Origin: Plantibacter flavus
Lineage (GTDB): Bacteria; Actinomycetota; Actinomycetes; Actinomycetales; Microbacteriaceae
Direction: 5' to 3'
DNA length: 64,000 bases
NCBI RefSeq assembly: GCF_900177615.1
Contig: NZ_FXAP01000001.1
Coordinates: 1,122,825 to 1,186,824 of the forward strand
Part shown: positions 1 to 64,000 of the stretch, piece after piece
How positions within the stretch are numbered: position 1 is the first letter of the stretch
Layout: every line of letters begins with the position of its first letter
Notes under the pieces: generated by a model
What the model saw: only the letters and a program-made list of their open reading frames with translations
What the model was told of the DNA's origin: nothing
Databases searched by the model: none
Translations under genes and position numbers: made by a program

Positions 1-305
1 AGGGACTCCTGCAGGAGCCCGAGCGCATGATCGATGTGGAGTGGGCTCCGTCGTCGAAGAGCGTGTTCCTCGTCCAGATCCAGGTCGAGGCGCTCGATCG
101 AGCTGGACTGTTGTCGGATGTGACGCGGGTGCTGTCCGAGTACCACGTCAACATCCTGTCGGCGACGGTGAACACCTCGAGCGACCGCCTGGCCATCAGC
201 CGCTTCGTGTTCGAGATGGGGGACACCACCCACCTCGACCGGGTACTGAACGCGGTCCGGCGGATCGACACCGTCTACGACGTCTACCGGGTCAACGGCG
301 GCTGA
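1..305 (+). CDS. relA: RelA/SpoT-family (p)ppGpp synthetase/hydrolase, C-terminal end (partial)
   Basis: Only the last 100 or so codons are in the window, open from base 3 to the TGA at 303-305. The translation is a C-terminal ACT domain: it runs through [20 protein letters not shown], then [12 protein letters not shown], and ends [12 protein letters not shown]. This pattern (valine-rich strand, DRxGLLxDV, I.a..v) is typical of the regulatory end of long bifunctional RelA/SpoT enzymes, which make and degrade the stringent-response alarmone. The catalytic HD and synthetase domains lie upstream and cannot be judged. The gene converges on the minus-strand AbiEi-like gene and their ends overlap by 14 bp. 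The assignment to RelA/SpoT rather than another ACT protein rests on the C-terminal pattern and the neighbourhood common in Microbacteriaceae. Confidence 0.85.
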
Positions 306-969
306 GCGGGAGCGACCAGGACGCCAGTTCACTCCGAGTCGGCTCGAGGCCGGGGAGCATCACCTCGGTGGCACTCGACACGACACGGACGATCCGTGTG
401 CCGCCGAGGACCCGTGGGACGGAGCGGACCCATGCGACGACCTCCTCAGGGCTGGTGAGCCCGAGCAGGAAGTAGTTGCGGATCGTCGTCATGGCCTCCT
501 CCGCGTCGGCCCCGGTGCGCCGCGCCAGGTCCGCGACCGTGCGCGTGGGGGTCGTGACCCGCAGTGCGCCGCACCGCTCGCTGTCGTCCGCGCGGAGTGA
601 CACCTGACGCAGACGCAACCGGGGCGAACGCGCGCTTCGCCGTTCCATCGACACGAAACCCGTGTGGACCCTCGGTGCGATGAGCGCCGCGCCGTGCAGC
701 CAGGCAGCACTCGTCTCAGCGATGACCGCGTCGGCCAGCCCGGGCAGCTGTTCGAGGACCGCCGCGCGCAGCCTGACGGTGTCGGGTTCGTCGACACTGC
801 AGTAGCCGTCTTCGAAGGCGAAGAGCTCGCCGTCGAGCCGCGCGGCGGCGAGCTCGGCGACGGAGAGCTCAGGTGGCTGGAGGTAGGCGGGGAGGCGGCT
901 CGTGGAGGCCGAGGGATCCGTCGCGCAGCCTGGCTCGATGGGGGAGGACGTCTGGAGTGCCGTGGACAT
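292..969 (-). CDS. AbiEi-like (type IV antitoxin family) protein, no toxin partner beside it
   Basis: A 225-residue protein starting [10 protein letters not shown]. The ATG at 969 is chosen because a strong AGGAGGAT ribosome-binding site lies 6 nt upstream; a longer in-frame extension has shadow-like composition. The middle ([19 protein letters not shown]) and the later [12 protein letters not shown] and [11 protein letters not shown] segments resemble actinobacterial proteins annotated as AbiEi-family antitoxin or transcriptional-regulator-like. In true AbiE systems AbiEi represses the operon and opposes the AbiEii nucleotidyltransferase toxin, but no AbiEii-like gene is adjacent, so an antitoxin role here is unproven. 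It lies 94 bp after the DUF349 gene on the same strand and may be co-transcribed with it. Its ribosome-binding site sits inside a hairpin, described separately. Confidence 0.72.
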
Positions 970-974
970 ACGAC

Positions 975-1010
975 GATCCTCCTGCAGCCGTCCGGCAGGA
1001 GGAGGATCAT
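975..1010 (-). promoter_or_regulatory. Hairpin that buries the ribosome-binding site of the AbiEi-like gene
   Basis: On the minus strand GATCCTCCTCCTGC (1008-995) is complementary to GCAGGAGGATC (985-975) with a 3-nt bulge and a 9-nt loop. The pairing can extend outward through CGAT/GTCG with one G-U pair, to within a few bases of the ATG at 969. The 3' arm is the ribosome-binding site itself, so the folded RNA should block translation. There is no U-tract, which argues against a plain terminator for the upstream DUF349 gene. Confidence 0.5.
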
Positions 1011-1063
1011 CGACGGATCTGTGGAGAACCGCGACCGTCACGCGGTTGGTGGAGCGGATCCGT

Positions 1064-2293
1064 CTAGCGGATCGCCCCGAGCCACGCCTTGCGCGCGTCC
1101 AGCGCCTCGATGGCCGCGGTGAGCCGGTCGGCGTCGCCGGAGGCTCGTGCCGCCTCGACCTCGTCTTCGAGCTTGGCGATGGCGTCGGCGAGCTGGCTCG
1201 CGAGCCCCTCGGTCCGCGCCTTCGTCTCGGGGTTGTTGCGCTTCCAGTGCTCGTCCTCGAGCTGCTTGACGTGGGTCTCGATCTTGCGGAGACGGTCTTC
1301 GACGACGCGGACCTGCTCACGCGGGACCTTGCCGATCTCGTCCCACCGACGCTGGATGTCGGTGAGCGCCTTGCGCGCCGAGTCCCGATTCGTGTCGGCC
1401 AGGATCGGCTCGGCATCCGCCAACACCGCGAGCTTCAGGTCCAGGTTGCCCTGGAACTCCTCGTTGTCGCGCGCGTCGATCTCGGCCTTGGCGCCGTAGA
1501 TCGCGTCGCCCGCCGCCTTGAACTTCGCCCAGAGCGCGTCATCCTGGCGTTTCCCGGCACGCGGGGAGGCCTTCCACTCGTCGAGCAGGCTGCGGTAGGC
1601 GGGGATGCCCTCGGCGCCCTTGGCGATGAGGGCCTCGGCGCGCTCGACGAGCTTCTGCTTGATGCCGCGGGCCTCCTTGTGGACCGAGTCCAGCTCCGTG
1701 TAGAACGCACGACGGTGCTGCTCGATCGTCGCGCGCGCCGTCCGGAACCGCTTCCAGAGGTCGTTGGCGTCGTTCTTCGCGAGACGAGGTCCGTCGTGCT
1801 GCTGGCGCTGCCACTCGGCGAAGAGTTCGTCGAGTCGCGCCGAGGTCTGCTTCCACTGCACCCGTGCCGGATCCTGCTGCGCGAGCTGCTCGGCTTCCTC
1901 GACGATCGCGAGACGCGCACGTGCCGCCTCCTTGAGCGCTGCCTTGGTCTCCTGGCTCTGTGCCTCGGTCAGCTCGCTCACGGTGCCGTCGAGCGCCGCG
2001 AGGCGGGTCAGGAGCGCCTGGAGGTTGCCGACCGCGTTGGCGGACTCGACCTGCTTGGTGATCGACTTCACGGCCTTCGCGACGTCCGTCGCCGGTGCAC
2101 CGCGCTTCGCGCGCTGCTCGAGGAGCGTCACCTGTCCGGCGAGGTCCGTGAACTTTCGCTCGAAGTACGCGAGCGCCTCCTCCTTGGAACCGTCGGGGTA
2201 CTGTCCGACCGCTCGTTCACCGTCGGCCTCACGGACGTAGACGGTGCCGTCGTCGTCGACACGACCCCACGGTTCGATCTCTGGACTGGTCAC
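1064..2293 (-). CDS. DUF349 domain-containing protein
   Basis: A protein of about 409 residues rich in charged helices, with repeated motifs such as LWKRFRTARATIEQHRRAF, LWAKFKAAGDAIYGAKAEID and IQRRWDEIGKVPREQV. The W(K/A)(R/K)F and RWxxIGxVPR repeats are the DUF349 signature; most of the protein should be coiled-coil. Function is not established for the family. The GTG at 2293 (VTSPEIEPWG) is preferred because an AAGGG motif lies 8 nt upstream; ATG 2299 and GTG 2302 are possible but crowd that site. A TAGGCT hexamer at 2350-2355 on this strand could be its -10. This gene beside relA and a membrane cyclophilin is an arrangement often seen in Microbacteriaceae. Confidence 0.85.
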   Translation of the reverse strand: MTSPEIEPWGRVDDDGTVYVREADGERAVGQYPDGSKEEALAYFERKFTDLAGQVTLLEQRAKRGAPATDVAKAVKSITKQVESANAVGNLQALLTRLAALDGTVSELTEAQSQETKAALKEAARARLAIVEEAEQLAQQDPARVQWKQTSARLDELFAEWQRQQHDGPRLAKNDANDLWKRFRTARATIEQHRRAFYTELDSVHKEARGIKQKLVERAEALIAKGAEGIPAYRSLLDEWKASPRAGKRQDDALWAKFKAAGDAIYGAKAEIDARDNEEFQGNLDLKLAVLADAEPILADTNRDSARKALTDIQRRWDEIGKVPREQVRVVEDRLRKIETHVKQLEDEHWKRNNPETKARTEGLASQLADAIAKLEDEVEAARASGDADRLTAAIEALDARKAWLGAIR

Positions 2294-2359
2294 GCGCATC
2301 ACCCTTGCTGTGTGTTGACCGCCGTTCGTGGCGATCGTGATCGATCCACAAGCCTATTA

Positions 2360-2378
2360 CCCCGAGTCCTGCTCGGGG
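2360..2378 (-). terminator. Probable terminator after the cyclophilin gene
   Basis: CCCCGAG (2360-2366) and CTCGGGG (2372-2378) form a perfect 7-bp stem with a 5-nt loop about 50 nt after the minus-strand cyclophilin stop. There is no long U-tract, which is usual for high-G+C hosts. Confidence 0.5.
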
Positions 2379-2426
2379 CGACCGCTTGCGCCGGTCGGTT
2401 CCGTCTGGTGCAGGTTACTGCACGCG

Positions 2427-3233
2427 CTACTGGACCGTCACCGAGGTGATGGTGGCCGGGACCGCCGGAGCACCGTCACCGCTGCCGTCCGCGACACCGC
2501 CGGACACGACGCCCGAGACGAGCTGGTCGAGACCGCTCGTGATCCGACCGAGCACGGTGTAGCCGCCGGCGGCGTCGGACGGGATGGTCGAGTCCTGGTA
2601 CACGAGGAAGAACTGCGAACCGTTGCTGTAGCCGTTCCCTCCCTGGCGTGCCATGGCGATGGTGCCGGCCGGGTAGACGTCGTCCGTCGGTGCATTCTCG
2701 ACCGGGCCGTAGCTGTAGCCGGGGCCACCGGTGCCGGTACCGTCGGGGTCGCCGCACTGCAGGACGTAGATGCCGCTCGTCGTGAGGCGGTGGCAGGTGA
2801 CGCCGTCGTAGAAGCCGGACTGGGCGAGGGAGATGAAAGAGGAGACACCCTGCGGTGCGCAGGCGCCGTCGAGGGTGAGGTTCATGACGACGTCGTTGAT
2901 CGTCATCTCACCACTCCAGTCGCGGTCCTCGGCGATCGTGCTCGCGGGGACTTCGCCGGTGTTCGCGCCGTCCGTGGCCCCGGTGACACCGCAGGCCCCG
3001 GCCTCGGCGGAGGCGGTGGGCGTCGCGACCGGGGTGCCCGGACCGCCGGCGAAGAAGAACACCTGCGCAGCCGTGGCACCGGCCAGGATGACGACGAGCG
3101 CCGCTGCGGCGATCACGTTGTCGCGGACGCGGCGCTTCGAGCGGTGCTCGTGCACGGTGCGCCGGGCGTTGTAGGCGCGCAGTCGTGCGCGTGCTGCGCG
3201 TGCCTCTTTGTCCGGACCCTTGCTCGTTGCCAC
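2427..3233 (-). CDS. Membrane-anchored cyclophilin-type peptidyl-prolyl cis-trans isomerase
   Basis: A 268-residue protein. Residues 1-38 are basic and cytoplasmic, residues 39-62 form one hydrophobic segment (IAAAALVVILAGATAAQVFF), then a Pro/Ala/Thr linker leads to a cyclophilin domain from about residue 105 to the end. Cyclophilin hallmarks include FYDGVTCHRL, LQCGDPDGTGTGGPGY, a GTIAMAR block and SQFFLV. The domain should face outside the membrane and help fold exported proteins. The active-site arginine of classic cyclophilins (FHRV) is present here as CHRL. Actinobacterial genomes commonly carry this anchored form beside relA. The divergent rarA gene begins 185 bp away. Confidence 0.9.
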   Translation of the reverse strand: MATSKGPDKEARAARARLRAYNARRTVHEHRSKRRVRDNVIAAAALVVILAGATAAQVFFFAGGPGTPVATPTASAEAGACGVTGATDGANTGEVPASTIAEDRDWSGEMTINDVVMNLTLDGACAPQGVSSFISLAQSGFYDGVTCHRLTTSGIYVLQCGDPDGTGTGGPGYSYGPVENAPTDDVYPAGTIAMARQGGNGYSNGSQFFLVYQDSTIPSDAAGGYTVLGRITSGLDQLVSGVVSGGVADGSGDGAPAVPATITSVTVQ

Positions 3234-3389
3234 GTCGTTCCCTCCAGGTGCCGTCGGCCGAGCGGCGGCATCGCGCTGTCATCTGGCACCACGCCCGCGG
3301 CGGACTGCCCAGGAGAACCTTACGGGGAGCGCTCCACGCGGACCAAACGGTGCACGACGGCGGCGACCCCGTTCTGCAGCGGGTCCGCG

Positions 3390-3420
3390 TGTCGCAGGCT
3401 GCGGCTAGCCTGGTGGAATG
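3390..3420 (+). promoter_or_regulatory. rarA promoter: TGTCG element, 8-nt spacer, -10 hexamer, leaderless start
   Basis: TGTCGCAG (3390-3397) is followed by exactly 8 nt and then TAGCCT (3406-3411), with the ATG of rarA 6 nt later. The layout matches the RecA-independent DNA-damage promoter TGTCRGTG-N8-TAnnnT at 6 of 8 upstream positions with exact spacing. The short -10 to ATG distance predicts a leaderless mRNA. Confidence 0.5.
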
Positions 3421-4863
3421 TTCAGTCGAGGACCCGGCATCGCCGGCGCACCGGTACCGCTCGCCGTGCGCATGCGGCCCCGCAGCCTCGAGGAGGTCGC
3501 CGGCCAGCAGCACCTGCTCCGTCCCGGCTCGCCGCTCGTCCGCCTGGCGAGCGACAACGAGGGGACGCAGGCGGCCGTGTCCGTCATCCTCTGGGGCCCA
3601 CCGGGCACCGGGAAGACGACGCTGGCGCAAGCCATCGCGCACAGCTCCGGCCGCCGGTTCGTGGAGCTCTCGGCCGTGACGGCGGGCGTCAAGGACGTCC
3701 GGCAGGTCATGGAGGAGGCGATGTCGAGCCGCGACCTCTACGGCAGCTCGACCGTCCTCTTCCTCGACGAGATCCACCGGTTCACGAAGGCCCAGCAGGA
3801 CGCCCTGCTCCCCGGCGTGGAGAACGGCTGGGTCATCCTGGTCGCCGCGACGACCGAGAACCCGTCGTTCTCCGTCATCTCCCCGCTGCTGTCGCGTTCG
3901 CTGCTCCTCACGCTCGAACAGCTGAGCGACGACGACCTCGGCATCCTCATCGACCGCGCCGTGACCGACCCGCGCGGCCTGGCCGGTCGCTTCACCGTGA
4001 CGCCGGAGGCCCGCGCAGCGATCATCCAGTTGTCCTCCGGCGATGCCCGACGAGCCCTGACGGCACTGGAGGCGGCCGCGATCGCCGCCGACTCCGATCT
4101 CGGCGCTCCGGTCGACCCCGACGAGCTCGATCTCGACGACGCGGGCCTCCTCGACGTCGGCGATGAGGACGACGAAGACGACGAGGACGGGGTGGACGCC
4201 GCCACCGCGACGCGGGCGCCCCGCGGTCCCGTCATCACCGATGAGCTCGTCTCGCAGGCGGTCGACCGCGCCCTGCTCCGGTACGACCGCAACGGCGACG
4301 AGCACTACGACGTCATCAGCGCGTTCATCAAGAGCATCCGCGGATCGGACGTCGACGCCGCGCTGCACTACCTCGCTCGGATGATCGAGGCGGGGGAGGA
4401 CCCGCGCTTCATCGCCCGCCGCATCATCATCTCCGCGGCCGAGGACATCGGCATCGCCGACCCGCAGGCGCTGCCCATCGCCGTGGCGGCCGCCGACGCC
4501 GTCCAGTTCATCGGCATGCCCGAGGGTCGCATCCCGCTGGCCGAGGCCGTGGTGTACCTGGCCACCGCCGCCAAGTCGAACGCGGCCTACGTCGCCATCG
4601 ACCAGGCCATCGCCGACGTCAGGGCCGGAGCCTTCGGACGTGTACCGAAGCCGATGCGCGACGCCCACTACGCGGGCGCCAAGCGCCTCGGACACGGGAA
4701 GGGCTACCGCTACCCGCACGACCACCCGATCGGCGTCGTCGCCCAGCAGTACCTCCCCGACGAGCTCCGCGACGTCAGGTACTACCAGCCCACCGACCAC
4801 GGCCACGAACGCGACATCTCGGCACGGTTGGACAAACTCCGGAAGATCGTCCGGGGCGAGTGA
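3418..4863 (+). CDS. rarA: Replication-associated recombination protein A (RarA/MgsA AAA+ ATPase)
   Basis: A 481-residue AAA+ ATPase related to clamp loaders, acting at stalled replication forks. Near the N-terminus [15 protein letters not shown]-type sequence leads to Walker [13 protein letters not shown] (about residues 60-71), Walker [10 protein letters not shown] (about 113-121), a sensor region [17 protein letters not shown] and the C-terminal MgsA domain with [17 protein letters not shown]. An acidic stretch of about 35 residues (around 230-265, with EDDEDDEDG) is inserted before the C-terminal domain. The ATG is 6 nt after TAGCCT, so translation is probably leaderless; the few bases between give no Shine-Dalgarno. 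Single gene, followed by a GC-rich hairpin. Confidence 0.95.
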
Positions 4864-4869
4864 TCCTCG

Positions 4870-4890
4870 GGTCGCCGCGGCCCGGCGACC
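4870..4890 (+). terminator. Possible rarA terminator
   Basis: GGTCGCC (4870-4876) pairs perfectly with GGCGACC (4884-4890) around a 7-nt loop, beginning 7 nt after the rarA stop. There is no U-tract. Confidence 0.45.
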
Positions 4891-4904
4891 GGGGCACGTC
4901 GTGC

Positions 4905-5085
4905 TAGTATTGATCCGCCTAGAACCGGTGTGACTGCGCGGCTGCTCGATCACCGTGTTCGACGGGCGTGTTCTGTAGCCGAACAGCCCCGGCGGACCCC
5001 TCTGACTTTGTCCGGTGTGATTCCGGATCACCGACGCGTCTTCGCGCCGGTCATTCATCGTTTGAGACTTCATCGAAAGGAAACC
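4905..5085 (+). promoter_or_regulatory. rpsD promoter and long structured leader
   Basis: TAGTAT (4905-4910) is a good actinobacterial -10; no clear -35 is seen. The transcript would have a leader of about 170 nt before the rpsD GTG. Within it CGGTGTGAT (5013-5021) can pair with ATCACCG (5027-5033) with one bulged base. S4 is a known translational autoregulator in other bacteria, so a regulatory leader is plausible, but nothing here proves it. Confidence 0.35.
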
Positions 5086-5715
5086 GTGTCTACCAAGTCA
5101 CGTACCCGCAGCAAGACCCGTCTCTCGCGGGCACTCGGCATCGCCCTCACCCCGAAGGCTGCCAAGTACCTCGAGAAGCGTCCCTACGCTCCCGGTGAGC
5201 ACGGCCGCACCAAGCGCAAGGCCGACAGCGACTACGCCGTCCGTCTGCGCGAGAAGCAGCGTCTGCGCGCCCAGTACGGCATCCGCGAGGCTCAGCTCAA
5301 GATCGCCTTCCAGGAGGCACGTCGCACCCAGGGCCTGACGGGTGAGAACCTCGTCGAGATCCTCGAGACCCGTCTCGACGCGCTCGTCCTCCGTGCCGGC
5401 TTCGCCCGCACCACGGCTCAGGCCCGCCAGATGGTCGTGCACCGCCACATCATGGTCGACGGCCAGCTCGTCGACCGCCCGTCCTTCCGCGTGAAGCCGG
5501 GTCAGCTCATCCACGTCAAGCCGCGCTCCGAGGGCACCGAGCCCTTCCAGGTCGCCGCTGCCGGCGGTCACGTCGACGTCCTGCCGAAGGTGCCCGCGTA
5601 CCTCTCGGTCGAGCTCGACAAGCTCCAGGCACGTCTCGAGCGTCGCCCGAAGCGCGCCGAGGTCCCCGTGACCTGTGAAGTGCAGCTCGTCGTCGAGTAC
5701 TACGCAGCCCGCTAG
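5086..5715 (+). CDS. rpsD: 30S ribosomal protein S4 (uS4)
   Basis: A 209-residue protein beginning VSTKSRTRSKTRLSRALGIA, a primary 16S rRNA-binding protein that starts assembly of the 30S body. Diagnostic blocks are RPYAPGEHG, KQRLRAQYGIRE, and the S4 RNA-binding domain from LDALVLRAGFARTTAQARQM through VHRHIMVDGQLVDRPSFRVK (about residues 100-145). The GTG at 5086 has a GAAAGGA ribosome-binding site 5 nt upstream; upstream in-frame codons do not resemble S4. The N-terminus lacks the zinc cysteines of C+ S4 forms, so this is the zinc-free type. It stands alone here rather than in the alpha operon, as in many actinobacteria, and is followed by a strong terminator. Confidence 0.97.
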   Translation: MSTKSRTRSKTRLSRALGIALTPKAAKYLEKRPYAPGEHGRTKRKADSDYAVRLREKQRLRAQYGIREAQLKIAFQEARRTQGLTGENLVEILETRLDALVLRAGFARTTAQARQMVVHRHIMVDGQLVDRPSFRVKPGQLIHVKPRSEGTEPFQVAAAGGHVDVLPKVPAYLSVELDKLQARLERRPKRAEVPVTCEVQLVVEYYAAR

Positions 5716-5741
5716 AGCTGCGGCCCGGCTCCGGGCACCAC

Positions 5742-5777
5742 ACGAAGAGGCATCGGCTCCGGCCGGTGCCTCTTCGT
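5742..5777 (+). terminator. rpsD terminator
   Basis: A perfect 11-bp stem, ACGAAGAGGCA (5742-5752) with TGCCTCTTCGT (5767-5777), begins 27 nt after the rpsD stop. Confidence 0.8.
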
Positions 5778-5875
5778 CGTTGGACGACGCCATCGGTCCA
5801 CCGCGCTCGACTACGATGGATGCTTGGTACGCCCGGCGACGCCCGGGTGGTCGCACCGCAGATGAGGAGTTCCCC

Positions 5876-6109
5876 ATGAAGAACGTGTTCTGGCTGATCG
5901 TCGGCATCGGCGCCGGCTTCGTCGTCGCCCACGAGATCAACAAGACACAGTCCGGCAAGCGGTTCTTCTCCGAGCTGGACTCACGCGTCAGGGAGTTCAC
6001 CGACACCGTCGGCGACGCCTACAAGGAGCGCGAGGCGCAGCTGCGCGACACGGCGGAGTCCGTCGTCGCGCGCGTCGAGGACGCCGCAGAAGACCTCACC
6101 AAGCCGTAG
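5876..6109 (+). CDS. Small single-pass membrane protein of unknown function
   Basis: A 77-residue protein. Residues 4-20 are hydrophobic (VFWLIVGIGAGFVVAHEI); the rest is a charged, probably helical cytoplasmic tail (FFSELDSRVREFTDTVGDAY) ending DLTKP. The ATG has a GATGAGGAG ribosome-binding site, and a TACGAT hexamer at 5812-5817 may be its -10. A small gene of this type commonly sits between rpsD and alaS in Microbacteriaceae, which supports it being real. I do not recognise a named domain; the amphipathic tail suggests a membrane-associated scaffold or structural role, but that is a guess. Confidence 0.8.
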   Translation: MKNVFWLIVGIGAGFVVAHEINKTQSGKRFFSELDSRVREFTDTVGDAYKEREAQLRDTAESVVARVEDAAEDLTKP

Positions 6110-6178
6110 CGGCACGCCCGGACGGGCATCGCCGCAGCGCACGAACATCGACACGCACACCCCTGACGTACGGACACC

Positions 6179-8833
6179 ATGGACACCGCTGACATCCGCT
6201 CCCGCTGGCTCACCTTCTTCGGCGATCGGGGGCACACCGTCGTCCCCTCCGCCTCCCTCGTCAGCGACGACCCCTCGCTCCTCTTCACGGTCGCCGGCAT
6301 GGTGCCGTTCGTGCCGTACCTCACGGGCGTCGTCCCCGCGCCGTTCGACCGCGCCACGAGCGTCCAGAAGTGCATCCGCACCAACGACATCGAAGAGGTG
6401 GGCAAGACGCCCCGGCACGGCACCTTCTTCCAGATGAACGGCAACTTCTCCTTCGGCGACTACTTCAAGGAGGGGGCGATCACCTACGCGTGGGAGCTCC
6501 TGACCGGCAGTGAGTCGAGCGGCGGCCTCGCCTTCGACGAGAAGGACCTCTGGGTCACCGTGTACAAGGACGACGACGAGGCGATCGACCTCTGGAAGCG
6601 CGTCGCAGGGCTCCCCGAGCACCGCATCCAGCGGCTCGACAAGGACACGAACTACTGGTCGACGGGTCAGCCCGGACCGGCCGGCCCGTGCTCGGAGATC
6701 TTCTTCGACCGCGGTCCCGCGTACGGAGCCGATGGCGGCCCGGCGACCGACGACGACCGGTACGTCGAGATCTGGAACCTCGTCTTCATGCAGTACCTGA
6801 TCGAGAACGTCCGCGGCAAGGTCGACTTCGACATCGTCGGCGAACTCCCGAAGAAGAACATCGACACCGGCATGGGGCTCGAGCGGGTCGCCTTCCTCAA
6901 GCAGGGCGTCGAGAACATGTACGAGATCGACCAGGTGCGCCCGGTCCTCGATCGCGCCGCCGAGTTGAGCGGCCGTCGCTACGGCGCCGACCACGACGAC
7001 GACGTCCGGATGCGCGTCATCGCCGACCACGTGCGTTCGTCGCTCATGCTCATGAGCGACGGCATCACCCCGTCGAACGAGGGACGCGGGTACATCCTCC
7101 GCCGACTCATGCGACGGACCGTCCGTGCGATGCGCCTCCTCGGCGTCGACACCGCGACGTTCCCCGAGCTGTTCTCCGCGTCGCGCGACGCCATGAAGGC
7201 CGCCTACCCCGAGGTCGAGACCGACTTCGGCCGGATCTCGCAGAGCGCCTACGCCGAGGAGGAGACCTTCCTCCGGACGCTGGCCAGCGGCACGACCATC
7301 CTCGACCTCGCGCTCGAGCAGACCAAGGGCACGGGCCGGACGGCCCTCGCCGGCGACTCCGCGTTCCTCCTGCACGACACCTACGGGTTCCCGATCGACC
7401 TGACCCTCGAGATCGCGGAGGAAGCCGGCCTCTCCGTCGACCGTGACGCGTTCGATTCACTCATGACCGCGCAGCGCCAGCGGGCGAAGGCCGACGCGAA
7501 GGCGAAGAAGAGCGTCCTCGCCGACCTCTCGGTCTACAGCGACATCCGCGCCAAGGGCGAGACCGTGTTCACCGGCTACACCGAGCTCGAGACCGAGAGC
7601 CGCATCCTCGGCATCATCGTAGGCGGACACCCGGTGCAGCGCGCGGTCGCCGGTGACATCGCCGAGGTGATCCTGGCGGAGACTTCGCTGTACGCCGAGT
7701 CCGGTGGGCAGGAGGCCGACCAGGGCGTCATCGTCGGTCCCGGATACGAGCTCGAGGTGCTCGACGTCCAGAAGCCGGTCAAGGGACTCATCGCGCACAA
7801 GGTGCAGGTGAGCCAGGGCGAGGTCGGCGTTGACGCACCGGCGACGACCATCGTCGACGCGAGCTACCGCCGCGGCGCGCAGCAGGCGCACTCCGGTACG
7901 CACATCATCCACGCCGCCCTCCGGCAGGTGTTGGGCGACAGCGCCCACCAGTCCGGTTCGTCGAACAAGGCCGGCTATCTCCGGCTCGACTTCACCTGGA
8001 ACCAGCCGCTGTCACCGGCGACGAAGTCGGAGATCGAGGAGATCTCCAACAACGCCATCCGCGACAACCTGCAGGTGAGCACCCGCGAGATGGCGCTCGA
8101 CGACGCGAAGGCGCTCGGCGCCATGGCGCTGTTCGGCGAGAAGTACGGCGAGACCGTCCGCGTCGTCGACATCGGCGGGCCGTGGTCGCGTGAGCTGTGT
8201 GCGGGCACCCACGTCACCTCCAGCGCCGAGATCGGGTTGATCAACCTCGTCAGCGAGTCGTCCGTCGGCTCGACGAACCGTCGGGTGGAGTCGCTCGTCG
8301 GACTCGAGGCCTTCCGCGACCTCGCCGCCGAACGGGCGCTCGTGTCACAGCTCTCCGGCAGCCTCAAGACGCCGAAGGAGCAGCTGCCTGACCGCATCGC
8401 CGAACTCGTCGCGAACCTCAAGGCCGCGGAGAAGAAGATCGCGGCGTTCGAAGCCCGTGGGCTGAGTGAACGCCTCCCGGCACTGGCCCAGACCACTCAC
8501 CGCGTCGGCCCGGTGTCGCTCGTCGCCGAGCACCTGGGCGAGCTCGGGTCACCGAACGACGTCAGGACGCTCGTCACGCAGCTCCGCGAGCAGCTCGGCG
8601 CGAGCCCGGCGGTCGTCGCCCTGGGCGCGGTCGTCGGAGGCAAGCCCGCGATCGTCGTCGCGACGAACCAGGGTGCCCGCGACGCCGGACTCAAGGCAGG
8701 CGTCCTCGTCCGGGTCGCGGCCGGCGTCCTCGGCGGCAACGGTGGCGGGAAGGACGACCTCGCACAGGGTGGCGGCGTCGACGCCACCGCGCTCGGCGAC
8801 GCCCTCGCGGCGATCGCACGCGAGATCGCCTGA
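6179..8833 (+). CDS. alaS: Alanyl-tRNA synthetase
   Basis: An 884-residue class II synthetase that charges tRNA-Ala and edits mischarged Ser and Gly. The N-terminus runs RSRWLTFFGDRGHTVVPSAS into the catalytic core (RTNDIEEVGKTPRHGTFFQM, then GNFSFGDYFKEGAI). The editing domain carries the zinc-type motif HSGTH (near residue 570) with the partner CAGTH near 673, and the C-terminal DHH-associated domain ends GGGGKDDLAQGGG-like (here GGNGGGKDDLAQGGGVD). Length is normal for the family. Its stop is one base before the ruvX GTG, so alaS, ruvX, mltG and probably aroE form one transcription unit. The ATG has only a weak CGGA ribosome-binding site. Confidence 0.97.
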   Translation: MDTADIRSRWLTFFGDRGHTVVPSASLVSDDPSLLFTVAGMVPFVPYLTGVVPAPFDRATSVQKCIRTNDIEEVGKTPRHGTFFQMNGNFSFGDYFKEGAITYAWELLTGSESSGGLAFDEKDLWVTVYKDDDEAIDLWKRVAGLPEHRIQRLDKDTNYWSTGQPGPAGPCSEIFFDRGPAYGADGGPATDDDRYVEIWNLVFMQYLIENVRGKVDFDIVGELPKKNIDTGMGLERVAFLKQGVENMYEIDQVRPVLDRAAELSGRRYGADHDDDVRMRVIADHVRSSLMLMSDGITPSNEGRGYILRRLMRRTVRAMRLLGVDTATFPELFSASRDAMKAAYPEVETDFGRISQSAYAEEETFLRTLASGTTILDLALEQTKGTGRTALAGDSAFLLHDTYGFPIDLTLEIAEEAGLSVDRDAFDSLMTAQRQRAKADAKAKKSVLADLSVYSDIRAKGETVFTGYTELETESRILGIIVGGHPVQRAVAGDIAEVILAETSLYAESGGQEADQGVIVGPGYELEVLDVQKPVKGLIAHKVQVSQGEVGVDAPATTIVDASYRRGAQQAHSGTHIIHAALRQVLGDSAHQSGSSNKAGYLRLDFTWNQPLSPATKSEIEEISNNAIRDNLQVSTREMALDDAKALGAMALFGEKYGETVRVVDIGGPWSRELCAGTHVTSSAEIGLINLVSESSVGSTNRRVESLVGLEAFRDLAAERALVSQLSGSLKTPKEQLPDRIAELVANLKAAEKKIAAFEARGLSERLPALAQTTHRVGPVSLVAEHLGELGSPNDVRTLVTQLREQLGASPAVVALGAVVGGKPAIVVATNQGARDAGLKAGVLVRVAAGVLGGNGGGKDDLAQGGGVDATALGDALAAIAREIA

Positions 8834-8834
8834 C

Positions 8835-9305
8835 GTGACGGACGAGTTCCGCCGCGGAGTCCGACTCGGCATCGACGTGGGGAAGGCCAGGGTCGGGGTC
8901 GCGAGAAGCGATCCCGACGGCCTGTTGGCCACGCCGGTGGAGACGGTCCCACGGGACCTCGGGGGCGATGCCGACATCCGGGCGATCGCGGTCATCGCCG
9001 AAGAACTCGGCGCGGTGGAGCTCGTCGTCGGTCTCCCGATCGCCCTGTCGGGGAAGGACACGGCGTCCACGCAGGACGCCCGGGAGTTCGCGGCCCGGCT
9101 CAGGTCGATCACCGGTGTCCCGGCCCGTCTCGTCGACGAGCGGCTGACGACGGTGACCGCCCACAGCGCCTTACGCTCCGCTGGGAAACGCCAGAAGCAG
9201 ACCCGCTCGATTGTCGATCAGGTGGCGGCCGTCATACTCTTGCAGTACGCCCTCGACGCCGAACGCGGTTCGGGGCGACCCCCCGGAAGCCCCGTCGACC
9301 CGTGA
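8835..9305 (+). CDS. ruvX: Putative pre-16S rRNA nuclease / Holliday-junction resolvase-like YqgF
   Basis: A 156-residue RNase H-fold protein. GIDVGKARVGVARSDP near the N-terminus is the first acidic motif, VELVVGLPIALSG the second, and RLVDERLTTVTA holds the conserved DER; VDQVAAVILLQYALD is the last motif with its Asp. YqgF matures the 16S rRNA 5' end in E. coli; a resolvase role has also been proposed. The GTG at 8835 follows the alaS stop by one base. Placement between alaS and mltG is the common actinobacterial order. Confidence 0.93.
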   Translation: MTDEFRRGVRLGIDVGKARVGVARSDPDGLLATPVETVPRDLGGDADIRAIAVIAEELGAVELVVGLPIALSGKDTASTQDAREFAARLRSITGVPARLVDERLTTVTAHSALRSAGKRQKQTRSIVDQVAAVILLQYALDAERGSGRPPGSPVDP

Positions 9306-9318
9306 ACAGGACGTGCCT

Positions 9319-10890
9319 GTGTCGAATCTGACACCTCAGAACAACCCAGCAGACGATCCGCTCGCCGACCTCTTCACGTCCGAACGGAACGCCGCGGGGG
9401 AGCAGCCGGTGCCACTGTCCCGACGCGAGGCACGTCAGCGGCGTGAGGCCACGGAAGCCGCCTCGACGCCGTCCGCGCCCGTCGAGGAAGACGCCACGAG
9501 CGACACGGCCGAACCGGCCCAGACCGACGCCTCGTCGGGCGACGCCACATCGGTCGACGCCCCCTCGACCGCCGTGTCGTCGGGTGACTCCGGCGTCAGC
9601 GAGCCGGCCGGGAGCGACACACCCCTGAGCGAGCGGACCTCACGTGCACCCGAGTCGGGCGATACCGAATCCTCGGCGTCCCGGGCCAGGACCACGACCA
9701 TCCCCGCGTTCGAGGACCTACTCGCTGAGGACGACATAGCGAACGACAGCGGGCCGCAGCCGATCCATCGGGGGCGCCGTCGCGCGCTGGCCGGCGGGGA
9801 ACCGCCGAAGCGCCGACGTGGCCGTCGCGGGCTCATCGCGCTCATCGTGTCGATCGTCGTCGTCGGCGGTCTCGTCGCGTGCGCCGCGGTCGTGTGGACG
9901 AGCTACGAGCCGCAGATCCGCAAGGTCCTCGGCTGGGAGGAACCGAACGACTACGAGGGCGCCGGCAGCGGCGAGGCCGTCGTCATGGTCAACGAGGGCG
10001 ACATCGGCGAGGACATCGCGACGAGCCTGCACGACGCGGGGGTCACGAAGTCGTTCGACGCCTTCTACGACCTCCTCCTCGCACAGCCCACCCAGCCGGA
10101 GTTCTTCCCGGGCGCCTACAAACTGAAGCTCAAGATGAGCGCCGAGTCCGCCCTTGCGGCCCTGACCGATGAGGCGAACCGCATGGAGGACACCTTCGTC
10201 ATCCCCGAGGGCACCGCTGAGCAGGACGCCCTGCCGTCGATCGCGGAGGGCACCGGCATCCCGCTGGAGGAACTCCAGGCGGCGGCCGCCGACGTCGCGT
10301 CCTTCGGCCTCCCCGCCGAGGCGACCTCGCTCGAGGGGTTCCTCTTCCCGGCGACCTACAGCCTCCCCGACGGCGGCGATGCGCACGCGGTCCTCCAGAC
10401 CCTCGTGAACCGGTCGTTCCAGGCGCTCGACGACGCCGGGGTGAAGCCCGAGGACCGTTGGAAGACCATCGTCCTGGCCTCGCTCATCCAGAAGGAGGCC
10501 GGCCTCCGCGACGACTACTACAAGGTGTCGCGGGTCTTCCTCAACCGGCTGGACCCGGCCCAGTGGGAGAGCGGTCTGCTGCAGTCCGACGCCACGGTCG
10601 CGTACGGGACGGGCAACACCCACCGGGTGTCGACCACGGACGCCGAGCGCGCCGACGCTTCGAACCCGTACAACACCTACGTCCACCCGGGCATGGTCGT
10701 GCGACCGATCTCGAACCCGGGCGACCTCGCGATCGACGCCGCGCTGCACCCGGCCGACGGGCCCTGGCTCTACTTCGTCACCTGGAACCTCGACTCCGGC
10801 GAGACGATCTTCTCCACCACCCAGGAGGAGCACGAGGCCGCGGTCGACAAGTGGCTGTCCTGGATGGACGAGCACCCCGAGTACCAGTAG
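9319..10890 (+). CDS. mltG: Endolytic murein transglycosylase MltG
   Basis: A 523-residue YceG-family enzyme that cuts nascent glycan strands and sets their length. The first 165 or so residues are a low-complexity Ser/Asp/Glu/Thr-rich cytoplasmic region; one transmembrane helix lies near residues 171-193 (LIALIVSIVVVGGLVACAAV). The outer part has a LysM-like subdomain and the catalytic block LASLIQKEAGL, with the catalytic Glu near residue 393, then LLQSDATVAYGTG and NPYNTYVHPGMVVRPISNPG. GTG 9319 is preferred because AGGA lies 7 nt upstream; GTG 9313 is only 1 nt from it. The long disordered N-terminus is typical of actinobacterial MltG. Confidence 0.94.
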   Translation: MSNLTPQNNPADDPLADLFTSERNAAGEQPVPLSRREARQRREATEAASTPSAPVEEDATSDTAEPAQTDASSGDATSVDAPSTAVSSGDSGVSEPAGSDTPLSERTSRAPESGDTESSASRARTTTIPAFEDLLAEDDIANDSGPQPIHRGRRRALAGGEPPKRRRGRRGLIALIVSIVVVGGLVACAAVVWTSYEPQIRKVLGWEEPNDYEGAGSGEAVVMVNEGDIGEDIATSLHDAGVTKSFDAFYDLLLAQPTQPEFFPGAYKLKLKMSAESALAALTDEANRMEDTFVIPEGTAEQDALPSIAEGTGIPLEELQAAAADVASFGLPAEATSLEGFLFPATYSLPDGGDAHAVLQTLVNRSFQALDDAGVKPEDRWKTIVLASLIQKEAGLRDDYYKVSRVFLNRLDPAQWESGLLQSDATVAYGTGNTHRVSTTDAERADASNPYNTYVHPGMVVRPISNPGDLAIDAALHPADGPWLYFVTWNLDSGETIFSTTQEEHEAAVDKWLSWMDEHPEYQ

Positions 10891-10906
10891 CTGGAGCGTG
10901 GCGCAC

Positions 10907-11806
10907 ATGAGTGGAACAGGGCCGGGTCACGGCCAGGACGGGCAGCCGCGGCTCGCCGTGCTCGGCGCGCCCATCGCCCACTCCAAGTCGCCGGCACTGC
11001 ACGAAGCCGCCTACCGGGTGCTGGGACTCGACTGGGACTACGGTCGCCACGAACTCGAGGCGGCCGGCCTCTCGGCCTTCCTCGACGACCTCGGCTCGGA
11101 CTGGCGGGGGCTCTCACTGACCATGCCCCTGAAGCATCGCGCGCTCGAGCTGGCCGACGTGGCCGACCGCGCCGCAACCGAGACCGGGGCGGTCAACACG
11201 CTGCGTCTCCGACGAGCCGAGGACGGATCCCGTCGGATCGAGGGCTTCAACACCGACGTCGGCGGCATCGTCCGCGCGATCGGGGCGGCCGGCGTCGACA
11301 CGATCACTTCCGCGGTCGTCCTGGGCGGGGGAGCGACGGCCTCCTCGGCGATCATGGCGGCGGCGGACCTCGGTGCCGAGCACGTCCACGTGGCGCTCCG
11401 ACGACCGGCCCAGGCGCGACCACTCGAGGACCTCGCCAGCCGGCTGGCGCTGCGGTTCGCCTCAGGGCCGCTCGACGGTGAGACGCCTGACGCACCACTC
11501 GTGATCAGCACCCTTCCCGGCGGTGCCCTCACCGAACCGGGTCCGGTCCTGTCCCATGCTCCGGGCGCGCTCCTCCTCGACGTCGCCTACGACCCGTGGC
11601 CGAGTGTGCTCGCGGAGGCCTGGTCGCAGGCCGGCGGGTCGGTCCTCAGCGGGCTGTCGATGCTCGTGCACCAGGCGTTGCTCCAGGTCCGGATCTTCGT
11701 CCTCGGCGATCCGCTCCTGCCGCTCGAGGACGAGACGACGGTGCTGCGGGCGATGCTCGACACGGTCGACCTCGATCACACCGGGGCGCCGGTCGCCTCG
11801 CGCTGA
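10907..11806 (+). CDS. aroE: Shikimate dehydrogenase
   Basis: A protein of about 299 residues that reduces 3-dehydroshikimate to shikimate with NADPH. The substrate site is seen in [19 protein letters not shown] and SLTMPLKH (catalytic Lys), with GAVNTL and FNTDVGG (catalytic Asp); the nucleotide-binding segment is [11 protein letters not shown], a GGGxxA/G variant. ATG 10907 has GGAG 10 nt upstream; GTG 10898 is the alternative and would overlap that site. It begins 16 nt after the mltG stop, so it probably shares the alaS-ruvX-mltG transcript, followed by the other shikimate genes. Confidence 0.93.
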
Positions 11807-11900
11807 CCGCTCCAGACGCACCCGTCGCCCACCTGCACACCCGCCGGGCCGTCGACCGAAGGCGCACGGTCGCGTCCCGGCTCTATGGAAGGATAGGACC

Positions 11901-13115
11901 ATGCTTCGTTGGCTCACTGCCGGAGAGTCTCACGGCCCGGAACTCATCGCCGTCCTCGAGGGACTCCCGTCCGGCGTCCCCATCTCCATGGACGGCATCC
12001 GCGCCGACCTCGCCCGACGGAAGCTCGGCTACGGCCGAGGATCCCGTATGAAGTTCGAGGAGGACGAGCTCAACCTGTCCGGCGGCGTCCGCCACGGCTT
12101 CTCCATGGGCAGCCCGATCGCGATCCGCATCGGCAACACCGAGTGGCCGAAATGGGCCGAGGTCATGAGCCCCGAGCCGACCGAGATCTCCGACAAGTCG
12201 CGCGGCCGCAGCGCCGCGCTCACCCGTCCGCGTCCCGGGCACGCCGACCTGACGGGCATGCAGAAGTACGGCTTCGACGAAGCGCGTCCCGTGCTCGAAC
12301 GCGCCAGCGCACGCGAGACCGCTGCGCGCGTCGCCCTCGGCGCCGTCGCGCGCTCATTCCTCGGCGAGCTGGGCATCACCCTCGTCAGCCACACGCTGTC
12401 GATCGGTCCCGTGCGCGTTCCCGAAGACAGGCCACTGCCGGTCCCGGCCGACGTCGACGCGCTCGACGCCGATCCGCTGCGCTGCTTCGACGCGGCGACC
12501 TCGGAGCGCATGGTCGCCGAGGTCGACGCGGCCAAGAAGGACGGCGACACCCTCGGCGGCATCGTCGAGGTTCTGGCCTACGGACTCCCACCGGGACTCG
12601 GCTCCTACGTCCACTGGGACCGCCGACTCGACGCACGGCTCGCAGCAGCGCTCATGGGCATCCAGGCCATCAAGGGTGTGGAGGTCGGCGACGGCTTCCT
12701 CACGACGACGCGTCGCGGTTCCGCGGCCCACGACGAGCTCGTCCAGGAGAGCGACGGCATCGCCCGACAGAGCGACCGCGCCGGCGGCACCGAGGGCGGA
12801 ATGACCACCGGTACCGTCCTCCGCGTCCGCGCCGGCATGAAACCGATCGCGACCGTCCCGCACTCGCTCCGCACGGTCGACGTCGCGACGAGCGAGGCCG
12901 CCACCGCGCACCACCAGCGCTCGGACGTCTGCGCGGTCCCGGCCTCCGGTGTCGTGGCCGAGGCGATGGTGGCCCTGGTCCTCGCCGAAGCGGTCCTCGA
13001 GAAGTTCGGTGGCGACTCCGTCCCCGAGACGAAGCGCAACCTCGACGGATACCTGGCAGCGATTCCGTCGAACCTGCGCACGCGAGGCGACCACGCCTCC
13101 AGCGCCGATGCCTGA
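11901..13115 (+). CDS. aroC: Chorismate synthase
   Basis: A 404-residue FMN-dependent enzyme making chorismate from EPSP, the last shared step to aromatic amino acids. Signature blocks are [20 protein letters not shown] at the N-terminus, [68 protein letters not shown], and near the end [19 protein letters not shown]. The ATG follows a GGAAGGA ribosome-binding site. The final 8 bp overlap aroK, so aroC, aroK and aroB are translated as a coupled set. Confidence 0.97.
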
Positions 13116-13626
13116 GCAGGCCGCCGATCTCCGACTCCCCGTCGTCCTCATCGGACCGATGGGGTCGGGGAAGAGCCGGGTCGGCAAACAGCTGGCGAAG
13201 CGCCTGGGACTGCCGTTCGTCGACACCGACAACGTCGTGTCCGGCGAGCACGGCGCGATCGCGCGCATCTTCGAGCGACACGGCGAGGCGCACTTCCGCG
13301 CCCTGGAGCGGGCTGCGGTCGCCGCTGCCCTCGAACAGCCGGCGATCGTGTCGCTCGGCGGGGGAGCGGTCCTCGACGAGGACACACAACGTGAACTCGC
13401 CGACGCACGCGTCGTGCTGCTGACGGTCACCGAGGAGGCAGTGCTGGCCCGGGCCAACCTCGACAAGCGTCCGCTCCTCCGCGACGACCCCGGCGCGTGG
13501 TCGCGCATCGCCGCCGCCCGGCGTCCCGTGTACGAACGACTCGCGGATGTCACCTTCGACACCTCGCACCGACCCATCTCAGGAATCGTCGACGAACTCG
13601 TCGCCTGGGTGAAGGAGCCTGCATGA
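13108..13626 (+). CDS. aroK: Shikimate kinase
   Basis: A 172-residue NMP-kinase-fold enzyme phosphorylating shikimate. Walker A is [17 protein letters not shown] (about residues 14-30), the substrate-binding DTD follows in PFVDTDNVV, then FRALERAAV and [10 protein letters not shown], and the lid arginine block is [11 protein letters not shown]. It starts inside the end of aroC and its TGA overlaps the aroB ATG, indicating translational coupling. Confidence 0.96.
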
Positions 13627-14720
13627 GCACCGAACCGACCAACCCGACCGAGCGGACCGTCATCGAGGTGACGGGATCCTCCCCGTACCCCATCACGATC
13701 GGGAGAGGGCTGGAGGATGTACTCGTCGACGCGCTCGGGACCGGCGTGCAGCGGGTCCTCATCGTCCACCCGGCGACGCTGGGCGAGAAGGCGGCCAAGC
13801 TGCGCGAGACCTTGAGCGACCGGTACCAGGTGCTGCTCGCCGAGGTGCCGGACGCCGAGGCCGGGAAACGGGTCGAGGTCGCCGCGTTCTGCTGGGGAGT
13901 CCTCGGGCAGGCCGACTTCACGCGCTCCGACGCCGTCATCGGGTTCGGCGGTGGCGCGGTCACCGACCTCGCCGGCTTCGTCGCCGCCACCTGGCTGCGC
14001 GGTGTCCGGCTCGTGCAGGTCCCCACGACGGTCCTCGGCATGGTCGACGCGGCCGTGGGCGGCAAGACGGGCATCAACACCGCGGAAGGCAAGAACCTCG
14101 TCGGCGCCTTCTACGCCCCGGCCGCCGTCGTCTGCGATCTCGACACGCTCGACACCCTCCCGAAGAACGAGATCCTCGCCGGGTTCGCCGAGGTGGCCAA
14201 GGCAGGATTCATCCGCTACCCGGAGATCCTCGACCTCATCGAGGCCGACGTCGACGCCGCGACCGACCCCGACACACCCGCCTTCCGCCGCTGCATCGAG
14301 CTCGCGATCCGGATGAAGGCCGATGTCGTCAGCGAGGACTTCACCGAGCAGGGGCTCCGCGAGATCCTCAACTACGGGCACACGCTGGGGCACGCCATCG
14401 AGCACGCCGAGCGGTACCAGTGGCGACACGGTGCCGCGGTGGCGATCGGCATGATGTACGTCGCCGAGCTGTCCCGCCTCGCCGGCCGGCTGTCGGACGA
14501 GGTCGTCGACCGCCACCGTCGTGTCCTGGAGTTGCTCAGCCTGCCGATCGCCTATCCGGTGGGCCGCTGGAACACCCTGCTCGCGACGATGCAGCGTGAC
14601 AAGAAGACGCGCGGTTCGATGTTGCGGTTCATCGTGCTCGACGACCTCGCCAAGCCGACCGTCCTCCAGGGGCCCGAGACCTCGCTGCTCTTCGCCGCCT
14701 ACCAGGAGATCGGCTCCTGA
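13623..14720 (+). CDS. aroB: 3-dehydroquinate synthase
   Basis: A 365-residue NAD- and metal-dependent enzyme making 3-dehydroquinate from DAHP. The NAD site GFGGGAVTDLAGFVAATWLRG, split here as GFGGGAVTDLAGF and AATWLRGV, is followed by VPTTVLGMVDAAVGGKTGIN, KNLVGAFYAP, and the metal-binding ILNYGHTLGHAIEH. The ATG overlaps the aroK TGA (ATGA). The gene is full length with no missing active-site segment. Confidence 0.97.
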   Translation: MSTEPTNPTERTVIEVTGSSPYPITIGRGLEDVLVDALGTGVQRVLIVHPATLGEKAAKLRETLSDRYQVLLAEVPDAEAGKRVEVAAFCWGVLGQADFTRSDAVIGFGGGAVTDLAGFVAATWLRGVRLVQVPTTVLGMVDAAVGGKTGINTAEGKNLVGAFYAPAAVVCDLDTLDTLPKNEILAGFAEVAKAGFIRYPEILDLIEADVDAATDPDTPAFRRCIELAIRMKADVVSEDFTEQGLREILNYGHTLGHAIEHAERYQWRHGAAVAIGMMYVAELSRLAGRLSDEVVDRHRRVLELLSLPIAYPVGRWNTLLATMQRDKKTRGSMLRFIVLDDLAKPTVLQGPETSLLFAAYQEIGS

Positions 14721-14760
14721 CCGACGCCGGCGCGCTCCGCGAACGCTCGTCCCGAACGGA

Positions 14761-14775
14761 TACCCTCGACTCATG
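14761..14775 (+). promoter_or_regulatory. aroQ -10 hexamer placed for a leaderless transcript
   Basis: TACCCT (14761-14766) ends 6 nt before the aroQ ATG, with no Shine-Dalgarno between. No TGTCG element precedes it. Confidence 0.45.
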
Positions 14776-15216
14776 ACCACCGTGCTCGTCCTCAACGGAC
14801 CGAACCTCGGACGCCTCGGCAGCCGTGAACCCGACGTCTACGGCTCGGCCGACCTCGATGCGCTGCGAACCGTGCTCGAGGCCGATGCGGGCGACGGGAC
14901 ACGGATCGACCTGCGTCAGACGGACGACGAGGGCGAGCTGATCGGCTGGCTCCACGAGGCCGTCGACTCCGGCACGTCCGTGATCCTGAACCCCGCGGCG
15001 TTCACCCATTACAGCTACGGGCTCCGTGACGCGGCGGCCATGGTCACGAAGGCGGGCCTCCTCCTCGTCGAGGTGCACCTCTCGAATCCGCACGCCCGAG
15101 AGGCGTTCCGGCACACGAGCGTGATCTCCGGTGTCGCGACCGGCGTGATCGCCGGTTTCGGCTTCGACTCGTACCGCCTCGCCCTCGACCTCGTGGTCCG
15201 CCGCAGCACCGAGTGA
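14773..15216 (+). CDS. aroQ: Type II 3-dehydroquinate dehydratase
   Basis: A 147-residue flavodoxin-like enzyme that dehydrates 3-dehydroquinate. The N-terminal [18 protein letters not shown], the lid tyrosine in that block, [15 protein letters not shown] and [19 protein letters not shown] are all diagnostic. A TACCCT hexamer 6 nt before the ATG suggests its own leaderless transcript although it lies only 52 bp after aroB. With aroE, aroC, aroK and aroB it supplies five of the seven shikimate steps here; DAHP synthase and aroA are not in the window. Confidence 0.95.
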
Positions 15217-15248
15217 CGTGCGAGGCGCCCTGGTCCACCACGGGCGCA

Positions 15249-15278
15249 TTGGTCACGGGTCCTCGCAGCGGTTACACT
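15249..15278 (+). promoter_or_regulatory. efp promoter
   Basis: TTGGTC (15249-15254) and TACACT (15273-15278), separated by 18 bp, form a good housekeeping promoter about 55 nt before the efp start. Confidence 0.6.
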
Positions 15279-15332
15279 CGTTCGTTGGGTCGTATCCGGC
15301 CGCACACTTTCCACGAACGGACATTCTCGCGC

Positions 15333-15896
15333 ATGGCTTCTACCGCTGACATCAAGAACGGCATCGTCCTGAACATCGACGGGCAGCTCTGGACGGTGAT
15401 CGAGTTCCAGCACGTCAAGCCGGGCAAGGGTGGCGCGTTCGTCCGCACCAAGATGAAGAACATCATGACCGGCAAGGTCGTCGACAAGACGTACAACGCC
15501 GGCACGAAGATCGACGTCGAGAACGTCGACCGCCGCGACTTCACCTACCTGTACGCGGACGGCGACTCCTTCGTCTTCATGGACAAGAGCGACTACGACC
15601 AGATCACCATCCCCGCCGTCGTCGTCGGCGACACCAAGAACTTCCTCCTCGAGAACCAGGACGTCACGGTCGCGCTCAACAACGGCAACCCGCTGTACGT
15701 CGAGCTCCCCGCGTCGGTCATCCTCGAGGTCACCTACACGGAACCCGGGCTCCAGGGCGACCGCTCGACCGGTGGCACGAAGCCGGCGACCGTCGAGACC
15801 GGCTACGAGATCCAGGTCCCGCTCTTCCTCGAGACCGGCACCAAGGTCAAGGTCGACACCCGCACGGGTGACTACCTCGGTCGCGTCAACGAGTGA
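15333..15896 (+). CDS. efp: Translation elongation factor P
   Basis: A 187-residue tRNA-shaped factor that relieves ribosome stalling at polyproline. It starts [20 protein letters not shown]; the loop that holds the modified residue reads [14 protein letters not shown], with Lys in the KPGKGG position. Two OB domains follow, ending [20 protein letters not shown]. The last 4 bp overlap the nusB GTG. The efp-nusB pairing is common in actinobacteria. Confidence 0.97.
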
Positions 15897-16309
15897 GCGC
15901 TCGTACCAAGGCGCGCAAGCGCGCCCTCGATCTGCTGTACCAGGCCGACGTCCGTCAGCAGACCCTCGCTGAAGTCCTGTCCGCGGAAGCCTCTCGCGCC
16001 GTCAGCGAGCCCGACCGCCAGGCCTCGTGGTTGTACGCGCGGGAGATCGTCGATGGCGTCGGTGACCACGCCGAGGAGATCGACGAACAGATCGAGACGT
16101 ACGCGCAGGGCTGGACGCTCGCGCGGATGCCCACGGTCGACCGGGCCATCCTGCGCATCGCGATCTGGGAGATCCTGTTCAACGACGAGGTGCCGCACGG
16201 CGTCGCCATCGACGAAGCGGTCGAGGCGGCCAAGACGCTGTCGACCGACGACTCGGCCGGCTTCATCAACGGCCTGCTCGGCAAGATCTCGCAGATCAAC
16301 CCGCGGTGA
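15893..16309 (+). CDS. nusB: Transcription antitermination factor NusB
   Basis: A 138-residue all-helical protein that with NusE (S10) binds boxA of rRNA leaders. Motifs are [20 protein letters not shown] at the start, [18 protein letters not shown] and [29 protein letters not shown] near the end. The GTG overlaps the efp TGA and the stop overlaps the next GTG, so efp, nusB and the VOC gene are coupled. Confidence 0.95.
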
Positions 16310-16722
16310 CGGTGAGCGACGAGGCCGGTGCGGCCCTGCCGTTGAAGCGCGTCCACCACATCGCGATCATCGCCAGCGACTACGAGGCCTCCAAGCGTTT
16401 CTACACCTCGGTGCTCGGTTGCGAGCTGATCACCGAGGTGTACCGGGCCGAGCGCGACTCCTGGATGGGCGACCTCGCCCTGAACGGTGAGTACCTCATC
16501 GAGTTGTTCTCCTTCCCGGACCCGCCGGCACGCGCATCCGGACCCGAAGCGCTCGGACTGCGGCACCTCGCCTTCGCGGTCGACGACGTGGACGCCGGCC
16601 ACGCCCGTCTGGTGCAGCTGGGTGTCCGCGTCGAAGACGTCCGGATCGACCCGCACACCTCGCGCAAGATGCTGTTCTTCTTCGATCCCGACGGCCTCCC
16701 GTTGGAGCTCTACGAGGCCTGA
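16306..16722 (+). CDS. VOC-superfamily (glyoxalase-like) protein, YaeR type
   Basis: A 138-residue protein with two beta-alpha-beta-beta-beta modules. The N-terminal half has VHHIAIIASDYEASKRFYTS and LGCELITEVYRAERDSW, the second RHLAFAVDDVDAGHARLVQL, ending FFFDPDGLPLELYEA with a metal-ligand Glu in the usual place. The pattern resembles YaeR/SMU1112c proteins (often named gloA2), whose substrate is not known, so glyoxalase activity should not be assumed. The GTG at 16306 overlaps the nusB stop; GTG 16312 is an alternative. Confidence 0.85.
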   Translation: MTVSDEAGAALPLKRVHHIAIIASDYEASKRFYTSVLGCELITEVYRAERDSWMGDLALNGEYLIELFSFPDPPARASGPEALGLRHLAFAVDDVDAGHARLVQLGVRVEDVRIDPHTSRKMLFFFDPDGLPLELYEA

Positions 16723-16731
16723 TCCGACTGC

Positions 16732-16796
16732 TAGGCTCGGGTGTTGACCAAGACAACCTTTAAGACCGTCCAGAGAGGCGGAGAAGGGAGTCGGCG
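16732..16796 (+). promoter_or_regulatory. pyr operon promoter and PyrR-binding RNA leader
   Basis: TAGGCT (16732-16737) is a likely -10, giving a leader of about 53 nt before the pyrR ATG. The leader contains TCCAGAGAGGC (16769-16779), matching the conserved PyrR anti-antiterminator loop (UCCnGnGAGGY). CCTT (16757-16760) can pair with AAGG (16784-16787), and CCG (16766-16768) with CGG (16779-16781), leaving a purine bulge as in known PyrR sites. The 3' arm is the GAAGGGAG ribosome-binding site, so PyrR with UMP would block translation rather than end transcription, as shown for mycobacterial pyr leaders. Confidence 0.7.
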
Positions 16797-17336
16797 ATGA
16801 GCGCACGTACCGTGCTGCACGAAGCTGACATCGCGCGGGCGTTGACTCGGATCTCCCACGAGATCCTCGAGTCCAACCGCGGAGCAGACGACCTCGTGAT
16901 CCTCGGCATCCCGACGCGCGGGGTCATCCTCGCGAAGCGGATCGCCGCCACGATCTCCTCGATCTCGGGCGCGACCATCGTCTCGGGTGCACTCGACGTC
17001 ACGATGTACCGCGACGACCTGGCGAAGCACCCGACCCGTGCACCGCAGCCCACGACGCTGCCGCCACAGGGGATCGACGGGCGCACGGTCGTCCTCGTCG
17101 ACGACGTCCTGTACTCGGGACGCACGATCCGCGCCGCCCTCGACGCACTGACCGACCTGGGCCGCCCGCGCGTCGTGCGGCTCGCCGCGCTCGTCGACCG
17201 CGGGCACCGCGAGCTCCCGATCCGACCCGACTTCGTGGGGAAGAACCTGCCCTCCTCGCAGGCGGAGCGCATCTTCGTCCGGCTCACCGAGTTCGACGGC
17301 GACGAATCCGTGACGATCGAGGGGAGCGGCGAATGA
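16797..17336 (+). CDS. pyrR: Bifunctional pyr operon regulator / uracil phosphoribosyltransferase
   Basis: A 179-residue PRTase-fold RNA-binding regulator that senses UMP and also has uracil phosphoribosyltransferase activity. It begins [20 protein letters not shown]; the PRPP loop is [20 protein letters not shown], with [14 protein letters not shown] and VTMYRDDL as other family blocks. First gene of the pyrimidine operon, with its own target hairpin over its ribosome-binding site, which implies autoregulation. ATGA overlap with pyrB. Confidence 0.96.
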
Positions 17337-18292
17337 GGCACCTGCTGTCGACGAAGACGCTCACCCGCGACGAGGCGATCGAGATCCTCGACGTCGCGGA
17401 GGACATGGCCGAGACGCAGTTCCGCGAGGTCCGCAAGCTCCCGACCCTCCGTGGGAAGACGGTCGTCAACCTCTTCTTCGAGGACTCGACCCGCACGCGC
17501 ATCTCGTTCGAGGCTGCCGCCAAACGGCTGTCCGCAGACGTCATCACCTTCAGCGCGAAGGGGTCGAGCGTCTCGAAGGGTGAAAGCCTGAAGGACACCG
17601 CACAGACCCTCGCCGCGATGCACGCCGACGCCGTCGTGATCCGACACTCCGCGTCCGGAGCACCGCAGACCCTCGCCGACAGCGGGTGGATCGACGCCGG
17701 CATCCTGAACGCGGGGGACGGGACGCACGAGCACCCGACGCAGGCCCTCCTGGACGCGTTCACGATGCGCAAGCGCCTCCACGGCGAGCGGTCCCGCGGG
17801 CGCGCGCTCGACGGGGTGGCGGTGACGATCGTCGGCGACATCCTGCATTCCCGGGTCGCCCGCTCGAATGTCTGGCTGCTCGACACGCTCGGCGCCGAGG
17901 TCACCCTCGTCGCCCCGCCGACACTGCTTCCGGTGGACCTCGGCCCCTGGCCGGCAACCGTCCGCTACGACCTGGACGACGCGATCGCCCAGCGTCCCGA
18001 CGTGCTGATGATGCTCCGGATCCAGTCCGAACGCATGCACGCCGCCTTTTTCCCGAACAGCCGGGAGTATTCCAGGCGCTGGGGGCTTGACGACGAACGG
18101 CTCGCCCGCCTCGATCCGGCTAGCATTGTCATGCACCCCGGGCCGATGAACCGCGGTCTGGAGATCTCGTCCGGGGCAGCCGACTCACCCCGGTCGACCG
18201 TCCTCGAACAGGTCGCCAACGGGGTGTCGGTCCGGATGGCCGCGTTGTACCTGCTGCTGTCCGGCGATCGAGAGGAATCCACCCGTGTCTGA
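17333..18292 (+). CDS. pyrB: Aspartate carbamoyltransferase catalytic subunit
   Basis: A 319-residue enzyme joining carbamoyl phosphate and aspartate. Carbamoyl-phosphate binding is shown by [18 protein letters not shown]; other blocks are [40 protein letters not shown] and [12 protein letters not shown]. No pyrI regulatory subunit is present, as usual in actinobacteria. It overlaps pyrR by 4 bp and pyrC by 8 bp. Confidence 0.96.
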
Positions 18293-19652
18293 GCCCACTT
18301 CGAACCACGACGTCACGCTGATCACCGGAGCGACGCTCGCCGACGGGACACGCACCGACCTCCTCCTGCGCGACGGCCGGATCGCTGAACGCGGCTCCGG
18401 GTTGAGCGCCGCCGGCGCGACCGTCGTCGACGCGGACGGCCTCCTCGCGCTACCCGGGCTCGTCGACCTCCACACGCATCTCCGGGAACCCGGGTTCGAG
18501 CAGAGCGAGACGGTGCTCACCGGCACGCGTGCCGCAGCAGCCGGCGGCTTCACCGCGGTGTTCGCGATGGCCAACACCTCGCCGGTGGCCGACACGGCCG
18601 GGGTCGTCGAGCAGGAGCAGTCGCTCGGTGAGCGCGCCGGCTACGCCACGGTGCAGCCGATCGGGGCCGTGACGGTCGGACTCGCCGGGGAACGACTCGC
18701 CGAACTCGGCGCCATGGCCTCCTCACGCGCCAAGGTTCGGGTCTTCTCGGACGACGGCCTCTGCGTGTCCGACCCGCTGCTCATGCGCCGTGCGCTGGAG
18801 TACGTGAAGGCCTTCGACGGCGTGATCGCCCAGCACGCGCAAGAGCCCCGGCTCACCGTCGGTGCGCAGATGAACGAGGGCGCCCTCTCCGGCGAACTCG
18901 GGCTCACCGGGTGGCCGGCGGTCGCCGAGGAGTCGATCATCGCCCGCGACGTGCTCCTCGCCGAGCACGTGGGTTCCCGCCTCCACATCTGCCACGTCTC
19001 GACGGCCGGTTCCGTCGACGTGATCCGCTGGGCGAAGGCCCGGGGCATCCCCGTCACGGCCGAGGTCACGCCGCACCACCTGCTCCTCACGGAGGAGCTG
19101 GTGGCGAGCTACGACGCCCGGTACAAGGTGAACCCGCCCCTGCGACGGGCGGAAGACGTCCAGGCGCTGCGCGAGGCCCTCGCGGACGGCACGATCGACA
19201 TCGTCGCGACGGACCACGCACCGCACCCGGTCGAGGCCAAGGACTGTGAGTGGGACGCCGCCGCGAACGGCATGGTGGGCCTCGAGTCCGCCCTCTCCGT
19301 CGTGCACGCGTCGATGGTCGCGACCGGGCTCCTGGACTGGAACGACGTCGCCCGGGTGCTCTCGGCGACGCCGGCGAGGATCGGACGGATCACCGGGCAG
19401 GGGGCCTCGATCGAGGCCGGCGCTCCGGCGGAGGTCGTGCTCTACGACACCACAGCCACCCGTCCGTTCGGCACAGCCGACCTGGCCGGCAAGGGCGTGA
19501 ACTCTCCCTACCTCGGCCTGGAGCTGCCCGGCCGCGTCGTCGCCACCTTCCACCGGGGCTACGCGACCGTCCTGGACGGCGCCGTGCTCCCGACGGAGCA
19601 GGTCGCGGCCGCAGCACGCCGTGCCGCGCGATCCGCGGAGGTCGAGCACTGA
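18285..19652 (+). CDS. pyrC: Dihydroorotase
   Basis: A 455-residue class I dihydroorotase. The zinc-binding [15 protein letters not shown], the histidine-bearing [16 protein letters not shown], and [19 protein letters not shown] mark an intact active site of the amidohydrolase fold. GTG 18285 has GAGAGGAAT upstream. The stop overlaps the next ATG by one base. In some bacteria a class I dihydroorotase forms a complex with PyrB; here only adjacency is seen. Confidence 0.96.
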
Positions 19653-20239
19653 TGGACGGGCGGATCCTCGCGGCCGTCCTCGTCGCCCTCGTCCTCCTCG
19701 GTATCCTCGCCCTCATGGCCCTCGCCTGGCGACGCCGCGTCGCGCGCGACGCCCAGGTCGGTCCCCTCGCGGAGCTCCCCGACCCGCGGCCGGTCCCGTC
19801 ACTGACGGTCGAGGTCCTCTACGTCGCGACGTCGAAGCACGACCAGCCGCTCGAACGGCTGGCGTTGCAGGGACTGCGCTACCGATCCCGGGTCACGCTC
19901 GAGCTCGGTGCCGCCGGAGTCGTCGTCGACGTCCCGGGGGAGCGGCCGACGTTCATCCCGGCGACGAGCATCGTCGGCATCGACCAGACCAACCTCACGA
20001 TCGACCGGGTCGTCGAGCCGGGCGGGCTCATCCGCCTGAGTTGGCGCCCCGTCCCGACGGTGATCGCGGACAGCACCTTCCGCGTCCTCGAGCAGGCGGA
20101 CCGCGCCCGCATCATCGACACCGTCACGAGCCTCATCCCCGCCACGGACGCCGGACTCCGGCCGACCGGCACCCCAGACACCGTCGCCGACATCACCTCG
20201 GCCGACGACTCCACCCCACCGCCTCACGAGAGGGCTTGA
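19652..20239 (+). CDS. Single-pass membrane protein with PH-like domain, in the pyr operon
   Basis: A 195-residue protein. Residues 3-27 are a strongly hydrophobic helix ([20 protein letters not shown]) followed by basic WRRRVARD, so the rest faces the cytoplasm. The remaining part is beta-rich ([46 protein letters not shown]) and resembles actinobacterial PH-like domain proteins that sit between pyrC and carA. The function is unknown; the fixed operon position suggests a link to carbamoyl phosphate or pyrimidine supply, which is inference. The C-terminal 30 residues are Thr/Asp-rich and probably disordered. Confidence 0.85.
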
Positions 20240-20241
20240 CC

Positions 20242-21407
20242 ATGACCTCCTTCACCCCACCCAGTCCAGCGGTACTCGTCCTCGAGGACGGCAACCGCTA
20301 CGTCGGGCACGCCTACGGCGCGACCGGTCGCACGCTCGGCGAGGTCGTCTTCGCCACCGGCATGACCGGCTACCAGGAGACCCTGACCGACCCGTCCTAC
20401 GCCGGACAGATCGTCCTGATGACCGCGCCGCACATCGGCAACACCGGCGTCAACCGCGAGGACATGGAGTCCGCCCGCGTCTGGGTCGCCGGATACGTGG
20501 TGCGTGACGCGTCGCGCGTCGTCTCGAACTTCCGAGCGGACCGCTCGCTCGACGACGAACTCGTCCAGGACGGCGTCGTGGGCATCAGCGGCATCGACAC
20601 CCGCGCGGTGACCCGGCACATCCGTTCCGCCGGTTCCATGCGCGGCGGCGTGTTCTCCGGCGAGGACTTCGAGTTGTCCGGCGCCGAGCAGCTCAGTCTC
20701 GTCCGAGCCGGCGCGCAGATGGCCGGCCTGAACCTGTCGAGCCAGGTCTCCACGACCGAGCAGTACACCGTGCCGGCGGTGGGCGAGCGCGTCGGTTCCG
20801 TCGCCGTCCTCGACCTCGGCGTCAAGACGTCGACGCTCAACCACCTCGCCGCTCGCGGCTTCGACGTCGTGGTGCTGCCGCAGTCGGTGACCTCGGCCGA
20901 GGTCCTCGCGCTCGAACCGTCCGCCCTGTTCTTCTCCAACGGCCCCGGCGACCCGGCTGCGAGCGACGCGCACGTCGCCCTCCTGCAGGACGTGCTCCGC
21001 GCGGGCGTGCCGTACTTCGGCATCTGCTTCGGCAACCAGCTGCTCGGCCGCGCGCTCGGCTTCGAGACCTACAAGCTGCCGTTCGGTCACCGCGGGATCA
21101 ACCAGCCGGTCCTCGACAAGGCGACCGGTCGGGTGGAGATCACCTCGCAGAACCACGGTTTCGCAGTCGACCTACCGATCGAGGGCCGCCACGAGACGCC
21201 CGCCGGGTTCGGCCTCGCGGAGGTCAGCCACTACAGCCTGAACGACGAGGTCGTCGAGGGCATCAACTGCATCGACATCCCCGCGTTCTCGGTCCAGTAC
21301 CACCCCGAGTCCGCCTCGGGTCCGCACGACGCGGTCTACCTGTTCGACCGGTTCCGCGACCTCGTGACCGGCCACGCCACCACTTCCAGCACCAAGGAGA
21401 ACAACTA

Positions 21408-21408
<1 letters not shown>
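20242..21408 (+). CDS. carA: Carbamoyl-phosphate synthase small (glutaminase) subunit
   Basis: A 388-residue class I glutamine amidotransferase giving ammonia to CarB. The N-terminal domain has [20 protein letters not shown]; the amidotransferase domain holds [11 protein letters not shown], the nucleophile elbow [16 protein letters not shown] with its Cys, SQNHGFAVD, and the His/Glu pair in [11 protein letters not shown]. The catalytic triad is intact. GAGAGG precedes the ATG. Its TAG shares one base with the carB GTG. Confidence 0.97.
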
Positions 21409-24694
<3,286 letters not shown>

Positions 24695-24698
<4 letters not shown>

Positions 24699-25540
24699 CG
24701 GCTTCGTTCGGAACCCGGCTGGACGAGGTCTTCGTCCGGTCGGGCCGACTCTGCGTCGGCATCGATCCGCACCGCTTCCTGCTCGAGGCGTGGGGACTGC
24801 CCGACACCGCCGCCGGCGCGGGGGCCTTCGGCCTCGCCGTCGTCGAAGCCGCAGCCGGTCGCGCCGGGATCGTCAAGCCGCAGGTGGCGTTCTTCGAACG
24901 GTTCGGGTCGGCCGGGTACATTGCCCTCGAAGGGGTCCTCGCCGCGGCACGCGACGCCGGGCTCCTCGTGATCGGCGACGCCAAGCGCGGTGAGATCGGG
25001 ACGAGCATGGAGGGCTATGCCGAAGCGTGGCTGACCCCCGGTTCACCGCTGGAGGTCGACGCCCTCACCGTGAACCCCTATCTCGGCTTCGGCTCACTGC
25101 AGCCGGCACTCGAGCTCGCCGAGCAGCACGGCAAGGGCGTGTTCGTGCTGACGGCGACCTCGAACCCGGAGGGTCGCGACGTCCAGCTCGCCGAGGACAG
25201 GGCCGGCCTCACCGTCGCGGCGTCGATGCTCGACGAGATCGACCACTGGAACGCACGGCACCACCCCGGGGCGACCGGTTCGATCGGTGCGGTCATCGGA
25301 GCCACGCTCCGTCTCGAGGAGTTCGGCCTGACGGAGGTCCCGCCGACGACCACGCTCCCGATCCTGGCACCCGGCTTCGGCCACCAGGGAGCTGCGGTCG
25401 CCGACCTCGGATCCATCTACGGCGACCTCGCACCGGGTGTCATCGTCTCCGAGTCCCGGAGCATCCTCGCCGCCGGACCCTCGGGGATCGCGGACGCCGT
25501 CGAACGTTCCGTCGCAGCCGTGAGGAGCGCCCGTGGTTGA
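24695..25540 (+). CDS. pyrF: Orotidine 5'-phosphate decarboxylase, type 2
   Basis: A 281-residue enzyme of the longer actinobacterial/mycobacterial PyrF type, making UMP from OMP. Motifs are [57 protein letters not shown] (catalytic Asp/Lys) and [23 protein letters not shown] overlap with carB. pyrD and pyrE are not in the window, so two steps of UMP synthesis are encoded elsewhere. Confidence 0.95.
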
Positions 25541-26447
25541 CCAGGAGCAGGACCAGCCCGGCAGGAACATGCCGGAGGTCGACCGGGCCGCCGCCTCACG
25601 TGAGGCCGTTCGCAAACGCCGCGCCCGCGCGACCGTCAAGGCGTCCATCGCCTCCGGCGCCCGCACCCCGTTGGAAGTGCTCGACGCCGCGACCGCCGAT
25701 TCGAACGGCATCGAGGGCGGCATCCGCATCACCGAGTACCTCCTCAGCATCCCGAGTGTCGGCGTCACCAAACTCGGGCGGATCCTCGAATCGCTCGGCA
25801 TCTCCTCGGTCAAGCGCCTCGGCGGTCTCGGCCGACTGCAGCGGGATCGCCTCCGCGCCTTCATCGCCGAACGCTACCCGGGCACCGCGCGCAGCCGACT
25901 CGTCGTGCTCGCCGGCCCGACGGCCGTCGGCAAGGGGACGGTGGCCGCCTACATCCGCGACCACTACCCGGAGGTGCACCTCTCCGTCTCGGCCACGACG
26001 CGCAAGCCCCGGCCGGGGGAGCAGCACGAGGTGAACTACTACTTCGTGACCGACGACGAGTTCGACGGCCTCATCGAGGGCGACCGCCTGCTCGAGCACG
26101 CCACGGTCCACAACGCGTACCGCTACGGCACGCCACGCGAGCCGATCGAGCGTGCGCTCGCGGCCGGCGACAGCGCGTTGCTCGAGATCGACATCCAGGG
26201 TGCCAGGCAGGTCCGGGAGGCGATGCCGGAGGCGACCCTGGTGTTCCTGCTGCCCCCGAGCTGGGACGAACTGGTCCGTCGACTGGTCGGACGAGGTACC
26301 GAGGACGAGGAGGAACGGGAGCGCCGACTGCGCACCGCGAAGGTCGAACTGGCCGCCGCGGACGAGTTCGACCACCGTGTCGTCAACGACGACGTGGCCC
26401 GCGCGGCCCAAGAGGTCGTAGACTTGATGAAGATTCACGGGGATTGA
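25533..26447 (+). CDS. gmk: Fusion of actinobacterial IHF (mIHF) with guanylate kinase
   Basis: A 304-residue two-domain protein. Residues about 20-110 resemble mIHF, the actinobacterial nucleoid DNA-binding protein ([18 protein letters not shown], then [20 protein letters not shown] and [16 protein letters not shown], the H2TH-like part). Residues about 120-304 are guanylate kinase: P-loop [36 protein letters not shown] and [16 protein letters not shown]. In mycobacteria and Streptomyces the two are separate adjacent genes; here they are one reading frame with no internal stop. The GTG has GAGGAG upstream and overlaps pyrF by 8 bp. The kinase makes GDP from GMP; whether the N-terminal part still binds DNA is untested. 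Confidence 0.92.
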
Positions 26448-26515
26448 CGTCCGACGCGCACCCCGCATCGATCCGATCTTCCCCGAACACAACCACACGA
26501 GGAGTGTGAACCTGC

Positions 26516-26773
26516 ATGGCTGACAAGCTCAAGGGCATCATCGATCCGCCCATCGACTCCCTGCTCACCAAGGTCGAGTCCAAGTACGCACTCGTGATCT
26601 TCGCGTCCAAGCGCGCGCGCCAGATCAACGACTACTACGCCGACCTCCACGAGGGCAGCCTGTTCGACAACGTCGGGCCGCTGGTCGACTCGTCCGTCGA
26701 GGACAAGCCGCTCTCGATCGCGATGCACGAGATCAACGAGGACAAGCTCCAGATCAAGCCGATCGTCGAATAA
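26516..26773 (+). CDS. rpoZ: RNA polymerase omega subunit
   Basis: An 85-residue protein starting [20 protein letters not shown], with [20 protein letters not shown], the conserved helix pair that clamps the beta' C-terminus, and ending [10 protein letters not shown]. It follows gmk as in most actinobacteria (gmk-rpoZ-metK order). The spacing from GAGGAG to the ATG is rather long at about 12 nt. A very strong terminator follows within 10 nt. Confidence 0.96.
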
Positions 26774-26782
26774 CCGCTTCAC

Positions 26783-26827
26783 CACGACGAATCCGCCGGG
26801 CGCCAGACGACCGGCGGATTCGTCGTG
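26783..26827 (+). terminator. rpoZ / pyr operon terminator
   Basis: A perfect 17-bp stem: 26783-26799 (CACGACGAATCCGCCGG) pairs with 26811-26827, loop 11 nt. It starts 10 nt after the rpoZ stop and separates the pyr-gmk-rpoZ unit from metK. Confidence 0.9.
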
Positions 26828-26975
26828 TCGGGCCCGTTCCCAACACCGCGACGCCTTGCGTCACGGACGGACGACGTGTCCGAGGCCTCGACTAGAGTGA
26901 TGAACGGTCGGGCCCCGGAACACCGCGACGGCCGATCCCTCCACCATCGCACCACCACCTCCGACGGGAGACCGC

Positions 26976-28169
<1,194 letters not shown>

Positions 28170-28171
28170 CC

Positions 28172-30130
28172 GTGGTCGGCGCGAGGGTCGCCAGGGTGGT
28201 ACTCGACTCCCCGTTGCCACAGCTCGACCACCTGTTCGACTACGCCATTCCCGACGAACTGGCCGATGACGCCGTGCTCGGCGCGCGCGTCTCGGTCCCG
28301 TTGCGCTCGGCTGGGCGGTCGGCGAACGGGTTCATCGTGGACCTCGCCGAATCGAGCGAGTTCGGCGGAGCGCTCAGCCCGCTGAGCTCGGTCGTGTCGT
28401 CGGTACCGGTCCTGACCCCGACCCTGTGGACGCTCGCACGCCGTGTCGCGGATCGCAGCGCCGGGAGCGCGATGGACGTCCTGCGTCTCGCCATTCCGCC
28501 GCGACAGGTCCGGGTGGAGAAGACCTGGGCCGCCGCGCCCCCGCCGGAGCGTCCGTCGGTCGAGCGGCGCACCGTCCCGGGGTTCGCCCCTGGCACCCTC
28601 GACCGTCTCGCGCCGGGGGAGCGGTACGCGATCAGCGCGATCCCCACCCTGACCGCGACGAGCGCGGGCGTGTGGCTCCCGGACTGGTCGTTCACGCTGG
28701 CGGCTCTCGCCGTGAACCAGCTGGCCGAGGGGAGGAGTGCGATCCTGTGCGTCCCCGACTACCGGGACGTCGAACACCTCCTTGCGGCGCTCGACGACCT
28801 CGGCGTCGGTGCCGCGGTCGCGAGGGCAGACGCGAAGCAGACCCCGGCTGCTCGCTACCGCGCCTACCTGGACGGACTGCATCCGGTACCCCGGATCGTC
28901 GTCGGCAACCGGTCGGCCGTCTACGCACCGGCGCACGACCTCGGACTCATCGCCCTGTGGGACGACGGCGACCCCCTCCACCAGGAACAGCTCGCCCCCT
29001 ATGTACACGCTCGCGACGTCGCGTTGACCCGGCAGGAGATGAGCGGCTCCGCACTCGTCTTCGCCGCACACTCGCGCAGCACCGAGACCCAGCGACTCGT
29101 CGAACTCGGCTGGCTGCACGAGGTCGCACCGACCCCGCCGATACGACCGAGAGTCGTCGTGTCCCGGGCGAGCGGCGACGACGCCATGACGAGCCAGGCG
29201 AGGATCCCGTCGAGCGCCTGGCGCGCGGTCGACGAGGCGCTGCATCACGGACCCGTGCTGGTCCAGGTCGCGCGGCCGGGGTACGCGCCGCACCTCGCCT
29301 GTCGCCGGTGCGGGACGAGGGCCCACTGCTCGGTGTGCCACGGTCCACTCCAACTCGCTACAGCCCGTTCGCGGCCCTCCTGCCGGTGGTGCGGTCACCT
29401 CGCGGCAGGGTGGTCGTGCGAGACCTGCCACGACACCGCGTTCCGCGTCACGGCCGCCGGAACCGGCCGGACCGCCGAGGAACTGGGCCGGGCGTTCCCC
29501 CGGTACCGGGTCGTGGTGTCGGACGGCGACGCCCCCAAGTTCGAGGTCGGCCCGGAGCCGGCGCTGGTGATCGCGACCCGAGGCGCGGAGCCGGTCGCCG
29601 CGGGTGGCTATGCCGCCGTCCTCCTGGTCGACGCCGACCGCATGCTGGCGCGGGAGTCGCTCCGTGTCGCCGAGGACTGCCTTCGGTGGTGGTCGAACGC
29701 CGCAGCCCTGGCCGCTCCACGCGCGCCGGTGCTCCTGATCGGCGTCGAGGCCCCCGTGGCGAACGCCTTCGCCCTCTGGCAGCAACCGCGGTTCGCGAGT
29801 GAGGAGCTCGCCGAGCGCCGCGAGCTCGGGTTCCCTCCCGCGGTCCGGAGCGCGACCCTCACCGGCACCCGCGACGCCGTCGACGCTGCTCTCACCGCGC
29901 TGCCCGCCGAGTACCGGAGCCGCGTGCTCGGCCCGACCGTCGACGAAGCGGGGGACAGCGTCGCGATCCTGCGGGTCGACTACGGCCACGCCAGGGCGGT
30001 CGCCGAGCAGTTGCGGGCGACCGTGGTCGCGCAGGCGGCGAAGCGTCGACGGCCGACCCCCGGCAGGCGGGCACCGAAAGCCCCGCCTACACTCAGAGTA
30101 CGATTCGACGATCCGGAGATGCTGTCATGA
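28172..30130 (+). CDS. priA: Primosomal protein N' (PriA) with degenerate ATPase motifs
   Basis: About 652 residues. The N-terminal 3'-end-binding domain starts ARVARVVLDSPLPQLDHLFD. Zinc-binding cysteines are intact: LACRRCGTRAHCSVCHGPLQ, then CRWCG and CETCHD. But the helicase core lacks Walker A: where PriA normally has GxxGSGKT the sequence reads LTATSAGVWLPDWSFTLAAL, and the DEEH box is WDDGD. Loss of these motifs is known for actinobacterial PriA, which is presumed to load the replisome without unwinding. GTG 28172 follows the metK stop by 2 bp; an earlier GTG at 28118 would overlap metK and sits closer to a GGTGGAGG, so the start is uncertain. Confidence 0.88.
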   Translation: MVGARVARVVLDSPLPQLDHLFDYAIPDELADDAVLGARVSVPLRSAGRSANGFIVDLAESSEFGGALSPLSSVVSSVPVLTPTLWTLARRVADRSAGSAMDVLRLAIPPRQVRVEKTWAAAPPPERPSVERRTVPGFAPGTLDRLAPGERYAISAIPTLTATSAGVWLPDWSFTLAALAVNQLAEGRSAILCVPDYRDVEHLLAALDDLGVGAAVARADAKQTPAARYRAYLDGLHPVPRIVVGNRSAVYAPAHDLGLIALWDDGDPLHQEQLAPYVHARDVALTRQEMSGSALVFAAHSRSTETQRLVELGWLHEVAPTPPIRPRVVVSRASGDDAMTSQARIPSSAWRAVDEALHHGPVLVQVARPGYAPHLACRRCGTRAHCSVCHGPLQLATARSRPSCRWCGHLAAGWSCETCHDTAFRVTAAGTGRTAEELGRAFPRYRVVVSDGDAPKFEVGPEPALVIATRGAEPVAAGGYAAVLLVDADRMLARESLRVAEDCLRWWSNAAALAAPRAPVLLIGVEAPVANAFALWQQPRFASEELAERRELGFPPAVRSATLTGTRDAVDAALTALPAEYRSRVLGPTVDEAGDSVAILRVDYGHARAVAEQLRATVVAQAAKRRRPTPGRRAPKAPPTLRVRFDDPEMLS

Positions 30131-30158
30131 TCCACCCCGTCCACGAAGTCCGAACCGC

Positions 30159-31088
30159 ATGAGACTGGTCTTCGCCGGCACCCCCGCCGTCGCCGTCCCG
30201 ACGCTCGACGCCCTCGTCTCGGACGGGCACGAGATCGCGGCCGTCGTGACCCGACCCGACGCCCCGCTCGGCCGCAAACGGGTCCTGACCCCGTCGCCGG
30301 TGGCCGTGGCCGCCGAACGACTGGGGCTCCCGGTCGTCCGCGCTGCACGTCTCGACGACGACGCGACCGAGCGGATCGTCACACTCCGTGCGGAACTCGG
30401 CGTGATCGTCGCGTACGGCGGGCTCGTCCGCGAACCGCTCCTGTCCGCGCCGGCGCACGGTTGGATCAACCTGCACTTCTCGCTGCTTCCGGCCTGGCGT
30501 GGCGCGGCTCCCGTCCAGCGCTCTGTGATGGCCGGAGACGCGGTCACCGGTGCGTCGGTCTTCCAGCTCGTGCCGGCTCTCGACGCCGGAGACGTCTTCG
30601 CGACGGTGGAGACGCCGATCGGCGAGGGCGAGACCTCGGGGGAGCTCCTCGACCGCCTCGCCGAGCTCGGCGCACCGCTCACCGCGGAGGTCGTCGCCGC
30701 CATCGCCGCCGGCACCGCGGTCGCGGCCCCGCAGCAGGGCGAGGTGTCGCTCGCGCCGAAGCTCGACGGCCAGGACGGTCGGATCGTCTGGGACCGCCCC
30801 GTTGCCGACGTGTGGTCGCAGATCCGCGGGGTGACGCCCGAGCCGGGCGCGTTCACCCTCCTCGACGGGGCACGGCTGAAGGTGCACCGCACCGTCCCCG
30901 TGTCGACCGTGCCGACGGACCCACCGGCGCCCGGGACGATCGTGTCCGTCGACGGCCTCGTCCTGGTCGGCACGGCGGACACACCGTTGCAACTCCTGCA
31001 GGTGCAGCCGGCCGGGCGCACGGCGATGCCGGCCGCCGACTGGTGGCGCGGCGCGTCCGCTGGAACCGATCGGCTGGTCACCGCGTGA
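30159..31088 (+). CDS. fmt: Methionyl-tRNA formyltransferase
   Basis: A 309-residue enzyme formylating initiator Met-tRNA. It begins MRLVFAGTPAVAVPTLDALV; the catalytic Asn-His-Asp set is in GWINLHFSLLPAWRGAAPVQ and the nearby GDAVTGASVFQLVPALDAGD. The C-terminal tRNA-binding domain has IVWDRPVADVWSQIRGVTPE. It lies 28 bp after priA, and its TGA overlaps the rsmB GTG, giving a priA-fmt-rsmB unit. Confidence 0.96.
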   Translation: MRLVFAGTPAVAVPTLDALVSDGHEIAAVVTRPDAPLGRKRVLTPSPVAVAAERLGLPVVRAARLDDDATERIVTLRAELGVIVAYGGLVREPLLSAPAHGWINLHFSLLPAWRGAAPVQRSVMAGDAVTGASVFQLVPALDAGDVFATVETPIGEGETSGELLDRLAELGAPLTAEVVAAIAAGTAVAAPQQGEVSLAPKLDGQDGRIVWDRPVADVWSQIRGVTPEPGAFTLLDGARLKVHRTVPVSTVPTDPPAPGTIVSVDGLVLVGTADTPLQLLQVQPAGRTAMPAADWWRGASAGTDRLVTA

Positions 31089-32572
31089 GCGGCCAGCAGC
31101 CCGAGGGCCAGCGACGCCGCGACCGACGGCCCCGCGACGAGGAACCCCGACGCGGACGCCAGCGCCCCACGCGTCCGCGTGACTCGGCGACCGTGCAGCC
31201 GGCACGCCGAGTCGCCTTCGACGTCATCCACGCCGTCAGCACCTCGGACGCCTACGCGAACCTCCTCCTGCCGCACCGGCTGGCCGAGGCGAAGTTGAGT
31301 CCGGCGGACGCCGGCCTCGCGACCGAGCTGACGTACGGCACCCTCCGCCGACGCGGGTACTACGACCGCGTCATCGCGCATGCGGCCAAGCGTCCCGTGA
31401 CCGAGATCGACGACGCGATCCTCGACGTCCTGCGGCTCGGTGCCCATCAGCTGCTCTCCATGCGCGTCGCAGGCCATGCCGCCGTGAACGAGTCCGTCGA
31501 ACTCGCCCGGTCCGCCGGTTCGCGGTCGGCGGCCGGCTTCACCAACGGTGTCCTCCGCACCATCTCGCGGACCGAACCCGCCGAGTGGGAGCGGATCCTG
31601 CTGGGTGAGGTCACGAACGACACCGATCGTCTGGCCGTGAGCACCGCCCACCCGTCGTGGGTCGTTCGGGCCATCAGACAGGCGCTCGACCTGCAGGACC
31701 GCGGCGACGAACTCGAGGACGCGCTGGCCGCGGACAACCTCGCCCCGCAGGTGAACCTCATCGCGCTCCCGGGGCTCGCCGACCGGCCTGAGGACGCCGA
31801 ACCGAACCGCTTCTCCCCGTACGGCTTCCGCAACCCCGGCGGCGACCCGGTCCAGCTCGTCGGGACCGGCGGCGGGCGCCTTCGCGTCCAGGACGAGGGC
31901 TCGCAGCTCGCCGCGCTCGCGCTGACGCGGGCGGTACCGGTGCGGCCCGGCGAGCGATGGCTCGACCTGTGCGCGGGCCCGGGTGGCAAGGCGGCACTCC
32001 TGGCCGCCGAGGCTCTCGCCGGGGAGGCACGCCTCGACGCGAACGAACTGGTCCCTGCGAGGGCCCGTCTCGTGGAACGCGCCCTCGCAGGTGTCCCGCT
32101 CGAGGTGTCGGTCTCCACCGCCGACGGCACGAAGCTCGCTGCGGAGCATCCCGCGACCTACGACCGGATCCTCCTCGACGCCCCGTGCACCGGGCTCGGC
32201 GCGCTGCGACGACGACCGGAGGCGCGGTGGCGGAAGACCCCGAAGGACGTCTCCGAACTCACCCGACTGCAGGGCTCACTGCTCGACGCCGCCATCACCG
32301 CGCTCGCTCCCGGCGGTATCGTGGCGTACGTGACGTGTTCGCCGCACGTCGGCGAGACGGCACTGATCGTGGAGAGCGCCCTGCGAGCCCACCCCGGGAT
32401 GGAGCGACTCGACACCTCCGCGGTGCTCGACCAGGTCACGACCGAACCGCTCGACGCCGCGGCGCCCGGTGGCGCGGTCCAGCTCTGGCCGCACCGCCAG
32501 GGCACCGACGCCATGTACATCGCGCTGCTCCGCAAGCCCGCGGAGTCGGCCGAACCCGCTGTCGATCGATAG
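31085..32572 (+). CDS. rsmB: 16S rRNA (cytosine-C5) methyltransferase, RsmB/Sun family
   Basis: A 495-residue protein. The first 35 or so residues are Arg/Gln-rich and probably disordered; residues 40-180 form a NusB-like domain (ARRVAFDVIHAVSTSDAYAN, GFTNGVLRTI). The Rossmann methyltransferase part has the SAM motif WLDLCAGPGGKAALLA, the DAPCTGLGALRRRPEARWRK motif with one conserved Cys, and YVTCSPHVGETALIVES with the catalytic Cys. GTGA overlap with fmt. Its TAG stop is part of the putative -10 of rpe. Confidence 0.93.
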   Translation: MSGQQPEGQRRRDRRPRDEEPRRGRQRPTRPRDSATVQPARRVAFDVIHAVSTSDAYANLLLPHRLAEAKLSPADAGLATELTYGTLRRRGYYDRVIAHAAKRPVTEIDDAILDVLRLGAHQLLSMRVAGHAAVNESVELARSAGSRSAAGFTNGVLRTISRTEPAEWERILLGEVTNDTDRLAVSTAHPSWVVRAIRQALDLQDRGDELEDALAADNLAPQVNLIALPGLADRPEDAEPNRFSPYGFRNPGGDPVQLVGTGGGRLRVQDEGSQLAALALTRAVPVRPGERWLDLCAGPGGKAALLAAEALAGEARLDANELVPARARLVERALAGVPLEVSVSTADGTKLAAEHPATYDRILLDAPCTGLGALRRRPEARWRKTPKDVSELTRLQGSLLDAAITALAPGGIVAYVTCSPHVGETALIVESALRAHPGMERLDTSAVLDQVTTEPLDAAAPGGAVQLWPHRQGTDAMYIALLRKPAESAEPAVDR

Positions 32573-32585
32573 GCTCGAGCACATG
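32570..32585 (+). promoter_or_regulatory. rpe -10 hexamer placed for a leaderless transcript
   Basis: TAGGCT (32570-32575), which includes the rsmB stop codon, lies 7 nt before the rpe ATG. No Shine-Dalgarno is present between. Confidence 0.45.
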
Positions 32586-33251
32586 TCCGCGCGCATCAAC
32601 CCGAGCATCCTGTCCGCCGATTTCGTGAACCTCCAGGCCGACCTGGAGCGGATCGCGAGCGCCGACCTCGTCCACGTCGACGTCATGGACAACCATTTCG
32701 TCCCGAACCTCACGTTCGGTCCGCAGATGGTCGGTCGCATCCAGGACGTGTCTCCGGTCCCGCTCGACGTCCACCTCATGATCTCGGACGTCGATCGATG
32801 GGCTCCCGGCTACGCCGAGCTCGGGGCGTACTCGGTGACGTTCCATGCCGAGGCCACCAACGACCCCGTCGCCCTCGCCAGGCGCCTGCGTTCGATCGGG
32901 GCGCGTGCCGGGATCGCCGTGAAGCCCGGCACGCCCATCGAGCCGTACCTGGAACTCCTGCCGGAGTTCGACCAGGTGCTCGTCATGACGGTCGAACCGG
33001 GCTTCGGCGGACAGTCGTTCATGCCGGAGACCATGCCGAAGCTGCAGGCGCTGTCAGCCGAGGTCGCACGCACCGGTCTCGACGTCTGGCTCCAGGTCGA
33101 CGGCGGGATCTCCGCAGACACGATCGGGATCGCGGCCGCCGCCGGTGCCGACACCTTCGTCGCGGGGTCGGCCGTCTACAGCGGTTCCGATCCTGCCTCG
33201 AACATCGCGCTGCTCCGTGCCGCCGCCGAGGCGTCGACGCACACCCACTGA
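32583..33251 (+). CDS. rpe: Ribulose-phosphate 3-epimerase
   Basis: A 222-residue TIM-barrel enzyme of the pentose phosphate pathway. Metal and catalytic residues are in [71 protein letters not shown] and [11 protein letters not shown]. Likely leaderless. Full length; no anomalies. Confidence 0.96.
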
Positions 33252-33303
33252 CTCGGCTGGCCGGTCGAGCGCGTCCGCGGTGCGCGCCGCCGCCCGGAAC
33301 CGG

Positions 33304-33319
33304 TACCCTGGAGCACGTG
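33304..33319 (+). promoter_or_regulatory. hisE -10 hexamer close to the start codon
   Basis: TACCCT (33304-33309) lies 7 nt before the hisE GTG. GGAG also lies in the gap, so either a leaderless or a ribosome-binding-site start further upstream is possible. Confidence 0.4.
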
Positions 33320-33580
33320 AAAACCTTCGACGAGCTGTTCGACGAGCTGCGCCTGAAGGCCGAGACCCGGCCGGAGGGTTCCGGCACCGTCCGCGAACTG
33401 GACACGGGTGTGCACGGCATCGGGAAGAAGATCGTCGAGGAGGCCGCCGAGGTCTGGATGGCGGCCGAGTACCAGAGCGACACCGAGACGGCCGAGGAGA
33501 TCTCCCAGCTGCTCTACCACGTGCAGGTGATGATGGTGGCGAAGGGGCTCACCCCCGCCGACGTCTACCGACATCTGTAG
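33317..33580 (+). CDS. hisE: Phosphoribosyl-ATP pyrophosphatase
   Basis: An 87-residue MazG-like all-helical enzyme, step 2 of histidine synthesis. It starts [19 protein letters not shown] and has the metal-binding [17 protein letters not shown] (EEAAE) and [19 protein letters not shown]. The GTG at 33317 keeps the family N-terminus. First of the his genes here, 77 bp before hisG. Confidence 0.93.
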
Positions 33581-33656
33581 GAGCACGTCGCGGCGCATCC
33601 GCCGCGCCTCCTGATCACCCTGTCGAGACACCATCGCACAACACGAAAGTCACCCC

Positions 33657-34496
33657 ATGCTGAGAGTCGCCGTGCCCAACAAGGGCTCGCTGTCCGAGAC
33701 CGCCGTCGAGATGCTGCAGGAGGCCGGCTACGCGACCCGTCGCGACACCAAGGAGCTCCACGTCGTCGACGCACGGAACGACGTCGAGTTCTTCTACCTC
33801 CGTCCGCGCGACATCGCGACCTACGTCGGTTCCGGCGCCCTCGACATCGGCATCACGGGGCGCGATCTGCTCCTGGATTCGCACTCCGCCGCGACCGAAC
33901 TCGCCGAGCTGGGCTTCGGCGGCTCGACTTTCCGCTTCGCCGGTCCGGCCGACGAGTTCTCCGAGCTCTCCGATCTCGCGGGGAAGACGGTCGCCACCAG
34001 CTACCCCGGCCTCGTCGGCAACTTCCTCCGCGACGCCGGAGTGGATGCGACGCTCGTCCACCTCGACGGTGCGGTCGAGTCGGCGGTCCAGCTCGGGGTC
34101 GCGGACGCGGTGGCCGACGTCGTGTCCACCGGCACGACCCTCCGGAAGGCCGGACTGGGCATCTTCGGCCCGGTGATCCTCGACTCCACCGCCGTGCTCA
34201 TCGCGTCGCCGGAGACGAAGCCCACCACCGCGACACTCATCCGCCGACTGCAGGGCGTCCTCGTCGCGCGGCAGTACGTGCTCGTCGACTACGACCTCCC
34301 GGTCCGGCTGCTCGAGCAGGCGACCGCCGTCGCCGGTGGCATCGAGTCGCCGACGATCTCGCCGCTCCGCGACCCCGAGTGGGTGGCGGTCCGGGTCATG
34401 ATCCCTCGCGGCGACGCGAACGACGTCATGGACCGCCTCTACGAGCTCGGCGCACGCGCCATCCTCGTCACGGCCATCCACGCCGCCCGACTCTGA
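33657..34496 (+). CDS. hisG: ATP phosphoribosyltransferase, long form
   Basis: A 279-residue enzyme catalysing the first committed step of histidine synthesis. Motifs are [36 protein letters not shown] and the PRPP loop region [18 protein letters not shown]. The C-terminal 75 residues, from [19 protein letters not shown], are the ACT-like regulatory domain of the long form, so feedback inhibition by histidine and no need for HisZ are expected. Confidence 0.95.
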
Positions 34497-34543
34497 GCCG
34501 CCCGTCCCTCACCACCCGTCCCAGTCGCTCTGCGGAGGCCTCC

Positions 34544-35308
34544 GTGTCACTTGCCACCCGAGTCATCCCCTGTCTCGACGTCGCCGACGGGCGCGTCGTG
34601 AAGGGCGTCAACTTCCTCGACCTCCGCGACGCCGGCGACCCCGTCGAACTCGCGAAGCGCTACGCCGAGCAGGGCGCGGATGAACTGACCTTCCTCGACG
34701 TCACGGCCACCGTGGCCGAACGCGACACCACCTACGACCTCGTCAGCCGGACCGCCGAGCAGGTCTTCATCCCGCTCACGGTCGGCGGCGGGGTCCGCTC
34801 GACCCAGGACGTCTCGCGGCTGCTCGCCAGCGGGGCGGACAAGGTCGGCGTGAACAGCGCCGCGATCGCCCGGCCGGAGTTGCTGGGGGAGATCGCCGAC
34901 CGCTTCGGCGCTCAGGTCCTCGTCCTCTCCCTGGACGTGAAGCGACACGCCGGCAGCGCATCCGGATGGATCGTCACGACCCACGGCGGCCGACGTGAGA
35001 CCGAACTCGACGCGCTCGCCTGGGCCACCGAGGCGATCGAACGCGGTGCGGGCGAGCTGTTGGTGAACTCGATCGACGCCGACGGCACCAAGGCCGGATT
35101 CGACACCGAGCTCATCAGCGCCATGCGCGAGATCAGCCGGGTTCCGGTCATCGCGTCCGGGGGAGCAGGCCGCCTCGCCGACTTCCCACCCGCGATCGCC
35201 GCGGGTGCCGACGCCGTCCTCGCTGCGAGCGTCTTCCACAACGGCGAGTTGACGATCGGCCAGGTCAAACAGGAACTCGCCGACGCCGGTTGGACGGTGC
35301 GGGCATGA
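34544..35308 (+). CDS. hisF: Imidazole glycerol phosphate synthase cyclase subunit
   Basis: A 254-residue TIM barrel. [20 protein letters not shown] holds the first catalytic Asp, FLDVTATV follows, [12 protein letters not shown] and [15 protein letters not shown] (second catalytic Asp) complete the active site. GTG 34544 has GGAGG 6 nt upstream. ATGA overlap with hisI. hisH and hisA/priA-type isomerase are not in the window. Confidence 0.96.
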
Positions 35309-35694
35309 GCGCGGACATCACCATCCCGGTGGGAGCCGATCCGGAGACCGCGATCGGACAGCTCACCTTCGACGCGCAGGGACTGCTGCCCGCGATCGTG
35401 CAGCAGTGGGACTCCCGCGAGGTGCTCATGCTCGGGTGGATGGACGCCGAGGCCGTCCGCCGGACGATGACCGAGGGTCGGGTCACCTACTGGTCCCGGT
35501 CACGACAGGAGTACTGGCGCAAGGGCGACACCTCCGGCCACGTGCAGTTCGTCCGGGCGCTCGCCTACGACTGCGACGGGGATACCCTGTTGGTGGAGGT
35601 CGATCAGCACGGTGCCGCCTGCCACACGGGAACGCGCAGCTGTTTCGACGGCCGGGGCCTCGACGTCCTCGCAGCGCCATCGCCGACACCATGA
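35305..35694 (+). CDS. hisI: Phosphoribosyl-AMP cyclohydrolase
   Basis: A 129-residue zinc enzyme, step 3 of histidine synthesis, not fused to hisE. Family blocks are [36 protein letters not shown] and the metal-binding [10 protein letters not shown] together with the DCDGDTLL segment. Overlaps hisF by 4 bp and is followed 13 bp later by the trp-associated membrane protein, where trpE often lies in relatives. Confidence 0.95.
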
Positions 35695-35707
35695 ATCGAG
35701 TTGGAGC

Positions 35708-36400
35708 ATGACCGAGAGCACTGCAGCACCCCAGTCCGGGCCGGTGGAGCCGCCGAGGCCCGACGAACCGTCCGAGGCTGACGAGCTCGAGTCCAGGGCT
35801 CTCCGCAGTCGTCAGCGCCGCCTGAAGACCCTGCTCCTCGTCACCGCCGTCCTCGCGGACGCGCTCATCCTCGCGGCGTGGACCCAGACCTGGCTCTCGA
35901 TCAGCCTCGTGGGCGTCGGCCCGCACTCCGGCGCGCTCGACGTGGTCGGCTCCGTCGCCGCTCCCGCCCTGTCCGCACTCGCCCTCGCCGGTCTCGCCCT
36001 CGTCGCGGCGCTGGCGATCGCCGGGCCGGTGTTCCGCATCATCCTCGGCCTGTTGGAGGCCGTGATCGGCGCCTGCGTCATGATCTCGTCGATCGCCGTG
36101 CTCGCCTCGCCGGCGACTGCGGGCGCGGCCGCCGTGACCGAGGCCACGGGCGTCGCCGGAAGCCAGTCGACCATCGACCTCGTCGCGGCGACCACGCTCA
36201 CCGCCTGGCCGGCGATCACCCTGGTGCTCGGCGTCGTGCTCGGCCTCGCGGGGCTCGCCACCGTGCTCACCCACCGCCGGTGGCCCGGTCCGTCGAAGAA
36301 GTACCAGGCGGTCCGGTTCACGCAGGTCGAGACGGCCCCGAGCGCCGATCCGGTGGGCGCCTGGGACGACCTCAGCCGCGGAGACGACCCGACGCGCTGA
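35708..36400 (+). CDS. Trp biosynthesis-associated membrane protein
   Basis: A 230-residue membrane protein. After an acidic 40-residue N-terminus come about four transmembrane helices: around residues 41-57 (LLLVTAVLADALILAAW), 80-105, 108-135 and 165-190. It matches the actinobacterial family named for its place in trp operons (TIGR02234-like); its role in tryptophan synthesis or transport is not known. ATG 35708 has TTGGAG upstream. Placed between hisI and the HGxxPAAW protein. Confidence 0.85.
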   Translation: MTESTAAPQSGPVEPPRPDEPSEADELESRALRSRQRRLKTLLLVTAVLADALILAAWTQTWLSISLVGVGPHSGALDVVGSVAAPALSALALAGLALVAALAIAGPVFRIILGLLEAVIGACVMISSIAVLASPATAGAAAVTEATGVAGSQSTIDLVAATTLTAWPAITLVLGVVLGLAGLATVLTHRRWPGPSKKYQAVRFTQVETAPSADPVGAWDDLSRGDDPTR

Positions 36401-36428
36401 CCGCTCCGCCGACCCACGACGGCACCCC

Positions 36429-36452
36429 GGGCCACCTGAGAACTCGTGGCCC
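36429..36452 (+). terminator. Hairpin before the HGxxPAAW-trpCBA unit
   Basis: GGGCCAC (36429-36435) pairs perfectly with GTGGCCC (36446-36452) around a 10-nt loop, 28 nt after the previous stop. It could end the his transcript or act as an attenuator. I see no leader peptide with Trp codons. Confidence 0.4.
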
Positions 36453-36480
36453 ACGCACGGAACCGCGCACCGGTTGCCGG

Positions 36481-36486
36481 TACACT
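36481..36486 (+). promoter_or_regulatory. Candidate -10 of the trpCBA unit
   Basis: TACACT, the same hexamer found before efp and lgt, lies 30 nt before the HGxxPAAW gene. No convincing -35 is seen. Confidence 0.35.
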
Positions 36487-36515
36487 GGAACCCGCACTCG
36501 CACAGAAGGAGAACC

Positions 36516-36746
36516 ATGAGCACCGACCCCTCGGACCCCGGCCACGGACACTCGCCCGCCGCCTGGACGGCCGTGATCATCATGTTGGTCGCGTTCGCCG
36601 CCGGTACGGTCTTCTTCTGGCTCGACATGCCCGTCCTCGTCTGGGCCTCCGCCGGCGTCCTCCTGCTCGGGTGGATCACGGGCGGGGTCCTCGCCAAGGC
36701 GGGATACGGCGTCGGCGGGTCCAAGACCGTGGCGAAAGAGCACTGA
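36516..36746 (+). CDS. HGxxPAAW family small membrane protein
   Basis: A 76-residue protein with the name-giving motif HGHSPAAW near residue 10 followed by two transmembrane helices (VIIMLVAFAAGTVFFWL and VWASAGVLLLGWITGGVLA). These proteins are found just before trpC in actinobacteria; function unknown. AGAAGGAGA is a strong ribosome-binding site. trpC starts 2 bp after its stop. Confidence 0.88.
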   Translation: MSTDPSDPGHGHSPAAWTAVIIMLVAFAAGTVFFWLDMPVLVWASAGVLLLGWITGGVLAKAGYGVGGSKTVAKEH

Positions 36747-36748
36747 AC

Positions 36749-37525
36749 ATGCTCGCCGACCTGATGGCCGGCGCGAAGGAGGACGCTCTCGGGCGCCTCG
36801 CGGGCCGTCCGGCTGCAGTCGTCGAAGCCGCTGCTGTCGACGCCCCACCGGCCATCGACGCCCTCGCTGCGCTCGCCCCGGCCGACCAGGTCAAGATCAT
36901 CGCCGAGGTCAAGCGGTCCAGTCCGTCCCGCGGCGCGTTGGCCGACATCCCCGACCCGGCGCTCCTCGCCTCGCTCTACGAGCAGGGTGGTGCCAGCGCG
37001 GTCAGCGTGCTGACCGAGGGCCGGAAGTTCGGCGGTTCCCTGCAGGACCTCGAGGCCGTCCGTGCCGCGATCCGCATCCCGGTCCTGCGCAAGGACTTCA
37101 TCTCCTTGCCGTACCAGGTGTTCGAAGCCCGGGCATCCGGCGCCGACCTGGTCCTCCTGATCGTCGCCGGACTCGACCAGGCCACCCTGTCGTCGCTGCA
37201 TGAACTCGTCGTGCAACTCGGCATGACCCCGCTGGTCGAGACCCATTCAGCCGAGGAACTGGCCAGAGCGAGCGACATCGGCGCGCGGCTCATCGGTGTC
37301 AACGCGCGGAACCTCAGCACCTTCGAACTCGACCAACACCTCTTCGGGTCGTTGACCGACCGTTTCCCCGCCGACGCCGTCAAGGTGGCCGAGTCCGCTG
37401 TGCTCCGCGCCGCCGACGTCGCCGCCTACCGACGTGACGGCGCCCACGTCGTCCTGGTCGGCGAGGCGCTCGTCACCGGCGACCCCGTCGCCACCCTCGA
37501 ACAGTTCCTGGGAGCCACCGCATGA
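36749..37525 (+). CDS. trpC: Indole-3-glycerol phosphate synthase
   Basis: A 258-residue TIM-barrel enzyme closing the indole ring. Catalytic residues are in [59 protein letters not shown] and VAESAV. It is not fused to trpF, and no trpF is nearby, in line with actinobacteria that use PriA/HisA for that step. ATGA overlap with trpB. Confidence 0.96.
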
Positions 37526-38772
37526 CCATGTCACCAGCCACCCCCGCCCACGCGGAACCGACGCACCTCCGAGACGAGGCCGGTCCGTTCTTCGGCGACT
37601 TCGGCGGACGCTACATGCCGGAGGCGCTCATCGCCGCGGTCGACGAACTCGCGACGGCCTACGAGGCCGCCAAGGCCGACGAGAGCTTCCAGGCCGAGCT
37701 GACGACGCTGCTCCGCGACTACGCCGGCCGCCCGTCGATCATCACCGAGGTGCCACGCTTCGCCGCATCGGCCGGTGGTGCGCGCATCTTCCTGAAGCGC
37801 GAGGACCTCAACCACACCGGCTCGCACAAGATCAACAACGTCCTGGGCCAGGCGCTCCTCACGAAGCGCATCGGCAAGACCCGCGTCATCGCCGAGACGG
37901 GCGCCGGTCAGCACGGCGTGGCCACGGCCACCGCGGCCGCACTCTTCGGCCTCGACTGCACGATCTACATGGGCGAGGTCGACACCGAGCGCCAGGCGCT
38001 CAACGTCGCCCGCATGCGGCTCCTCGGCGCGACCGTGATCCCCGTCACGACGGGGTCGCGGACCCTCAAGGACGCCATCAACGAGGCGTACCGCGACTGG
38101 GTCGCGTCGGTCGAGACAACGAACTACATCTTCGGCACCGCAGCGGGCCCACACCCGTTCCCGGTCATGGTCCGTGACTTCCAGAAGATCATCGGAGAAG
38201 AGGCCCGCGCACAGCTCCTCGAGCTGAACGGTTCACTTCCCGACGCGGTCGTCGCCTGCGTCGGTGGCGGCTCCAACGCCATCGGCATCTTCCACGCCTT
38301 CCTCGACGACGCGGACGTCGCGCTCTACGGGGTCGAGGCTGCCGGCGACGGCGTCGACACCCCACGGCACGCCGCGTCCATCGGCCGCGGTCGTCCGGGT
38401 GTCCTGCACGGTGCCCGCACCTTCGTCCTCCAGGACGACGACGGCCAGACCGTCGAGTCCCATTCCATCTCCGCAGGCCTCGACTACCCGGGCGTCGGAC
38501 CGGAGCACGCCTGGCTCGCCGACACCGGCCGGGCGACGTACGTCCCCGCGACCGACGCCGAGGCGATGGAGGCCTTCCGGCTCCTGAGCCGCACCGAGGG
38601 GATCATCCCCGCGATCGAGTCCGCCCACGCACTGGCCGGGGCCATCGTCCTCGGCAAGGAACTGGGCCCCGAGGCGACCATCCTGATCAACCTCTCCGGG
38701 CGCGGAGACAAGGACGTCGAGACGGCCGCCACCTACTTCGGGCTCCTCGACGAAGCCGGGCGGAACGCATGA
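37522..38772 (+). CDS. trpB: Tryptophan synthase beta subunit
   Basis: A 416-residue PLP enzyme joining indole and serine. [20 protein letters not shown] is the N-terminal signature and [19 protein letters not shown] carries the PLP lysine; the phosphate loop is [15 protein letters not shown]. This is the TrpB1 type that works with TrpA. The start could be ATG 37522 or 37528. ATGA overlaps on both sides link trpC, trpB and trpA. Confidence 0.97.
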
Positions 38773-39581
38773 CCGCCCCGGCCACCGACCACACGACGGT
38801 CTCACCGGTCGCCTCGGCGATCGACGCCGCCGCCGTCGACCGCCGCGGCGCCCTCATCGGGTACCTCCCCGTCGGGTTCCCCGACCTCCAGACGAGTATC
38901 GACGCCGCCATCGCGCTCGCGCAGAACGGCGTCGACGTCCTCGAGCTCGGCGTGCCCTACTCCGACCCCGTGATGGACGGAGCGGTCATCCAGGCCGCGA
39001 CCATGACCGCCCTCGCGGAGGGGTTCCGGTTGCGCGACGTCTTCACGGCGATCAGCGCCATCCGCGCCGCCGTGGACGTCCCGGTCCTCGTCATGACGTA
39101 CTGGAACCCGGTGCTGCAGTACGGCGTGGAGCGGTTCGCCTCCGACCTCGCAGCGGCCGGCGGAGCCGGGCTCATCACCCCCGACATCACGCCCGACGCC
39201 GCCGCGGACTGGCTGGACGCCAGTGAACGCCACGGTCTCGACCGGGTCTTCCTCGCAGCACCGACGTCGAGCGACGAGCGCCTGTCGCTCGTGACCGAGC
39301 GCTCCCGCGGCTTCGTGTACACCGTCTCCACGATGGGCATCACCGGTGCCCGGCAGGACCTCGACGCGGCCGCGAAGACCCTCGTCGGTCGTCTCCGCAC
39401 GGCGGGGGCCCAGCACGCGTGCGTCGGCATCGGCATCTCGACCGCGGAGCAGGTCCGCTCGGTCCTCGAGTACGCCGACGGAGCCATCGTCGGCTCCGTC
39501 TTCGTCAAGGCTCTCGCCGACGGCGGTGTCCCGGCGATCACCGAGGTCGCCCGTTCACTCTCGGCCGGCACCGCCCGCTGA
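38769..39581 (+). CDS. trpA: Tryptophan synthase alpha subunit
   Basis: A 270-residue TIM barrel releasing indole from indole-3-glycerol phosphate. [17 protein letters not shown] and [15 protein letters not shown] (catalytic Glu and Asp) are intact, with [15 protein letters not shown] and [11 protein letters not shown] closing the phosphate site. Last gene of the trp cluster; trpE, trpG and trpD are not in the window. Confidence 0.96.
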
Positions 39582-39616
39582 GGGTATCCTCACCACGTCC
39601 GCGATGCTGAAAGCCG

Positions 39617-39622
39617 TACACT
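39617..39622 (+). promoter_or_regulatory. Candidate lgt -10
   Basis: TACACT lies 34 nt before the lgt GTG; a -35 is not clear. lgt could also be read through from trpA, 75 bp upstream. Confidence 0.35.
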
Positions 39623-39656
39623 CGATCAGAGTTCGTAACGAAAGGCGACCACTGCA

Positions 39657-40670
39657 GTGATTGCACCCCTCAGCATCCCGAGCCCGAACCCGGACATCGC
39701 GACCTTCAGCGTGGGCCCGTTCACGGTGCACATGTACGCGCTCTGCATCATCGCCGGGATCGTCGCCGCCACCATCCTGACCTCGCGCCGGCTGACGAAG
39801 CGCGGTGCCGAGCCGGGCATCGTGCTCGACATCATCCTGTGGGCCATCCCGCTCGGGATCATCGGTGCGCGGATCTTCCACGTCCTGACCCACCCCGGCG
39901 ACTACTTCTACCCGGGTGCCGACCTCCTGCGGACGCTCTACATCTGGGAGGGCGGCATCGCGATCTTCGGTTCGCTCATCGGCGGAGCGGTCGGCGCCTT
40001 CATCGGCTGCCGCATGACCGGGATCCGGTTCTGGACCTTCGCCGACGCCCTCGCGCCCGGCCTGCTGCTCGCCCAGGCGTTCGGCCGCCTCGGCAACTAC
40101 TTCAACCACGAGCTCTACGGGCTCCCCACGGACCTGCCCTGGGGCCTCGAGATCGAGGCCAGCAATCCCGCGTTCCCGATCGGTCTTCCCGCTGGCACGC
40201 TGTTCCACCCCACGTTCCTGTACGAGATCATCTGGAACCTGCTGGGCGTGGCCGTCATCCTCTGGATCGGACACCGCTTCAACCCGCAGTGGGGCCGCCT
40301 GTTCGGTGTCTACCTCATCTGGTACGGCGCCGGTCGCACGGTCTGGGAGACCATCCGGATCGACCCGAGCGAGTACCTCTTCGGCATCCGCGCCAACGTC
40401 TGGGCCGCGATCCTCGCGATCGTCGTCGGACTCGCGATCATCGTCATCCAGTCGCGTCGCCACACCGGTGCCGAGCCGTCGCCGTACGTCCCCGGCCGTT
40501 CCTGGGCCGGTCCGAAGGCTGCGGTAGACTACTACAACACCGACGCGGAGAACCTGGGGCTGCGCAGTGCCTCCGCCGACGACGATGCCGACGGATCAGA
40601 CCGCACTGCGTCATCCACTCCGTCGTCCGAAGCCACGGTCGCCACAAGCAAGACCGGCTCTCGCTCCTAG
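39657..40670 (+). CDS. lgt: Phosphatidylglycerol-prolipoprotein diacylglyceryl transferase
   Basis: A 337-residue inner-membrane enzyme that adds diacylglycerol to lipoprotein cysteines. About seven transmembrane segments; motifs [45 protein letters not shown] and the Lgt signature [16 protein letters not shown], then [13 protein letters not shown]. The C-terminal 65 residues (from about 272) are polar, Ser/Ala/Asp-rich and probably disordered in the cytoplasm, an extension common in actinobacteria. GTG start with AAAGGCGA-type sequence 10 nt upstream. Confidence 0.95.
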
Positions 40671-40696
40671 GCTGAACGCACCCTCGTCGGCCCGGT

Positions 40697-40720
40697 GGAT
40701 CCCGGCCCAGCAGGGGATCC
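40697..40720 (+). promoter_or_regulatory. Inverted repeat in the gltB leader region
   Basis: GGATCCC (40697-40703) and GGGATCC (40714-40720) can form a 7-bp hairpin with a 10-nt loop, about 70 nt before the gltB ATG. It could be an lgt terminator, an operator or a leader element; nothing decides between these. Confidence 0.35.
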
Positions 40721-40788
40721 ATCACCCGTTTCGTCCCAGGGCCAGCGACGTCCCCCTTCTGATCCCCTTTCGTGAGGACGGTAATTCC

Positions 40789-46801
<6,013 letters not shown>

Positions 46802-46893
46802 GCTTTCAGGCGGACGACAAGCGTCGGACGCATCATGCCGAGCAGTGAGTACCGAAGCGCCTCGTGCGCAGAAACCATGGAGAACACACACAC

Positions 46894-48309
46894 ATGAGAC
46901 GAGCCAAGATCGTCGCAACGCTGGGGCCTGCAGTCTCCAGCTATGAGAACATCCGGGCCATCATCGATGCGGGGGTCGATGTCACCCGGATGAACCTGAG
47001 CCACGGCAGCTACGACGTGCACGAGGCCATCTACGCCAACGTGCGCAAGGCCACCGAGGACTCCGGCCGTGCCGTCGCCGTCCTGGTCGACCTGCAGGGC
47101 CCGAAGATCCGCCTCGGCAAGTTCGAGGGCGGCCCGTACGACCTCGCCGTCGGCGACATCTTCAAGATCACCATCGAGGACATCCTCGGCACCAAGGAGA
47201 TCTCCTCGACGACGTTCAAGGGTCTGCCCCAGGACGTCAAGCCGGGCGACTTCCTCCTGATCGACGACGGCAAGGTCAAGGTCGAGGTCGTTGAAGCGGA
47301 CGACACCGTCGTGACCACTCGCGTCATCGTCGCCGGCCCCGTGTCGAACAACAAGGGCATCAACCTCCCCGGTGTCGCCGTCAACGTCCCCGCGCTCAGC
47401 GAGAAGGACGAAGCGGACCTCCGCTGGGGGCTGCGTCTCGGCGCCGACCTCATCGCCCTGTCCTTCGTGCGCGACGCGGCCGACATCGACCGCGTCCACG
47501 AAATCATGGCGGAGGAGGGCCGTAAGGTCCCCGTGATCGCCAAGATCGAGAAGCCGCAGGCCGTCGAGAACCTCGAGAGCATCGTCGAGGCGTTCGACGC
47601 GATCATGGTCGCCCGTGGCGACCTCGGTGTCGAGCTCCCGCTCGAGGCCGTCCCGATCGTGCAGAAGCGCGCGGTGGAGCTCGCCCGTCGCATGGCGAAG
47701 CCGGTCATCGTCGCGACGCAGATGCTCGAGTCGATGATCTCCAGCCCCATCCCGACCCGCGCGGAGACCTCCGACGTCGCGAACGCGGTGCTCGACGGTG
47801 CTGACGCGGTCATGCTCAGTGGCGAGACGAGTGTCGGCGCCTACCCGGTCATCACGGTCCAGACCATGGCCCGGATCGTCGAGTCGACCGAGATCCACGG
47901 CCTCGACCGCGTTCCGCCGCTCGGCACGAAGCCGCGCACCCAGGCCGGAGCGATCACCTTGGCCGCCGTCGAGGTGGCGGACTTCGTCGAGGCGAAGTTC
48001 CTCTGCGTCTTCACCGAGTCGGGGGAGTCGGTCCGCCGCATGGCCCGTCTGCGTAACCGGATCCCGATCCTGGCGTTCACGCCTGACCCGGCCATCCGTC
48101 GTCGGATGGCGCTGAACTGGGGCGTCGAGTCCTTCGTCGTCGAGCGTGTCACGCACACCGACCAGATGGTCGCACAGGTGGACGAGGTCCTCGTCGCCAC
48201 GGGCAAGGCCGCCGTCGGCGAGCCGGTCATCATCATCTCCGGTTCCCCTCCCGGAATCCCCGGGACGACGAACGACATCCGCGTCCACAAGGTGGGCGAC
48301 GTCCTCTAG
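46894..48309 (+). CDS. pyk: Pyruvate kinase
   Basis: A 471-residue glycolytic enzyme making pyruvate and ATP from PEP. Signatures are RAKIVATLGPAVSSYENIRA, MNLSHGSYD, VDLQGPKIRLGKFEG, IAKIEKPQAVENL, MVARGDLGVELPLEAVPIVQ and MLESMISSPIPTRAETSDVA. The C-terminal domain (from about 345) is normal length. The ATG has only a weak GGAGAA site 9-10 nt upstream. Followed by a strong terminator. Confidence 0.97.
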   Translation: MRRAKIVATLGPAVSSYENIRAIIDAGVDVTRMNLSHGSYDVHEAIYANVRKATEDSGRAVAVLVDLQGPKIRLGKFEGGPYDLAVGDIFKITIEDILGTKEISSTTFKGLPQDVKPGDFLLIDDGKVKVEVVEADDTVVTTRVIVAGPVSNNKGINLPGVAVNVPALSEKDEADLRWGLRLGADLIALSFVRDAADIDRVHEIMAEEGRKVPVIAKIEKPQAVENLESIVEAFDAIMVARGDLGVELPLEAVPIVQKRAVELARRMAKPVIVATQMLESMISSPIPTRAETSDVANAVLDGADAVMLSGETSVGAYPVITVQTMARIVESTEIHGLDRVPPLGTKPRTQAGAITLAAVEVADFVEAKFLCVFTESGESVRRMARLRNRIPILAFTPDPAIRRRMALNWGVESFVVERVTHTDQMVAQVDEVLVATGKAAVGEPVIIISGSPPGIPGTTNDIRVHKVGDVL

Positions 48310-48323
48310 TCGTCGAACTGCAG

Positions 48324-48363
48324 CGAAGGCCGTGGTCCTCCCGTACGGGGACCACGGCCTTCG
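48324..48363 (+). terminator. pyk terminator
   Basis: A perfect 15-bp stem, CGAAGGCCGTGGTCC (48324-48338) with 48349-48363, and a loop that itself contains the palindrome CCCGTACGGG. Confidence 0.9.
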
Positions 48364-48411
48364 TCGTCCGCCGGGTGTGCGGTGGCACCGCGATTCCGGA
48401 CGCCGTGGGTC

Positions 48412-48427
48412 TAGCCTGATGCCCATG
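48412..48427 (+). promoter_or_regulatory. -10 hexamer for a leaderless CoA-transferase transcript
   Basis: TAGCCT (48412-48417) ends 7 nt before ATG 48425, which favours that codon over ATG 48419 as the start. Confidence 0.45.
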
Positions 48428-49765
48428 AACCGTTCCGTCCTCGTCGACGACGCCCTCCGCAGCGCCGTGGGCCTGGACCCGGGAGGAATCGACCGTGAGG
48501 CGACCGGGTCGGCGGGACTCCTGGCCTCCCGATTCGCCGTCCTGGAGCTCGCCGCGGTCGCCGTCGGCGCCGTGGAGGATGCCTCCGACCGACTCCGCAT
48601 CGCCCTCGGATACGAGCCGCTGCACACGGCTCTCGACCTCGAGCGGATCGGCGCGGCCTACCAGAGCGACCGCCTGTTGCGGATCGACGGAGCAGCCGTG
48701 GACGCGTTCGCGCCACTGTCCGGCTTCTTCGCCGCGGCAGACGGCTGGGTGCGCACGCACGCGAACTACCCCCACCATCGTCGCCGCCTGAGCGCCATGC
48801 TGGGAATCGGCGACGAGGCCACTCGCGCAGAGCTCGCCTCGGCGATCGCCTCCCGCTCGGCTCTCGATCTGGAATCGGAGGCCGCGGGAGTCGGCGCACT
48901 GCTCGTCGCCGTCCGGAGCGCTGCCGAATGGTCGTCCACACCGCAGGCCTCGGTCGGTGACGGACCGCTCGTCAGGCGTCACGGCGGCTCCGCCGGCTCG
49001 AGGATCGCCTCGTGGGTGCGGCCCACGAGGCGGCAACCCTTGCGCGGCCTCCGCGTCCTCGACCTGACGCGGGTGATCGCCGGTCCGGTGTCGACGAGGA
49101 CCCTCGCGCTCCTCGGCGCGGACGTCCTGCGTGTGGATCCACCGCAGGTCCCCGAGATCCCGTGGCAGCACGCCGACAGCGGCCAGGGGAAGCGGACGGC
49201 GACCCTCGACGCGTCGACGCCGCGCGGCCTCGCGACACTGCAGACGCTGAGCGAGGAAGCCGACATCCTGGTGACGGGGTACCGACCACACGCCCTCGAG
49301 CACCTCGGGCTGCGAGGTCGCGACGGTCTGGTCACCGGCTCCGTCGACGCCTGGGGCACGACGGGTCCCTGGGGTGATCGACGCGGTTTCGACAGCCTGG
49401 TCCAGGCCGCCACGGGCATCGCGCTGGTCGAGGGGGCGGACGCCGCCCCGGGTGCCCTGCCGGCTCAGGCGCTCGACCACAGCGCGGGATACCTGCTGGC
49501 GGCGGCCATCGTCGACGACGTGGCGAGGGTCGTCGGCGGCGGTGAGGCCGGCCGGTCGTCGGTGTCACTCGCGCGCGTCGGTGCGGCGCTCCAGCGACTG
49601 CCACGATCCGAGGAACGCCCGACGCCGGGCCTCCCGGGAGCGCGGTGTCTGGTGACCCACGGTGCGGTGACGACGGCCCGCCCCGCGCTCAGCGCCTTCG
49701 ACGACCACGCGTCCCCGGCGGCGGTCCTGGGCAGTGCCGAACCGCAGTGGCCCCTCCGCAGCTGA
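48425..49765 (+). CDS. CoA-transferase family III (CaiB/BaiF) protein with tandem half-domains
   Basis: A 446-residue protein. Residues from about 200 carry the family III N-terminal Rossmann-like pattern: PLRGLRVLDLTRVIAGPVST, LLGADVLRVDPPQVPEIPW, ADSGQGKRTATLDA and DILVTGYRPHALEHLGLRG, then GFDSLVQAATGIAL. The first 190 residues (PLSGFFAAADGWVRTHANYP HHRRRL and a later VRSAAEW) look like the second half of another such domain, so the protein is like a tandem CaiB protein that has lost its first part. Substrate unknown. ATG 48425 is chosen from the -10 spacing. It stands between pyk and a phosphatase, with no pathway context. Confidence 0.8.
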   Translation: MNRSVLVDDALRSAVGLDPGGIDREATGSAGLLASRFAVLELAAVAVGAVEDASDRLRIALGYEPLHTALDLERIGAAYQSDRLLRIDGAAVDAFAPLSGFFAAADGWVRTHANYPHHRRRLSAMLGIGDEATRAELASAIASRSALDLESEAAGVGALLVAVRSAAEWSSTPQASVGDGPLVRRHGGSAGSRIASWVRPTRRQPLRGLRVLDLTRVIAGPVSTRTLALLGADVLRVDPPQVPEIPWQHADSGQGKRTATLDASTPRGLATLQTLSEEADILVTGYRPHALEHLGLRGRDGLVTGSVDAWGTTGPWGDRRGFDSLVQAATGIALVEGADAAPGALPAQALDHSAGYLLAAAIVDDVARVVGGGEAGRSSVSLARVGAALQRLPRSEERPTPGLPGARCLVTHGAVTTARPALSAFDDHASPAAVLGSAEPQWPLRS

Positions 49766-49825
49766 TCCCGGCACACTCCGCACCGGGAGATGACCGCCGT
49801 CCGGTCGCTCGCCTACCCTGGAGGT

Positions 49826-50488
49826 ATGCGCCTCATCCTCATCAGACACGGTCAGACCTCATCCAACGTCGCCGGCTTGCTCGACACCGCGATCCCCGGG
49901 GCCGTCCTCACCGAACTCGGCGAGACGCAGGCGTCCGCCCTCCCCAAAGCGCTTGTTGGGGAGCGGATCGACGCGGTCTACGCCTCCACCGCGGTGCGGG
50001 CGCAACAGACCGCCGCACCCGTCGCCGAGGTCAGCGGGCTCCCCGTGATCGTCCGTGACGGACTCCGGGAGATCAGCGCCGGCGACAACGAGATGCACGG
50101 GTCACCCGAGGCGGTCCAGGTCTACATCGACACCATCGTGGCGTGGGCGATGGGCGACCTCGACACCCGGATGCCGGGCGGCGAGAACGGACACGAGGTG
50201 TTCGCGCGCTTCGACGCGGTGATCGAGGAGCTCGAGGGCTCCGGGCTGGAGAGCGTGGTGGTCGTGAGCCACGGAGCGATGCTCCGGTCCTGGCTCGGGC
50301 TGCGCGGGGCGAACGTCGACGGACACTTCATCGGCACGCACCCCATCACGAACACGGGCGTCATCATCGTCGACGGGGACACCACGACCGGTTGGCGGGT
50401 CGACACGTGGACGGGCGACGCCGTCGGCGGACCGGAGCTGACGACGGAGGCCGACGGTCCGGCCGCCGCCGTCGAGCGCGGCTTCTGA
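49826..50488 (+). CDS. Histidine phosphatase family protein (phosphoglycerate-mutase-like)
   Basis: A 220-residue protein with LILIRHGQTSSNVAGLLDTA (phospho-histidine in RHG), DAVYASTAVRAQQTAAPVAE, REISAGDNE and VVVVSHGAMLRSWL (second His). This is the cobC/PhoE-like branch; substrate cannot be told from sequence. The ATG has GGAGG 2 nt upstream and TACCCT (49814-49819) 6 nt upstream, so it may be leaderless. Its TGA abuts the stop of the minus-strand unknown gene. Confidence 0.9.
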   Translation: MRLILIRHGQTSSNVAGLLDTAIPGAVLTELGETQASALPKALVGERIDAVYASTAVRAQQTAAPVAEVSGLPVIVRDGLREISAGDNEMHGSPEAVQVYIDTIVAWAMGDLDTRMPGGENGHEVFARFDAVIEELEGSGLESVVVVSHGAMLRSWLGLRGANVDGHFIGTHPITNTGVIIVDGDTTTGWRVDTWTGDAVGGPELTTEADGPAAAVERGF

Positions 50489-50776
50489 TCAGTTCGCGTC
50501 GTCGGCCGAGGTCGCGCCGTCCGTGAGGAACGGTCCGGGCTCTTCGCCGGGCTGACCCGGGAGCGAGCCGACGAGACGGTCGAGCTCGGCCGCGTCGACG
50601 TCGATGCCCTGGTCGCTGAGACGGTCCGCCAACGCTGCCCGGACGTCGAGGTCGGGGGTGAGGGACCGGTCTGCTGCGACCTGCACGAGGATGCCCTGGA
50701 GCCGGTCGTCGGTGCTGGCGTCGTGGACGTCCTGGCGCGGGTCGGTGTGCTCTGCGGTCATGGTGTCGGGTCCCAT
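50489..50776 (-). CDS. Small acidic protein of unknown function
   Basis: A 95-residue ORF (or 90 from the second Met at 50761, MTAEHTDPRQ). It is acidic and soluble: DDRLQGILVQVAADRSLTPD and LDVRAALADRLSDQGIDVDA look helical and amphipathic, with a Gly/Pro/Asp tail ending TSADDAN. No domain recognised. It looks real because its codon use has a third-position G/C bias, its helices make sense, and it ends exactly back to back with the phosphatase (TGATCA holds both stops). The start is uncertain. Confidence 0.65.
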   Translation of the reverse strand: MGPDTMTAEHTDPRQDVHDASTDDRLQGILVQVAADRSLTPDLDVRAALADRLSDQGIDVDAAELDRLVGSLPGQPGEEPGPFLTDGATSADDAN

Positions 50777-50936
50777 CGTGTCGGACGACGTGAGGTACGC
50801 CGTGCTCTCGACGGTACGCTACGGCGTCGCCGACACCTCCCGCAGGGGCTTGACGATGGAGCGCGGTTCGCGAATCGTCGGAGCCTGGACGGGCTGTGTC
50901 CGGGGCCTGAGTCCGGGCCTGAACTGGCTGAAGAGA
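50777..50936. other. Intergenic region between the small unknown gene and the tRNA copies
   Basis: About 160 bp. On the minus strand TAGCGT (near 50820) could be a -10 for the small gene. On the + strand GTCCGGGGCCTGA and GTCCGGGCCTGA stand in tandem at 50898-50922. I see no coding sequence. Confidence 0.4.
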
Positions 50937-51071
50937 GTACCGGTGGTGGGACTCGAACCCACACGTCTTTCGACAAAGCATTTTGAGTGCACCCGGAGGG
51001 CTTTCCCACTCATCGCGGTACCGGTGGTGGGACTCGAACCCACACGTCTTTCGACAAAGCATTTTGAGTGC
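50937..51071. repeat. 54-bp exact direct repeat of tRNA-Leu sequence
   Basis: Copies at 50937-50990 and 51018-51071 are identical over 54 bp, offset by 81 bp, with 27 bp between them. Each begins GTACCGGTGG and ends TTTTGAGTGC on the + strand. Confidence 0.95.
50938..51017 (-). pseudogene. Damaged tRNA-Leu copy
   Basis: Bases 50937-50990 repeat, without any mismatch, the 3' two-thirds of the intact tRNA-Leu (51018-51071), including the anticodon loop, variable arm, T arm and 3' acceptor strand. The preceding 27 nt (50991-51017), where the 5' acceptor strand and D arm should be, differ at many positions and cannot pair with the 3' acceptor strand. So a functional cloverleaf is not expected. 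Confidence 0.7.
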
Positions 51072-51099
51072 TCCGCGTCTGCCATTCCGCCACACCGGC
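51019..51099 (-). tRNA. tRNA-Leu (anticodon CAA)
   Basis: An 81-nt class II tRNA on the minus strand. The 5' GCCGGTG pairs with 3' CACCGGT (first pair G-U), discriminator A. Anticodon stem GAGCA/TGCTT holds the loop CTCAAAA, so the anticodon is CAA and reads UUG. The long variable arm is GTC-GAAA-GAC, and the T arm is GTGGG-TTCGAGT-CCCAC. CCA is not encoded. It is divergent from the ANTAR regulator gene. Confidence 0.92.
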
Positions 51100-51153
51100 G
51101 CGTCCGCCGCACGGCGAACAGCAACCTGCATCAGAGTACCGTAGGATTTGAGG

Positions 51154-51759
51154 GTGACCGAGCAAGAGACCCCTCCCGCAGCCCCACGGCGCGTCGTCGT
51201 CGCTGAGGACGAATCCCTCATCCGCCTCGACATCGTCGAGATCCTCCGCGACAACGGTTTCGAGGTCGTCGGCGAGGCCGGCGACGGCGAGACCGCTGTC
51301 GCCCTCGCGACGGAACTCCGTCCGGATCTCGTGATCATGGACGTCAAGATGCCTCAGCTCGACGGCATCTCCGCGGCCGAGCGCATCGGCAAGGCGCACA
51401 TCGCCCCGGTGGTCCTCCTCACGGCCTTCAGCCAGAAGGAGCTCGTCGAGCGGGCGAGCGAGGCAGGCGCCCTCGCCTACGTCGTGAAGCCGTTCACGCC
51501 GAACGACCTCCTTCCCGCGATCGAGATCGCCCTCTCGCGCTACCAGCAGATCATCACCCTCGAGGCCGAGGTCGCCGACATGGTCGAGCGCTTCGAGACC
51601 CGCAAGCTCGTCGACCGGGCGAAGGGCCTCCTCAACGAGAAGATGGGCCTCACCGAGCCCGAGGCGTTCCGCTGGATCCAGAAGGCCTCCATGGACCGCC
51701 GCCTCACCATGCACGATGTCGCGCAGGCCATCATCGAGCAGCTCAGCGCCAAGAAGTAG
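51154..51759 (+). CDS. ANTAR-domain response regulator (PdtaR-like)
   Basis: A 201-residue regulator. The receiver domain (about 13-125) has VVVAEDESLIRLDIVEILRD with the acidic pair, the phosphoacceptor Asp63 in LVIMDVKMPQLDG, LLTAF and YVVKPF (Lys). After a coiled-coil linker (SRYQQIITLEAEVADMVERF) the ANTAR RNA-binding domain runs LVDRAKGLLNEKMGLTEPEA to MHDVAQAIIEQL. ANTAR proteins bind paired hairpins in leaders to prevent termination; mycobacterial PdtaR is the closest architecture. The partner kinase is not nearby. GTG 51154 is chosen; TTG 51148 is possible. Confidence 0.93.
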   Translation: MTEQETPPAAPRRVVVAEDESLIRLDIVEILRDNGFEVVGEAGDGETAVALATELRPDLVIMDVKMPQLDGISAAERIGKAHIAPVVLLTAFSQKELVERASEAGALAYVVKPFTPNDLLPAIEIALSRYQQIITLEAEVADMVERFETRKLVDRAKGLLNEKMGLTEPEAFRWIQKASMDRRLTMHDVAQAIIEQLSAKK

Positions 51760-51777
51760 CGCTCCTCCCTCGTCGCA

Positions 51778-51812
51778 AGAGCGGCCCGTCCCCTCGGGGG
51801 GCGGGCCGCTCT
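51778..51812. terminator. Bidirectional terminator between convergent genes
   Basis: AGAGCGGCCCG (51778-51788) pairs perfectly with CGGGCCGCTCT (51802-51812), with further C/G pairing inside. It lies between the ANTAR gene (+) and the thioesterase gene (-) and could serve both. Confidence 0.85.
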
Positions 51813-51834
51813 GCTGTGTCCGGTGCCGGGCTCG

Positions 51835-52257
51835 TCAGCCGGTTGGCGCGTCCTTGATGAGGTTCGTGATGCGGATCGTGGAACACCGTCGTCCCTGCTC
51901 GTCGGTGACGGCGATCTCGTGCACGGTGAGCGAGCGACCGAGGTGGATCGGGGTGCAGACACCTGTCACGATGCCCTCGGTGGCGGACCTGGTGTGCGTC
52001 GCGTTGATGTCGATGCCGACCGCGAGTTTGCCCGGGCCCGCGAAGAGGTTGGCTGCCATGGAGCCGAGGGACTCGCCGAGCACGACGTACGCCCCACCGT
52101 GCAGCAGCATCGCGGGTTGGGTGTTGCCCTCGACGGGCATGGTGGCGACGGATCGCTGCACCGTGAACTCGGTGAACTCGATGCCCATCTTGGCGGCGAG
52201 TGCGCCGCTGCCCCTCGTCCGCAGGAACTCGAGTGCGTCGTCGGTCTCGTTCGTCAT
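51835..52257 (-). CDS. Hotdog-fold thioesterase (PaaI-like)
   Basis: A 140-residue protein starting MTNETDDALEFLRTRGSGAL. NTQPAMLLHGGAYVVLGESL followed by GSMAANL is the PaaI-type active-site helix, and VGIDINATHTRSATEGIVTG the next strand. Such enzymes hydrolyse acyl- or aryl-CoA thioesters; the substrate is unknown. ATG 52257 has GAAGG about 6 nt upstream; an earlier in-frame ATG would add 12 residues and lacks a good site. It diverges from polA, whose start is 56 bp away. Confidence 0.88.
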   Translation of the reverse strand: MTNETDDALEFLRTRGSGALAAKMGIEFTEFTVQRSVATMPVEGNTQPAMLLHGGAYVVLGESLGSMAANLFAGPGKLAVGIDINATHTRSATEGIVTGVCTPIHLGRSLTVHEIAVTDEQGRRCSTIRITNLIKDAPTG

Positions 52258-52284
52258 GTCCACCTTCGGATCGGGCCTGAGCCG

Positions 52285-52315
52285 TGTCGGCACCGGCTTG
52301 TAGGCTGGGCGCGTG
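52285..52315 (+). promoter_or_regulatory. polA promoter: TGTCG element, 8-nt spacer, -10 hexamer, leaderless start
   Basis: TGTCGGCA (52285-52292), exactly 8 nt, then TAGGCT (52301-52306), then 6 nt to the polA GTG. It matches TGTCRGTG at 6 of 8 positions with the exact spacing of the RecA-independent DNA-damage promoter. Confidence 0.5.
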
Positions 52316-54973
52316 TCGGAATCAGAAAAGCCTACCCTCCTCGTCGTCGACGGCCACTCGCTCGCATTCCGGGCGTTCTACGCCCTGCCGGTCGACAGCT
52401 TCCAAACCCGCGACGGTCAGCACACGAACGCCATCCACGGCTTCATCTCCATGCTGATCAGCCTGCTCAAGAACGAGAACCCGAGCCACATCGCCGTGGC
52501 GTTCGACATCTCGCGCCGTTCCTTCCGCACCCGCGAGTACCCCGAGTACAAGGGCACGCGCGGTGAGACCCCGGCGGAGTTCAAGGGACAGGTGCCGCTG
52601 CTCGAAGAGGCGCTCAAGGCGATGAACATCACGACGATCAGCAAAGAGGACTACGAGGCCGACGACATCCTCGCCACCCTGGCCAAGCAGGGCGCTGAGG
52701 ACGGCTTCCGCGTGCTCGTCGTCTCCGGCGACCGCGACACCATCCAGCTCGTCACCGACGACGTCACCCTGCTGTACCCGTCGAGCCAGGGCGTCTCCGC
52801 GCTCACCCGGTACGACGGCGCCAAGGTCTTCGAGCGGTACGGCATCCGGCCCGAGCAGTATCCGGAGATCGCAGCGCTCGTCGGCGAGACGAGCGACAAC
52901 CTCCCGGGCATCCCGAAGGTCGGCGAGAAGACCGCCGTGAAGTGGCTCAACCAGTTCGGCTCCCTCGAGCAGATCCTCGAGCGTGCCGACGAGATCACCG
53001 GCAAGGTGGGGGAGAGCCTCCGCGAGCACAAGGAGAACGCGGTCCGCAACCGCCGCCTCAACCGACTCCTCACCGACGTCGAACTGCCCGTCGGACCGAA
53101 GGACCTCGAACGCCGACCGATCGACGCGGACGCGGTGGCGGCCGTCTTCGGGCGGCTCGAGTTCCGCACGCTGCTCGATCGGGTCCTCAAACTCGACGGA
53201 CTCGAGGCCAACACGGATGTGTCCGCACCGCAGGCCGGCGGCGTGGTCATGCCACCGCAGAAGGAGCTGCTCGACGAAGAGCTCGAGGCGTGGATCACCC
53301 GTGCCGTCGCCGCACATCCCGCCGGGATCGGTCTCCACCTCGACCTCGACGGAGGCCTCCCGGTCGCAGCCGGCCTCGCGACCCCCACGGAGATCGTCTC
53401 GCTCGCCTGGCGTCCCGGTGAAGCCGACTACGCCCCGCTCGAAGCGTGGTTGGCGAGCGACGCCCCGAAGATCATGCACGACGCCAAGCCACAGCTCCAG
53501 GCGGTCACGCGCGCCGGCCTGACGGTCGAAGGACTCGGCTACGACACCGCGGTCGCCGGTTGGCTCCTGCGTCCGAGCGGCGGCGACAAGACCATCGCCG
53601 ACCTCATCACGCGCTATCTCGACGAGACGATGCCCGTCGCCGACCCGAACCAGCTCGTCCCCGAGACCGACCCCGTGGGTGCCGGCGGCACCGCCTGGTA
53701 CGCCCTCCGTGTCGCCGAGGCCACCCGCACGGCACTCGACGCCGGATCGCTCGGCGTGCTGCTCGACATGGAGCTGCCGGTCCTCCAGGTGCTGGCCCAC
53801 ATGGAGCTGACCGGCGTGACGGTCGACCACGGCATCCTGAGCGGCCTGTCCGAGCAGCTCGGCAACCGGGCCGCGGAGCTCGCGAGCAACGCCTATGCGG
53901 AGATCGGCCGAGAGGTCAACCTCGGATCACCGAAGCAGCTGCAGGAGGTCCTCTTCGACCAGCTCGCCATGCCGAAGACACGCGCCAACAAGACGGGCTT
54001 CTCGACCGACGCCGGCGCCCTGGCCGATCTCCAGGAGAAGAGCCCGCACCCGTTCCTCGGGCTCCTCCTCGAGCACCGCGATGCGACGAAGCTCCGCCAG
54101 ATCGTGGAGACGCTCGACAAGGCGATCACGCCCGACGGCCGCATCCACACGACGTACGTGCAGATCGGGACCAGCACCGGCCGGATCTCCTCGACCGACC
54201 CGAACCTGCAGAACATCCCCGTGCGCACCGAGGAAGGACGCCGCATCCGCGCCGCCTTCCAGGCCGGCTCCGGGTACGAGACCCTGCTGACCGCCGACTA
54301 CTCGCAGATCGAGATGCGGATCATGGCGCACCTCTCCGGCGATGCCGGCCTCATCGAGGCGTTCAAGTCCGGCGAGGACCTCCACCGCTTCGTCGGCGCA
54401 CGCATCTTCGGCGTCGCCGCCGAGGACGTCACGCCCGCGATGCGCAACAAGGTGAAGGCGATGTCGTACGGACTCGCCTACGGCCTGAGCGCGTTCGGGC
54501 TCTCGAAGCAGCTGCGGATCTCGAGCGCTGAGGCGAAGCAGCTCATGATCGACTACTTCGAGCGCTTCGGTGCGGTCCGCGACTACCTGCGCAACGTCGT
54601 CGAGCAGGCGAAACTCGACGGCTACACCGAGACGATCTTCGGTCGTCGCAGACTCTTCCCCGAACTCTCGAGCCCCAATCGACTGGTCCGGGAGAACGCT
54701 GAACGCCAGGCGCTGAACGCCCCGATCCAGGGTTCGGCCGCCGACATCATGAAGCGCGCCATGATCGGCATCGAGTCCGAGCTGCGGTCCGAGTCCCTCA
54801 GCTCGCAGATGATGCTGCAGGTGCACGACGAACTGATCTTCGAGGTCGCCGAGGGGGAGTGGGACGCCCTGGAGCGCATCGTGCGAGCACAGATGGCGGG
54901 TGCCGCCGAACTGTCGGTACCGCTGGAGGTCCAGATCGGCCGCGGCCACGATTGGGACGCCGCAGCCCACTGA
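52313..54973 (+). CDS. polA: DNA polymerase I
   Basis: An 886-residue repair and Okazaki-fragment polymerase. The 5' nuclease domain (about 1-295) starts TLLVVDGHSLAFRAFYALPV and has the helix-hairpin-helix PGIPKVGEKTAVKWL. The middle domain (about 320-480) resembles a 3'-5' exonuclease but lacks the DxE of the active motif (here IGLHLDLDGG), so proofreading is probably absent, as in mycobacteria. Polymerase motifs: A, LTADYSQIEMRIMAHLSGD; B, RNKVKAMSYGLAYG; C, MLQVHDELIFE. The GTG follows a -10 by 6 nt, so the mRNA is probably leaderless. Confidence 0.97.
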   Translation: MSESEKPTLLVVDGHSLAFRAFYALPVDSFQTRDGQHTNAIHGFISMLISLLKNENPSHIAVAFDISRRSFRTREYPEYKGTRGETPAEFKGQVPLLEEALKAMNITTISKEDYEADDILATLAKQGAEDGFRVLVVSGDRDTIQLVTDDVTLLYPSSQGVSALTRYDGAKVFERYGIRPEQYPEIAALVGETSDNLPGIPKVGEKTAVKWLNQFGSLEQILERADEITGKVGESLREHKENAVRNRRLNRLLTDVELPVGPKDLERRPIDADAVAAVFGRLEFRTLLDRVLKLDGLEANTDVSAPQAGGVVMPPQKELLDEELEAWITRAVAAHPAGIGLHLDLDGGLPVAAGLATPTEIVSLAWRPGEADYAPLEAWLASDAPKIMHDAKPQLQAVTRAGLTVEGLGYDTAVAGWLLRPSGGDKTIADLITRYLDETMPVADPNQLVPETDPVGAGGTAWYALRVAEATRTALDAGSLGVLLDMELPVLQVLAHMELTGVTVDHGILSGLSEQLGNRAAELASNAYAEIGREVNLGSPKQLQEVLFDQLAMPKTRANKTGFSTDAGALADLQEKSPHPFLGLLLEHRDATKLRQIVETLDKAITPDGRIHTTYVQIGTSTGRISSTDPNLQNIPVRTEEGRRIRAAFQAGSGYETLLTADYSQIEMRIMAHLSGDAGLIEAFKSGEDLHRFVGARIFGVAAEDVTPAMRNKVKAMSYGLAYGLSAFGLSKQLRISSAEAKQLMIDYFERFGAVRDYLRNVVEQAKLDGYTETIFGRRRLFPELSSPNRLVRENAERQALNAPIQGSAADIMKRAMIGIESELRSESLSSQMMLQVHDELIFEVAEGEWDALERIVRAQMAGAAELSVPLEVQIGRGHDWDAAAH

Positions 54974-55015
54974 GCGCCCCGCAGGTCCGTACCCCGGCGC
55001 CGGACGGGTGCGGAC

Positions 55016-55031
55016 TAGGCTCGACGTCATG
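55016..55031 (+). promoter_or_regulatory. -10 hexamer for a leaderless DUF885 gene transcript
   Basis: TAGGCT (55016-55021) lies 7 nt before the ATG with no Shine-Dalgarno between. No TGTCG element precedes it. Confidence 0.45.
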
Positions 55032-56705
55032 TCCCACGAAGAACCTCGTCAGAGCACACCGATCGACGCCATCGCCGAGAGCTGGGTGGAGACCCTCGTT
55101 CAGCTGAAGCCGGAGGTCGGTACCTACATCGGCCGCACGGACGTCGGCGGACGGTACGGCGACTACTCGCCGGCAGGCCACGAGGCGTACATCGAAGCCG
55201 CGTCGCGCACGCTTCGCGAGCTGCGGTCGGCCGCACCGGTCGACGCCGTCGACCGCGTCACCCAGACCGACCTCTCGGCGGAACTGGAGCTCGACCTCGC
55301 CTCGTCGGAGGCCGGTCTCCAGTACCGCGACCTCAACGTGATCGCGTCGCCGTCGCAGGAGCTGCGCGACGTCTTCGATCTGATGCCGACCGCGACGGTC
55401 GAGGACTGGAGCACGATCCGGACCCGCCTCGGCGCGTTGCCGGACGCGGTCGACGGGTACATCGAGACCCTGCGCGAGGGCGTCGCCCGGGGGATCACCC
55501 CGGCGCGTCGCCAGGTGACCGAGGTCTACGAGCAGGTCCTCCGCACCGGCGCCGACGACGGGTTCTTCATCGGCTTCGCCGCCAACGCGGGTCCGGCGGA
55601 CGGCCAGCTCCCGGCGTCCCTCGCCGCCGAACTCTCGACGGGTGCCGGCGCCGCAGCCGTCGCCTACAACCGCCTGGCGGACTTCCTCGCGCACGAACTG
55701 CTGCCTGCTGCAACCCAGGAGGACGCCATCGGCCGCGAACTCTACGCGCTGCAGTCCCGTCGCTTCCTCGGTGCGACGGTCGACCTCGACGAGAGCTACG
55801 AATGGGGCATCGAGGAACTGGCGCGCATGGTGTCGGAGCAGGAGGCGATCGCGAACGAGATCCTCCCCGGCGCGTCCGTCGAGGAGGCGGTCGCCTTCCT
55901 CGAACAGGATCCGGCGCGCAAGCTGCACGGCACCGACGCGCTCCAGCGGTGGATGCAGGAGACGAGTGATCGTGCGGTCGAGGAGCTGGGGCGCACGCAT
56001 TTCGACATCCCGCAGGAGATCCGCGCGCTCGAGTGCATGATCGCGCCGACGCAGGAGGGCGGGATCTACTACACCGGCCCGACGGACGATTTCTCACGCC
56101 CTGGCCGCATGTGGTGGTCCGTCCCCGCCGGCGTCACCGAGTTCGACACGTGGCGTGAGCTCACGACCGTCTACCACGAGGGTGTGCCAGGACATCACCT
56201 GCAGATCGGGCAGGCCGTCGTCAACCGGAAGACGCTCAACCTCTGGCGTCGACAGCTCGCCGGCACCTCCGGCCACGCCGAGGGCTGGGCGCTCTACGCC
56301 GAGCGCCTGATGGAACAGCTCGGATACCTCGACGACCCGGCTGACCGCCTGGGCATGCTCGACGGTCAGCGGATGCGCGCGGCCCGCGTCGTCCTCGACA
56401 TCGGCGTGCACCTCGGCAAGCCGCTGCCGGACGGCAGCGGGACCTGGACCGCCGAGTACGCCTTCGACTTCATGGGTCGCAACGTCAACATGTCGCCGGA
56501 GTTCGTCCGGTTCGAGGTCAACCGGTACCTCGGTTGGCCCGGCCAGGCGCCGTCCTACAAGATCGGCCAGCGCATCTGGGAACAGCTCCGCGACGACGCG
56601 GCCCGCCGCGCCGGAGACGGCTTCGACATCAAGGACTTCCACCGTCGGGCGCTCGACCTCGGGGGCGTCGGGCTCGACACGCTGCGGTCGGCGATGCTCG
56701 GATGA
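55029..56705 (+). CDS. DUF885 family protein, probable zinc-dependent peptidase/carboxypeptidase-like
   Basis: A 558-residue, mostly helical protein without a signal peptide. The key motif is ELTTVYHEGVPGHHLQIGQA (near residue 380): HExxPGHH, with a distant Glu likely in SGHAEGWALYAERLMEQL. DUF885 proteins resemble metallo-carboxypeptidases, and both metal-binding blocks are intact, so hydrolytic activity is plausible but the substrate is unknown. ATGA overlap with the epimerase suggests joint expression. Confidence 0.88.
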   Translation: MSHEEPRQSTPIDAIAESWVETLVQLKPEVGTYIGRTDVGGRYGDYSPAGHEAYIEAASRTLRELRSAAPVDAVDRVTQTDLSAELELDLASSEAGLQYRDLNVIASPSQELRDVFDLMPTATVEDWSTIRTRLGALPDAVDGYIETLREGVARGITPARRQVTEVYEQVLRTGADDGFFIGFAANAGPADGQLPASLAAELSTGAGAAAVAYNRLADFLAHELLPAATQEDAIGRELYALQSRRFLGATVDLDESYEWGIEELARMVSEQEAIANEILPGASVEEAVAFLEQDPARKLHGTDALQRWMQETSDRAVEELGRTHFDIPQEIRALECMIAPTQEGGIYYTGPTDDFSRPGRMWWSVPAGVTEFDTWRELTTVYHEGVPGHHLQIGQAVVNRKTLNLWRRQLAGTSGHAEGWALYAERLMEQLGYLDDPADRLGMLDGQRMRAARVVLDIGVHLGKPLPDGSGTWTAEYAFDFMGRNVNMSPEFVRFEVNRYLGWPGQAPSYKIGQRIWEQLRDDAARRAGDGFDIKDFHRRALDLGGVGLDTLRSAMLG

Positions 56706-57688
56706 CGACCGAACGGATCGTCGTCGCCGGCGCGTCCGGGTTCATCGGGCGTCGTCTGGTCGAGTCGTTCCAGGCCGACGGCGCCACCGTCTCCGTCATC
56801 GGGCGCGGTGCCGCCGACGCGCGGTGGGGTGACCACACGGGCATCGCCCGGCTGGTCGACGGCGCGGACCTCCTGGTCAACCTCGCTGGGAAGAGCGTGA
56901 ACTGTCGCTACACCCCGTCGAACCGCGCCGAGATCCTCCGGTCCCGCGTGGACACGACGACGGAGCTGGCGCGGGCGGTGCGTGCAGCCGCCTCGCCTCC
57001 GCCGCTCTGGATCAATTCGTCGACCGCCACCATCTACCGCCATGCCGACGACCGCCCGATGACGGAGGCCGACGGCGAGATCGGTTCCGGGTTCTCCGTC
57101 GACGTCGCGACCGCCTGGGAGCAGGCGTTCTTCGCGGACGAACTGCCCGGGACACGACGGGTCGCCCTCCGCATCGCGATCGTCCTGGGCGACGGCGGAG
57201 CGCTCACGCCGCTCCGGTGGTTGGCGCGTCTCGGCCTCGGCGGACCGCAACTGGACGGTCACTGGCCCACTTCCCGATCGCGTCGTGCCGCCGGGACGGA
57301 TCACCGGTTCGGGACGCCGGGCGGGCGGCAGCGGTTCAGCTGGATCCATCTGGACGACGTCGTCGGCATCGTCCGGTTCCTCCGTGGCCATCCCGAACTC
57401 GACGGCGTCGTCAACGTGACGTCACCGAACCCCACCGACAACCGCGGATTCATGCGGACCGTGCGGTACGTGCTCGGGATGCCGCTCGGCCTCCCCGCAC
57501 CCCGCTGGTTGCTGGAGATCGGGATGTCCGTCCTGCGGACCGAGAGCGAGCTGGTCCTGAAGAGTCGCTGGGCGATGCCGGAGCGGTTGCTGCAGGCGGG
57601 CTACCGGTTCGAGCACCCGACGCTCGATCCAGCACTGCGGGACATCCTCTCCGACCGCGGCTTGCCTGCACACCCGGAAAATAGCTAG
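56702..57688 (+). CDS. TIGR01777-family epimerase-like protein (extended SDR)
   Basis: A 328-residue Rossmann protein. Dinucleotide binding is shown by RIVVAGASGFIGRRLVESFQ, followed by LLVNLAGKSVNCRYTPSNRA, INSSTATIYRHADDRPMTEA and RIAIVLGDGGALTPL; the C-terminal DUF1731-like part has the WALL-type block seen here as RWLLEIGMSVLRTESELVLK SRWAMPERLLQAGYRFEHP. The usual SDR Tyr-x-x-x-Lys is not kept in standard form. Relatives include SulA-like and YfcH proteins of unknown function. A 40-residue stretch (HWPTSRSRRAAGTDHRFGTP) is more polar than usual. The end lies inside the rpsA promoter. Confidence 0.85.
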   Translation: MTTERIVVAGASGFIGRRLVESFQADGATVSVIGRGAADARWGDHTGIARLVDGADLLVNLAGKSVNCRYTPSNRAEILRSRVDTTTELARAVRAAASPPPLWINSSTATIYRHADDRPMTEADGEIGSGFSVDVATAWEQAFFADELPGTRRVALRIAIVLGDGGALTPLRWLARLGLGGPQLDGHWPTSRSRRAAGTDHRFGTPGGRQRFSWIHLDDVVGIVRFLRGHPELDGVVNVTSPNPTDNRGFMRTVRYVLGMPLGLPAPRWLLEIGMSVLRTESELVLKSRWAMPERLLQAGYRFEHPTLDPALRDILSDRGLPAHPENS

Positions 57689-57710
57689 ACTGGACTGTCA
57701 CAATTGTGAC
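57662..57710 (+). promoter_or_regulatory. rpsA promoter with a perfect 14-bp palindrome
   Basis: TTGCCT (57662-57667) and TAGACT (57686-57691) are 18 bp apart and make a clear housekeeping promoter. GTCACAATTGTGAC at 57697-57710 is a perfect palindrome starting 5 bp after the -10, so it would cover the transcription start. Such a position is classic for a repressor site. A second -10-like TATCCG at 57715 would put the palindrome in its spacer instead. Confidence 0.6.
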
Positions 57711-57742
57711 GTCCTATCCGCCTGCCCGTCTCGCAGAGCGAC

Positions 57743-57830
57743 ACCGATCCCCGGATCGGTTCACACAACAGCATCGCTTCGATCAACGTCCGTGGTCATC
57801 CACGGGTCCGGAGCCGTGCGCGAGGCCGGC
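57743..57830 (+). promoter_or_regulatory. Structured rpsA leader
   Basis: The leader, about 160 nt, holds ACCGATC/GATCGGT (57743-57760), CCGTGG/CCACGG (57790-57805) and the palindrome AGGCCGGCCT (near 57823-57832). Three hairpins in a row recall the rpsA leader of enterobacteria, where S1 represses its own translation; the sequences themselves are not alike. Confidence 0.4.
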
Positions 57831-57862
57831 CTGAATCATTGTCCACCTGGAGCAATTACTAC

Positions 57863-59320
57863 ATGACAAGCGCAACGACCGCCCCCAAGCAGGTCGCAAT
57901 CAACGACATCGGATCTGCTGAGGACTTCCTCGCAGCGGTCGAAAAGACTCTGAAGTTCTTCAACGACGGCGACCTCATCGAGGGCACCGTCGTGAAGATC
58001 GACCGCGACGAGGTCCTCCTCGACGTCGGCTACAAGACCGAGGGTGTCATCCCCTCGCGTGAACTCTCCATCAAGCACGACGTCGACCCCTCCGAGGTCG
58101 TCAACGTCGGCGACACGATCGAGGCTCTCGTTCTCCAGAAGGAGGACAAGGAAGGCCGTCTGATCCTGTCCAAGAAGCGCGCGCAGTACGAGCGTGCTTG
58201 GGGCGACGTGGAGAAGATCAAGGAATCCGACGGCGTCGTCACCGGTTCGGTCATCGAGGTCGTCAAGGGCGGCCTCATCGTCGACATCGGCCTCCGTGGC
58301 TTCCTCCCGGCTTCGCTCATCGAGCTGCGCCGCGTCCGCGACCTCACGCCGTACCTCGGCCAGGAGATCGAGGCGAAGATCCTCGAGCTCGACAAGAACC
58401 GCAACAACGTGGTCCTGTCGCGCCGTGCGCTCCTCGAGCAGACGCAGTCGGAGAGCCGCACCACCTTCCTCAACAACCTCCAGAAGGGACAGGTCCGCAA
58501 GGGCGTCGTCTCCTCGATCGTCAACTTCGGCGCGTTCGTCGACCTCGGCGGCGTCGACGGTCTCGTCCACGTCTCCGAGCTCAGCTGGAAGCACATCGAG
58601 CACGCCAGCGAGGTCGTCGAGGTCGGTCAGGAAGTCACCGTCGAGATCCTCGAGGTCGACCTGGACCGCGAGCGCGTCTCGCTGTCGCTCAAGGCGACCC
58701 AGGAGGACCCGTGGCAGGTCTTCGCCCGCACCCACGCCATCGGCCAGGTTGCACCGGGTAAGGTCACCAAGCTCGTCCCGTTCGGCGCGTTCGTCCGCGT
58801 CGCAGACGGCATCGAGGGCCTCGTGCACATCTCGGAGCTCTCCGGCAAGCACGTCGAGCTCGCCGAGCAGGTCGTTTCGGTCGGCGAAGAGGTCTTCGTC
58901 AAGGTCATCGACATCGACCTCGAGCGTCGCCGCATCTCGCTGAGCCTCAAGCAGGCCAACGAGGGTGTCGACCCCGAGGGCACCGAGTTCGACCCGGCCC
59001 TCTACGGCATGCTCACGGAGTACGACGAGCTCGGGAACTACAAGTACCCCGAGGGCTTCGACGCCGAGACGCAGGAGTGGAAGGAAGGCTTCGACGCCGA
59101 GCGCGAGAAGTGGGAGCAGGACTACGCTGCCGCCCAGGCTCGTTGGGAAGCGCACAAGAAGCAGGTCGCTGCCGCAGCCGTCGAAGAGGCCAACCAGGCT
59201 TCCTCGTCGACCGCGTCCTCGTCGGCCGGTTCCTCGTTCTCGAGCGACTCCGCCGGCGGCGGCACGCTCGCTGACGACGAGTCCCTCGCGGCCCTCCGCG
59301 AGAAGCTCTCGAGCAACTAG
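57863..59320 (+). CDS. rpsA: 30S ribosomal protein S1 (bS1)
   Basis: A 485-residue actinobacterial S1 with four S1 RNA-binding domains, starting near residues 36, 122, 208 and 293 (GDLIEGTVVKIDRDEVLLDV, VVTGSVIEVVKGGLIVDIGL, GQVRKGVVSSIVNFGAFVDL, GQVAPGKVTKLVPFGAFVRV). The C-terminal 115 residues are an acidic, Trp/Glu-rich segment with a repeated EGFDAE and a Ser/Ala-rich linker. ATG 57863 follows GGAG with a long spacing; the upstream TTG at 57839 is less likely. Confidence 0.97.
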   Translation: MTSATTAPKQVAINDIGSAEDFLAAVEKTLKFFNDGDLIEGTVVKIDRDEVLLDVGYKTEGVIPSRELSIKHDVDPSEVVNVGDTIEALVLQKEDKEGRLILSKKRAQYERAWGDVEKIKESDGVVTGSVIEVVKGGLIVDIGLRGFLPASLIELRRVRDLTPYLGQEIEAKILELDKNRNNVVLSRRALLEQTQSESRTTFLNNLQKGQVRKGVVSSIVNFGAFVDLGGVDGLVHVSELSWKHIEHASEVVEVGQEVTVEILEVDLDRERVSLSLKATQEDPWQVFARTHAIGQVAPGKVTKLVPFGAFVRVADGIEGLVHISELSGKHVELAEQVVSVGEEVFVKVIDIDLERRRISLSLKQANEGVDPEGTEFDPALYGMLTEYDELGNYKYPEGFDAETQEWKEGFDAEREKWEQDYAAAQARWEAHKKQVAAAAVEEANQASSSTASSSAGSSFSSDSAGGGTLADDESLAALREKLSSN

Positions 59321-59329
59321 TCCCACCAG

Positions 59330-59383
59330 CACCGACCAGGGTCGGTGTCCAGCAGGGGGTCGCCTTCGGGCGGCCCCCTGCTG
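59330..59383 (+). terminator. Double rpsA terminator
   Basis: First hairpin CACCGACC/GGTCGGTG (59330-59347), then a stronger one (59350-59383): CAGCAGGGGG with CCCCCTGCTG, an inner CGCC/GGCG and a TTCG tetraloop. Confidence 0.9.
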
Positions 59384-59427
59384 CGTTGGGCGGGGGCGCT
59401 CGTCGAAGGCGCTGCGCGCTCCGCGGG

Positions 59428-59443
59428 TACGCTGGCTGACATG
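59428..59443 (+). promoter_or_regulatory. coaE -10 hexamer placed for a leaderless transcript
   Basis: TACGCT (59428-59433) lies 7 nt before the coaE ATG, with no clear Shine-Dalgarno in between. Confidence 0.45.
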
Positions 59444-60070
59444 TACCTCATCGGCCTCACCGGCGGGATCGCCTCCGGCAAATCGACCATCGCGGCCCGG
59501 CTCGCTGAACATGGTGCCGTCGTCATCGACGCGGACGTCCTCTCACGAGAGGCCGTCGAGCAGGGGACCCCGGGACTGGCCGCCATCGCGGAGCGCTTCG
59601 GTGCCGATGTGATCGGGCCCGACGGAGCACTCGACCGCGCGGCGCTCGGCTCCATCGTCTTCGCCGACGACCAGGCGCGTGCCGAACTCAACGCCATCGT
59701 GCACCCGGAGGTCAAACGGCGTTCGCAGGCCCGGATCACCGAAGCCTCGAGCGACGCCGGTGCCGTCGTCGTCTACGACGTCCCGCTGCTCGTCGAGACC
59801 GGCCGCGCCGACGAGTTCGACCTCGTGGTCGTCGCCGCGGCTCCGGAGGGGGAGCGCGCCCGTCGGCTCGTCGACCTCCGCGGGCTGGACCGGGGCGAGG
59901 CGGAACGACGGATCGCAGCCCAGGCGACCGAGGAGCAGCGCGCCGCCGTCGCCGACGTGGTGATCGACACCGCCGGCTCGCTCGAGCACACCCTCAGCCA
60001 GGTCGACGCGGTCTGGCACCGCGCCGCCGCGGCCGCTGTACCGGCGCCCGACCGTCACGACGGCGCCTGA
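59441..60070 (+). CDS. coaE: Dephospho-CoA kinase
   Basis: A 209-residue P-loop kinase, last step of coenzyme A synthesis. MYLIGLTGGIASGKSTIAAR is Walker A, VVIDADVLSREAVEQGTPGL the Asp-bearing block, HPEVKRRSQAR and VVYDVPLLVETG follow. The protein ends after the kinase domain; it lacks the C-terminal GrpB/UPF0157 domain that is fused to CoaE in mycobacteria. Location between rpsA and uvrB is the usual actinobacterial order. Confidence 0.95.
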   Translation: MYLIGLTGGIASGKSTIAARLAEHGAVVIDADVLSREAVEQGTPGLAAIAERFGADVIGPDGALDRAALGSIVFADDQARAELNAIVHPEVKRRSQARITEASSDAGAVVVYDVPLLVETGRADEFDLVVVAAAPEGERARRLVDLRGLDRGEAERRIAAQATEEQRAAVADVVIDTAGSLEHTLSQVDAVWHRAAAAAVPAPDRHDGA

Positions 60071-60110
60071 GCGCGTTACCCGCTCCGCTGTGGGCGAAGC
60101 GGGGCAGTGG

Positions 60111-60141
60111 TGTCGGTGGTCCTCCGTAGACTCGGAGCATG
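60111..60141 (+). promoter_or_regulatory. uvrB promoter matching the RecA-independent DNA-damage (PafBC-type) motif
   Basis: TGTCGGTG (60111-60118), 8 nt, TAGACT (60127-60132), 6 nt, ATG. This is a full match to TGTCRGTG-N8-TAnnnT, the mycobacterial RecA-independent damage promoter. No LexA box is seen. Confidence 0.7.
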
Positions 60142-62205
60142 GAACCAACACGCGCCGTCCGCCCCTTCGAGGTGATCAGCGAGTACGAGCCGAGCGGCGA
60201 TCAGCCCGCCGCCATCGAGCAGCTGTCCGGGCGCATCAACGCCGGCGAGACCGACGTCGTCCTGTTGGGTGCAACGGGTACCGGCAAGTCCGCGACGACC
60301 GCCTGGCTCATCGAAGCCGTCCAGCGCCCGACGCTCGTCCTGGCGCACAACAAGACGCTCGCGGCCCAGCTGGCGAACGAGTTCCGCGAGCTCATGCCGA
60401 ACAACGCGGTCGAGTACTTCGTCTCCTACTACGACTACTACCAGCCCGAGGCGTACGTCCCGCAGACCGACACCTTCATCGAGAAGGACTCGTCGATCAA
60501 CGCCGAGGTGGAGCGACTGCGGCACTCGACCACCAACTCGCTGCTGAGCCGTCGCGACGTCATCGTCGTGTCGACCGTGTCGTGCATTTACGGTCTCGGT
60601 GCGGCGGAGGAGTACCTGGAGGCGATGGCGGCGCTGCAGGTCGGGCAGAACATCGGGCGCGACCGCCTCATCCGCAAGTTCGTCGGCATGCAGTACAACC
60701 GCAACGACGTCGACTTCTCGCGCGGCAACTTCCGCGTGCGCGGCGACACCATCGAGATCATCCCGGTCTACGAAGAGCTGGCGATCCGCATCGAGTTCTT
60801 CGGCGACGAGATCGAGGCCCTCTACGCCCTGCACCCGCTCACCGGCGACGTCGTCAAGAAGCTCGACGCGGTGTCGGTGTTCCCGGCCTCCCACTACGCC
60901 GCCAGCCCGCAGACGATCCAGCGCGCCATCGGCACCATCCAGGAGGAGCTGGCGGAGCGGCTCCAGTCGCTCGAACGCGAGGGCAAGCTCCTCGAGGCGC
61001 AGCGGCTCCGCATGCGCACCACCTTCGACCTCGAGATGATGCAGCAGATCGGCTTCTGCTCCGGTATCGAGAACTACTCGCGCCACATCGACGGCCGCTC
61101 GGCCGGTGAGGCACCGAACTGCCTCCTCGACTACTTCCCCGACGACTTCCTCACCGTCATCGACGAGTCGCATGTCACCGTCCCGCAGATCGGCGCGATG
61201 TTCGAGGGCGACGCCTCCCGCAAGCGCACCCTCGTCGAGCACGGATTCCGACTCCCGAGTGCGATGGACAACCGCCCGCTCCGGTGGGACGAGTTCAAGA
61301 ACCGCGTCGGCCAGACGGTGTACCTCTCGGCGACGCCGGGCAAGTACGAGATGGGCATCGCGGACGGCATCGTCGAGCAGATCATCCGCCCGACCGGCCT
61401 CGTCGACCCGGCGATCATCGTCAAGCCCTCCAACGGCCAGATCGACGACCTCCTCGAGGAGATCCGGGTCCGCGCCGAGCGCGACGAACGCGTCCTCGTC
61501 ACCACCCTCACCAAGAAGATGGCGGAGGAGCTCACCGACTTCCTGACCGAGGCCGGCGTGCGCGTCCGCTACCTGCACTCCGACGTCGACACCCTGCGGC
61601 GGGTCGAGCTGTTGAGCGAACTCCGGCAGGGCGTCTACGACGTCCTCATCGGCATCAACCTGCTGCGCGAGGGGCTCGACCTCCCGGAGGTCTCGCTCGT
61701 GGCGATCCTCGACGCCGACAAGGAGGGCTTCCTCCGCTCGTCGACCTCGCTCATCCAGACCATCGGTCGTGCCGCCCGCAACGTGTCCGGCGAGGTCCAC
61801 ATGTACGCCGACGTCCTGACCGACTCGATGAAGCGCGCGATCGAGGAGACGGACCGTCGCCGCGAGAAGCAGGTCGCCTACAACGAGGAGCGCGGGATCG
61901 ATCCGCAGCCGCTGCGCAAGCGGATCGCCGACATCACCGAGGCGCTCGCCAGGGAAGGCGCGGACACCGCGGCACTGCTCGCCGGACGCGACAACGGCAA
62001 GAAGAAGAGCCCGACGCCGAACCTGCGTCGGGAGGGCATCGCCGCCGAGGGCGCGAACGACCTCGAGTCGATCATCGCCGACCTCAACGCCCAGATGCTG
62101 GCCGCCGCGGCGGAACTCAAGTTCGAACTCGCCGGCCGTCTCCGCGACGAGGTCTCCGAGCTCAAGCAGGAACTCCGACAGATGGCCAAGGCCGGGCACA
62201 TCTAG
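60139..62205 (+). CDS. uvrB: Excinuclease ABC subunit B
   Basis: A 688-residue helicase-like nucleotide excision repair protein. Walker A is [17 protein letters not shown] (near residue 43); the damage-verifying beta-hairpin includes [20 protein letters not shown]; the DEAD-type box is [15 protein letters not shown]; helicase motifs V and VI are [20 protein letters not shown] and QTIGRAARN. The C-terminal UVR domain (from about 640, [20 protein letters not shown]) binds UvrC. Likely leaderless, with a damage-type promoter. Confidence 0.98.
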
Positions 62206-62236
62206 TCCGCCGCTTCGCTGAGAGCGCAGTACCACA

Positions 62237-62260
62237 GACACCGCTCGGGAGTCCGGTGTC
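62237..62260 (+). terminator. Possible hairpin between uvrB and uvrA
   Basis: GACACCG (62237-62243) and CGGTGTC (62254-62260) pair perfectly around a 10-nt loop. The 3' arm overlaps the uvrA TGTCGGTG element, so it may be a uvrB terminator or a chance effect. Confidence 0.35.
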
Positions 62261-62287
62261 GGTGGTGCTGCGTAGACTCGAAGGGTG
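62257..62287 (+). promoter_or_regulatory. uvrA promoter matching the RecA-independent DNA-damage (PafBC-type) motif
   Basis: TGTCGGTG (62257-62264), 8 nt, TAGACT (62273-62278), 6 nt, GTG. Identical upstream and -10 elements and spacings to the uvrB promoter. Confidence 0.7.
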
Positions 62288-64000
62288 TCAATTGCCAAGG
62301 TAGATCACCACTCCACGCTCAGCGTCCGCGGTGCCCGCGTCCACAATCTTCAGAACGTCGACCTCGAGATCCCTCGCGACTCGCTCGTCGTCTTCACGGG
62401 TCTCTCGGGCTCGGGGAAGTCCTCACTCGCCTTCGACACGATCTTCGCCGAGGGCCAGCGACGCTACGTCGAGTCGCTCTCGGCGTACGCCCGCCAGTTC
62501 CTCGGTCAGGTCGACCGCCCGGACGTCGACTTCATCGAGGGCCTGAGCCCCGCGGTCTCGATCGACCAGAAGTCCACGAACCGCAACCCCCGGTCGACCG
62601 TCGGGACGATCACCGAGGTCTACGACTACATGCGGCTGCTCTGGGCGCGCATCGGCGTCCCGCACTGCCCGGTCTGCGGTGAGGTCATCCAGCGCCAGAC
62701 GGTGCAGCAGATCGCCGACCAGCTGATGGAGCTCGAGGAGCGACGCCGCTACCAGATCGTCGCCCCCGTGGTGAGCCAGAAGAAGGGCGAGTTCGTCGAC
62801 CTCTTCAAGGAGCTCTCGGCCAAGGGCTTCGCGCGCGCCATCGTCGACGGCGAGGCGATCCAGCTCGCGGAACCGCCGACCCTCAAGAAGCAGGTCAAGC
62901 ACGACATCGCGGTCGTCGTCGACCGCCTCGTCGCCGGCCCCGAGATCCTCGGTCGCCTGACCGACTCCCTCGAGACGGCACTGCAGCTCACCGACGGTCT
63001 CGTGACGATCAACTTCGTCGACGAGGAGGGCGACGACGCCTGGCGCACCTTCTCCGAGAAGCTCTCCTGCCCGAACAACCACCCGCTGCAGCTGACCGAG
63101 ATCGAGCCGCGGACGTTCTCGTTCAACGCCCCGTTCGGTGCCTGCCCGGAGTGCTCGGGTCTCGGCACGCGCATGTCGGTCGACGCGGAGCTGCTCCTCG
63201 GCGACGAGGAACTCAGCATCAACGAGGGCGTCATCGTCCCGTGGACCACCCAGGGCAAGGGGCTCTACCAGTACTACGAGAAGCTGCTCGACGGGCTGGC
63301 CCGCGACCTCGGCTTCTCGCTCGACACCCCCTGGCGCGACCTGCCGGCCTCGGTCCAGGAAGCGGTGCTCCGCGGCGACAACTTCAAGGTCAAGGTCAAG
63401 TGGAAGAACCGCTTCGGCCGCGAGATGAGCTACTCCTCGGGCTTCGAGGGCGTCATCCCGTACATCGAGCGTCAGTACCTCCAGGCCGACACCGACAGTC
63501 AGCGCGTGCGCTGGTCCGAGTACCTGCGCGAAGTCCCATGCCAGGTCTGCGGCGGTCGTCGCCTCAAGCCCGAGGTCCTCTCCGTCCTGATCCACGAGCA
63601 CAACATCGCCGAGGTCGCCGAACTGAGCCTCTCCGACGCCCGCGCGTTCATGGACCGCCTTGAACTGAGCGACCGCGAGGCCCACATCGCCGCGCAGGTG
63701 CTGCGCGAGATCAAGGTCCGACTCGACTTCCTCATCCAGGTCGGACTCAACTACCTCGACCTGGCCCGGACCGCCGGCTCCCTCTCGGGCGGTGAGGCGC
63801 AGCGCATCCGCCTCGCGACGCAGATCGGCTCGGGACTCACCGGCGTGCTGTACGTCCTCGACGAACCGAGCATCGGCCTGCACCAGCGCGACAACCGCCG
63901 CCTCATCGAGACCCTCGTGGCTCTGCGCGACCTCGGCAACACGCTGATCGTCGTCGAGCACGACGAGGACACCATCCGCACCGCCGACTGGATCGTCGAC
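62285..64000 (+). CDS. uvrA: Excinuclease ABC subunit A, N-terminal part (runs off the window)
   Basis: 572 codons are present without a stop, out of about 950 expected. UvrA finds DNA damage and loads UvrB. Walker A is [20 protein letters not shown] (near residue 40). The UvrB-binding region has HCPVCGEVI; the first zinc module reads SCPNNHPLQ and, about 20 residues on, [11 protein letters not shown], so the first pair is Cys...His-like rather than CxxC, as in other actinobacteria. The first ATPase ends with the signature [18 protein letters not shown] (near 500) and Walker [20 protein letters not shown] 62285, 6 nt after TAGACT, is chosen as a leaderless start. Confidence 0.97.

Follow-up and report, generated by a model that had tools for sequence, protein, structure and literature searches.

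A putative PafBC-type (RecA-NDp) promoter in front of polA in Plantibacter flavus and its uneven occurrence among relatives

Introduction

The PafBC-dependent promoters of mycobacteria (RecA-NDp, P1) combine TGTC(R)G near -26 with a TANNNT -10 hexamer ten nucleotides further on and have no -35 element; they serve repair genes, in genomes that encode pafBC. The available excerpt of PMC5656591 prints the consensus as tTGTCRgtg-8nt-TannnT, where lower case marks the weak positions, and that of PMC8151990 gives TGTCGG-N10-TA-N3-T for M. tuberculosis, accompanied by TGTCAG and TGTCAC forms. In the part of PMC11804915 at hand, single-stranded DNA activates PafBC, which is placed between sigma domain 4 and the promoter, with PafB reading the -26 motif. 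Conservation of the motif has been doubted for Streptomyces venezuelae, which, as an initial motif search suggested, does not share the PafBC motif of M. smegmatis (PMC9380542, excerpt). The whole word polA does not occur in the main text of PMC8151990, and a literature search on PafBC, Microbacterium and DNA damage found no functional data for Microbacteriaceae.

Here we describe a site in front of polA of P. flavus, a member of this family, which resembles the mycobacterial promoters in all these features but differs from them in two: the start codon follows directly behind the -10 hexamer, suggesting a leaderless transcript, and positions 7-8 of the element are CA and not tg. We read it as a putative PafBC-type promoter, to which we assign a probability of roughly 0.8.

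Results

Layout of the polA promoter

We analysed a stretch of 64,000 nucleotides from contig NZ_FXAP01000001.1, referred to here as the window. Direct reading of positions 52285-52315 gives TGTCGGCA-N8-TAGGCT-N6-GTG, in which GTG is the start of polA (Table 1); the product of this ORF scores above the cut-offs of NF004397 (989 bits) and TIGR00593 (903 bits), and the named polA loci closest to it come from three Plantibacter records (95-99% identity). This bears out the polA layout put forward in an earlier note on the same DNA: the element equals TGTCGGTG at 6 of 8 positions, the spacing is exact and the GTG lies 6 bases past the hexamer. From the position of the start codon we infer that the polA mRNA is leaderless. 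If the G of GTG is taken as +1, the element extends from -28 to -21, and the positions fit the PafBC arrangement outlined in the excerpt of PMC11804915, because TGTC then occupies -28 to -25 and the hexamer -12 to -7.

The site contains the core TGTC R G - N10 - TANNNT as TGTCGG-N10-TAGGCT and is thus an exact match to the core printed for M. tuberculosis in the available part of PMC8151990. The weak consensus positions are not matched at polA, which has g before TGTC and CA at 7-8; we did not take these positions (t before TGTC, tg at 7-8) as defining a PafBC-type promoter. Between 51760 and 52500 no sigma-70-type hexamer pair was found, that is, no canonical -35 hexamer at polA. TGTCGGYA-N8-TANNNT matched once in the 64 kb, compared with a mean of 0.00 over 100 shuffles, and a chance match at polA was ruled out by these shuffles together with the spacing and letter controls given below. 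The element is intergenic, since the likely ATG of the divergent thioesterase gene is 56 bp from the polA GTG.

Table 1. Features of the polA region and companion sites, in window coordinates
Feature	Position	Strand	Basis
rarA site, TGTCGCAG-N8-TAGCCT-N6-ATG	3390..3411	+	pattern search
Divergent hotdog-fold thioesterase gene	51835..52257	-	profile match, start comparison
Putative PafB-contacted -26 element of the polA promoter, TGTCGGCA	52285..52292	+	sequence reading, chance test, conservation
polA -10 hexamer TAGGCT (TANNNT)	52301..52306	+	sequence reading, conservation
polA, DNA polymerase I, 886 aa, GTG at 52313	52313..54973	+	ORF and profile matches
uvrB site, TGTCGGTG-N8-TAGACT-N6-ATG	60111..60132	+	pattern search
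uvrA site, TGTCGGTG-N8-TAGACT-N6-GTG	62257..62278	+	pattern search

Companion sites in the window

The pattern TGTCR-N11-TANNNT matched the window four times (shuffle mean 0.50; 4 reached in 1 of 100 shuffles), and these matches, which begin at the positions listed for rarA, polA, uvrB and uvrA in Table 1, are the same four sites that the earlier note had grouped under a common layout; in all of them the start codon lies exactly 6 bases past the -10. The polA, uvrB and uvrA products scored above NCBIfam cut-offs, with uvrA cut by the window end, and rarA was identified by MgsA_C (PF12002) and AAA domains. A second rarA-like gene is present elsewhere in the genome (G000:C6:92891-94189), 50-61% identical to that of the window in two pieces.

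Another gene in the window is priA. Its ORF and the end of the metK ORF overlap, and the pattern search of the window gave no TGTCR-N11-TANNNT match near priA. At 26877-26898, 77 bases upstream of metK, which is followed by priA, there is TGTCCGAG-N8-TAGAGT, a weak, possible candidate site for a metK-priA unit that has a C at position 5 and lacks a leaderless start.

Sites across the genome

TGTCR-N11-TANNNT occurs 49 times in the whole genome, against 20 for the reversed pattern. When an ATG or GTG was required 6 or 7 bases behind (TGTCR-N11-TANNNT-N6/7-RTG), we obtained 27 sites, compared with 5 for the wrong spacings N7-N10 combined; the TGTCN version returned 33 sites (reversed control 5), and its 6 TGTCC sites are excluded from the 27. 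Clear DNA repair or replication genes follow 15 of the 27: xthA, dnaX, recQ, sbcD, radA, mfd, ligA, gyrB/parE, rarA, polA, uvrB, uvrA and the genes for a UvrD-type helicase, an SRAP protein and a DnaQ-type exonuclease. The other 12 precede genes without a clear repair role, ORFs without Pfam match or, once, no ORF. They comprise a SprT-like protein, kept out of the 15 despite a possible repair role, an epoxide hydrolase, a GntR regulator, an NmrA/DUF2867 protein (L010), an acetyltransferase, an NAD kinase (L045), a DUF1653 protein (L023), a protein with a DUF4379 match just under the cut-off (L014), three ORFs of 96-191 aa without Pfam match (L028 being that of 96 aa) and one place with a 6-codon ORF only. 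The NAD kinase was considered as the head of a recN operon and rejected as such; it was counted as non-repair because the gene behind it lies on the opposite strand and is not recN.

The earlier note had named an even spread of the relaxed motif over unrelated genes as the outcome that would speak against it. The matches concentrate at repair genes, both in the full set and without the window's four genes (11/23), and the share is 9/20 when exact TGTCGGTG sites are also removed. At an assumed 10% repair background the chance of these last two shares is 4e-6 and 6e-5, p-values which rest on an assumed repair-gene background of 2-10%.

Several observations accompany this set. The L023, L014 and L010 proteins are possible regulon members whose role is unassigned. 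At C2:609686 (L005, L259) a full TGTCGGTG-type leaderless site is followed by a 101-aa ORF without Pfam match, which is possibly a new damage gene or possibly no gene. Sites at other distances from the start were found for recA (122 bases), a PcrA/UvrD-type helicase (10), holA (22), clpX (33) and a ResIII-type helicase (8). The recA P1 promoter and the polA site have the same two elements at the same spacing; in P. flavus, the recA site reads TGTCGGTG-N8-TACCGT and stands at that distance upstream of the assigned ATG, whereas the polA site is 6 bases from its start.

Conservation of the polA site among relatives

We compared polA starts in a set of 80 loci which, with the window added and L095 removed, gave 80 usable starts, mostly from Microbacteriaceae and with near-copies included. 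TGTC-N12-TANNNT-N6/7-RTG was present in 56/80 loci, against 0/80 for each of 11 letter permutations of TGTC and 0/80 for each spacer of 8-11 and 13-16, and TGTC-N12-TANNNT was found at 0/279 starts of rpsA, the thioesterase gene, a response regulator and pyk in the same loci. Of 57 usable uvrB loci, 56 had the same pattern close to the start; in 26 of 39 usable uvrA loci it lay within 40 bases of the start, while rarA had it, with a start 6 or 7 bases behind, in 15 of 30 family loci, the window's included. Given the genome sites at repair genes, and conservation at polA set against controls of zero, polA is very probably a PafBC-type target.

These data also bear on the simplest alternative, an ordinary leaderless housekeeping promoter in which TAGGCT-N6-GTG does the work and TGTCGG matches by chance or without a regulatory role. 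Such a promoter would agree with the retention of TANNNT-N6/7-RTG in all 80 polA loci, the 24 without TGTC among them, but it leaves unexplained why TGTC recurs at one spacing in most loci and neither its permutations, the eight other spacings nor the control gene starts yield a single case, and why the element recurs in other families, so that we regard this explanation as unlikely.

PafB and PafC in P. flavus and its relatives

The P. flavus genome carries adjacent pafB and pafC about 53 kb behind the window, as tandem WYL genes whose WYL matches are at C10:1240537 and C10:1241549. A PafC-type HTH (HTH_PafC, PF19187, E 4.9e-33) is present in the second, and no PafB-specific model matched the first. 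Among the relatives, matches to both PafB and PafC were obtained in 41 of the 41 genomes searched, which include all 24 without TGTC at polA. In 80 order- and class-level genomes PafB was missing from 9 (BLAST at 1e-15); 6 of these 9 carry a pair of WYL matches separated by about 1 kb, for which reason their PafB has probably diverged, and the BLAST-negative genomes without such a pair are G132, G156 and G056.

A real element could nevertheless be read by a regulator other than PafBC, for instance ClgR, for which the excerpt of PMC5656591 reports recognition of the same promoter in M. smegmatis; besides pafB and pafC, three more WYL genes are present in P. flavus (5 PF13280 matches). The presence of PafB and PafC throughout the 41 relatives, and later literature that links the motif with PafBC (PMC8223512 and PMC11804915, both in excerpt), speak against another reader, which we judge quite unlikely.

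The divergent gene and SOS control

Beyond the nearer relatives, the polA layout was found in 33/50 order-level and 17/40 class-level genomes, with permuted elements reaching at most 1. Behind the element, 14 of the 33 order-level matches have CAT where a reverse start codon of the divergent gene could be, and the order-level set is therefore partly confounded; 19/33 order-level and 15/17 class-level matches are clean of such a CAT. In order-level loci such as L186, L187, L190 and L200, TGTCNGTCAT before polA resembles the reversed divergent-gene start ATG-ACC/ACT-GAC-A, and there some bases may serve both the promoter element and the start codons of two genes.

The CAT matches are what favours assigning the conserved TGTC to the divergent thioesterase gene, as part of its start codons or its promoter. 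In the window, however, the likely thioesterase ATG is 28 bp off the element, and among the nearer loci polA always starts 6-7 bases past the -10 while the gap between the divergent starts varies, which makes this assignment highly improbable. With the divergent gene's in-frame ATG falling short of the motif in 37 of 48 nearer loci (11 without), a coding artefact was ruled out for the window and most nearer loci, though not for some order-level matches. LexA/SOS control, which would suit polA as a repair gene, is just as improbable: a search of 52113-52330 for the GAAC-N4-GTTC-like SOS box with at most 1 mismatch found none in the polA promoter and a single 1-mismatch core at 52224, inside the divergent gene and about 90 bases upstream of the polA start, and the conserved element at polA differs from an SOS box.

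A polA form of the element

The PafBC-type element takes a particular form at polA, where full TGTCGGTG occurs in 3/80 loci and TGTCRG in 48/80. Position 7 is T in 3 of 40 distinct polA sites compared with 36 of 54 uvrB and uvrA sites (p = 3e-9, with rows that are not independent), and position 8 is G in 27 of the 40. The rarity of T at position 7 points to a lasting, gene-specific polA form in which positions 7-8 are nearly free. The weaker variant motif proposed earlier therefore holds as a gene-specific polA form, but not as a motif broader than the described consensus: it is not new, lying inside the consensus already printed in the excerpts of PMC5656591 and PMC8151990. The M. tuberculosis TGTCAG and TGTCAC forms and the polA site are relaxed forms of one element, the relaxation affecting positions 5-6 in the former (PMC8151990, excerpt) and mainly 7-8 at Microbacteriaceae polA. 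The wording TGTCGnnn probably admits too much: in the P. flavus genome, 14 of the 21 sites that have G at position 6 stand at repair or replication genes, and 1 of the 6 others does (rarA), a tendency (Fisher p = 0.06) according to which TGTCRG fits better.

Relatives without TGTC at polA

Of the 24 polA loci without TGTC, ten differ from it at a single base and the other 14 at two to four bases; given the ten near-matches, some may still work. All 14 usable Cryobacterium rows belong to the 24, and loci without TGTC are otherwise scattered over the polA tree, on which the TGTC state needs about 8 changes, at least 6 of them on starred branches, the least trusted ones of FastTree, the tool used; gain and loss are indistinguishable in these counts. 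We rejected loss of pafBC as the reason for the missing polA sites, as both genes were present in all the relatives searched. uvrB was readable in 20 of the 24 and kept TGTC in 19, the exception being Aurantimicrobium. In this organism (A. minutum, L125), which has a small genome and diverged PafB and PafC (43% and 41% identity), TGTC-N12-TANNNT is absent at polA, uvrB and uvrA, and the motif has perhaps changed.

If TGTC stands for control at polA, this control is dispensable, since 24/80 loci lack it although pafBC is present. Moreover, polA seems to enter or leave the presumed regulon through the -26 element alone, because the -10 and pafBC stay and the uvrB site nearly always does. At even odds, then, polA would be a switchable member of the PafBC regulon, with the -10 and the leaderless distance constant, the -26 element changing and pafBC staying.

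Breadth of the pattern in the class

In the 80 order- and class-level genomes the median number of TGTCR-N11-TANNNT-N6/7-RTG sites is 17, and that of reversed matches 1. The forward pattern is the more frequent of the two in 77/80 genomes, which indicates that it is spread through the class; the excess is weak or absent in 9/80, with none in G171, G073 and G106, and location at repair genes was examined in the P. flavus genome only. Two class-level genomes (G080 and G114; L144, L172) of 7.9 and 8.9 Mb contain 49 and 48 TGTCR-N11-TANNNT sites of the leaderless kind, with 1 reversed match in each genome, and their polA is preceded by TGTCAGTG-N8-CAGGAT-N7-GTG, where C replaces the first T of the -10. 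The class-wide counts, these two genomes included, bear on the doubt about motif conservation raised in the available part of PMC9380542.

Discussion

The start site, PafBC binding, damage induction and strength of the polA promoter are predictions from the DNA, and the following course of events would connect them. Single-stranded DNA derived from damage would bind the WYL domains of PafB-PafC, and active PafBC would join RNA polymerase with the housekeeping sigma factor, allowing it to use promoters that have TGTC(R)G at about -26 and a TANNNT -10 but no -35. Transcription of polA would begin at the G of GTG and give a leaderless mRNA, and Pol I, for gap filling after excision repair, would rise alongside UvrA and UvrB. 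The nearly free positions 7-8 may make polA respond less strongly than uvrA and uvrB. Basal transcription may need no more than the -10 and the start, and the -26 element could vary without touching either.

Pol I serves repair and replication in general and is often considered constitutive. Through a conserved damage-type promoter common to polA, uvrA and uvrB, gap filling would be coupled to excision. The pattern of presence and absence in close relatives makes it possible to test the PafBC element as a module and, if polA is indeed a switchable regulon member, constitutes a natural experiment on what damage induction of Pol I is worth; whether Pol I joins the response to damage would then be a setting that evolves easily and depends on a few bases.
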